Below are positions 1-37,487 of a stretch of 37,487 nucleotides of DNA, piece after piece. The notes under the pieces are model-generated. The model did not search any database. It was not told the origin of the DNA and saw only the letters and a list, made by a program, of their open reading frames with translations. The stretch comes from Desulfuromonadales bacterium. GTDB lineage: Bacteria > Desulfobacterota > Desulfuromonadia > Desulfuromonadales > DASPGW01. Location: contig DASPGW010000195.1 of the NCBI GenBank assembly GCA_035620395.1, positions 1-37,487 on the forward strand, written 5' to 3'. How positions within the stretch are numbered: position 1 is the stretch's first letter; every line of letters starts with the position of its first letter. The position numbers were made by a program, and so were the translations under genes.

Positions 1-1829
1 CGGACCACCTCGGGGATGTCGCTCCGGTCGAAGGCGGCGGTCACGGCCTGGCGCATGGCGGTGAAGGCCTGCTGGTCCTGGTAGGGACGCACCCCGGCAT
101 TGAGGTTGTGGCCGCCGAGGTTGAGGACGGCATAGGTGAATTCGTCCTGGTTCCAGGTGATCCTGGAGCGGATCAGAGTGCGTCCGACACTGAGCTGCAT
201 CCGGCCGCTGGGGAACTTCTCGAGGGTGCAATTCTCAGCCGTGTAGCAGTGGATGCCGTGGACGTGGGATTCCTCCGGACGACAGGGTTCGCCGAAGCCG
301 GAGACGATGGCGTGGTGGGCGGCAACCCGGATCAGGTCGAGGCGCGTCGGCTTGACCTGACTCTGGTAGATGCGGGCGGCGTTGCCCCAGCGGACCAGGT
401 TGCTGGGGACCTTTGTCAGCCGGGAGAGAAACTCCCCTTCCAGGTTGACGCCGCAGGCCTCTTCGGCCAGTTGCAGCACGCGGGCGGCGTAGGCGAGCAC
501 CTGGGTCGTCTCGATTCCCGACACCTCGTCGAAGAACCAGCCGCAGCTGGTGTACATGAGCATGGCGTGGCGCTGCAGCTCCAGCAGCCGCAGCGTCTTG
601 ATTTCTTCCGCCGGTGTGAGTTGGCGGCCGGCCCGGCGCTGCAGGAACTCCCGGACCTTTTCCGGGGCACGGTCGAGGATGACCTCGATATAGGCGTCGC
701 GCGTCCCCCAGGGGTCGGCGCAGAGGGGGGCCAGCTCCTTCTCAAAGAGCGGCGCCAGGCTGTCCCGCAGCCAGTCGAGGGCCTCGCGCAGCGGACCGCG
801 CCAGGCCTGGTTCCAGCCGGCGCCGCCGCCGATGTGGCAGCCGCAGTCGGAGCGCCAGCGCTCGACGCCGTGGGCGCAACTCCAGGAGGTCTCCTCGACG
901 ATCTCCGCCTCGAAGGTCGGTGGGCACGCTTCGAGAAATTCGCCGAAAACGGTGACTTTCGCCAGTTTGCGGCTTTCGATGAAATCGAGGCAGTAGGCGA
1001 GAGCCATCTCGCCGAAACGGTGATGGTGTCCGTAGCTTTCGCCGTCGGTGGCGATGTGGACCAGTTGCGCCCCGTCCCGCTCGGCGAAGTTCCCGACCAG
1101 TCGTTTGGCGAAACGCTCGCCGTCCTCCAGCAGGCCGCTGAAGGCGACGTCGCGGGCGACAGGGCCATCGTAGAAGAAGAGGACGATGCTGGCACCCGAC
1201 GGCAGACGGCAAAGATAGGGGCGCGTCGGGTCGACCCGGCCGTCGCTCACGTCTTGCCAGCCCTTTTCGCCAAGCTTGCGCACCCGGCTGGCCTGGTGCG
1301 GGGCGAGGATGGTGAAGGCGATTCCCTGCTCCGCCAGCAACTCGAGCGTCTCCGTGTCGACGGCGGTCTCGGGGAGCCACATCCCTTCGGGCGGCCGGCC
1401 GAAGCGGTGGACGAAGTCGTCGATCCCCCAGCGGATCTGGGTCTGCTTGTCACGGCGGTTGGCGAGCGGCATGATCATGTGGTTGTAGGCCTGGGCGAGG
1501 GCCGAGCCGTGCCCCGAAAAGCGCTCACGACTGATCCGGTCAGCCTCGATCACCGCCTGGTAGGTCGTCGGCCGACTCTTCTCCAGCCAGGAGAGGAGGG
1601 TGGGGCCGAGGTTGAAGCTGATGCCGGCGTAGTTGTTGACGATCCGGCTGATCCGTTTCTTTTCGCCGAGGATGCGCGCGGCGCTGTTCGGCTCGTAGCA
1701 CTCGGTGGTGATCCGCTCGTTCCAGTCATGGAAAGGATAGGCCGAGTCCTGCAGCTCGATGTCCTCCAGCCAGGGGTTCTCCCGCGGCGGCTGGTAGAAA
1801 TGGCCGTGGATGCAGATGAAACGATTCAT
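1..1829 (-). CDS. GH57-type glycoside hydrolase, DUF3536 family (C-terminus cut by window edge)
   Basis: Reading leftward from ATG 1829 gives 609 open codons running off the window, so the C-terminus is missing. The start has a GAGG site 7 bases upstream. Near the N-terminus is HGHFYQPPRENPW (residues 8-20), the His/Gln-Pro motif of the GH57 beta/alpha barrel. GMWLPE follows (149-154), then TDGESYGHHH (261-270), probably carrying catalytic acidic residues. GH57 enzymes act on alpha-glucans (amylase, branching or glucanotransferase activity); DUF3536 members are uncharacterised and usually cytoplasmic. No signal peptide is seen, so glycogen or other intracellular glucan turnover is an inference. 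It stands alone on this strand; the next minus-strand gene ends 127 bases upstream. Confidence 0.85.
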   Translation of the reverse strand, partial: MNRFICIHGHFYQPPRENPWLEDIELQDSAYPFHDWNERITTECYEPNSAARILGEKKRISRIVNNYAGISFNLGPTLLSWLEKSRPTTYQAVIEADRISRERFSGHGSALAQAYNHMIMPLANRRDKQTQIRWGIDDFVHRFGRPPEGMWLPETAVDTETLELLAEQGIAFTILAPHQASRVRKLGEKGWQDVSDGRVDPTRPYLCRLPSGASIVLFFYDGPVARDVAFSGLLEDGERFAKRLVGNFAERDGAQLVHIATDGESYGHHHRFGEMALAYCLDFIESRKLAKVTVFGEFLEACPPTFEAEIVEETSWSCAHGVERWRSDCGCHIGGGAGWNQAWRGPLREALDWLRDSLAPLFEKELAPLCADPWGTRDAYIEVILDRAPEKVREFLQRRAGRQLTPAEEIKTLRLLELQRHAMLMYTSCGWFFDEVSGIETTQVLAYAARVLQLAEEACGVNLEGEFLSRLTKVPSNLVRWGNAARIYQSQVKPTRLDLIRVAAHHAIVSGFGEPCRPEESHVHGIHCYTAENCTLEKFPSGRMQLSVGRTLIRSRITWNQDEFTYAVLNLGGHNLNAGVRPYQDQQAFTAMRQAVTAAFDRSDIPEVV

Positions 1830-1956
1830 GTGGATGCCTCGGTTGTTAAAGTGTGCAAATCATTGCTGTTCGACCGGCGTTGCCGAATGGCACCACCCGT
1901 TTCGGCGGCGAAATGCTCTTCGCCTTGCGCCTTTGTTCAACACCACGACCATCGGC

Positions 1957-2496
1957 TTACCTGGCGACCGCACTGGGGAGTGTGGCCAGCAGGTGGTCGG
2001 CCAGCAGGGAGAGGGCCAGATAGCGATCAGCAGTGGGGTAGAAGATTCTTGTACCGCCGGTGCCGCCCACCCTGCCGCCGCCCCGGTCGCGCCACAGTTC
2101 CCTGCCATCTTTGGCCGAAACCATTCTGGCTGCGGCTTCTATGTCGATCACCGGCGGCGGCTGCCGGTCGCTTAGCGTCTCGCTGATGAAGAGAAAGTCG
2201 ACATGGACCTGGAGTGTCGCATCGGTTTTCTCCCCATCGGGCGTCAAATCTACCTGGTACCCTTTGGTTTTCAGAACCGCCGCGAGCCGCTGACGGAGTT
2301 CACTGTCCAGGTCGATGTTGTATGGTGGTTCGTAGCGCCGTTCGAAGCTCACCGCTGGCAGGTGGATGACACGGATGCCGGCGTCCCGGAAGTCCGGGGC
2401 GAGAACCAACGGTTGCCTTGGGGTGGCACAGCCCCCCACCAGAAGGGCCAGCAGCAAAATGATCAGATGAACCCGCAGTATTTTTTTTGCGTTCAT
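1957..2496 (-). CDS. Small lipoprotein of unknown family
   Basis: 179 residues from ATG 2496, which has AGGAG 9 bases upstream. An in-frame upstream start would add 17 residues without a good site and ahead of the signal peptide, so I rejected it. The N-terminus is a clear lipoprotein signal: two Lys, a long Leu/Ile stretch and VGGC with Cys23 as the likely lipidated residue. The mature part is mixed alpha/beta, with a segment resembling envelope lipoproteins of the DUF799/LptE-like size class, but I cannot assign a family. It is divergent from the FKBP lipoprotein gene. A hairpin sits in the leader and an extended -10 element lies upstream. Function unknown; probably periplasmic. Confidence 0.75.
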   Translation of the reverse strand: MNAKKILRVHLIILLLALLVGGCATPRQPLVLAPDFRDAGIRVIHLPAVSFERRYEPPYNIDLDSELRQRLAAVLKTKGYQVDLTPDGEKTDATLQVHVDFLFISETLSDRQPPPVIDIEAAARMVSAKDGRELWRDRGGGRVGGTGGTRIFYPTADRYLALSLLADHLLATLPSAVAR

Positions 2497-2512
2497 CGAT
2501 TTAAATCTCCTG

Positions 2513-2529
2513 CTCTCGTCAAGCGAGAG
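2513..2529 (-). other. Leader hairpin before the lipoprotein gene
   Basis: CTCTCG (2513-2518) and CGAGAG (2524-2529) pair across a 5-base loop, just upstream of the ribosome binding site of the minus-strand lipoprotein gene. There is no T run, so it is not a terminator; it may affect mRNA stability or translation. Confidence 0.4.
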
Positions 2530-2545
2530 ATCGAAGCTTTTCCTC

Positions 2546-2554
2546 ATTTTACCA
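2546..2554 (-). promoter_or_regulatory. Extended -10 promoter for the lipoprotein gene
   Basis: On the minus strand this reads TGGTAAAAT, an extended -10 (TG, one base, TAAAAT). No good -35 is seen. It lies about 50 bases upstream of ATG 2496. Nearly the same sequence (CTATGGTAAAATGA) precedes the DUF815 gene near 20.59 kb. Confidence 0.45.
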
Positions 2555-2613
2555 TAGTAGAGAGTAAGGAGCTGTCCACGAGGGGGACTTTGTTGCCATG
2601 GCGCGAATCGCTA

Positions 2614-2642
2614 TTGACAGCAAGCGTCCCGGGGAGTATGTA
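2614..2642 (+). promoter_or_regulatory. Sigma70-type promoter for the FKBP gene
   Basis: TTGACA (2614-2619) is followed after 17 bases by TATGTA (2637-2642). It is 50 bases upstream of the FKBP start, in the divergent spacer. The -35 is perfect and the -10 weak. Confidence 0.5.
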
Positions 2643-2691
2643 AGGGTGGTCGGCAATCACAATTTCAACCACACTAGGGAAAGGAATTAAC

Positions 2692-3390
2692 ATGAAGAAA
2701 CGCATGGTGGCACTGTCGGCCGCGGCAGTGCTGTTGATGGCAAGTGGTTGCACCGCTCAGGAAAAGAAGCCGGAGCTGAACAGCACTAAGGACAAGGTCA
2801 GCTATGGCATCGGCTTGAACATCGGCAAGGATTTCAAGGAGCAGGGTATCGATATCGACGTCAATCTCCTGGCGCGCGGGATCAAGGATTCCCTGGCCGG
2901 CGGCGAGCCGGCACTGACCGAACCACAGATGAAGGAAGCTTTCGAAGCCTTCCAGAAGGAAATCGTCGCCAAGCAGGAAGTCAAAGCCAAGGAGATGGCC
3001 GACAAGAACCTGAAGGCCGGCGAGGCTTTTCTGGCGGAAAATGCCAAGAAGGAAGGCGTAGTGACTCTGCCGAGCGGCCTGCAGTACAAGGTGCTCACGG
3101 AAGGCAGCGGCAAGACCCCCAAGGCGTCCGACACGGTGACGGTGAACTATCGTGGCACCCTGATTGACGGCAATGAGTTCGACAGCTCCTACAAGCGTGG
3201 CGAGCCGGCCACGTTCCCGGTCAGCGGTGTGATCGCCGGCTGGACCGAGGCGCTGCAATTGATGAAGGAAGGGGCCAAATGGCAGCTCGTCATCCCGCCC
3301 GGTCTCGCTTACGGGGAGCGGGGAGCCGGGCCGGTCATCGGACCGAATTCCACCCTTGTCTTCGAAGTGGAACTGATCAAGGTGCAGTAA
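2692..3390 (+). CDS. FKBP-type peptidyl-prolyl isomerase lipoprotein (Mip/FkpA-like)
   Basis: 232 residues. It catalyses cis-trans isomerisation of X-Pro bonds and acts as a folding helper in the envelope. The N-terminus (MKKRMVAL... MASGC) looks like a lipoprotein signal with Cys20, although Ala at -3 is not ideal. Residues about 25-125 form the charged helical FKBP_N dimerisation domain. Residues about 128-232 form the FKBP fold, including VNYRGTLIDGNEFDSS, GVIAGWTEAL and the C-terminal strand VFEVELIKV. This order and length match the Mip/FkpA family. AAAGGA lies just upstream of the ATG. It is monocistronic, with its own promoter and a strong terminator. Confidence in family is high; substrates are unknown. 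Confidence 0.95.
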   Translation: MKKRMVALSAAAVLLMASGCTAQEKKPELNSTKDKVSYGIGLNIGKDFKEQGIDIDVNLLARGIKDSLAGGEPALTEPQMKEAFEAFQKEIVAKQEVKAKEMADKNLKAGEAFLAENAKKEGVVTLPSGLQYKVLTEGSGKTPKASDTVTVNYRGTLIDGNEFDSSYKRGEPATFPVSGVIAGWTEALQLMKEGAKWQLVIPPGLAYGERGAGPVIGPNSTLVFEVELIKVQ

Positions 3391-3416
3391 CGAGTGCCCT
3401 TGCCGCCTGACCCGAG

Positions 3417-3454
3417 CGCCCCTTCAGCCCGTTGCTGAGGGGGCGGCTTTTTTT
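3417..3454 (+). terminator. Intrinsic terminator of the FKBP gene
   Basis: An 11-bp stem (CGCCCCTTCAG at 3417-3427 with 3435-3445, one G-T pair) closes a 7-base loop and is followed by seven T (3448-3454). Confidence 0.9.
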
Positions 3455-3518
3455 GCCGGTCGCGGAGGTGTGCTGGTTCGATTCGTGCGGGAAGTACCCC
3501 GAAAAAGATGCGGCAGCC

Positions 3519-3547
3519 TTGGTCTGGATCGTTTTCTCAGGTAAAAT
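3519..3547 (+). promoter_or_regulatory. Probable promoter of the REC-PilZ gene
   Basis: TTGGTC (3519-3524), 17 bases, TAAAAT (3542-3547, 5 of 6 to consensus), 76 bases before the start. Confidence 0.4.
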
Positions 3548-3623
3548 CGAATTAAAGCTGCGATGGGCACCGGCCTTGCGCCGGCATGTCTCTGACGGTT
3601 GCAAAGGGTGAGGGAGGTTCCAG

Positions 3624-4334
3624 ATGCTCAGGAAGAAAATTCTCCTGACCGATGACGCGGAACTGCTGCAGGCACTGGAAGGCTCTTTTTTTCGTCGGGC
3701 CGGTTTCACCCTCCTGGTGGCCGACAGCGGCGAACGGGTGTTCGAAATGATCGAAGAGCAGGACCCGGTGCTGGCCATCCTGGCCCTGGATATGCCGGAC
3801 CGGCAAGGCGATGCGATCTGCCGGCGGGTGAAGCAAGATGCCATCCTGCGCTCAACACCGATTATCCTGGTGGTAGATGCCGGCGGTGAGGAAGTGGCTT
3901 CCTGCTGCCGGGAGGCGGGCTGCGACGATATCCTTCGCCGGCCGATCGACAGTCAGCAACTGCTGACCGCGGCCTGCCGGGTCCTCAACATCATCGAAAG
4001 GAGTGGCCCCCGGGTCGAAACCCGCTTCCCGGTGCATTGCGGGCGGGACCCACGCAAGCTGCAGCCTGCCTGGGTGCTGAACATCAATGCCGGTGGACTC
4101 TTCGTCGAGATCGAACGCCTGCATCCCGTCAATACCCTGGTGACTCTCGAGTTCACCCTGCCGGGGCATACCTCGAGCATCCGGTGCAAGGGGCGGGTGG
4201 CCTGGGTCAACCATCCCGAGTGGATCAAGACTTCCAGCCTGCCGAGCGGCATGGGCATTCAGTTCCTCGACCTGGCCGAGGAGGCGGCATTGGCAATTCG
4301 CGAACATGTCGAAAAGAAGACCTCCGACGGGTAA
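3624..4334 (+). CDS. Response-regulator receiver domain fused to PilZ domain
   Basis: 236 residues. The N-terminal half is a REC domain with acidic pair Asp10-Asp11 and candidate phospho-acceptor Asp56 (in LALDMPD). Two usual switch positions differ: the conserved Lys after strand 5 is Arg (DDILRRPID, about 105-106), and the Thr/Ser after strand 4 appears to be Val/Asp (IILVVDAGG). Phosphorylation may therefore be altered. The C-terminal half is PilZ: RVETR (130-134) fits RxxxR, and NINAGG (153-158) approximates the D/N-x-S-x-x-G motif with Ser replaced by Asn. It probably reads c-di-GMP and a phosphorelay or protein signal together, as similar REC-PilZ proteins in Myxococcus and Geobacter are thought to do. 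No histidine kinase is nearby. Target unknown. Confidence 0.88.
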   Translation: MLRKKILLTDDAELLQALEGSFFRRAGFTLLVADSGERVFEMIEEQDPVLAILALDMPDRQGDAICRRVKQDAILRSTPIILVVDAGGEEVASCCREAGCDDILRRPIDSQQLLTAACRVLNIIERSGPRVETRFPVHCGRDPRKLQPAWVLNINAGGLFVEIERLHPVNTLVTLEFTLPGHTSSIRCKGRVAWVNHPEWIKTSSLPSGMGIQFLDLAEEAALAIREHVEKKTSDG

Positions 4335-4392
4335 TGCCCGCGGCGGTGTATTCCGCTTCCCGTTGGCAACGGCAGGGAGTGTTCGGTGGAAA

Positions 4393-4992
4393 ATGGCAGA
4401 GACAGCGGAGGTGCTGGATTTCTGGTTCGGGGGTCTCAGGGAGGGGAAGCCGGTGCCTCCCGAGCGTATCGCCCTCTGGTTCGGTGGCGCCGGGATGACC
4501 GACCGTCAGATCCGCGTGCGGTTTGCCGCCGACGTCGAACGGGCCGGCGCGGGCGGATATGATGGCTGGCGTGCCTTCCCGCGCGGAACCCTCGCCCTGC
4601 TCATCCTGCTCGACCAGTTCCCGCGCAACATTTATCGCGGTTTCCCCAGCGCTTACGCCTTTGACGGCAAGGCCCGCGAACTCTGCCTGGCGGGGCTGGA
4701 CGCAGGCCAGGACCGCGAGCTGATCACTGTCCAGCGCGCCTTTTTCTATCTCCCTCTGGAACACGCCGAAGACATCGCTCTGCAGCAACAGTCGGTGGCC
4801 GCCTTCGCTGAGTTGCTCCGGCAGGCCCCAGCGACGCTCAGGGAGCTTTGTCGGAGCTTTCTCGACTATGCGGAGCGGCACCGGGCGATCATCGAGCGCT
4901 TTGGCCGCTTCCCGCACCGTAACGCGTCCCTTTCGCGTCCCTCCACCGCCGAAGAAGAGGCCTTCCTCCGCGAGCCCGGTTCCTCCTTCTGA
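4393..4992 (+). CDS. DUF924 family protein
   Basis: 199 residues from ATG 4393. A longer frame starts inside the REC-PilZ gene, but residues before this Met (arginine-rich, no family similarity) look non-coding. The ribosome site is weak (GGTGG). Family features are DFWFGG near the N-terminus, then LLLDQFPRN-type sequence (LILLDQFPRNIYR, about residues 75-87) and FYLPLEHAED further on. DUF924 proteins are all-helical, TPR-like and of unknown function, and the length fits. It follows the REC-PilZ gene by 58 bases on the same strand and could be co-transcribed; no functional link is known. Confidence 0.88.
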   Translation: MAETAEVLDFWFGGLREGKPVPPERIALWFGGAGMTDRQIRVRFAADVERAGAGGYDGWRAFPRGTLALLILLDQFPRNIYRGFPSAYAFDGKARELCLAGLDAGQDRELITVQRAFFYLPLEHAEDIALQQQSVAAFAELLRQAPATLRELCRSFLDYAERHRAIIERFGRFPHRNASLSRPSTAEEEAFLREPGSSF

Positions 4993-5029
4993 TTCTGCAG
5001 GACAATCAAACTGATGCTGAGAGGTGCCA

Positions 5030-5440
5030 TCAGGCGGGCCGGTCGCGGAAATCGCCGCTGGCGATCCGGATACCGGTGATCTGCGGGCAATTCCAGTAGT
5101 AGATCCAGGCGGCGGTGCGACTGCCGTCGGCCAGGGTAACGGTCGTGCGCCGGCGCAGATAGATGCTGTGAGATTCGTTGTCAGGATCGTATTCTTCGAG
5201 CGCGTCGACCTCTCGCAGCGTCTGCGCGTAGTGGCGCGGATCGAGGTAAACCAGTTCGCCTGCCACTGTGCCCCGACCCGGTTCTACATAAGGATAGCCG
5301 CCGTCGGCAACGAAATAAAGCTGACCATCCGCCGTTGCCGCAACCTCGTCGACGGTTCGCCCGGCAAGGTAGCCGCGATAGTTCTTTTCCCCGGGGCGCA
5401 AAGTACCATAGACGAAGATCGGCAACCTCTCTGCCGTCAT
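5030..5440 (-). CDS. Gamma-glutamylcyclotransferase-like protein (AIG2/GGCT fold)
   Basis: 136 residues. It carries the family signature FVYGTLRPGE (residues 9-18), which forms the substrate-binding loop. The segment VDALEEYDPDNE includes the acidic residue expected as catalytic general base. GGCT enzymes cyclise gamma-glutamyl amines or peptides to 5-oxoproline; bacterial members may act on gamma-glutamylamine crosslinks or other substrates, so the exact reaction is open. It follows the CHC2 zinc-finger gene on the same strand by 37 bases, suggesting one transcript. No signal peptide; cytoplasmic. Confidence 0.85.
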   Translation of the reverse strand: MTAERLPIFVYGTLRPGEKNYRGYLAGRTVDEVAATADGQLYFVADGGYPYVEPGRGTVAGELVYLDPRHYAQTLREVDALEEYDPDNESHSIYLRRRTTVTLADGSRTAAWIYYWNCPQITGIRIASGDFRDRPA

Positions 5441-5477
5441 TGCTTCGCCTCAGTTGGAGTGAACAGTGGGGTGGAAC

Positions 5478-5777
5478 CTAAGCGTCGGCATCCTGCCCTC
5501 TGGCGCCGGTCTCCGCTGCCAGCCAGTCGATCGCCGACTCCAGGTCGCAACCGCGGGCCAGTTTGACCAGGCCGACCACGTCGCCGCTGGCGCCGCAGCG
5601 AAAGCACTGGAAACCGCCATTCTGAATGACCAGCTCAGGGTTTTCTCCTCCTTCCGGCTGGCAGCCAGGGCAGAAGAAATGCTTGCCACTGCCGAAAATC
5701 CCCAGGTCGGCGGCGATTTTGCGCACGGCGGCGCGGTCCCGGATGCGATCGTCCCATTCACGGCGATTGTCTGGCAT
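5478..5777 (-). CDS. Stand-alone CHC2-type zinc-finger protein (DnaG N-terminal domain-like)
   Basis: 99 residues from ATG 5777, chosen because AGGAGG lies 8 bases upstream. Cysteines pair as CPGC (36-39) and CFRCG (58-62), with GGFQCFRCGASGDV closely matching the zinc-binding loop of bacterial primase. The first pair is Cys-Cys instead of the usual Cys-His. No TOPRIM catalytic domain follows, so it cannot be a complete primase. It may bind DNA or RNA, or be a remnant of a mobile primase. An extended -10 (5853-5861) lies about 75 bases upstream. Probably co-transcribed with the cyclotransferase-like gene. Confidence 0.8.
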   Translation of the reverse strand: MPDNRREWDDRIRDRAAVRKIAADLGIFGSGKHFFCPGCQPEGGENPELVIQNGGFQCFRCGASGDVVGLVKLARGCDLESAIDWLAAETGARGQDADA

Positions 5778-5852
5778 GGCGGCAGCCTCCTGTCGCAGCC
5801 CGCTGCGATCCGAAATTCGTTGCGTTATCCGCAATGGCTCAGGCTCTGCCAC

Positions 5853-5861
5853 ACTATACCA
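5853..5861 (-). promoter_or_regulatory. Extended -10 promoter for the CHC2 gene
   Basis: The minus strand reads TGGTATAGT (TG, one base, TATAGT, 5 of 6 to consensus). No clear -35 is seen. The implied start is near 5846, about 70 bases before ATG 5777. Confidence 0.45.
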
Positions 5862-5894
5862 TGGCAAGATGCGGACGCATCCCCGTTCGATGGG

Positions 5895-5931
5895 AAAAGG
5901 AAAGGCCGCCCTTCAGCATGAGGGCGGCCTT
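5895..5931 (-). terminator. Intrinsic terminator of the desulfoferrodoxin gene
   Basis: A perfect 11-bp stem (5902-5912 with 5921-5931, AAGGCCGCCCT/AGGGCGGCCTT) closes an 8-base loop. On the minus strand it is followed by a T-rich tract. It starts 36 bases after the stop codon. Confidence 0.85.
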
Positions 5932-5966
5932 GACCAATGATGCAACCGGGGTCCGGTGTGGGTCCT

Positions 5967-6347
5967 TTATCCTTCGGCCTTCCACTGGCCGTGCAAATTG
6001 CAGTATTCGCGGGCGGTAACTTTCCGGGCGCTGATCGGGAAGACCGCCTCCGGTTTTTCGCCGGGATGGAGAAACTGTCGGTAAGCCTTGCCGTCGGCGA
6101 GCAGTTCGATCCACTCGATGTAGTGCGCTTCTTCCATGGGGTGGGCGATGCTGCCGACCCGGACGGTAATTTTGCCGTCCCCAATCTCGATGACGGGAAC
6201 GTGTTTTTCCTTCGCCGCGTCGACGGTATTTTCCTCCATCAACTTCATTTTCTGGTTGCAGCAGACCAGAGGGGCAGCGCCGGCATGCAGCACCTCGACG
6301 ATGTTGCCGCAGATTTCACACTTGTAGACTTCCAGTTGTTTGGGCAT
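5967..6347 (-). CDS. dfx: Desulfoferrodoxin (two-iron superoxide reductase)
   Basis: 126 residues, the usual length. It reduces superoxide to hydrogen peroxide without making oxygen, protecting anaerobes during air exposure. Center I (desulforedoxin domain) has Cys10, Cys13, Cys29 and Cys30. Center II has His49, His69, His75, Cys116 and His119, the same numbering as the characterised Desulfovibrio enzymes. The catalytic loop retains EEKH-like [10 protein letters not shown], with Lys48 preceding His49. AAGGAGA precedes the ATG. It is a single-gene unit with its own terminator; the electron donor (rubredoxin or similar) is not in this window. Cytoplasmic. Confidence 0.97.
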
Positions 6348-6386
6348 GAACGCGTCTCCTTGGGTCGTATGGTTTTTGAGTCACCA

Positions 6387-6395
6387 AATGTACCA
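6387..6395 (-). promoter_or_regulatory. Possible extended -10 promoter of dfx
   Basis: The minus strand reads TGGTACATT, an extended -10 with a weaker hexamer (4 of 6), about 40 bases before ATG 6347. No clear -35. Confidence 0.3.
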
Positions 6396-6481
6396 TATCG
6401 ATGGCAATGCGCAACCGGTCGCCCGCGCGTCACGCTTGCCAGCGTCTGGTGCCCCAACCGGCCGTCGGGAAAAGTTCGGAT

Positions 6482-6508
6482 TTGAGAATTCTCCTCTCCT
6501 TGTATAAA
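6482..6508 (+). promoter_or_regulatory. Possible promoter with a 10-bp palindrome in its spacer
   Basis: TTGAGA (6482-6487) and TATAAA (6503-6508) are 15 bases apart, shorter than ideal. GAGAATTCTC (6484-6493) is a perfect palindrome overlapping the -35 and spacer, a position typical of a repressor site. It would drive the candidate RNA that follows. Confidence 0.35.
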
Positions 6509-6511
6509 GCC

Positions 6512-6610
6512 ACATGGGTGCCCTGCCTGAAAATGCTGAGGACCTTTAAATGCCTGAAAATATTTCTGATCTTTTGCCGCGCAAGATCGGCGAAAATTTT
6601 TAATTTTTTT
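6512..6610 (+). ncRNA. Candidate small RNA upstream of the Sel1 gene
   Basis: About 95 bases between a possible promoter (TATAAA at 6503) and a strong terminator (6572-6610), with no ORF and no gene on either strand. It contains TGCCTGAAAAT twice (6524-6534 and 6551-6561), which could be a repeated pairing region. GATCTT/AAGATC (6568-6573 with 6583-6588) competes with the terminator stem, so two alternative folds exist. I cannot assign it to a known RNA family. It could also be a leader of the Sel1 gene, which starts 77 bases beyond the terminator. Confidence 0.4.
6572..6610 (+). terminator. Orphan intrinsic terminator
   Basis: TTTTGCCG (6572-6579) pairs with CGGC-G-AAAA (6588-6596, one bulged G) across an 8-base loop, followed by TTTTT-AA-TTTTTTT (6597-6610). 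No coding region lies upstream on this strand for about 1.6 kb. Confidence 0.7.
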
Positions 6611-6614
6611 CCCA

Positions 6615-6641
6615 TTGCCAAAAAATCCCGGCCAGTATAAA
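6615..6641 (+). promoter_or_regulatory. Possible promoter of the Sel1 gene
   Basis: TTGCCA (6615-6620) and TATAAA (6636-6641) are separated by 15 bases, right after the orphan terminator and about 45 bases before ATG 6687. Confidence 0.35.
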
Positions 6642-6686
6642 AGTTAATCCATTATATCAAGCAAATCTTTTCCGAATAGGTGTGGC

Positions 6687-7091
6687 ATGAGGTTCGTGTG
6701 CATATCTCTATCGGTGGTTGTTCTTTTTGCCCTGTCGCCCCGCTTTCTGCAGGCGTCGGAGATTGTCCGGCCTATGGAGCAGGCCGGGACCGATGTCGCC
6801 TTCCTGCTCAATCTGGCCCGTTCGGGAAAAGTTGAGGCGCAGGTCCTGCTTGGCGAATACTTCCTTGACCGCCGGGAATATGCTGAAGCGTTGCCGTGGC
6901 TGCGTCTGGCGGCCGGGCAGGGGGAGGTTGAGGCACAGCGTCGTCTGGCGCTGATGTATGAGACCGGCCAGGGCGTGCCGCGCGACTATGAACAGGCTGC
7001 CTTCTGGCTGCGCTGTGCTACAGCGCAGGGAGACCCTCTCGCCGTATATAAGGAAGGGTTTTCCTACGCAACAAGTGCCGGCGTTCCCTGA
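6687..7091 (+). CDS. Short exported Sel1-repeat protein
   Basis: 134 residues with a signal peptide of about 23 residues (…RFLQAS). Two Sel1-like helical repeats follow: residues about 50-83 (AQVLLGEYFLDRREYAEAL) and about 84-119 (RRLALMYETGQGVPRDY, the best-conserved unit). A third unit (AVYKEGFSYATSAGVP) ends at the stop codon, so the last repeat is cut short. Sel1 proteins are periplasmic or surface adaptors; most have more repeats. AGGTG precedes the ATG. The truncated third repeat suggests a degenerate or shortened gene. Substrate or partner unknown. Confidence 0.75.
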   Translation: MRFVCISLSVVVLFALSPRFLQASEIVRPMEQAGTDVAFLLNLARSGKVEAQVLLGEYFLDRREYAEALPWLRLAAGQGEVEAQRRLALMYETGQGVPRDYEQAAFWLRCATAQGDPLAVYKEGFSYATSAGVP

Positions 7092-7125
7092 CCAGTCAGC
7101 AGGTTTTTAATTGTTCAGAACAGTG

Positions 7126-7157
7126 AATGGGGACCCGCTGCTCAGCGGGTCCCCATT
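7126..7157. terminator. 15-bp hairpin after the Sel1 gene
   Basis: A perfect 15-bp inverted repeat (7126-7140 with 7143-7157, AATGGGGACCCGCTG) with a 2-base centre. The T tract is weak (ATTTGATTT). Placed 34 bases after the Sel1 stop, it is likely a terminator or mRNA-end stabiliser. Confidence 0.6.
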
Positions 7158-7184
7158 TGATTTGCATGGAGCGGTTAAAACAAG

Positions 7185-7208
7185 AAAAGGCCCCGAACGG
7201 GGCCTTTT
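7185..7208 (-). terminator. Terminator of the cytochrome c7 gene
   Basis: AAAAGGCCCC (7185-7194) pairs with GGGGCCTTTT (7199-7208) across GAAC. The T run is in the stem arm on both strands, so it can work in both directions. It starts 21 bases after the cytochrome stop codon. Confidence 0.85.
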
Positions 7209-7229
7209 AGGGAAGGGGAAATCTGACGA

Positions 7230-7502
7230 TTACTTTTTGTGGCAGTCGCCGCACTTGGTCGGGCCAGCCGCTTTGGTCTTGTGGCAGTCCAGGCAAAGGG
7301 CGTGCCCTTTGTCTTTGCCGAAAGCACCGATCTTGCCGGGCGCACCTTCACCGTGGCAGACCTTGCACTCCATCGATTCGCTGTGTTTCTTGTGGTTCAT
7401 GGTGATGTTCCCGTTCTTGGCCGTGAGCGTGACAGAGTCGACGGCCAGGGCGGTCGAGGCAGCGAAAGCGACGAGCATTGCAGCAACGAGCAGTTTCTTC
7501 AT
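7230..7502 (-). CDS. Periplasmic triheme cytochrome c7 (PpcA family)
   Basis: 90 residues: a signal peptide ending at ALA (residue 20) and a 70-residue mature protein. Three CxxCH heme-binding motifs are present: CKVCH (46-50), CLDCH (70-74) and CGDCH (84-88). HKKH (37-40) supplies likely axial histidines. The spacing, the length and the C-terminal PTKCGDCHKK match the c7 cytochromes of Desulfuromonas and Geobacter, which carry electrons through the periplasm between inner-membrane donors and outer-membrane acceptors. AGGAGGAG lies 7 bases before the ATG. It is a single-gene unit with a TTGACA promoter and terminators on both sides. Which Ppc paralogue it corresponds to cannot be told from one copy. 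Confidence 0.96.
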   Translation of the reverse strand: MKKLLVAAMLVAFAASTALAVDSVTLTAKNGNITMNHKKHSESMECKVCHGEGAPGKIGAFGKDKGHALCLDCHKTKAAGPTKCGDCHKK

Positions 7503-7544
7503 GATTCTTCTCCTCCTGATTGTGGGAAATATTAATGCGGAATA

Positions 7545-7574
7545 ACTTTAATAAAAATAATTAGATTTTGTCAA
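7545..7574 (-). promoter_or_regulatory. Promoter of the cytochrome c7 gene
   Basis: On the minus strand a perfect TTGACA (7569-7574) is followed after 18 bases by TAAAGT (7545-7550) in an AT-rich stretch, about 43 bases before ATG 7502. Confidence 0.55.
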
Positions 7575-7585
7575 GGCAAAAGCTT

Positions 7586-7632
7586 GGCAAAAAACAGGGG
7601 CCGACACAATGTGCCGGCCCCTGTTTTTTGCC
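7586..7632 (-). terminator. Strong bidirectional terminator after tRNA-Thr
   Basis: A perfect 18-bp stem (7586-7603 with 7615-7632) with six A on one arm and six T on the other, loop 11 bases. It begins 3 bases after the tRNA 3-prime end on the minus strand. Confidence 0.9.
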
Positions 7633-7635
7633 AAG

Positions 7636-7711
<76 letters not shown>

Positions 7712-7732
7712 GAATGACTATGAGGTTCATGT

Positions 7733-7760
7733 ATTTAACGTATATCGGCCGGGATGTCAA
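7733..7760 (-). promoter_or_regulatory. Promoter of tRNA-Thr
   Basis: The minus strand has TTGACA (7755-7760), 16 bases, then TTAAAT (7733-7738), 22 bases before the mature tRNA 5-prime end. Confidence 0.6.
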
Positions 7761-7790
7761 CGGGTTTTGGGGAAACACGGGTTGGCGGAC

Positions 7791-7819
7791 TTGCGGGCCG
7801 AGGGGATTGTGGGTAGAAT
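7791..7819 (+). promoter_or_regulatory. Promoter of the 42-codon ORF and sfsA
   Basis: TTGCGG (7791-7796), 17 bases, TAGAAT (7814-7819, 5 of 6). The predicted start near 7826 leaves a 22-base leader before ATG 7848. Confidence 0.5.
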
Positions 7820-7847
7820 GCCGGCACTTTCACGCAGGAGAATTTTC

Positions 7848-7976
7848 ATGGACCTCCCTCCGTTTTTTTTCGCTAGAACCGGTATGGACAACACGGGCAT
7901 CGCCGCCACCATCAACGACCGGGTTGCTGTCGCCGGATCGCACATTGCGAAGCTGATCGAGGAGATCGCTGGATGA
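7848..7976 (+). CDS. 42-residue ORF translationally coupled to sfsA
   Basis: A small ORF with AGGAG (7836-7840) 7 bases before ATG 7848, behind a good promoter. Its TGA stop overlaps the sfsA ATG as ATGA (7973-7976), the classic coupling arrangement. The protein starts MDLPPFFFARTG and ends SHIAKLIEEIAG, with a hydrophobic/aromatic start and an amphipathic C-terminal helix. I do not recognise a family. It may be a real microprotein, or a leader ORF whose translation delivers ribosomes to sfsA. A longer upstream start (7707) runs through the tRNA promoter and is unlikely. Confidence 0.5.
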   Translation: MDLPPFFFARTGMDNTGIAATINDRVAVAGSHIAKLIEEIAG

Positions 7977-8671
7977 GGCTCCCCTCCCCGCTGTTGGAAG
8001 GGCGTTTGCTCCGTCGCTACAAGCGTTTCCTCGCCGATGTGGAACTGGCCGACCGCCGCCTCGTTACCGCCCATACCCCCAACACCGGCAGCATGCTGCA
8101 ATGCGCCGTCCCCGGCCATCGCGTGCTCGTCTCCATCGCAGGAAACCCGGCGCGCAAGCTCGGCTATACCCTTGAGTTGATCGAGGTGAACGGGCACTGG
8201 GTCGACACCCACACCCACCGCACCAACCGGGTAGTGGAGGAGGGGCTGAGAAACGGGGCGATCGCGGAACTCTCCGGCTACCGCATTATCCCGGAGTCCC
8301 GCTACCATGACAGTCGCATCGATTTCCTGCTGGAACGCACCGGGGAGAGGGCGCTGGTCGAGGTGAAGAATGTCACCCTGACCGCTGCCGCAAGCGTCGC
8401 CTGCTTTCCCGATGCCGTCACCATCCGTGGTCAGAAGCACCTTCGCGAACTGATGCGGGCGCGCTCCGAAGGGTACCGGGCGGTGATCTTCTTTCTCGTC
8501 CAGCGAGGCGAAGCGACGGCCTTCGCTCCGGCCGACACCATCGATCCCGAGTACGGACGACTGCTGCGCCAGGCGGCAAAAGAGGGCGTCGAAGTGTTGG
8601 CGTACAAAAGCGTCGTCACTCCGGAGGAAAACAGGGTCGGGGAGAGGATTTCGGTGATTCTTGAGACCTGA
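7973..8671 (+). CDS. sfsA: SfsA family protein (sugar fermentation stimulation A)
   Basis: 232 residues, the usual length. An N-terminal OB-fold-like part (RRYKRFLADVEL, AHTPNTGSMLQC) precedes a nuclease-like C-terminal domain with SRIDFLLE, LVEVKNVTL and FPDAVTIRGQKHL. The Asp and Glu-x-Lys pattern resembles the PD-(D/E)xK fold. SfsA was named for an effect on maltose metabolism in E. coli and binds DNA; its biochemical role is still unclear. Its start overlaps the preceding 42-codon ORF, and tmcAL follows 67 bases later. Confidence 0.95.
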   Translation: MRLPSPLLEGRLLRRYKRFLADVELADRRLVTAHTPNTGSMLQCAVPGHRVLVSIAGNPARKLGYTLELIEVNGHWVDTHTHRTNRVVEEGLRNGAIAELSGYRIIPESRYHDSRIDFLLERTGERALVEVKNVTLTAAASVACFPDAVTIRGQKHLRELMRARSEGYRAVIFFLVQRGEATAFAPADTIDPEYGRLLRQAAKEGVEVLAYKSVVTPEENRVGERISVILET

Positions 8672-8738
8672 GGACAGGGGTCTTGCTGTCTCCCGCCCTC
8701 GTCATCCGTCATCAGTATTTTGGCACTCTTCACCAATC

Positions 8739-10007
8739 ATGGATTCCATGCGCGCCGTTGGCCTGATCACCGAGTACAACCCTTTCCACAACGGCCACCT
8801 GCATCATCTGCAGGAAAGTCGCAAGGCGGCCGATGCCGAAGTGGCAGTGGCGGTGATGAGCGGGCACTTCCTGCAGCGCGGTGAACCGGCCCTGGTGGAC
8901 AAGTGGGTGCGCACGAGGATGGCGCTCGCCGGCGGTGTCGATGTGGTAGTGGAACTCCCCTTCCCCTGGGCCTGCAACAGTGCGCCGCGCTTTGCCGAAG
9001 GGGCAGTGCGCTCGCTAGACGCCCTGGGCGGTATCGACGCCCTCTGCTTCGGCAGCGAGGCGGGCGAACTCGGGGGCCTGCAGGCCTGCGCCGACCTGCT
9101 GCTGCGACACGAGGACGTACTGAGCCGACGCACCGCCTCTCTGCTGCGCTCGGGATTGACCTATCCGGAAGCCCGGGCGCAGGTGCTGGCGCCACTGACC
9201 GACGACGCCGCGCTGGCCGAGCTGCTGAGCACCCCCAACAACATCCTCGGTATCGAGTACCTCAGGGCGCTGCGCCAGGCCGGCAGCCCCATGCGGGCGC
9301 TGACCATTCCCCGGATCGGCGCCGGCTACCATGATGTTGAGGCGGTCGGCGCCATCGCCAGCGCCACCGGCATCCGCCGCCTGCTCGCCGAGGGGGGCGA
9401 GGTCGCTCAACTTCTTCCCGAGCCCGTCCGGCCCATCCTGCAGCAGGCCCTGGCCGCCGGCCGCGACATTGACGAAGAGATTCTGCACCGCCTGCTGCTG
9501 GCGCGCCTCGGCCGCGGGGCGGCGAGCCTGACTGCGCTCTATCAGGTCGAGGAGGGGATCGAGAACCGTCTGGCCGAAGCCGCCGACACCAGTCGCAGCT
9601 ACCGGGACCTGATCGACGCCGTCAAGGCGCGGCACCTCACCCGCACCCGCATCCAGCGCCTGCTCAGCTACATCCTCAACGAGGTGGGACGTGAGGAGAT
9701 GGAGGAGTTTCTCGTCGCCGGCCCTCTCTACCTGCACTTGCTCGGCTGTACGCAGAAGGGTCGAGCCTTCCTCGCCGGCAGCCGCAAGCGCCTGGGCCTG
9801 CCGCTGGTGGCCAACTATTCCCGCCTGCATGCAACCCTCAAGCGCCACCACGGCGCGCAGACTTCACGCTGCCGTCTGGCCGAACGGATGCTCGTTTTGG
9901 AAACCCGCGCCACGCGCAACTACACCCTGCTGATGAAGAGGTGGGAGGGAGGAAGCCGGAACCGGGATTTTTTCGAAGAGCTGAGATTCGAGGGGGAGGG
10001 GTTGTAG
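8739..10007 (+). CDS. tmcAL: tRNA(Met) cytidine acetate ligase
   Basis: 422 residues from ATG 8739 (ATG 8748 is equally plausible; neither has a strong ribosome site). The frame extends up to 8661 but would overlap sfsA. TmcAL uses ATP and acetate to form ac4C at the wobble position of elongator tRNA-Met. The nucleotidyltransferase motif is clear: VGLITEYNPFHNGH (HxGH) at the N-terminus, then VMSGHFLQRGEPALVDKW and VVELPFPWACNSAPRFAEGA. FGSEAGEL and TPNNILGIEYL are further family landmarks. The TAG stop lies inside an inverted repeat that also ends the convergent TPM gene. Formerly annotated as DUF795/nucleotidyltransferase. Confidence 0.94.
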   Translation: MDSMRAVGLITEYNPFHNGHLHHLQESRKAADAEVAVAVMSGHFLQRGEPALVDKWVRTRMALAGGVDVVVELPFPWACNSAPRFAEGAVRSLDALGGIDALCFGSEAGELGGLQACADLLLRHEDVLSRRTASLLRSGLTYPEARAQVLAPLTDDAALAELLSTPNNILGIEYLRALRQAGSPMRALTIPRIGAGYHDVEAVGAIASATGIRRLLAEGGEVAQLLPEPVRPILQQALAAGRDIDEEILHRLLLARLGRGAASLTALYQVEEGIENRLAEAADTSRSYRDLIDAVKARHLTRTRIQRLLSYILNEVGREEMEEFLVAGPLYLHLLGCTQKGRAFLAGSRKRLGLPLVANYSRLHATLKRHHGAQTSRCRLAERMLVLETRATRNYTLLMKRWEGGSRNRDFFEELRFEGEGL

Positions 10008-10060
10008 GGGCACCCCTTGCGGGTGCCCTGGTTCGGGCAGGCACAATGCCTGCCCCTACA
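10003..10060. repeat. Inverted-repeat element between tmcAL and a TPM gene
   Basis: Outer arms TGTAGGGGCA (10003-10012) and TGCCCCTACA (10051-10060) enclose two more hairpins: GGGCACCC/GGGTGCCC (10008-10028) and GGGCAGGCA/TGCCTGCCC (about 10035-10055). It can form a three-way junction. The TAG in each outer arm is the stop codon of a flanking gene. It resembles dispersed REP-like elements of bacterial genomes and probably also acts as a terminator for both. Confidence 0.75.
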
Positions 10061-10682
10061 CAATCAGGTTCGGTAGTTCATTGGTGTCGTCGTGCTTGGC
10101 CGGGAAATGCCCTTCAAGCAGTGCGCCGCAGCGACCGATGGCGGTGCAAAGGGCGTCGCAGGCGCGACCCTCGTGGATGCCGGTGGTCACCGTCTGGACG
10201 ATTTCGTCCCAGGTGTGCAGGGGGACGACGTTGTTGATGCCACGGTCGGCCAGGACGTAGACGCGGTGCTCGAAGAGGGAGATGAGGATGAGGATGCCGG
10301 TTTCGTCGCGGGTGTGGTGCAGTCCCTGCTCGAGAAAAGCGACCATGGCCTTCTCCTCCACCTCGGCGGTGATTTCGGCCGGGTGGACCAGCCGCCGCTT
10401 GAGCGCCGGCGTGTTGCGGATAAGCGCCTTGAGGAGGAAATAGAGGGGGAAGAAGCCGGCGAGAAACACCCAGACCGAAGCGCCGCCGAAATACCAGCTC
10501 AGCAGACTCGCACTGGCCAGGGCAAAGCTGCCGGCGCCGACGATCTCGGCCTGCGGGTAGTCATACGACTGATCGACCACCATCGGCACGACCTCCCCGC
10601 TGGTGCTCTTTTCGACCGCCCGTACCGCCGCCTCGATGCGCTGCTTTTCCGCTTCGCTGAAGAAATCCTTGGATTTGGGCAT
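10056..10682 (-). CDS. TPM-domain membrane protein (TLP18.3/Psb32/MOLO-1 fold)
   Basis: 208 residues. Residues 1-40 are polar (FFSEAEKQRIEAAVRAVEKSTSGEVVPMVV), matching the start of the TPM domain. Two membrane segments follow at about 48-65 and 70-86. The rest of the domain, with TGILILISLFEHRVYVLAD and the GI(N) segment, lies after them. TPM proteins are found with LemA in many bacteria; roles proposed include envelope or photosystem maintenance, and none is settled. It is third in a lemA-TPM-TPM group, 266 bases after the previous gene, with two repeat elements in the spacer, so it may have separate expression. Confidence 0.82.
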   Translation of the reverse strand: MPKSKDFFSEAEKQRIEAAVRAVEKSTSGEVVPMVVDQSYDYPQAEIVGAGSFALASASLLSWYFGGASVWVFLAGFFPLYFLLKALIRNTPALKRRLVHPAEITAEVEEKAMVAFLEQGLHHTRDETGILILISLFEHRVYVLADRGINNVVPLHTWDEIVQTVTTGIHEGRACDALCTAIGRCGALLEGHFPAKHDDTNELPNLIV

Positions 10683-10706
10683 TGGTCAACCTCAATGTTC
10701 AAAACC

Positions 10707-10816
10707 TGCACGCGGATAAAATCTGATCCAATCGGATAAAATCAGATAAAACGTTGATCAAATGGGTTTGAACCAACGCTATTTAATCCGCCTTTATCCG
10801 ATTTGATCCGCGTGCA
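10707..10816. repeat. Inverted-repeat element with TGCACGCGGAT ends
   Basis: TGCACGCGGAT (10707-10717) and ATCCGCGTGCA (10806-10816) are perfect inverted ends. The interior is AT-rich with repeated GGATAAAAT-like words and a GATCAA-type core. No ORF. It looks like a mobile or degenerate intergenic repeat. Confidence 0.65.
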
Positions 10817-10842
10817 ATGGTTTAAGCCTTTGATTGTAGCTC

Positions 10843-10934
10843 CGTAGGCCGGGATAAGGCGTCTTTTGCCGTACCCTGCGCATTCTTCGCAAACCCTGAG
10901 CAGGCCGGAAACGCTGCGTTTATTCCGGCCTACG
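10843..10934. repeat. REP-like element ending in CGTAGGCCGG
   Basis: CGTAGGCCGGGATA (10843-10856) and TATTCCGGCCTACG (10921-10934) are inverted with one G-T mismatch. An internal GCCGGAAACGCTGCG segment resembles enterobacterial REP/BIME repeats. It lies 26 bases after the first element and 14 bases after the stop of the Gly-rich TPM gene. Confidence 0.65.
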
Positions 10935-10948
10935 AAAAATAGGGGTCC

Positions 10949-11677
10949 TCACCAACTCCCCGACGACCCGCCGCCGCCGAAGCTGCCGCCTCCCCCGGAA
11001 AAGCCCCCGCCGCCACCGAAGCCGCCACCGCCGCCGAAGGGACCGCCGACCCAGTAGCCGCCACGCCGATGATGACCGACGCGAGAGCGTTGGCCGGCGC
11101 CGAGGAGAGCGAGGCCGGGTCCGAGAAAGAGGAGCAGGAGCAGGGTTCCCCAAGGGCTGCGCTCCTTTTTCTTGTCGACGCGACCGGTCCCCTGGTACTC
11201 GCCGCGCACCGCCTCGGCCATGGCGGCGACGCCGGCGGTCACACCGCCGTCGAAGTCGCCCGCCTTGAAGCGCGGGGCGATCTCCTGATCGACGATCCTG
11301 CCGGCGAGCAGGTCGGTGAGGCGCCCCTCAAGACCGTAGCCGACCTCGATGCGCATCTTCCGTTCGGCCTTGGCGATCAGCAGCAGGGCGCCGTTGTCCT
11401 TTCCCTTCTGGCCAATTTCCCAGGCCTCCGCCACCTTCAGCGCATATTCCTCCAGCGGTTCCCCTTCGAGCGTCGGAACGGTGAGGACGACGAGTTGGGT
11501 GGAGTCGCTGCGCTCGAAATCGCGCAGGAATGTCTCAAGCTTCACCACTGTTCCCGGCGAGAGGATGCCGGCCCGGTCGTTGACGTAACCGGTCGGTCGG
11601 GGGATCTCCAGGGCCAGGACAGTCGTCGGCAGCCAGAGGACCAGAAGCAGCAGCGGGATGAGACGGCGCAGCGGCAT
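10949..11677 (-). CDS. TPM-domain protein with Gly-rich tail (YgcG family)
   Basis: 242 residues. A signal peptide (1-23, ending VLA) precedes the TPM domain (about 28-155), which includes VNDRAGILSP, LVVLTVPTLEG, DNGALLLIAKAERKMRIEVGYGLEG and the IAPRFKAGDFDGGV segment. A membrane helix follows at about 178-197, then a tail of GGGGG/FGG repeats ending SSGSW. This order matches YgcG-type proteins that sit next to lemA. The start is 1 base after the lemA stop, so the two are translationally coupled. Function unsettled; likely anchored in the inner membrane with the TPM domain outside. Confidence 0.92.
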   Translation of the reverse strand: MPLRRLIPLLLLVLWLPTTVLALEIPRPTGYVNDRAGILSPGTVVKLETFLRDFERSDSTQLVVLTVPTLEGEPLEEYALKVAEAWEIGQKGKDNGALLLIAKAERKMRIEVGYGLEGRLTDLLAGRIVDQEIAPRFKAGDFDGGVTAGVAAMAEAVRGEYQGTGRVDKKKERSPWGTLLLLLFLGPGLALLGAGQRSRVGHHRRGGYWVGGPFGGGGGFGGGGGFSGGGGSFGGGGSSGSW

Positions 11678-11678
11678 C

Positions 11679-12269
11679 CTAGAAATTCACCTTCGGTGCC
11701 TGCTCGGCGCCGGCCTGGGCCTTGAACGGTTCCTTGCGCTCGAGGTGCAGCAGGAAATTGTTGGTCAGATTGTTGGGGAAGGTGCGGATCGAGCTGTTGA
11801 AGGTCTGCACCGCCGCGTTGTAGCGCTGGCGGGCGACGTTGATGCGGTTCTCCGTCCCTTCCAGCTGGTGCTGCAAATCGAGAAAGTTCTGGTTGGCCTT
11901 GAGGTCGGGATAACGCTCGGCCACCACCAGCAGGCGCGAGAGGGCGCCGGAGAGTTCGCCCTGTGCAGCCTGGAATTTTTCCAGGGTCGCCGGGTTGCCC
12001 AGGTCCCCGGCCGAGATGTTCATCTGGCCGACTTTTGCCCGGGCTTCGGTGACGGCCTGCAGGGTTTCGCGCTCGTGGCCGGCGTAGGCCTTGACCGTTT
12101 CCACCAGGTTGGGGATGAGGTCGGCGCGGCGCTGGTAGGTCGCCTCGACGTCGGCCCAGGCGGCGAAGACCGCCTCCTCGTTCTGCTGGATCTGGTTGTA
12201 ACCGCAGCCGGAGAGCAGAGGAAGGGCGGCGAGCCCGCAGAGGATGAGCAGCATCAGACGTCTACGCAT
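11679..12269 (-). CDS. lemA: LemA family lipoprotein
   Basis: 196 residues, normal for LemA. The signal peptide ends in LLSGC (Cys22), so it is probably a lipoprotein. The mature part is helical: [26 protein letters not shown] is the family hallmark, followed by [41 protein letters not shown] and the FPNN segment. AAGGAG lies 8-9 bases before the ATG. It is first in the lemA-TPM-TPM group. LemA proteins form coiled helical bundles in the envelope; their role is unknown. Confidence 0.95.
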
Positions 12270-12402
12270 AGCGTGTTGCTCCTTTTGAATAAAATCCGAT
12301 TGTTAAATGATAATCTCGCAAGAAACAAAGCCATCAAGGCCGGTTACGATTGAGTCAATATAGGCATCTGAGGCGCTATTGTAAAGGGCGTTCCGGCGGG
12401 TT

Positions 12403-13827
12403 CTACTGTTTAACGGATTCATCGAGAAGAAACTCCGCGCCTCGCGCCGCCTTGTCGACGAGTTCCGGCGACTCCAGTTCCTTCTCCGCCGGTGCGGCGC
12501 CCAGTTCCCGGAACTTGCGGGCGGTGATCAACACCCGTGTTTCCAGCGAGGCGACCGCCTTGTTGTAGGAGTCGACCGCCCGGTCGAGCCCCTTGCCGAC
12601 GCCGGCGAAGTGGCCGGCCAGGGTGGCGATGCGTTCGTAGAGGGTACGGCCGAGGTCGCTGATTGCCTGAGCGTTCTCGGCGATCTGCTCCTGGCGCCAG
12701 CCGTAGGCGACAGCCCGCAGGAGGGCGATGAGGGTGGTGGGGGTGGCGAGCAACACCCGATTGTCGACGCCGAATTCGATGAGCGAGGGATCCTGCTCGA
12801 GGGCGGCGGCGAAGAACATCTCACCGGGGAGAAAGAGGACGACAAATTCCGGAGTGGGCTGGAACTGGGCCCAGTAGCCCTTGGCCGAGAGTTTTTGCAG
12901 GTGGCTGCGGATCTGCCGGGCGTGGTCCTTGAGGCGCGCCCGTTTTTCGTTCTCGTCCGCCGCTTCCAGTGCTTCGAGGTAGGCCTGCAGGGGGGCCTTG
13001 GCGTCGATGACGATATTCTTGGCGTTCGGCAGCTTGACGAGCATGTCCGGGCGCAGCCGGCCCTCTTCGGTGGCAGTCGATTCCTGTTCGGCGAAGTCGC
13101 AGTAGGCGAGCATTCCCGCCATCTCGACTACCCGCCTGAGCTGGATCTCGCCCCAGCGGCCGCGCACTGTCGGCGTTCGCAGTGCCTTGAGCAGGCTGGA
13201 CGTCTCGCTCTCCAGCTTGAGCTGGGTGGTGAGCAGCGACTTGAGCTGCTCGTCGAGGCGGGCATAAGCACCGGTGCGGGCCCGCTCCAGATCGTGAATC
13301 CTCCCGTCTACCTTGTCGAGAGCCTCCTTCAGCGGTCCGACCAACTGGCCGATTGCCTGCTGGCGAGACTCCAGGTCACCGCGAGCTCCCTCCTGAAACC
13401 TCTCCAAGGTACTTTTTGCCAGGTGCAGGAATGCCTGGTTGTTGCTCAAGAGCGCCTCGGCCGAGAGTGCCTTGAAGGCATCGGCCAGCTTCGTCCTTGC
13501 CTCGTCGAGCAAGATGAATTTCTCCGCGGCGGCTTTGCGCTCCTCTTCCAGGCGCGTCGCCAGTTGTGCCAGGCGGGCCTGCAGCCCGGCATTTTCGGCA
13601 CGCAGTCGGATCGTTTCGGCAACGCTGCGCTCGAGAGCGGCTCCCGCCTCCTCGGTCTGCCGGTCCCGCCCTGCGATCCGCTCCTTCATGGCGGCCAAAT
13701 CGGCAGCCAGTTCCAGACGCCCGGCTTCACGGGCATGGGCCGCTCTTTCGCGCAGAATCAGCCAGGTAGCCAGGGCGCCGAGCAGGATGCCGGCGATGAG
13801 GGTGACAGGCAGGGTGAAGGAGACCAT
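12403..13827 (-). CDS. rmuC: DNA recombination protein RmuC
   Basis: 474 residues from ATG 13827, which places a membrane helix (about 4-22, [20 protein letters not shown]) at the very N-terminus as in other RmuC proteins; an upstream in-frame extension is rejected. A long coiled coil covers about residues 28-200. The RmuC domain follows, with [58 protein letters not shown] and [22 protein letters not shown]. The Asp and Asp-Ala-Lys core resembles the PD-(D/E)xK nuclease fold. RmuC limits inversions at short repeats in E. coli. It stands alone, with divergent DUF2845 upstream. Confidence 0.95.
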
Positions 13828-13983
13828 TGTTGGGTAACTCCGCGGTGGGCCGGCTGGATATTTTTCGCGCCAACATAGCAGTGCGGAGCGCCGGCTGCAA
13901 GGCAAAAGGGGCATTTTCCGGCTTCTGCGGCCCGACGGCGTCGAGTGATCGATTCAGCCCCTTCGGTTCGCAGGCCGTGCCGA

Positions 13984-14012
13984 TTGCCGGCCGGGACACG
14001 TTGTTCTACACT
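13984..14012 (+). promoter_or_regulatory. Probable promoter of the DUF2845 gene
   Basis: TTGCCG (13984-13989), 17 bases, TACACT (14007-14012), 78 bases before the start. The rest of the 262-base rmuC/DUF2845 divergent spacer holds nothing I recognise. Confidence 0.4.
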
Positions 14013-14089
14013 AAAAGCAGGAAAGGATTTTTCCGTGTGAGCGGCTGGCGGGGGGAACTGGATCCAAGGCCTCGCAATGGAGCGAATAA

Positions 14090-14425
14090 ATGCCGAGGAA
14101 ATATGGGGTAACCCTCGTGATGATCCTGACCCTGGTTCTCGGGGCGCCTGGCAATCTGTTCGCCTTTCGCTGCGGCAGTGGGCTGGTGGAAAAGGGAGAC
14201 CGGAAGATTGAGGTCCTGAAAAAGTGCGGAGAGCCCGCTTCGGTTGACGAGTGGGAGGCGATCCGGCGTACGCCGACCTCCCGGTTCGGCCTGCGGACAA
14301 GCGGTCTGGAGAAGGTTCGAGTCGAGGAGTGGACCTACAACTTTGGCCCGCAGAAATTTCTGCAGATCTACCAGTTCGAAAACGGCGAGGTGGTGGAAAT
14401 GAAGTTCGGTGATTACGGTTTCTGA
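14090..14425 (+). CDS. Exported DUF2845-like protein
   Basis: 111 residues with a signal peptide of about 25 residues. The mature start FRCGSGLVEKGDRKIEVLKKCGEP is typical of DUF2845, with two cysteines (in RCGSG and KKCGEP) that could form a disulfide. The rest has EEWTYNFGPQKFLQIYQFENGEV, a small beta-sheet pattern. Related domains occur in SmpA/OmlA-like small envelope proteins. GGAG lies just upstream. Its 3-prime end overlaps the convergent zinc-ribbon gene by 13 bases. Periplasmic; role unknown. Confidence 0.82.
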   Translation: MPRKYGVTLVMILTLVLGAPGNLFAFRCGSGLVEKGDRKIEVLKKCGEPASVDEWEAIRRTPTSRFGLRTSGLEKVRVEEWTYNFGPQKFLQIYQFENGEVVEMKFGDYGF

Positions 14426-14634
14426 CCCGGTTCCAGGCATCCTGCCGGCAGTTGGCGTTCAGCCCCGCAAATCTCTCGAAGGCTGTGCTGAAGCTCTTTC
14501 AGACCACCCTCAGTCAGCTCTGTGGGCGTGCCGCAGGCAAGACAGGTTTGCCGTCTGCCGAGTGAAAAGTCTGCCAATTTTTGTGACTGGACTTTTCGAC
14601 ATTCCGGGCACTCGAAGTTGATCGACAGCTCCAT
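14413..14634 (-). CDS. Small zinc-ribbon protein
   Basis: 73 residues from ATG 14634, with GGAAGG about 8 bases upstream; a GTG three codons earlier lies inside that site and is less likely. CPEC (residues 9-12) and CLAC form a four-cysteine zinc ribbon over the first 40 residues, followed by a helical tail with ELTEGGLKELQHSL. Similar short ribbons occur in Geobacter relatives, with unknown roles. Its 3-prime end overlaps the DUF2845 gene tail-to-tail by 13 bases. A dyad (14662-14684) and the candidate RNA lie upstream on the same strand. Confidence 0.7.
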   Translation of the reverse strand: MELSINFECPECRKVQSQKLADFSLGRRQTCLACGTPTELTEGGLKELQHSLREICGAERQLPAGCLEPGQKP

Positions 14635-14661
14635 CTTCGCCACCTTCCGGAGGGTTTTTGT

Positions 14662-14684
14662 TGGCAGATACTAATAGTCTGCCA
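14662..14684 (-). promoter_or_regulatory. Dyad upstream of the zinc-ribbon gene
   Basis: TGGCAGA (14662-14668) and TCTGCCA (14678-14684) are inverted around a 9-base AT-rich centre, 28 bases before ATG 14634. The centre contains TATTAG on the minus strand, a possible -10, so this could be an operator over a promoter. Confidence 0.35.
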
Positions 14685-14741
14685 GAGCCATGAATGCGTG
14701 ACAAGTAAAATATTTGCGGGACCTGGAAGGTTCGGAGAGAC

Positions 14742-14773
14742 AAAAAAACGGGGAACCCGGTTAAGGATTCCCC
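14742..14773 (-). terminator. Intrinsic terminator with no coding region upstream
   Basis: On the minus strand GGGGAATCC (14773-14765) pairs with GGGTTCCCC (14758-14750, one G-T pair) across TTAACC, then G and seven T (14748-14742). No protein gene on this strand runs into it. Confidence 0.8.
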
Positions 14774-14903
14774 CAGTCGGAGGAAGGGAAGGGGCCGTCC
14801 CTCCGGCTATCATGATAGGACACCTGCCATCTCCTGCAGGGGAGGAGAAACTTTCGCATTGCGTTTTAGGTGGCGAGGGAACCTTCTGGCCTGCATGAAC
14901 ATT
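14742..14903 (-). ncRNA. Candidate structured small RNA or leader
   Basis: About 160 bases between a strong promoter (14911-14940) and a strong terminator (14742-14773), minus strand, without an ORF. Nested pairings: GAAGG/CCTTC, TCCCTC/GAGGGA (14875-14880 with 14798-14803) and CACCT/AGGTG (14868-14872 with 14821-14825). Inside are a hairpin TCTCCT/AGGAGA (14830-14835 with 14843-14848) and, on the 3-prime side of an internal bulge, a small hairpin CTAT/ATAG (14807-14818). This rod with a bulge and a side hairpin is reminiscent of 6S RNA, but I see no diagnostic conserved sequence. The alternative is a riboswitch-like leader of the zinc-ribbon gene 107 bases downstream. Confidence 0.5.
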
Positions 14904-14910
14904 AGGGTAA

Positions 14911-14940
14911 TTTATATGTTGGTCCTTGCCCTGTTGTCAA
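14911..14940 (-). promoter_or_regulatory. Strong promoter of the candidate RNA
   Basis: The minus strand has perfect TTGACA (14935-14940), 18 bases, then TATAAA (14911-14916). The start is predicted near 14903. No coding start follows before the terminator. Confidence 0.6.
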
Positions 14941-15119
14941 TGATTTTCCCGTAAAAAACCGGTAAATAGAAAAATAGTTCAGATGCTGAGCCGAGTTCCT
15001 CCGTTTTTGCAGATTGCGGATGGCGGCAGGACGGGTCAAGGGAATGGGTGACTCACTCGACGACTGAAACGAAGCATGTCGGCAGGCGGATGTGTCCGAT
15101 ACAGCGGTGCCCCTTCCTC

Positions 15120-15149
15120 TTGGAAGTTGGTTGACACCTGTGCTAGGAT
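15120..15149 (+). promoter_or_regulatory. Possible promoter of clpS
   Basis: TTGGAA (15120-15125), 18 bases, TAGGAT (15144-15149). A short hairpin GGGCAA/TTGCCC (15152-15167) follows at the likely transcript start. The region from 14941 to 15119 holds no feature I recognise. Confidence 0.35.
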
Positions 15150-15185
15150 GAGGGCAAGAAATTGCCCGGTGGAGCAAATTGATTC

Positions 15186-15500
15186 GTGAGTAAAAAGATG
15201 CCGTCAGGGGAAGTCCGCGTCGCTGAAAAAAGCCGAAGCCGGACCGCAAATCCCCCGCTGTTCAAGGTATTGATGCACAACGATGACTACACCACCATGG
15301 AGTTTGTGATCCAGGTGCTGGAGGGTGTTTTCCGCAAACCACCACCCGAAGCGACCCGGATCATGCTCAATATCCATGTCAGAGGAGTCGGCATGTGCGG
15401 CATTTTTCCGTTCGAGATTGCCGAAACCAAGATCGAGGAGGTTCATGCCCTGGCCCGCAAGGAAGGGTATCCTCTCAAATGCAGCCTCGAGGAGGCCTGA
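15186..15500 (+). CDS. clpS: ClpS adaptor for N-degron substrates
   Basis: 104 residues from GTG 15186 (GGAG 11 bases upstream; ATG 15198 is the alternative). ClpS binds proteins with destabilising N-terminal residues and delivers them to ClpA. The core begins PLFKVLMHNDDYTTMEFV, whose Asn-Asp-Asp region lines the N-degron pocket. It continues VLEGVFRKPPPEATRIMLNIHVRG and ends with KCSLEEA. The His in NIHVRG is part of the binding site. The charged N-terminal extension (1-22) is typical and is needed to engage ClpA. clpA follows 10 bases downstream in the same operon. Confidence 0.97.
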   Translation: MSKKMPSGEVRVAEKSRSRTANPPLFKVLMHNDDYTTMEFVIQVLEGVFRKPPPEATRIMLNIHVRGVGMCGIFPFEIAETKIEEVHALARKEGYPLKCSLEEA

Positions 15501-15510
15501 AGGAAGCCTG

Positions 15511-17751
<2,241 letters not shown>

Positions 17752-17839
17752 GACAGGCGCGGGGCGAAGGGCTGAAGGCTAAAGGTTTTTGCCTCTGGAG
17801 CCTCTACCCATTTGCCTTGAGCCTTTTGCCGGATTTGCA
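17752..17839. other. Low-complexity clpA-aat spacer
   Basis: The spacer is made of short imperfect repeats (GAAGGGCTGAAGGCTAAAGG, then GCCTTGAGCC-like words). No terminator or promoter is evident, so clpA and aat may be co-transcribed. Confidence 0.4.
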
Positions 17840-18523
17840 ATGCCCGTCTACCAGCTCATCGACCAGCCGGTTTTTCCGCCCCCCGAACTTGCTGAACAGG
17901 GTGGGCTGCTGGCCATTGGCGGGGACTTGTCGACGCCGCGCCTGCTCCTTGCCTACTCCATGGGGATTTTCCCCTGGTTCAACGAGGGTGATCCGATTCT
18001 CTGGTGGTCACCCGACCCTCGCTGTATCCTCGAACCAGCCGAATTGAAGGTTTCCCGCAGTCTCGCCAAGGTCCTGCGCCGGCAGGAATTCACCGTTACC
18101 TGCGACCAGGCCTTTGCGGGGGTAATCGACGCCTGCGCCGAGATGCGTCGGCAGAATGAAGGGACCTGGATCACTCCCGGGATGCAGCAGGCTTATGTTC
18201 GGCTGCACCGCCTGGGCTATGCCCATTCGGTGGAAGTATGGCGGGATGGCGAGTTGGTCGGGGGCCTTTATGGAATCTGCATGGGGCGATGTTTCTTCGG
18301 CGAGTCGATGTTTCATCGGGTGGCCAATGCTTCAAAAATCGCAATGGTCGAACTTGCCCGGCATCTGGTCGCCCGTCGGTTCGAACTGATCGACTGCCAG
18401 ATGCCGACACAACATCTGATGTCTCTGGGTGCCCGCACCATTCCCCGGGATGCATTTCTCCTTCGACTGCGACGGGGTGGGGTCACCCCTTCTACCATGT
18501 TGCCACCCGGCACATTCTCTTGA
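17840..18523 (+). CDS. aat: Leucyl/phenylalanyl-tRNA-protein transferase
   Basis: 227 residues from ATG 17840; the frame opens 17 codons earlier, but this start matches the family N-terminus (MPVYQL). Aat transfers Leu or Phe from tRNA to proteins starting with Arg or Lys, creating the N-degrons that ClpS reads. Motifs: [10 protein letters not shown] (21-30), YSMGIFPWF (39-47), [11 protein letters not shown] (54-64), [30 protein letters not shown] and [16 protein letters not shown]. It lies just after clpA on the same strand. Confidence 0.97.
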
Positions 18524-18751
18524 ATATCCTCCGTCCATCTGTCGGATAAAGGTCTGGCTAAAATTCAGGCAATCGGCTATCAGTGGCCTTGCTGGCAGGC
18601 TTGGCCCTCCAGCCGCAGGGAGTTCCTCACAGGGTTTTCCACGAAGCTGTGGATTGGTCTGGATCCATAAATTCTTTCAGGCGGTTGAATGATTGTTGCG
18701 GGATTTTTTGGGGGTCTGTAGATAAGGGGAATAACGTTAAAGACTCCGTGC
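18524..18751. other. Convergent aat/PilZ spacer with no recognised gene
   Basis: 228 bases. The only structure I see is a small hairpin, TCCAC/GTGGA near 18638-18653. No good terminator, promoter or ORF. Confidence 0.4.
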
Positions 18752-19471
18752 TCAGCTGTTCCACCTGGGCTCTTTGGCCGCATCCCCGGCCTGCCGGATC
18801 AGTGCTTCAATCCTTTTCTTGTCAGCATCGAGGATGCAGATGAACTGCATGCCGGCGATGCGCCGGTGGTCACCCTCGGGCTCGTTCAGCCAGACGACCT
18901 CGTTGAGAGCGCAGATCGGCCGGCTGGCCGGTTCGAGTTGCAGCAGGATCAGGCAAAGATCGCCAGCCTCTATCGGCGGGGCAAGTTCGAAGCGAATGCC
19001 TCCGGCACTCAGGTTAACGTGGGTACGGGGGAAGGGAGGGAGCTTGGAGAAATCCTGGGTCTGCTCAAGGATCTGCAGATTTTTTTCCCACTGCTGACGA
19101 AAGGAACGAAGGGTACCTCGCCCCTTGGTATAGCGAAGGCCAACATTTATGTCGAGGCGCCGGTGCAGGCGACGCTGGAAGACTTGCAGGCCACTGACGA
19201 GTTCTACCCGGATACGATTATCGGCAACGTGTTGCTGAAAACGCCCGGTCAGTCGCAAGCCAAGACCAAGGTGATCGGACATCAGTTCCAGTGGCATGCC
19301 GGCGGCGAAGGGATAGCCTTCCTCCTCCCTGGTCGGGGAAGTCAAAAGCAGATCGAAACAGCCTGAGTCGCTTTCCTGGAAAGTCGCGCTAAGGGCTTCG
19401 AATCGTCCAGTCGATTCTGCGACCCGTACGAGAATCTTCTGTCCGGGTTTGAAGTATCTGGCGTAAACCAT
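18752..19471 (-). CDS. PilZ-domain protein with YcgR-like N-terminal domain
   Basis: 239 residues from ATG 19471. The frame stays open to an ATG at 19624, adding 51 residues without family character. I prefer the inner start because RYFKPGQKILVRV resembles the N-terminus of YcgR-type domains, though neither start has a good ribosome site. The N-terminal domain (1-100) is a beta barrel of the PilZN/YcgR kind. RRLHRRLDINVGLRY carries the RxxxR c-di-GMP motif, and VNLSAGGIRFE the N-x-S-x-G-G motif; both are intact, unlike in the REC-PilZ protein at 3.6 kb. A likely c-di-GMP receptor, target unknown. DUF815 lies upstream on the same strand. Confidence 0.82.
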   Translation of the reverse strand: MVYARYFKPGQKILVRVAESTGRFEALSATFQESDSGCFDLLLTSPTREEEGYPFAAGMPLELMSDHLGLGLRLTGRFQQHVADNRIRVELVSGLQVFQRRLHRRLDINVGLRYTKGRGTLRSFRQQWEKNLQILEQTQDFSKLPPFPRTHVNLSAGGIRFELAPPIEAGDLCLILLQLEPASRPICALNEVVWLNEPEGDHRRIAGMQFICILDADKKRIEALIRQAGDAAKEPRWNS

Positions 19472-19654
19472 AAGCGTGAAGTCTGCTGCCTGGTCAAAGA
19501 GAAATTGGCTGGCGGGCCGCCCTGCGCAAGGAAACGGCAGCAGGAAGGACGAACGGCGGGGTGCAAACGGCACATCCAGGGAAACTTCCTGCCGACCACC
19601 CGATTGTTGGCTGTGGCTGTGCATTATACAGAAATTAATTCGTCGGCAAACCCT

Positions 19655-20563
19655 TTAATTATTGGATCGCCTTTCCGCTTCCAGCAGGACGAGTCGACCA
19701 TGCAGATCGTCGACAAACTGCCGGGCTACCCGTCCCGAGCGGGCCCCCCGGTTATGCGCCCAGCGCAGAGCTTCGGTGTCGAGATCCCGGGGTGTGATTT
19801 GCAGTTGTCGCTTGTTGCTGAGGTGGCGCACGATGGTCAGGTAGGTTTCCTGTGCCATGGGATAAAAGCCGAGTGCGATGCCGAAACGGTCGGAGAGGGA
19901 GAGTTTTTCTGCCACGGCCTCCTCAGGGTGGATCTCTGCTTCGTCGGTGTTTTCCTGGAGCCGTTCCGGCAGCAGATGGCGGCGGTTGCTCGTGGCATAG
20001 ATGAGAACGTTTTCCGGCCTCGCTTCGATGCCTCCTTCCAGCAGGGCCTTCAACTCCCGGTAGCCGGCCTCGCTTTCATCGAAGGAGAGATCGTCACAGA
20101 AAAGGATGAAGCGGAAGGGCTTTTCCCGCAGACAGGCAGTGATGTCCGGCAGTTGAAAGAGATCTTCCTTCTGGACCTCGACCAGCCGCAGCCCCAGTTC
20201 GCCGAACTCCCTGAGCAGTCCCTTGACCGCCGACGACTTGCCGCCGCCCCGTTCCCCCCAGAGCAGGATGTTGTTGGCCGGAGCGCCGTGCAGGAACTGC
20301 CGGGTGTTTTGCAGCAGGCAGGAGAGTGTCCGCTCAATGCCCAGCAAGTCGGCGTGGTCGGGAAGGTCGGGATGGGACACTGCCGCCAGAAATCCCTCAT
20401 TCTTGTGCCGTCGCCAGCGGAAGGCGATGAAATTCGCGAAAAGCTCCGGGTCGGGTTCGTAGGTCGAGAGGCGTTCTTCGAGGTACTCCTCGCCAAGATC
20501 GAGAAGGCGCTCGAGGCGTTCCAGCAGGTAATTCCAGTCGATGTCGATTTCATCCAGCGGCAC
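19655..20563 (-). CDS. DUF815 family AAA+ ATPase
   Basis: 302 residues, with GGAGG about 4 bases before the ATG. Walker A is GERGGGKS (103-110) and Walker B FILFCDD (152-158). IYATSNRRHLLPER is the sensor-1 region, and the C-terminal part (GARSGRVARQFVDDL) contains the sensor-2 Arg. The N-terminus is helical. DUF815 proteins are single-domain AAA+ ATPases with no defined function. PilZ follows on the same strand after 183 bases that hold no terminator, so co-transcription is possible. Confidence 0.92.
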   Translation of the reverse strand: MPLDEIDIDWNYLLERLERLLDLGEEYLEERLSTYEPDPELFANFIAFRWRRHKNEGFLAAVSHPDLPDHADLLGIERTLSCLLQNTRQFLHGAPANNILLWGERGGGKSSAVKGLLREFGELGLRLVEVQKEDLFQLPDITACLREKPFRFILFCDDLSFDESEAGYRELKALLEGGIEARPENVLIYATSNRRHLLPERLQENTDEAEIHPEEAVAEKLSLSDRFGIALGFYPMAQETYLTIVRHLSNKRQLQITPRDLDTEALRWAHNRGARSGRVARQFVDDLHGRLVLLEAERRSNN

Positions 20564-20586
20564 ATTTTCCTCCGGTACAAATCATC

Positions 20587-20595
20587 ATTTTACCA
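20587..20595 (-). promoter_or_regulatory. Extended -10 promoter for the DUF815 gene
   Basis: The minus strand reads TGGTAAAAT (extended -10), 24 bases before ATG 20563, giving a very short leader. The flanking sequence is shared with the lipoprotein promoter near 2546. Confidence 0.45.
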
Positions 20596-20679
20596 TAGCA
20601 GATTTGAAGTGTCCGTGCAGCCCGTTGCTGTGAGCGGGCCCTCCGTGCTAAGGTTCTGCGGCTGAGCAGTGGAGGTAGC

Positions 20680-21786
20680 GTGAAAAACCTAAAATTCGAG
20701 CTTTTTGCCGTGACTGCACCAGGGCTGGAGGCGGTCTGTGCCCGGGAGCTGGCGGCGTTGGCCATGGCCGATGTACGACCGGTCAGCGGCGGTGTGGAAT
20801 TCACCGGGGAGTTGCGTGACCTCTACCTGGCCAACCTCTGGCTGCGCACCGCCAGTCGGGTGGTGGTGCGACTTGGCGGATGCAGAAGCCGTGATTTTCC
20901 CGAACTCTTTCGCAAGGTTTCGCGGCTTCCCTGGGGGCGTTTTATCCGGCCGGAAACCCGCGTCATGTTGCGGGTCGCCAGTCACCGTTCGCGTCTCCAG
21001 CACACCGGTCGCATCGCTGCTACCGTGGGTGAGGCGATCGACCGGGCGCTCGGGCGTCCGGCACCGCCGGCCGACGGCCCCGAACAACTTGTTCTGGTCC
21101 GTTTCGAAGACGATACCTGCCTCATTTCAGTGGATAGCTCGGGCGCGCTGCTGCATCGCAGAGGCTATCGCGAAGAAGCTGCCCATGCTCCCCTGCGCGA
21201 GACTCTGGCGGCGGGTCTACTGCTGCTGCTCGGCTGGGATGGCTCGGTCCCTCTGCTTGACCCCATGTGCGGTTCGGGAACTCTCCCCATTGAGGCCGCC
21301 CTGATTGCCGGCAACCGGCCTCCGGGCGGCCAGCGAGAGTTCGCCTTCATGACCTGGCCCCGATATCGACCAGGGCTTTGGCAGGTGCTGCTGGCCGAAG
21401 CTGCGCGGGGCGAACGGGAGAGCGACGTTCCCATCCGTGGGGCCGACCGTGATCCCGTTGTGCTGGCTGCCGCCCGCCGCAATGCCGAGCGGGCCGGCGT
21501 TCAGGGCAGGATCGACTTCTCCCCGGGCGAGTTGGGGCAAACCTCGGCCGCCGGGGGGATCGGCCTGCTGCTGTGTAACCCGCCTTACGGACAGCGGTTG
21601 GGTCGCGAGACGGATCTGCGGCCGCTCTTCCACACTCTGGGAGAGGTCTGCCGGATCGCCCTGCCGGGCTGGCGGGTGGCTTTCCTCTCCCCTTCAGGTC
21701 ATCTTGCCAGGGCCACCGGTCTTCCTTTGCGTCCGGTCGCGGTTCTGAGCAACGGGGGGATTGCGGTGACTCTCTGGACAACTTGA
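20680..21786 (+). CDS. THUMP-domain class I rRNA methyltransferase (RlmL N-half/UPF0020 type)
   Basis: 368 residues from GTG 20680, with GGAGG 4 bases upstream. The N-terminal THUMP region (about 1-155) binds RNA; it includes FELFAVTAPGLEAVCARELAAL and GGVEFTG. The methyltransferase domain follows, with SAM motif LLDPMCGSGTLPIEAALIA (192-210) and catalytic NPPYGQRLG (300-308), as in N2-guanine methyltransferases. It lacks the second methyltransferase domain of E. coli RlmKL. Most likely it makes m2G in 23S rRNA, but the target base cannot be told from sequence. Confidence 0.92.
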   Translation: MKNLKFELFAVTAPGLEAVCARELAALAMADVRPVSGGVEFTGELRDLYLANLWLRTASRVVVRLGGCRSRDFPELFRKVSRLPWGRFIRPETRVMLRVASHRSRLQHTGRIAATVGEAIDRALGRPAPPADGPEQLVLVRFEDDTCLISVDSSGALLHRRGYREEAAHAPLRETLAAGLLLLLGWDGSVPLLDPMCGSGTLPIEAALIAGNRPPGGQREFAFMTWPRYRPGLWQVLLAEAARGERESDVPIRGADRDPVVLAAARRNAERAGVQGRIDFSPGELGQTSAAGGIGLLLCNPPYGQRLGRETDLRPLFHTLGEVCRIALPGWRVAFLSPSGHLARATGLPLRPVAVLSNGGIAVTLWTT

Positions 21787-21806
21787 AAACTTTTTGTTGA
21801 TTCCCC

Positions 21807-21835
21807 TTGTAATCGCGAGGGAATTGAATTAGTAT
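21807..21835 (+). promoter_or_regulatory. Probable promoter of rpsU
   Basis: TTGTAA (21807-21812), 17 bases, TAGTAT (21830-21835), about 65 bases before the GTG start. Confidence 0.45.
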
Positions 21836-21903
21836 TCCCCTTTACCTCGGCGCTTCAGTGCCCGGGGTTGAAGATAAAGAACGGAAAGCGAGGTGATTCT
21901 TTC

Positions 21904-22098
21904 GTGGAAATCCAGGTCGTCGACAACAACGTCGAGAAGGCCATCCGGGTTCTCAAGCGCAAGCTGCAGCAGGAAGGGCTCTTCCGGGAAATGAAGCAGC
22001 GCAAGTATTACGAGAAACCCAGCGTCAAGCGTAAGCGCAAGGAAAAGGAGGCCCAGCGCCGCCTGCGCAAGAAAATGCGCCTGATGAGGACCGATTGA
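21904..22098 (+). CDS. rpsU: 30S ribosomal protein S21
   Basis: 64 residues from GTG 21904, with AGGTG 8 bases upstream; a TTG at 21868 would add 12 residues not normal for S21. The sequence is VEIQVVDNNVEKAIRVLKRKL, then GLFREMKQRKYYEKPSVKRKRK and a very basic end. S21 binds the 30S platform near the anti-Shine-Dalgarno region and helps initiation. Monocistronic here. Confidence 0.96.
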   Translation: MEIQVVDNNVEKAIRVLKRKLQQEGLFREMKQRKYYEKPSVKRKRKEKEAQRRLRKKMRLMRTD

Positions 22099-22118
22099 TC
22101 CATCGCATTCTCAGATAG

Positions 22119-22166
22119 CTGAAACAGGAAGAGCCGGCCCATGTGGACCGGCTCTTCCTGTTTCAG
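22119..22166. terminator. 19-bp perfect hairpin between rpsU and gap
   Basis: CTGAAACAGGAAGAGCCGG (22119-22137) pairs fully with 22148-22166 across a 10-base loop. There is no U tract on either side. It sits between convergent genes, 20 bases after each stop, so it likely stops or protects both transcripts. Confidence 0.7.
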
Positions 22167-22186
22167 GGGTGTTCGGGTTTGTTGCC

Positions 22187-23632
22187 TCAGCGTGGCAGTG
22201 CAGGGAGTTCCAGCCCCGCCATTTTCTGGACCATGCGGACCACCTGGCAGCTGTAGCCGAATTCGTTATCGTACCAGACGTAGAGGACGCAGCGGTTCCC
22301 TTGGACGATGGTGGCCAGCGAATCGACCACCCCGGCATGGCGTGAGCCGACGAAGTCGCTGGAAACGACCTCGGGGGAGTTGGTGTAGTCGATCTGGTTC
22401 TGCAGCGAGGATTCGAGTGAAATGTCGCGCAGGTAGGCGTTGATTTCCGCCACGCTGGTCTCCTGGTCCAGGGTCAGGTTGAGAATCGCCAGGGAGACGT
22501 TGGGGGTCGGCACCCGGATGGCGTTGCCGGTCAGCTTGCCGGTCAGCTCCGGTAGCGCCTTGGCTACGGCCTTTGCGGCGCCGGTCTCGGTGATGACCAT
22601 GTTGAGGGGGGCGCTACGGCCGCGCCGGGAGGACTTGTGGTAGTTGTCGATCAGATTCTGGTCGTTGGTATAGGAATGACAGGTCTCGACATGGCCATTG
22701 ATAATACCAAAGCGGTCGTTGACTGCCTTGAGAACCGGGACAATGGCGTTGGTGGTGCAGCTGGCGGCCGAAAAAAGCCGTTCAGCCTCGGTCAGCAGTT
22801 CGTTGTTGACGCCGAAGACGACATTGGGGATGTCCCCTTTGCCGGGTGCGGTCAGGACGACCCGGTCGATTCCCCTGGCTTTGAGATGCCGTCCCAGCCC
22901 TTCGCGGTCGCGCCACTTGCCCGTGTTGTCGATGAGGATGGCGTTCTGGATGCCGTATTGGGTGTAGTCGACGTTTTCGGGAGCGTCGGCGTAGATGATG
23001 CGGATCATGTTGCCGTTGGCGATGATGGCATTCTCTTCTTCGTCGATGGTGATAGCCCCCTGGAAGTGGCCATGGATCGAGTCGCGGCGCAACAGGCTGG
23101 CGCGCTTGACCAGGTCGTCCGCGCTCCCTTTGCGGACTACGGCGGCCCGCAGGCGCAGCTTGTCACCGCCACCGGCCTTCTCGATCAGGATGCGAGCCAG
23201 CAGTCGGCCGATGCGGCCGAAGCCATAAAGAACGACGTCGCGCGGTTCGCTGAGCAGTGAGGCCTTGCCGGTGTTGATCTCGGCCAGTTCCCGGCGCAGA
23301 AACTCATCCAGGGTGAGCCCCGCATCCTGGCTCTGGAAGCGGACGGTCAGCTTGCCGATGTCGATCCGGGCGGGTGCCAGCTCGAGGCGGCTCAGCGCCT
23401 CGAGAACCGGATAGCTCTCCCGCACCGAAAGTTCGTTCTCCAGAATTTGCCGGGCAAAGCGGTGGGCCTTGAGGATGTCGATGGTCGAGCCATTGACCAG
23501 GGAGCGGCCGTAAACGGTGGTGACAATGCCGTGATTGCGGTAAAGGCGCCCGATCAGGGGCAGCATCACTTCGGCGAGCTCTTCGCGGTTTTTCCAGTCC
23601 TTGAAATAGTAATCCTGCTTCGTCGTGCTCAT
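22187..23632 (-). CDS. gap: Glyceraldehyde-3-phosphate dehydrogenase, long form
   Basis: 481 residues from ATG 23632 (GGAAGG upstream); upstream codons in the frame are rejected. Residues 1-128 are an N-terminal extension absent from the usual 335-residue enzyme, as in the long GAPDH of some proteobacteria (for example Pseudomonas). The dehydrogenase part has VVLYGFGRIGR (133-143, NAD(P)-binding) and SAASCTTNAIVPV (288-300) with catalytic Cys292. HSYTNDQ carries the active-site His region, and WYDNEFGYSCQVV ends the domain. It interconverts GAP and 1,3-bisphosphoglycerate; the preferred direction and cofactor of long forms are uncertain. Divergent from fba. Confidence 0.93.
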   Translation of the reverse strand: MSTTKQDYYFKDWKNREELAEVMLPLIGRLYRNHGIVTTVYGRSLVNGSTIDILKAHRFARQILENELSVRESYPVLEALSRLELAPARIDIGKLTVRFQSQDAGLTLDEFLRRELAEINTGKASLLSEPRDVVLYGFGRIGRLLARILIEKAGGGDKLRLRAAVVRKGSADDLVKRASLLRRDSIHGHFQGAITIDEEENAIIANGNMIRIIYADAPENVDYTQYGIQNAILIDNTGKWRDREGLGRHLKARGIDRVVLTAPGKGDIPNVVFGVNNELLTEAERLFSAASCTTNAIVPVLKAVNDRFGIINGHVETCHSYTNDQNLIDNYHKSSRRGRSAPLNMVITETGAAKAVAKALPELTGKLTGNAIRVPTPNVSLAILNLTLDQETSVAEINAYLRDISLESSLQNQIDYTNSPEVVSSDFVGSRHAGVVDSLATIVQGNRCVLYVWYDNEFGYSCQVVRMVQKMAGLELPALPR

Positions 23633-23649
23633 GCCGGTTCCTTCCTCAG

Positions 23650-23670
23650 AAAAAATCCCGCCGCAGCGGG
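23650..23670 (-). terminator. Terminator-like attenuator in the gap leader
   Basis: On the minus strand CCCGC (23670-23666) pairs with GCGGG (23661-23657) across TGCG, followed by A and six T (23655-23650). It lies between the predicted promoter and the gap ATG, 18 bases before the start codon, so it would stop transcription before the gene unless overridden. Confidence 0.5.
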
Positions 23671-23693
23671 TGCTTGGATGTGAAAGATGCCGT

Positions 23694-23722
23694 ATCCTAA
23701 ACGAATGCCCCCCTGTTTTCAA
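23694..23722 (-). promoter_or_regulatory. Promoter of gap
   Basis: The minus strand has TTGAAA (23717-23722), 17 bases, TAGGAT (23694-23699), giving a leader of about 55 bases. Confidence 0.5.
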
Positions 23723-23852
23723 CCCCTTTTCGGCTTATTAATCACGACTTTGGGCTGGACTTGGACCCGGTGAGCTGATATTAATTACTCCGACTGCGCA
23801 AGGCGGCCTTATGCCGAAGATGTCACTAATGAAACTGAGGAGGTCGAAGTCT

Positions 23853-24833
23853 ATGGGCGAGACGGTGCATTATAGTGAATTGGGACTGGCCAACACCCGG
23901 CAGATGTTCCAGCAGGCGATGGCCGGCGGCTATGCCATTCCGGCTTATAACTTCAATAACCTCGAGCAGTTGCAGGCGATCGTCATGGCCTGCGCAGAGA
24001 CCGCTTCGCCGGTCATCATTCAGGTGAGCAAGGGAGCGCGCGATTATGCCAACGAGACGATGCTGCGCTATATGGCCCTCGGCGCGGTTAAGATGGCCCG
24101 GGAGATGGGCTCGAAAATCCCGATCTGTCTCCATCTCGACCACGGTGATTCTTTCGAACTGTGCAAGTCGTGCGTCGACTCGGGGTTCTCTTCGGTGATG
24201 ATCGACGGCTCCCATCTCCCCTATGAGGAGAACGTTGCCCTGACCCGCCGGGTCGTGGAATATGCCCACGCCCGCGACGTCAGCGTCGAGGGGGAACTTG
24301 GCGTACTGGCCGGCATCGAGGACGAAGTCTCGGCCGAAACTTCCACCTATACCAAGCCCGAGGAAGTCGAGGATTTCGTCCGCAAGACCGGTGTCGATTC
24401 GCTGGCCATCTCCATCGGCACCAGCCACGGCGCCTTCAAGTTCAAGCTCAAGCCGGGCGAAAGCGCACCCCCCCTGCGTTTTGATATCCTTGAGGAGATC
24501 GAGCGGCGCATCCCCGGTTTCCCCATCGTGCTGCACGGCGCCTCCAGCGTCGTGCAGGAGTATGTCGAATTGATCAATGCCTACGGCGGCAGGATGGAAG
24601 GAGCGGTCGGCGTTCCCGAAGAGCAGTTGCGCCGTGCCGCAGCGAGTGCCGTCTGCAAGATCAACATCGACTCCGACGGACGCCTGGCGGTCACCGCCCG
24701 GGTGCGCGAGTATCTGGCCAAGAACCCTGGCGAGTTCGACCCTCGCAAGTACCTCGGTGCGGCGCGCAAGGAGCTGGTCAAGCTGATCAAGCACAAAAAC
24801 GAGGCAGTGCTGGGCAGCGCAGGCAAGGCTTAG
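23853..24833 (+). CDS. fba: Class II fructose-bisphosphate aldolase
   Basis: 326 residues from ATG 23853, preceded by GAGGAGG at 9 bases; an upstream ATG (23811) is in frame but has no site. It cleaves or forms fructose 1,6-bisphosphate with a zinc ion. Motifs: YAIPAYNFNNLEQLQAIV near the N-terminus, ICLHLDHGDSFE with catalytic Asp and zinc His, VMIDGSHLPYEENV, VEGELGVLAGIEDEV, and HGASSV before the C-terminal KINIDSDGRLA. The extra region VQEYVELINAYGGRMEGAVGVPEEQL is usual in the variant found in deltaproteobacteria. Own terminator. Confidence 0.95.
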   Translation: MGETVHYSELGLANTRQMFQQAMAGGYAIPAYNFNNLEQLQAIVMACAETASPVIIQVSKGARDYANETMLRYMALGAVKMAREMGSKIPICLHLDHGDSFELCKSCVDSGFSSVMIDGSHLPYEENVALTRRVVEYAHARDVSVEGELGVLAGIEDEVSAETSTYTKPEEVEDFVRKTGVDSLAISIGTSHGAFKFKLKPGESAPPLRFDILEEIERRIPGFPIVLHGASSVVQEYVELINAYGGRMEGAVGVPEEQLRRAAASAVCKINIDSDGRLAVTARVREYLAKNPGEFDPRKYLGAARKELVKLIKHKNEAVLGSAGKA

Positions 24834-24891
24834 CGTCGATCGCCGCTATTGCGGCTGTCAGCCGCCAACGGGCGGCATCAAGAAGCTATGA

Positions 24892-24927
24892 ACAGTCGTT
24901 CCGAAGCATTGGGACGACTGTTTTTTT
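24892..24927 (+). terminator. Terminator of fba
   Basis: ACAGTCGTTCC (24892-24902) pairs with GGGACGACTGT (24911-24921, one G-T pair), loop of 8, then seven T. Confidence 0.9.
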
Positions 24928-24958
24928 ACATAAAGAAAGAAATATTACCAAACTGGTC

Positions 24959-24987
24959 TTTTATTGGAGCTCGCAAGATGCTATATA
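24959..24987 (+). promoter_or_regulatory. Possible promoter of the DUF3024 gene
   Basis: TTTTAT (24959-24964), 17 bases, TATATA (24982-24987). It gives a leader of about 145 bases. Confidence 0.35.
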
Positions 24988-24999
24988 TTGAAGCAAGCG

Positions 25000-25138
25000 G
25001 AAGTGAGTCCTCCTGAAAGGTGCTGGCGAAACAAAACCGCTTTCAGGTGTCCCCGGATGAGGGAGCAGCTGATGCCAGGAGATGGGTTCCAGAGGAGGGA
25101 AATGTGGCTGCTTTTATGCTGCCCCTGAGGAGTCCGCC
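25000..25138 (+). other. Long structured leader of the DUF3024 gene
   Basis: About 140 bases without an ORF. An 8-bp stem, CCTGAAAG (25012-25019) with CTTTCAGG (25040-25047), encloses a 20-base loop. AGCAGC and GCTGCT words further on could pair around the ribosome site. I checked for c-di-GMP and cobalamin riboswitch motifs by eye and saw none. Confidence 0.35.
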
Positions 25139-25453
25139 ATGCAGAAACATCCCAATGAGTTTACCCGCCATCAGATACTGAAGTTTTTTTCGAACAGGCA
25201 TTTTGAAATCAAGGTGGTAGCCGTCGAAAACAGCTATGTCATTTTCTTCCGTCGTTTCAGCTTTGCCGAAGCCTGTATTGTCGATGATCCAGCAGGGCGA
25301 CTGATTTACGACAAAGCTTCAGGAGACTGGACCCTCTACTGGATGAATGGTTGTTTTCATTGGCATCCATATGACCGGTATGGAAGACTGGACCAGGCGC
25401 TGAAAGCGATGCTCGATGATCAGGCCGCCAGTCTTTTCCAAAAGGTTTTGTAG
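25139..25453 (+). CDS. DUF3024 family protein
   Basis: 104 residues from ATG 25139, with GAGGAG 7 bases upstream; a start at 25082 is rejected for lack of a site. The C-terminal half has WTLYWMNGCFHWHPYDRYGRL, matching the W-x-LY...W-H-x-Y pattern of DUF3024, a family of about 100-residue proteins without known function. It is basic, soluble and without a signal peptide. It follows a long leader and ends at a bidirectional terminator. Confidence 0.8.
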   Translation: MQKHPNEFTRHQILKFFSNRHFEIKVVAVENSYVIFFRRFSFAEACIVDDPAGRLIYDKASGDWTLYWMNGCFHWHPYDRYGRLDQALKAMLDDQAASLFQKVL

Positions 25454-25461
25454 GGACATCG

Positions 25462-25496
25462 AGCAAAAAGGCCGCCTTCCGGGCGGCCTTTTTGCT
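25462..25496. terminator. Bidirectional terminator between DUF3024 and ChaN-PDZ
   Basis: A perfect 15-bp stem, AGCAAAAAGGCCGCC (25462-25476) with 25482-25496, loop TTCCG, with five T in each arm. It lies 9 bases after one stop and 7 after the other. Confidence 0.92.
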
Positions 25497-25502
25497 GTCC
25501 GG

Positions 25503-26750
25503 TTATTTTTCCGGAGGCATCTTCGGCGGCACGGTCTCCATTGCTGGTTCCGGGAAAGTCACCTCCACCTTCTGCTCCTTGCCGTCGCGTTCAATCTGCA
25601 GGATGCTTCGGTCACCTGGCCGCTTCTGCTTGACCTCGTAGATCAGATCATAGTTCTCAGCCAACGGTACCCCATCAAAGACGAGCAGCACATCGCCTGT
25701 CAAGAGCCCCGCGGCTTCGGCGGCTGAGTTCGGCAGCACCGCTTTCACCCGGACTTTGCCCTCGCCCTCTTCGAGCATGACACCGAGTCTGACCCCAGGC
25801 CGGACAAGGTCTTCATACTCGGTGAAGAGCAGAAAGTCGTAGGGCGGCATGGGGAATCGGGGGACCTCCACATCCATCATCCGATCCCGCTTGTCATCGG
25901 GGATAACCAGTTCTTTTGAGCCGATGAGAATGTAGGAGGTGGGCAGCCGCCGGAAGACCCGCCGGGGTATCCCGAAGCCGTGACGGATATGGTTGCCGCC
26001 GGCTACCACAACCATGCGCCGGGTTTTCCCCGCGGGGCTTTCCAGGTAGCGGACGACACTTTCCGCCATTGTCTCATCCCACAGGGTCTGTACCCGCCGG
26101 AATCCCTCGAGACCGCTGTTCCCGTGGCCGTGGTCGCTATACATTGCCGTGACAAAGGCGCCATGATAAGGGTCCTCCCGATCCATCTCCGGTAACCGTC
26201 GCCGCTCTTCATCGCTGAGTGCGTCGAACTCCTGCCGCGCTGCAGATTTCACCAGGCTCTTCGGCGCGTTCAGGCCGATGACCGGAATTTTTTGTTCACG
26301 GGCGAAGTCGAGCAACGGCCGGTAGTAGTCGAAATCCATCTGCCACTGTTCCTGCCAGCGGGACTGTTTCACGAACGCCTTTTCTGAAAGTTCGCCGCTC
26401 ACCCAGCGGTCGAGGATCTCCTGCTGATCGGGGGTGAACATCTCCATGCCGAGAGCAACCCCGCCGGGGTAGCGTCCGGCCATTGCCTGCAGCACCGTCA
26501 GTTCCAGGCGGTGCGAGGCGGGATTGTCGTGGGTCTCGCCGACGTAGACGATGCGGGCATCGGTCGCCACCGCCAGCATCTGCTCTTCGCTGACGTAATA
26601 ACCGGTGGGAAAGTGCAGGATGTCGCCGACGGCCGGTGGCCGGGAGGGCGGGTAGGGGGCTTCGGGATTGCCGCTCATCTGTGGTCCGACGGCACAGCCG
26701 GCAGCCAGCGGCAGGGCCAGAAAGGGCATAAGAAGCTTGAGATAGCGCAT
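25503..26750 (-). CDS. ChaN-family lipoprotein with C-terminal PDZ domain
   Basis: 415 residues. The signal peptide ends LPLAAGC (Cys19), so it is likely lipidated. The ChaN/DUF399 domain (about 45-285) includes IVYVGETHDNPASHRLEL, GVALGMEMFTPDQQ, and VVVAGGNHIRHGFGIP; ChaN proteins bind heme and are linked to iron uptake. A PDZ domain follows (about 315-400), with VRVKAVLPNSAAEAAGLLTGDVLLVFDG. The family often pairs these two domains. The heme-binding residue is not obvious here. It follows speD on the same strand after an inverted-repeat spacer. Confidence 0.9.
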   Translation of the reverse strand: MRYLKLLMPFLALPLAAGCAVGPQMSGNPEAPYPPSRPPAVGDILHFPTGYYVSEEQMLAVATDARIVYVGETHDNPASHRLELTVLQAMAGRYPGGVALGMEMFTPDQQEILDRWVSGELSEKAFVKQSRWQEQWQMDFDYYRPLLDFAREQKIPVIGLNAPKSLVKSAARQEFDALSDEERRRLPEMDREDPYHGAFVTAMYSDHGHGNSGLEGFRRVQTLWDETMAESVVRYLESPAGKTRRMVVVAGGNHIRHGFGIPRRVFRRLPTSYILIGSKELVIPDDKRDRMMDVEVPRFPMPPYDFLLFTEYEDLVRPGVRLGVMLEEGEGKVRVKAVLPNSAAEAAGLLTGDVLLVFDGVPLAENYDLIYEVKQKRPGDRSILQIERDGKEQKVEVTFPEPAMETVPPKMPPEK

Positions 26751-26767
26751 GGAAGGCTCCGAAAATT

Positions 26768-26825
26768 GCCGGCCAGGGGCAAAGAACTATGAGCTGTTTC
26801 CCTTGGACCTTTGCCTCGCGCCGGC
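26768..26825. repeat. Imperfect inverted repeat in the speD/ChaN spacer
   Basis: GCCGGCCAGGGGCAAAG (26768-26784) and CTTTGCCTCGCGCCGGC (26809-26825) match at 14 of 17 positions when inverted, around a 24-base centre. It fills most of the 79-base spacer and may end the speD transcript, although the T tract is poor. Confidence 0.5.
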
Positions 26826-26829
26826 TTTT

Positions 26830-27657
26830 TCAGTAGATGTTCTTGGAATAGAAGATCTCGGTCATCTCCCGGCTCAGGCTCTCCTTGATGCGATCTCGCT
26901 CCTCCGGCGAGAAGTCGTCATAGGCCGAGGCGAAGAGGTAGTTCTGCAGGTTGAAGTCGCGCAGCAGCATCTTGGTGTGGAAGAGATTCTCCTGATGGAT
27001 GTTGATGTCCACGCACTGGTAGTTTTCGAGGATCTTCTTGTCGACGTACTGCTGGATCGAGTGGATCCGGTGATCGATGTAGTGCTTCTTCCCCTTCACG
27101 TCGCGGGTGAAGCCGCGCACCTTGTAGTCGACCAGAACGATGTCCGATTCGAAGGAGTCGATCAGGTGGTTGAGGGCCTTGAGTGGGCTGATCTTGCCGC
27201 AGGTGGAGACATCGACGTCGACGCGGAAGGTGGAGACCCCGGTCCGGGAGTCGGTTTCCGGGTAGGTGTGGATGCAGAGGTGACTTTTGTCGAGGTGGGC
27301 CAGCGCCTGTTCCGGCTTGGCATCGACGGGTTCTTCGGCGATCAGGACGGTAACGCTCGCCCCCATCGGGTCGTAGTCCTGGCTGGAGATGTTCAGAATG
27401 TTGGCGCCGATGATGTCGGATACCTCGGTGAGGATATTGACCAGACGTTCGGAGTTGTACTCTTCATCGATGTATGCGAGGTACTCCTTGCGCGCCTGCG
27501 GCGAGCGGGCATAGCAGACATCGTAGATGTTGAAGGAAAGGGTCTTGGTCAGGTTGTTGAAGCCGCGCAGTTTGATCTTGCGCGGACGCTTCAGGCGCAC
27601 CTGTTTCCCCTTGCCGGTTTTCGCTTTCCCTGTTTTGGCGTTTTTCTTCGCACACAT
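26830..27657 (-). CDS. speD: S-adenosylmethionine decarboxylase, E. coli type (proenzyme)
   Basis: 275 residues from ATG 27657, with GGAGGG 9 bases upstream; the frame opens at 27705 but lacks a site there. It decarboxylates SAM to give the aminopropyl donor for spermidine. The chain self-cleaves before Ser125 in [14 protein letters not shown], making the pyruvoyl cofactor. Other landmarks: [20 protein letters not shown] (30-49), [20 protein letters not shown] (83-102), [17 protein letters not shown] and [18 protein letters not shown] Lys-rich N-terminal extension (1-30) is unusual and may be disordered. A speE partner is not in the window. Confidence 0.96.
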
Positions 27658-27691
27658 GGGCAATATCCCTCCCCGGAGGTTTGGTGAGATA

Positions 27692-27706
27692 TTTGGCCAG
27701 GCCAAA
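27692..27706 (-). promoter_or_regulatory. Palindrome at the speD transcription start
   Basis: TTTGGCC-A-GGCCAAA (27692-27706) is a perfect 7+1+7 palindrome. It starts 7 bases downstream of the -10, so it would cover the start site, as a repressor site does. CCTCC/GGAGG complementarity at the ribosome site (27669-27680) could also hide it. Confidence 0.5.
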
Positions 27707-27713
27707 CCGCTGA

Positions 27714-27743
27714 ATTAAAGCATGAATTGCGTCCGGGGGACAA
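27714..27743 (-). promoter_or_regulatory. Promoter of speD
   Basis: The minus strand has TTGTCC (27738-27743), 18 bases, TTTAAT (27714-27719, 5 of 6), about 57 bases before the ATG. Confidence 0.5.
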
Positions 27744-27858
27744 GGCAAAACTCCTGTGCCGATAGAATAATCTCGGCCAGTCGTGTCAGGCCACTTTAAT
27801 TCAGGTCCGGGAGAGCCCGTCAATTTGGGGAGAGTATGGAGAGGTTCGGGCACGGCAC

Positions 27859-27889
27859 AAAAAAGCCCCGGCCGCAGAGCGGACGGGGC
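27859..27889 (-). terminator. Terminator of the thiED-thiC operon
   Basis: On the minus strand GCCCCG pairs with CGGGGC (27884-27889 with 27865-27870), extended by inner CCGC/GCGG (27872-27882) after a 1x1 mismatch, then six T (27864-27859). It begins 29 bases after the thiC stop. Confidence 0.85.
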
Positions 27890-27917
27890 CAGGGGGATGT
27901 CGTGGCAGGGATTGGGT

Positions 27918-29219
27918 TCAACCGGCAGCCTGCTTCTGCCGGCGCTCGTTCATCACCTTGTAGGCGCAGAACTCGCCGCACATGGTGCAGGCGCCGTGCT
28001 CTTCGTCGACGCCCGACTCGGCCCGCAAACGGCGGGCCTTGGCCGGGTCGATGGCGAGGGCGAACTGCCCCTCCCAGTCGAGGGACTTGCGGCACCTGGC
28101 CATGGCGATGTCCTTCTCTATGGCGCCCTTGACGCCCTTGACGATGTCGCCGGCATGGGCGGCAATGCGGCTCGCCATCACCCCCTCGTGGACATCCTCG
28201 ACGGTCGGCAGGCGCAGGTGTTCGCTGGCGGTGACGTAGCAGAGAAAGTCAGCGCCGGCGGCAGCGGCGAGCGTTCCACCGATGGCGCAGGTGATGTGGT
28301 CATAGCCGGGGGCGATGTCGGTGACCAGCGGCCCCAGTACGTAGAAAGGGGCGCCGTGGCAGAGGCGCTTCTGCAGCTGGATATTGGCCTCGATCTGGTT
28401 GAGCGGCACATGTCCGGGACCTTCGATCATCACCTGGATGCCGGCGTCCCAGGCGCGCTGGGTCAGTTCGCCCAGGAGAATCAGTTCGTGGATCTGGGCC
28501 CGGTCGGTGGCATCGGCGAGGCAGCCCGGACGGAAGCCGTCACCCAGGGAGAGGACGGCGTCGTAGGGCTTGACGATCTCCAGCAGCCGGTCGTAGTGCT
28601 CGAAGAGGGGGTTTTCGGCGTTGTTGTGGGCCATCCATTCGACGGTGAAAGAGCCGCCGCGGGAGACGACGTCCATGATCCGCCCCTCGCGGTCCATGCG
28701 CTCCACCGTGGCCCGGGTCACCCCGCAGTGGACGGTGATGAAGTCGACGCCGTCGTCGAGGTGCTTGACGATGCCGGCGAAGATGTCCTCCACCGTCATG
28801 TCGACGATCGCCTTTTTCTGCCGGTTGACGGCGTCGAGCGCCGCCTGGTAAAGAGGGACCGACCCGATACAGGCATTGGTTTCGGCGATGATCGCCCGGC
28901 GGATCTCGTCAACCGGACCGCCGGTAGAGAGGTCCATGATGGCGTCGGCGCCGGCGGCAACGGCCACCCGGGCCTTTTCCAGTTCCTTGTCGATGCTGGT
29001 GTCGTCCTTGCTGGTGCCGATGTTGGCGTTTACCTTGGTGCGCAGGCCTTTGCCGACTGCCAGCGGCGTGCCGTTGGTGTGCCTGACGTTCTGGCAGATG
29101 ATGGCGGTCCCCTCGGCGATGCGCTGGCGCAGGATTTCCGGGTCGATCCCTTCGAAGGCGGCGGCCTGCTTCATCTTGTCGGTGACGATGCCCTGACGGG
29201 CGAGTTCGAGCTGGGTCAT
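27918..29219 (-). CDS. thiC: Phosphomethylpyrimidine synthase (HMP-P synthase)
   Basis: 433 residues. This radical-SAM enzyme rearranges aminoimidazole ribotide into hydroxymethylpyrimidine phosphate. Motifs: KVNANIGTSKDD (N-terminal part), ATDRAQIHELILLGEL, VMIEGPGHVPLNQIEANI and VLGPLVTDIAPGYDHITCAIGG. The C-terminal iron-sulfur motif is CTMCGEFC, spaced CX2CX3C, one residue shorter than the CX2CX4C of E. coli ThiC; this seems characteristic of the shorter ThiC lineage. Length also fits the short type (E. coli ThiC has about 630 residues). AAGGCG precedes the ATG. It follows thiED after 34 bases. Confidence 0.97.
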   Translation of the reverse strand: MTQLELARQGIVTDKMKQAAAFEGIDPEILRQRIAEGTAIICQNVRHTNGTPLAVGKGLRTKVNANIGTSKDDTSIDKELEKARVAVAAGADAIMDLSTGGPVDEIRRAIIAETNACIGSVPLYQAALDAVNRQKKAIVDMTVEDIFAGIVKHLDDGVDFITVHCGVTRATVERMDREGRIMDVVSRGGSFTVEWMAHNNAENPLFEHYDRLLEIVKPYDAVLSLGDGFRPGCLADATDRAQIHELILLGELTQRAWDAGIQVMIEGPGHVPLNQIEANIQLQKRLCHGAPFYVLGPLVTDIAPGYDHITCAIGGTLAAAAGADFLCYVTASEHLRLPTVEDVHEGVMASRIAAHAGDIVKGVKGAIEKDIAMARCRKSLDWEGQFALAIDPAKARRLRAESGVDEEHGACTMCGEFCAYKVMNERRQKQAAG

Positions 29220-29248
29220 GGTTTTCGCCTTTTGTTAGAAAAAGTCAT

Positions 29249-29297
29249 TCGGACTAATCGGTCTGACCAGTCCGACTTGTCGGACCGGTCTGACTAC
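29249..29297. repeat. 9-bp tandem repeat TCYGAC+3, locus A
   Basis: Units TCTGACCAG, TCCGACTTG, TCGGACCGG and TCTGACTAC (29262-29297), with a further unit and a half before them (from 29249). It straddles the stop codon of thiED and encodes its last residues. Confidence 0.7.
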
Positions 29298-30711
29298 AAC
29301 TGGCCACGACTTTCGCCGCCTGCCAGTGGTTGACCGGCCCGTGCCCCGCACCGAGCGGGACGGCAGTTTCGATGGCGGTGGTCAAGAAAACCTTGGCCCG
29401 GCCTACCGCCTCGATCAGGGGGAGTCCCTGGGCGATAAAGGTGGCGATCGCCGCGGCATAGGTGCAGCCGGTGCCGTGGGTGTTGCGGGTTGCGATACGC
29501 GGCGAGCAGAAACGGTGCAGGGTCCTTCCTGCCAGCAGCAGATCGACCGCCTCCCCGGGCAGATGCCCCCCCTTGAGCAGGATGTTGCTGGCCCCCATTT
29601 CCTGCAGTCGTCGCGCGGCCAGCTCCATCGCTTTTTCGGTTCGCACCGGCAGCCCAGTGAGGGTCTCGGCCTCCGGCAGGTTTGGGGTGAGCAGATACGT
29701 GCGCGGGAGCAGTTCTTCGCGCAGGGCAGACACCGCTTCATCGCGCAACAGGGGCGAGCCCCCCTTGGCGAGCATGACCGGATCGACTACTGCCGGCAGG
29801 GCATAACGCTCGATGGCGCGGGCTGCCGCAGCGACGATTCCGGCCGAGTATAGCATGCCGGTCTTGATGACATCGGCCCCCAGGTCGCCAAGGACAGCCT
29901 CGATCTGCGCTTCGACGAAATCAACCGGCACAGGATAAACACCGCGTACACCTGAAGTATTCTGGGCGGTCAGGGCAGTGAGCGCGCTCATGCCGTAGCC
30001 GCCGAGCAGCGTAATGGTCTTCAGGTCGGCCTGAATGCCGGCGCCGCCGCTCGAATCGGAACCGGCAACGGTAAGGATGCGGCCGCGCGGAAAGGGGAGT
30101 CGGCGGTTGAAGAGCAGGGAAATCTCGCGGGCGGCAACAGCGGGCGCGTCGGCGCCCATCACCGCGGAAATCACCGCCACCGCTTCGGCGCCGGCATCGA
30201 TGGCGGCACCGGCGTTGTCGCGGTCGATGCCGCCGATGGCGACGATAGGGAGTGTCACCGCCTGCCGCACCTGCCGCAGCCGCTCCAGTCCGACCAGTTC
30301 GGCGTTGTTCTTGCTGCCGGTGGGGTAGATCGCCCCGAGGCCGATGTAGTCGGCCCCCTGGCTCTGCGCCGCGAGCGCCTGATCGACGGTGCGGGTGGAA
30401 ACGCCGATGATTCGGCCAGGTCCCAGAATGCTGCGGGCCTCGCCGATACTGCCGTCCCCCTGGCCGAGGTGGACCCCGTCGGCTTCGCTGAGCAGGGCGA
30501 GCTGCGGCGAATCGTTGACCAGAAAGACTGCCCCGGCCTGCCGGCAGAGCCGGCCGAGCTCGCGGGCTACGACCACCTGTTGCTCGGCCGGACGATACTT
30601 GTCCCGGTACTGGACGACCCGGGCGCCGCCGCGCAGTGCAGCGGCGACACGCTCGGCAAGCCGACCGTCAGAGTCGGAGTCGGTGATGAGGTAGAGACCG
30701 TTGATCGTCAA
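29254..30711 (-). CDS. thiED: ThiE-ThiD fusion: thiamine-phosphate synthase + HMP-P kinase
   Basis: 485 residues from TTG 30711 (weak ribosome site; no better start, and MTINGLYLITDS fits ThiE). The ThiE half (about 1-200) joins HMP-PP and thiazole phosphate: GGARVVQYRDK, FLVNDSPQLAL, DGVHLGQGD, IGVSTRTVDQA, DYIGLGAIYPTGSK and PIVAIGGI. The ThiD half (about 210-470) phosphorylates HMP-P: ILTVAGSDSSGGAGIQADLK, VVDPVMLAKGG, LLTPNLPEA and NTHGTGCTYAAAIA with its catalytic Cys/Gly region. The last 14 residues (CSQTGPTSRTGQTD) are encoded by a 9-bp repeat and are probably not functional. A TPP riboswitch precedes it. Confidence 0.95.
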   Translation of the reverse strand: MTINGLYLITDSDSDGRLAERVAAALRGGARVVQYRDKYRPAEQQVVVARELGRLCRQAGAVFLVNDSPQLALLSEADGVHLGQGDGSIGEARSILGPGRIIGVSTRTVDQALAAQSQGADYIGLGAIYPTGSKNNAELVGLERLRQVRQAVTLPIVAIGGIDRDNAGAAIDAGAEAVAVISAVMGADAPAVAAREISLLFNRRLPFPRGRILTVAGSDSSGGAGIQADLKTITLLGGYGMSALTALTAQNTSGVRGVYPVPVDFVEAQIEAVLGDLGADVIKTGMLYSAGIVAAAARAIERYALPAVVDPVMLAKGGSPLLRDEAVSALREELLPRTYLLTPNLPEAETLTGLPVRTEKAMELAARRLQEMGASNILLKGGHLPGEAVDLLLAGRTLHRFCSPRIATRNTHGTGCTYAAAIATFIAQGLPLIEAVGRAKVFLTTAIETAVPLGAGHGPVNHWQAAKVVASCSQTGPTSRTGQTD

Positions 30712-30727
30712 GGCAATCTCAATTAGG

Positions 30728-30763
30728 TCTGACAGGTCTGACTCGTCCGACAGGTCCGACGCC
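30728..30763. repeat. 9-bp tandem repeat, locus B
   Basis: Four exact-period units: TCTGACAGG, TCTGACTCG, TCCGACAGG, TCCGACGCC. It lies between the riboswitch terminator and the thiED start codon. Confidence 0.75.
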
Positions 30764-30770
30764 GGTTTTC

Positions 30771-30808
30771 AAAAAAAACCGCCGCGGCCGAAACAAGCGG
30801 CGCGGCGG
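30771..30808 (-). terminator. Expression-platform terminator of the TPP riboswitch
   Basis: On the minus strand CCGCCGCGCCG (30808-30798) pairs with CGGCCGCGGCGG (30790-30779, one bulged base) across a 7-base loop, then eight T (30778-30771). It is 20 bases after the aptamer, so TPP binding most likely promotes termination. Confidence 0.85.
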
Positions 30809-30827
30809 TCCCGAAGGTGCCGTTTCG

Positions 30828-30919
30828 CCGCTTCCCTACGCCGGTATGACCCGGATCAGGTTCCAAGGGTCGCTCCGTTCTGGCAACGGAACTCTCAGTG
30901 TGATACTCCCCCAGCGGGT
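30828..30919 (-). promoter_or_regulatory. TPP riboswitch (THI element)
   Basis: On the minus strand the conserved words appear in order: CTGAGA (30889-30894), then ACCCTTGGAACCTGATCCGG and GTCATACCGGCGTAGGGAA. The apical arm GTTCCGTTGCCAGAACGGAG is between them and the closing stem pairs GGG-type ends. These are the pyrimidine- and pyrophosphate-binding regions of the aptamer. It controls thiED and thiC. Confidence 0.95.
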
Positions 30920-30937
30920 GTTTACGATTTGGAAAAG

Positions 30938-30965
30938 CCTATATGGATTGGATGGTTGCTGTCAA
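30938..30965 (-). promoter_or_regulatory. Promoter of the thiED-thiC operon
   Basis: The minus strand has TTGACA (30960-30965), 16 bases, TATAGG (30938-30943), starting about 12 bases before the aptamer. Confidence 0.6.
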
Positions 30966-30996
30966 CGAAAATGTCGTCTGCGGCAGGATATTGCCC

Positions 30997-31026
30997 TTTA
31001 CAGCAGCTGCGCCGGCATGGTAAAAA
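30997..31026 (+). promoter_or_regulatory. Possible promoter of alr
   Basis: TTTACA (30997-31002), 18 bases, TAAAAA (31021-31026), 40 bases before ATG 31066. Confidence 0.35.
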
Positions 31027-31065
31027 TTCTCTTTTTATCCGCCCGTGATAAAGGATCCCGCCGTC

Positions 31066-32193
31066 ATGCTCGGCCACCGCCCCACCCACGTCGAAATCGA
31101 CCTCGAAGCGCTCCGCCACAATCTGCAGCAGGCCCGCCGGCAAGCCGGGCCGGACCGCAAGGTTCTGGCAGTGGTCAAGGCCGATGCCTATGGACACGGC
31201 GCCGCCCGGGTCGCTCCGGCGCTGCAGGCGGCAGGAGCCGACTGCTTCGGCGTTGCGATGGTAGAAGAGGGGGTTGAACTGCGCCGGGCCGGTATCGTCC
31301 GTCCGATTCTGGTTCTCGGGGGCCTCTATTCCGGTCAGGAGGCAGAGGTCAGCCACCACGCGCTGATCCCCTGCCTGTTCGATCTGGAGGCGGCCCGTCG
31401 CCTCAATGCCTTCGCTCTGGCGGCCGGGCGCATTCTCCCCTACCACCTCAAACTCGACACCGGCATGGGCCGGATCGGTTTTCGCCCCGAGGAACTCCCT
31501 GCCGTTCTGGGCAAGCTTGCCGCTCTGAAGGGACTTGTCCTGGAGGGGGTGATTACCCATCTGGCCCTCGCCGACGAGCCGGACCACCCTTTCACCGACG
31601 AGCAGTTACGCCTCTTCCGCGTTTGCATGGGGCAGGTCCGCGCCGCCGGTTTCGCCCCCGTCTACACCCACCTGGCCAACAGCGCCGCCCTCTTTTCGCG
31701 GGAAATCCCCGGATGCAATCTGGTGCGTCCCGGCATCGTTCTTTACGGCGGCCTTCCCTCGGAGTGTTTCGCGGGGCGCCTGGACCTCAAGCCGGTGATG
31801 AGCTTTCGTACCAGCGTGGCCCAGCTCAAGATGGTTCCGGCCGGCACCGGCATCTCCTACGGCCACCGCTTCCGGGCGAGCCGGCCGACCACTCTGGCCA
31901 CCATCCCGGTCGGCTACGCCGATGGCTACAGCCGGCACCTTTCGTGCCAGGGTGAGGTCCTGGTGCGCGGCCAGCGGGCAACAGTGGCCGGCACGGTCTG
32001 CATGGACTGGACGCTGATCGACGTCAGCCACATCCCCGATGTCGCCGTCGGCGATCAGGTCACCCTGCTCGGCCGCGACAACGGCAATCTCATCAGTGCT
32101 GACGAATGGGCGGCAAAAGTGGGGAGCATCTCCTACGAGGTCTTCTGCCAGGTGAGTAAACGGGTGCCGCGCATTTATCGGGGCGAGGAGTGA
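31066..32193 (+). CDS. alr: Alanine racemase
   Basis: 375 residues from ATG 31066, with AAGGA 9 bases upstream; GTG 31045 is in frame but has no site. It interconverts L- and D-alanine with PLP for peptidoglycan synthesis. Lys38 in AVVKADAYGHGA binds PLP, and Tyr265 in GISYGHRF is the second catalytic base. Other motifs: HLKLDTGMGRIGF (127-139), THLANSAALF, VRPGIVLYGG, IPVGYADGYSR and GTVCMDWTLID. All key residues are present. The next gene starts 3 bases after the stop codon. Confidence 0.97.
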   Translation: MLGHRPTHVEIDLEALRHNLQQARRQAGPDRKVLAVVKADAYGHGAARVAPALQAAGADCFGVAMVEEGVELRRAGIVRPILVLGGLYSGQEAEVSHHALIPCLFDLEAARRLNAFALAAGRILPYHLKLDTGMGRIGFRPEELPAVLGKLAALKGLVLEGVITHLALADEPDHPFTDEQLRLFRVCMGQVRAAGFAPVYTHLANSAALFSREIPGCNLVRPGIVLYGGLPSECFAGRLDLKPVMSFRTSVAQLKMVPAGTGISYGHRFRASRPTTLATIPVGYADGYSRHLSCQGEVLVRGQRATVAGTVCMDWTLIDVSHIPDVAVGDQVTLLGRDNGNLISADEWAAKVGSISYEVFCQVSKRVPRIYRGEE

Positions 32194-32196
32194 GGC

Positions 32197-33429
32197 GTGA
32201 GGGGTAAGGCGTTACTTCTGGCCCTCGACCTTGGCACCACCACTCTGGCCGGCCGCCTGCTCGGCCGGGACGGCGCGGTACTCGCCGAGGCGAAGAGGCC
32301 CAATCCGCAAGCGGTGCTGGGCAGCGATATCATCCGTCGGCTGGAAGCGTCTCTGCGTGGTGAGGGGAAGCGTCTGCAGACCCTGCTGGCCGAAGGGGTC
32401 GAAGCGGTAATTTCAGAGCTGCTGGCCACGGCCGGTGCGCCGCGCACGGCCCTCTGCGCCGCGGCCGCGGCCGGTAACCCGGGCATCTGTAGCCTGCTGC
32501 GCAACCTGTCCGCCGAGCCGATCCTTTTTCCACCGCATCGTCCGCAGGAGCGGCAGGGGGTATTCCTGCCTCCGACCAGCCTCGGCCTCGAGCTGCCCAT
32601 CCCCCTCTATCTGTTCCCCCTGGTCAGCGGCTATGTCGGCGGCGACCTGGTGGCCTTCCTCTTCGGTCAGCAACCCCACGCTCCCGGCAGTTTTTACCTC
32701 GACGTCGGCACCAACGGGGAGATGGCCCTCTACGACGGCAGACGCTGGTGGACGACGTCGGTGGCGGCGGGACCGGCCTTCGAGGGGGGCGAAATCTCCT
32801 GCGGCATGCCGGTGACGACGGGAGCGGTGACGGGTGTCCGCCTTGAGGGGGAGTCGATGCGATTGCAGGTGTTCGGCGGTGGCCCGCCCCGGGGCTTGGC
32901 CGGAAGCGGTCTGGTCGAGGCCGTTGCCGTCGCCCTGGAGGCCGGACTGCTCGACGCCTCCGGGCGGATCGTCGCGCCGGACGAGGTGACCACCAATCTC
33001 GTCCGTCATGTCGTCGAGACGCCTGCCGGGCTGGCACTGCGGCTTTACCGTGACGCCACCTGTGAGCTGCTGCTGAGCCAGCAGGACATCCGCAGTCTGC
33101 AACTGGCCAAAGGGGCGGTGCGAGCCGGCGTCGAGTGCCTGTTGCAGCGTGCCGGGCTCGACGCCGGGCGGCTTGGCGAGGTGGTAGTGACCGGAGCCTT
33201 TGGCTTTTCCCTGGCGCCGGTGGCTCTCAAAAGGGTTGCCATGCTGCCCGCAAACATGGTAGATAGGGTACGCTTCGTTCCCGGCGGCGCGCTCGGCGGT
33301 GTCGCCCGCCTGCTGTGTGAGCCGGAGGGCCCCGCCCGGGTGCAGGCTCTGGCCGACTCTCTGCAGACCTACCCGCTCTCCGGCACCCCGGCGTTTGAAA
33401 AAGCTTTTCTGCGTGCCCTCGATTTTTAA
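32197..33429 (+). CDS. ASKHA-domain protein of the RACo/DUF4445 type lacking a ferredoxin domain
   Basis: 410 residues from GTG 32197, with AGGAG 6 bases upstream. It has the acetate/sugar kinase-Hsp70-actin fold: LLLALDLGTTTLAGRLL (phosphate 1), FYLDVGTNGEMALYDG (phosphate 2) and AGPAFEGGEISCGMP. The C-terminal part includes LAKGAVRAGVECLL, VVVTGAFGF and FVPGGALGGVARLL. RACo-type proteins use ATP to reduce corrinoid proteins and normally carry an N-terminal [2Fe-2S] domain; that is absent here, so electron transfer would need a partner. It overlaps operonically with alr (3-base gap). No methyltransferase or corrinoid protein is in view, so the role is unknown. Confidence 0.85.
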   Translation: MRGKALLLALDLGTTTLAGRLLGRDGAVLAEAKRPNPQAVLGSDIIRRLEASLRGEGKRLQTLLAEGVEAVISELLATAGAPRTALCAAAAAGNPGICSLLRNLSAEPILFPPHRPQERQGVFLPPTSLGLELPIPLYLFPLVSGYVGGDLVAFLFGQQPHAPGSFYLDVGTNGEMALYDGRRWWTTSVAAGPAFEGGEISCGMPVTTGAVTGVRLEGESMRLQVFGGGPPRGLAGSGLVEAVAVALEAGLLDASGRIVAPDEVTTNLVRHVVETPAGLALRLYRDATCELLLSQQDIRSLQLAKGAVRAGVECLLQRAGLDAGRLGEVVVTGAFGFSLAPVALKRVAMLPANMVDRVRFVPGGALGGVARLLCEPEGPARVQALADSLQTYPLSGTPAFEKAFLRALDF

Positions 33430-33430
33430 C

Positions 33431-33456
33431 AAAAACCGCCTTCCAGACGGTTTTTT
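33431..33456 (+). terminator. Terminator after the ASKHA gene
   Basis: AAAAACCG (33431-33438) pairs with CGGTTTTT (33448-33455), loop 9, T run to 33456. Confidence 0.75.
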
Positions 33457-33505
33457 CTTGTTTCTGGATCGTGTAAACTCCTGATTTTAGTTGAAAGGAA
33501 TGCCC

Positions 33506-35071
33506 ATGGCCACCATCAAACGTGCCCTGATCAGCGTCTCGGACAAGACCGGAATCGTCGATTTCGTCCGCCAGTTGGCTTCTTTCCAGGTCGAGATACT
33601 TTCCACCGGGGGCACCGCCACCCTGCTGCGCAAGGAGGGGCTCGCCGTCAAGGACGTTGCCGAGTTCACCGGATTCCCCGAGATGCTCGACGGCCGCGTC
33701 AAGACCCTGCATCCGAAGGTGCACGGCGGCCTTCTGGGGATGCGCGACAACCCCGAGCACGTGGCGAAAATGCAGGAGCACGGCATCGAGCCGATCGACA
33801 TGGTGGTGGTCAATCTCTACCCCTTCGAAGCGACCGTGGCCAAGCCTGACTGCACCCTCGAGGACGCCATCGAGAACATCGACATCGGCGGACCGACCAT
33901 GCTGCGCAGCGCCGCCAAGAACAACCGTGACGTCACTGTCCTGGTCGACCATGCCGACTATGCGGCAGTCCTCGAGGAGATGAAGGCAAGCGGCGGGACC
34001 GTCGCGCGGGAGACCAACTTTCGTCTGGCGGTAAAGGTCTACCAGCACACCGCCGCCTACGACGGTGTCATCTCAAACTGGCTCGGCAAAAAGCTCTCGG
34101 CCGAGGATGCCGGGTTTCCGCCGACGCTGACCCTGCAGTTCAAAAAGGCGCAGGGGATGCGCTACGGCGAGAACCCCCACCAGTCGGCGGCCTTCTACGT
34201 CGAGAAGGAGCTCAAGGAGGCTTCTATCGCCACCGCCCGCCAACTGCAGGGCAAGGAACTCTCATATAACAACATCGGCGATACCGACGCCGCCCTGGAG
34301 TGCGTCAAGCAGTTCGCCGAGGGGCCGGCCTGCGTCATCGTCAAGCACGCCAATCCCTGCGGCGTAGCCCTCGGCGCCACCCTTCTCGAAGCGTACAGTC
34401 GCGCTTTTGCCACCGACCCCGAGTCGGCCTTCGGCGGCATCATCGCCTTTAACCGCGAACTCGACGCGGCGACCGCCAAGGCGATCTGCGACAAACAGTT
34501 TGTCGAGGTGATCATCGCCCCGAAGGTTTCCAGCGAGGCTTCAGCCATCGTTGCCGCCAAGAAGAACGTGCGCCTGCTCGAGTGCGGCGAATGGCCGGCC
34601 GCACCCGCCGCCCGTCTCGACATCAAGCGGGTCAACGGTGGCCTGCTGGTACAGGATACCGACCTCGAGCTGACCGCCGAACTCAAGGTCGTCACCAGGA
34701 GACAGCCGACCGCCAAGGAGATGGAAGATATGCTCTTCACCTGGCGGGTAGCCAAGTTCGTCAAGTCCAATGCCATCGTCTACGGCAAGGACGGTATGAC
34801 CATCGGCGTCGGCGCCGGCCAGATGAGCCGCGTCAATTCCGCCCGTATTGCCGTCATCAAGGCCGAACACGCCGGCTTGCAGGTGCCCGGATCGGTCATG
34901 GCCTCGGACGCTTTCTTCCCGTTCCGCGACGGGCTCGACAACGCCGCTGCGGCGGGGGTTACCGCCGTCATCCAGCCCGGCGGCTCGATCCGCGACGAGG
35001 AGGTCATCGCTGCGGCCGACGAGCACGACATCGCGATGGTGTTTACGGGCATGCGGCATTTTCGGCATTAA
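33506..35071 (+). CDS. purH: Bifunctional AICAR formyltransferase/IMP cyclohydrolase
   Basis: 521 residues from ATG 33506 (AAGGA upstream). It carries out the last two steps of de novo purine synthesis. The N-terminal MGS-like domain (1-200) is the cyclohydrolase: [41 protein letters not shown] and [15 protein letters not shown]. The formyltransferase domain includes [59 protein letters not shown] and [13 protein letters not shown]. All typical motifs are present. It precedes purD, with a 9-bp repeat in the spacer. Confidence 0.98.
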
Positions 35072-35078
35072 TGGCAGG

Positions 35079-35118
35079 TCTGTCCGACGGGTCGGACTCG
35101 TCCGACTGCTCTGACACT
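35079..35118. repeat. 9-bp tandem repeat, locus C
   Basis: Units TCCGACGGG, TCGGACTCG, TCCGACTGC and TCTGACACT (35083-35118), preceded by TCTG. It fills the purH-purD spacer up to the purD ribosome site. Confidence 0.75.
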
Positions 35119-35135
35119 TTCCAGGAGTTTTTTTC

Positions 35136-36410
35136 ATGAACATTCTCGTTATCGGCGGCGGCGGCCGCGAGCACGCCCTGGTCTGGAAGATTGCCCAGTC
35201 GTCCATGGTGGAACGCCTCTATTGCGCGCCTGGCAATCCCGGCATCGCCGAAATTGCCGAATGCGTGCCGTTGGCGGTCGACAGCATCGAGGGGCTGCTT
35301 GCCTTCGCCCGAGAGAAGGAGATTGGCCTGACCGTGGTCGGTCCCGAACTGCCGCTCACCCTTGGTATCGTCGACAGATTTCGTGCTGCCGGCCTCGCCA
35401 TCTTTGGTGCCGACCGGGCGGCGGCCCGCATCGAAGGGAGCAAGGCTTTTGCCAAAGATCTGATGGCCAAGTATGGTATTCCCACCGCCGCCTACGACAC
35501 CTTTGTCGACCGTGATCTGGCCGTCGGGTTTATTGAGCGACACGGTGCTCCCATCGTCGTCAAGGCCGACGGCCTGGCCGCCGGCAAGGGGGTGGTGGTC
35601 GCCGGCAGCGTCGAGGAGGCGATTGCCGCGGTCGACTCCATCATGCTCGGCGGCGCCTTTGGCGAGGCCGGCCGGAAGGTCGTCGTCGAGGAGTTCCTCG
35701 AAGGTGAGGAGGCCTCCTTTCTCGCCTTCACCGATGGCAAGGTCATCCTGCCGCTCGCCTCCGCCCAGGACCACAAGCCGGCCTACGACGGCGACCAGGG
35801 GCCGAACACCGGGGGCATGGGAGCCTACTCGCCGGCGCCGGTCGTCACGCCGGCCATCCACGAAAAAATCATCGAAACTGTCCTGCGGCCGACCATCGAC
35901 GGGATGGCGAAAGAAGGGTGCCCCTACCGCGGCATTCTCTATGCCGGGCTGATGATCAAGGACGGCGAGATCAAGACCCTCGAGTTCAACGCCCGCTTCG
36001 GCGACCCCGAGGCGCAGCCGCTGCTCGCCCGGCTCAAGTCGGACCTGGTGCCGGTGCTGCTCGCTTGCGCCCGCGGCGACCTTGCCGGTATTCCCCTCGA
36101 GTGGCACGACAAGGCCGCCGTCTGTGTCGTCATGGCCTCCGGCGGATATCCGGGCGACTTCGAAAAGGGGCACGCGATCCACGGTCTGGAAGTGGCGGCG
36201 CAGATCGACGATTTGATCGTTTTTCACGCCGGAACCGTTGCTCGCGATGGCCAGGTAGTTAATGCCGGCGGCCGCGTCCTCGGCGTAACTGGCCTCGGCG
36301 AGACGGTTGCCGCCGCAATCAACAAGGCCTATCAGGGGGTGCAGGCCATCTCCTGGAAGGGAGCCCACTACCGTACCGACATCGGCAAAAAAGCTCTCGG
36401 GCGAGACTGA
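35136..36410 (+). CDS. purD: Phosphoribosylamine-glycine ligase (GAR synthetase)
   Basis: 424 residues, with AGGAG 8 bases before the ATG. It joins phosphoribosylamine and glycine with ATP. The N-terminal part MNILVIGGGGREHAL and APGNPGIAE binds the substrate. The ATP-grasp domain has VVKADGLAAGKGVVV, VVEEFLEGEEASFLAF, QDHKPAYDGDQGPNTGGMGAYSPAP and LEFNARFGDPEAQPLL. Length and motifs are normal. In line with purH and purE. Confidence 0.98.
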   Translation: MNILVIGGGGREHALVWKIAQSSMVERLYCAPGNPGIAEIAECVPLAVDSIEGLLAFAREKEIGLTVVGPELPLTLGIVDRFRAAGLAIFGADRAAARIEGSKAFAKDLMAKYGIPTAAYDTFVDRDLAVGFIERHGAPIVVKADGLAAGKGVVVAGSVEEAIAAVDSIMLGGAFGEAGRKVVVEEFLEGEEASFLAFTDGKVILPLASAQDHKPAYDGDQGPNTGGMGAYSPAPVVTPAIHEKIIETVLRPTIDGMAKEGCPYRGILYAGLMIKDGEIKTLEFNARFGDPEAQPLLARLKSDLVPVLLACARGDLAGIPLEWHDKAAVCVVMASGGYPGDFEKGHAIHGLEVAAQIDDLIVFHAGTVARDGQVVNAGGRVLGVTGLGETVAAAINKAYQGVQAISWKGAHYRTDIGKKALGRD

Positions 36411-36481
36411 TCGGCCTGAAATCGCTGGCCCAAAGTCCAAAGTTCCATGGCTCTTTGACCTTTTTTCACGGAGAAAACTAA
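36411..36481. other. purD-purE spacer
   Basis: 71 bases with short repeated words (CCAAAGTCCAAAGTTCC). No terminator is seen, so purD and purE are probably co-transcribed. Confidence 0.35.
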
Positions 36482-37003
36482 ATGAGCGACAAACCCCTGG
36501 TTGGCATTCTCATGGGTAGCGACAATGATTATGAGGTCATGGTCGAGGCGGGGCGGGCACTGCAGCAATTCGGCGTCCCCTTCGAGATGACTGTCTCCAG
36601 TGCCCACCGCACGCCCGAGCGCACCAGTCGCTATGTCCGTGCGGCACAGGAGCGAGGACTCAAAGTACTGATTGCCGGGGCCGGTGCCGCCGCCCACCTC
36701 GCCGGGGTCGTTGCTGCCGAGACCACGTTGCCGGTGATTGCCGTGCCGATCGATTCCTCCTCTCTGCAAGGACTCGACGCCCTGCTTGCCATGGTGCAGA
36801 TGCCGGCGGGCATTCCGGTGGCGACCATGGCCATCGGCAAGGCCGGCGCCCGCAACGCCGGAATCTTCGCCGTGCAGATTCTGGCTGCCGCAGACGCTGA
36901 CCTGGCCCGCCGTCTCAGCGACTACAAGCAGGAACTGGCGGCCGCCGTCGAGGTCAAGGCCAAGACACTTCAGGAGCGCTTGGCCGCCGATTTTAAATCG
37001 TAA
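36482..37003 (+). CDS. purE: N5-carboxyaminoimidazole ribonucleotide mutase (class I PurE)
   Basis: 173 residues, with GGAG 9 bases before the ATG. It moves the carboxyl group from N5-CAIR to give CAIR. The motif ILMGSDNDYEVM (8-19) forms the substrate loop, SSAHRTPERT (about 40-49) carries the catalytic His, and LIAGAGAAAHLAGVVAA and MPAGIPVATMAIGKAGARNAG complete the site. Residues fit class I PurE, which needs PurK; no purK is visible here. Confidence 0.96.
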   Translation: MSDKPLVGILMGSDNDYEVMVEAGRALQQFGVPFEMTVSSAHRTPERTSRYVRAAQERGLKVLIAGAGAAAHLAGVVAAETTLPVIAVPIDSSSLQGLDALLAMVQMPAGIPVATMAIGKAGARNAGIFAVQILAAADADLARRLSDYKQELAAAVEVKAKTLQERLAADFKS

Positions 37004-37063
37004 TATCGCCATGTTTCACGAATGCCCTAGGGACGGAGCCGTGACCAGCGCCGGCGATTTCCC

Positions 37064-37090
37064 TTGACACAAAAAGCGGCGCTGTATTAG
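37064..37090 (+). promoter_or_regulatory. Possible promoter of resB
   Basis: TTGACA (37064-37069), 15 bases, TATTAG (37085-37090). A GGTTG/CAACC inverted repeat follows (about 37121-37152) in the leader. Confidence 0.35.
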
Positions 37091-37206
37091 CTTTCTAAAG
37101 ATTGACTTATGGATTTCAGGTTGTTGCGGCGCTTATACCGGCGGCTGCAACCGTCGCCGATTACCGCTGTATTTCACGAGGGCAACCCACTCCAGGAGAA
37201 GTAATC

Positions 37207-37487
37207 TTGAGCGCCAAGGATCGTAACGCCATCACCGCCCTTTGGGATTTTTTCTGCTCTCTCAAATTGACCATCATCACTCTTATTCTGCTGGCAGCCA
37301 CCTCGATCATCGGCACGGTCGTCCAGCAGGGTCGTACCCCCCAGGAATACCTGCAGGTATACAGTGAGTCGACCTTCCGACTCTTCGAGACGCTCGGCTT
37401 TTTCGACATGTATCACTCCTGGTGGTTCCTGGCCCTGCTTGGCCTCTTCTCGATCAACCTGATCGCCTGTTCGATCAAGCGCTTCCC
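37207..37487 (+). CDS. resB: Cytochrome c biogenesis protein ResB (N-terminus only)
   Basis: 93 codons from TTG 37207, open to the window edge, with AGGAG about 8 bases upstream. The sequence has SLKLTIITLILLAATSIIGTVVQQG (first membrane helix and the conserved start of ResB), then FETLGFFDMYHSWWFLALLGLFSINLIACSIKR (second helix). ResB works with CcsA to move and attach heme to apocytochromes in the system II pathway. The window supports this with a c-type cytochrome gene at 7.2 kb. ccsA would be expected just downstream. Confidence 0.92.
   Translation, partial: MSAKDRNAITALWDFFCSLKLTIITLILLAATSIIGTVVQQGRTPQEYLQVYSESTFRLFETLGFFDMYHSWWFLALLGLFSINLIACSIKRF

Follow-up and report, generated by a model that had tools for sequence, protein, structure and literature searches.

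We found that the minus strand of the spacer between clpS and a small zinc-ribbon protein gene carries a promoter well above chance and an intrinsic terminator with no credible gene between them. This makes a transcript of about 160 nt (14903-14742) likely on sequence grounds, and we tentatively favour, as its best explanation, a free-standing, untranslated and lineage-specific (orphan) small RNA (sRNA) that may act by base pairing through C-rich loops. The window, by which we mean the whole stretch of 37,487 nucleotides that was analysed, corresponds to contig C195 in a metagenome-derived assembly of 3.3 Mb, 95.8% complete, from a Desulfuromonadales bacterium; ClpS likewise has its nearest matches among named genomes in the Desulfuromonadales. 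The clpS gene (15186-15500, plus strand), with homologues in 131 of the 136 genomes of the order, is the divergent neighbour of the locus. The zinc-ribbon gene (14634-14413, minus strand; 73 aa; homologues in 35 of 134 genomes of the order) is the ORF downstream of the terminator and starts at 14634, the 107 bases beyond the T-run that an earlier, sequence-only reading of this DNA had given. It converges with a plus-strand gene at 14090-14425, the two 3' ends overlapping by 13 bases (14413-14425).

Pattern searches of the window and the assembly placed a -35 hexamer, TTGACA, at 14940-14935 and, after a spacer of 18, a -10 hexamer, TATAAA, at 14916-14911 on the minus strand. This exact arrangement is single in the window and appeared in none of the 100 dinucleotide shuffles that served as the window control; in the assembly as a whole, TTGACA-N16-18-TATAAW occurred 12 times as compared to 0 for the reversed pattern used as control, which suggests that the pattern picks out real promoters and bears out the promoter claimed from the letters alone. 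A generic promoter scan misses the 14940-14911 site only because it demands a T at the final -10 position. Four of the 11 other consensus sites immediately precede tRNA genes (Ala, Leu, Asn, Gly), and a fifth stands before an ORF of 34 aa with a terminator behind it, so this class of promoter often marks short stable transcripts. Exact TTGACA-16/18-TATAAW sites are rare in the source genome and often stand at a tRNA or other short stable unit, and are for that reason good pointers to unannotated RNA genes. On the opposite strand, a stretch upstream of clpS (15127-15149, plus strand; CTTGGAA ... TGTGCTAGGAT) resembles the one that precedes this gene in several other families and may be a conserved promoter or operator.

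The transcript is predicted to start 7-8 nt after the -10 hexamer and to stop at an intrinsic terminator reported by a terminator scan at 14773-14742 (minus strand; 9-pair stem, loop of 6, seven T). Its stem, GGGGAATCC-TTAACC-GGGTTCCCC (14773-14750), has 9 pairs, six of them G-C and one G-T, and is followed by a G and then seven T at 14748-14742; it is the best among four candidate terminators in 1.4 kb, and the GC-rich stem with seven T expected some 160 bases past the promoter is thus confirmed. Because no minus-strand gene lies between this terminator and the divergent clpS, a transcript ended there must begin in this spacer. The earlier statement that no ORF intervenes is nearly right, in that there is no credible gene, but two frames are present: one of 30 codons (MFMQARRFPRHLKRNAKVSPPLQEMAGVLS; 14902-14810, minus strand), beginning at about the predicted +1 and probably a product of chance, and one of 99 codons that begins at 14813 and passes through the terminator. 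Both were rejected as genes for want of supporting evidence. The spacer therefore offers what one would look for in an orphan sRNA, namely its own promoter, an intrinsic terminator and no translated frame, and the proposed promoter-to-terminator RNA unit is to this extent supported, all of it from sequence.

The fold of the body adds little. With a z of -1.2, and 25 of 200 shuffles folding as well, it is no better than chance, so the nested stems that had been proposed weigh little, the terminator excepted. Two hairpins with C-rich loops can be drawn on the minus strand: UCUCCU-CCCCUGC-AGGAGA (14848-14830), which appears in the fold of the 161-nt transcript and is absent from the minimum-energy fold of the body, and GGAGGGA ... 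UUCCUCC (14804-14779), which adjoins the terminator and was found in three separate folds; neither has comparative support among the relatives searched. If the locus is an orphan sRNA, a near-consensus sigma-70-type promoter would drive an RNA of about 160 nt, untranslated and with its 3' end at the intrinsic terminator; the C-rich loops of this RNA, CUCCUCCCC and CCCCUUCCC, could pair with the G-rich Shine-Dalgarno regions of mRNAs. Other C-rich bacterial sRNAs pair with Shine-Dalgarno regions. The orphan sRNA is favoured by the exact consensus promoter, the co-oriented strong terminator, the lack of an ORF of note and the lack of an Rfam family. Against it stand the fold, the failure to find a homologue in the genomes searched, and the co-oriented gene that begins 107 nt past the terminator, an arrangement that also fits a leader.

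One could thus envision an attenuated leader of the zinc-ribbon gene, in which transcription from the same promoter would stop at 14742 unless an alternative pairing permits read-through. In the antiterminator, the 5' arm of the terminator, GGGGGAAUCC, would pair with UUCCUCC (14785-14779) or with AAGGUUCCCUC (14885-14875), and a leader peptide would be encoded by the 30-codon frame, whose end at 14810 lies shortly ahead of the first stem segment. Beyond the geometry, with terminator and gene on the same strand, it is consistent with this account that the scan reports no sigma-70-like promoter between the two and that four segments (14804-14798, 14785-14779, 14774-14768 and 14758-14750) give 1:2, 2:3 and 3:4 stems as mutually exclusive pairings (terminator, -15.4; 2:3, -9.0; 1:2, -11.1 kcal/mol); an upstream duplex with a 10-nt arm reaches -15.0 kcal/mol, and the longer 269-nt leader fold has a z of -1.8. 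However, dinucleotide shuffles produce alternative pairings just as good in 10% of cases for the duplex and 17% for the local pairing, and among relatives, all of them from other families than the source, the usual arrangement has the zinc-ribbon gene 70-210 nt behind a preceding gene on its own strand, with no conserved terminator upstream. Riboswitches, T-boxes and other known leaders were rejected, none reaching its Rfam gathering score. The leader alternative raised by the sequence-only reading accordingly keeps its competing pairings and loses the support of relatives, and we regard it as rather doubtful. Between the terminator and the gene lies an inverted repeat, TGGCAGA-CTATTAGTA-TCTGCCA (14660-14690), possibly an operator or hairpin.

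Searched with blastn, neither the order (136 genomes) nor the class (277 genomes), all from other families than the source, yielded a relative of the putative orphan sRNA. A 29-nt match in genome G012 (E 8e-4) lies in another context with the terminator layout missing and was treated as chance. What a single-sequence covariance model picked up in the 136 genomes of the order was for the most part terminators resembling this one in sequence, with no homologue beyond that resemblance. The terminator loop AAYCCWTAACCGGRTT gave 6 matches in these genomes versus 2 for the reversed control, and among the 6 only those in this window and in G044 fall within a hairpin with a long T-run; homology by way of this common loop was rejected in favour of chance or convergence. 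The clpS-to-zinc-ribbon intervals of these relatives contained no convincing RNA copy and no sequence similarity to the spacer. A search for a phage or plasmid origin of the spacer RNA was without match.

The same intervals raise the possibility that the locus is a by-product of gene loss, an hflK/hflC operon having disappeared and left a promoter facing a gene-end terminator, with a short RNA of no function between them. Several relatives have hflK/hflC or other genes between clpS and the zinc-ribbon gene, with hflK/hflC-like genes lying divergent beside clpS, and in G009 (L124) a gene-end terminator precedes the zinc-ribbon gene by 75 nt. A search with hflC from the relative whose ClpS is closest gave no match in this assembly; since this query is 71% identical to the hflC of another family, the loss of hflKC here is a fair inference, limited by the 95.8% completeness of an assembly in which absence is not proof. 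Yet the sequences upstream of hflK in relatives carry, by eye, no TTGACA-18-TATAAA promoter, and the spacer bears no resemblance to their intervals; a functionless remnant seems unlikely to us. A clade-specific regulatory RNA that replaced hflKC beside clpS, and that would control genes such as the zinc-ribbon gene through anti-Shine-Dalgarno loops or attenuation, is in our judgement quite improbable.

Among known RNA families, 6S RNA had been suggested from the outline of the stems. Reading the locus as 6S RNA, or as a 6S-like regulator of RNA polymerase, has in its favour only a length near 160-180 nt and the promoter-terminator layout, and is extremely improbable: the Rfam 6S model (RF00013, cut-off 46.4 bits) is without match here even at E 10, and it matches on three other contigs of the assembly, above the cut-off on C111 (68.8 bits) and C95 (50.5 bits) and below it on C213 (35.9 bits). 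We thus rejected 6S RNA at this locus. As to the closing stem that in 6S RNA joins the 5' and 3' ends around a large central bubble, a duplex of the first 30 nt with a stretch near the 3' end has a raw computed energy of -19.1 kcal/mol, and the predicted fold shows local hairpins and the terminator at its end. The proposed covariance-model check against Rfam, riboswitch models included, gave no family at its gathering score in the spacer, and at E up to 10 only weak matches below those scores, none of them 6S; on the minus strand they include Xoo2 (RF02241, 21.1 bits, gathering 45) and sX13 (RF02232, 13.1 bits, gathering 50), both families of hairpin-plus-terminator sRNAs, which favours the orphan sRNA. 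In the window, gathering thresholds are reached only by a tRNA (7711-7639) and by a TPP riboswitch (30922-30816, minus strand) upstream of a thiamine-synthesis gene (29254-30711), which we take, naming its domains from sequence, to be a fusion of thiE-like and thiD-like parts.

The model search also brought to light a conserved RNA directly 3' of a degP/htrA-type gene in family f8 of the Desulfuromonadales, which is not the source family. It is exemplified by L238:1454-1562 (minus strand) and recurs at L264-L292, in genomes G088-G101, G109-G125, G027 and G037; its model, R2, finds it at E<1e-10 in 29 of the 136 genomes of the order, all f8, with second copies in some. One hairpin, with loop CUGCUCAG, shows strong covariation, 10 of its 12 pairs having changes on both sides; a second, GGACGU-UACCUCCU-ACGUUC, carries a loop that is identical to the anti-Shine-Dalgarno core at the end of 16S rRNA, and is followed by a terminator. 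DegP homology stops just upstream of the RNA in the great majority of loci examined, and the RNA is probably a 3'-UTR-derived sRNA that mimics the anti-Shine-Dalgarno sequence. None of seven loci tested reaches an Rfam gathering score, the best sub-threshold match of one member being to suhB/mmgR (26.8 bits, gathering 41). Flanks suggest that the second copies at L235:1501-1609 (minus strand) and G094:C135:4167-4275 (L261) are not behind degP; the G094 copy carries a tandem pair of CCUCC hairpins. This RNA is better supported than the one at our locus. In both, a hairpin comes before a terminator of the form GGGGAAYCC/GGGTTCCCC, and R2 aligns to 14848-14741 with 22.2 bits, but neither of the conserved loops, UACCUCCU and CUGCUCAG, is present here, and because R2 was itself found through terminator resemblance to the locus RNA, its match back is circular; membership was rejected on both counts. 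The source genome gave no DNA match to the degP RNA and no R2 match at E 0.01. A perfect hairpin adjoining a Sel1-like gene, GGGGACCCGCTG-CTC-AGCGGGTCCCC (7121-7160, plus strand), matches R2 weakly (14.7 bits).

The open papers searched say little about the small RNAs of this order, and the orphan sRNA, if real, would be one more lineage-specific short RNA gene in it. Set beside known systems, the locus agrees with 6S RNA in length class and differs in that the 6S covariance model does not match. It shares with trp- and his-type attenuators a series of alternative stems before a terminator and a short upstream frame, but its alternative pairings are equalled in 10-17% of shuffles, its 30-codon frame is without a regulatory codon run, and the downstream gene is not biosynthetic. 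Although their scores lie far below gathering and show no sequence homology, Xoo2 and sX13, its best weak minus-strand matches in Rfam, resemble the locus RNA in being short and untranslated, with C-rich hairpin loops and an intrinsic terminator.
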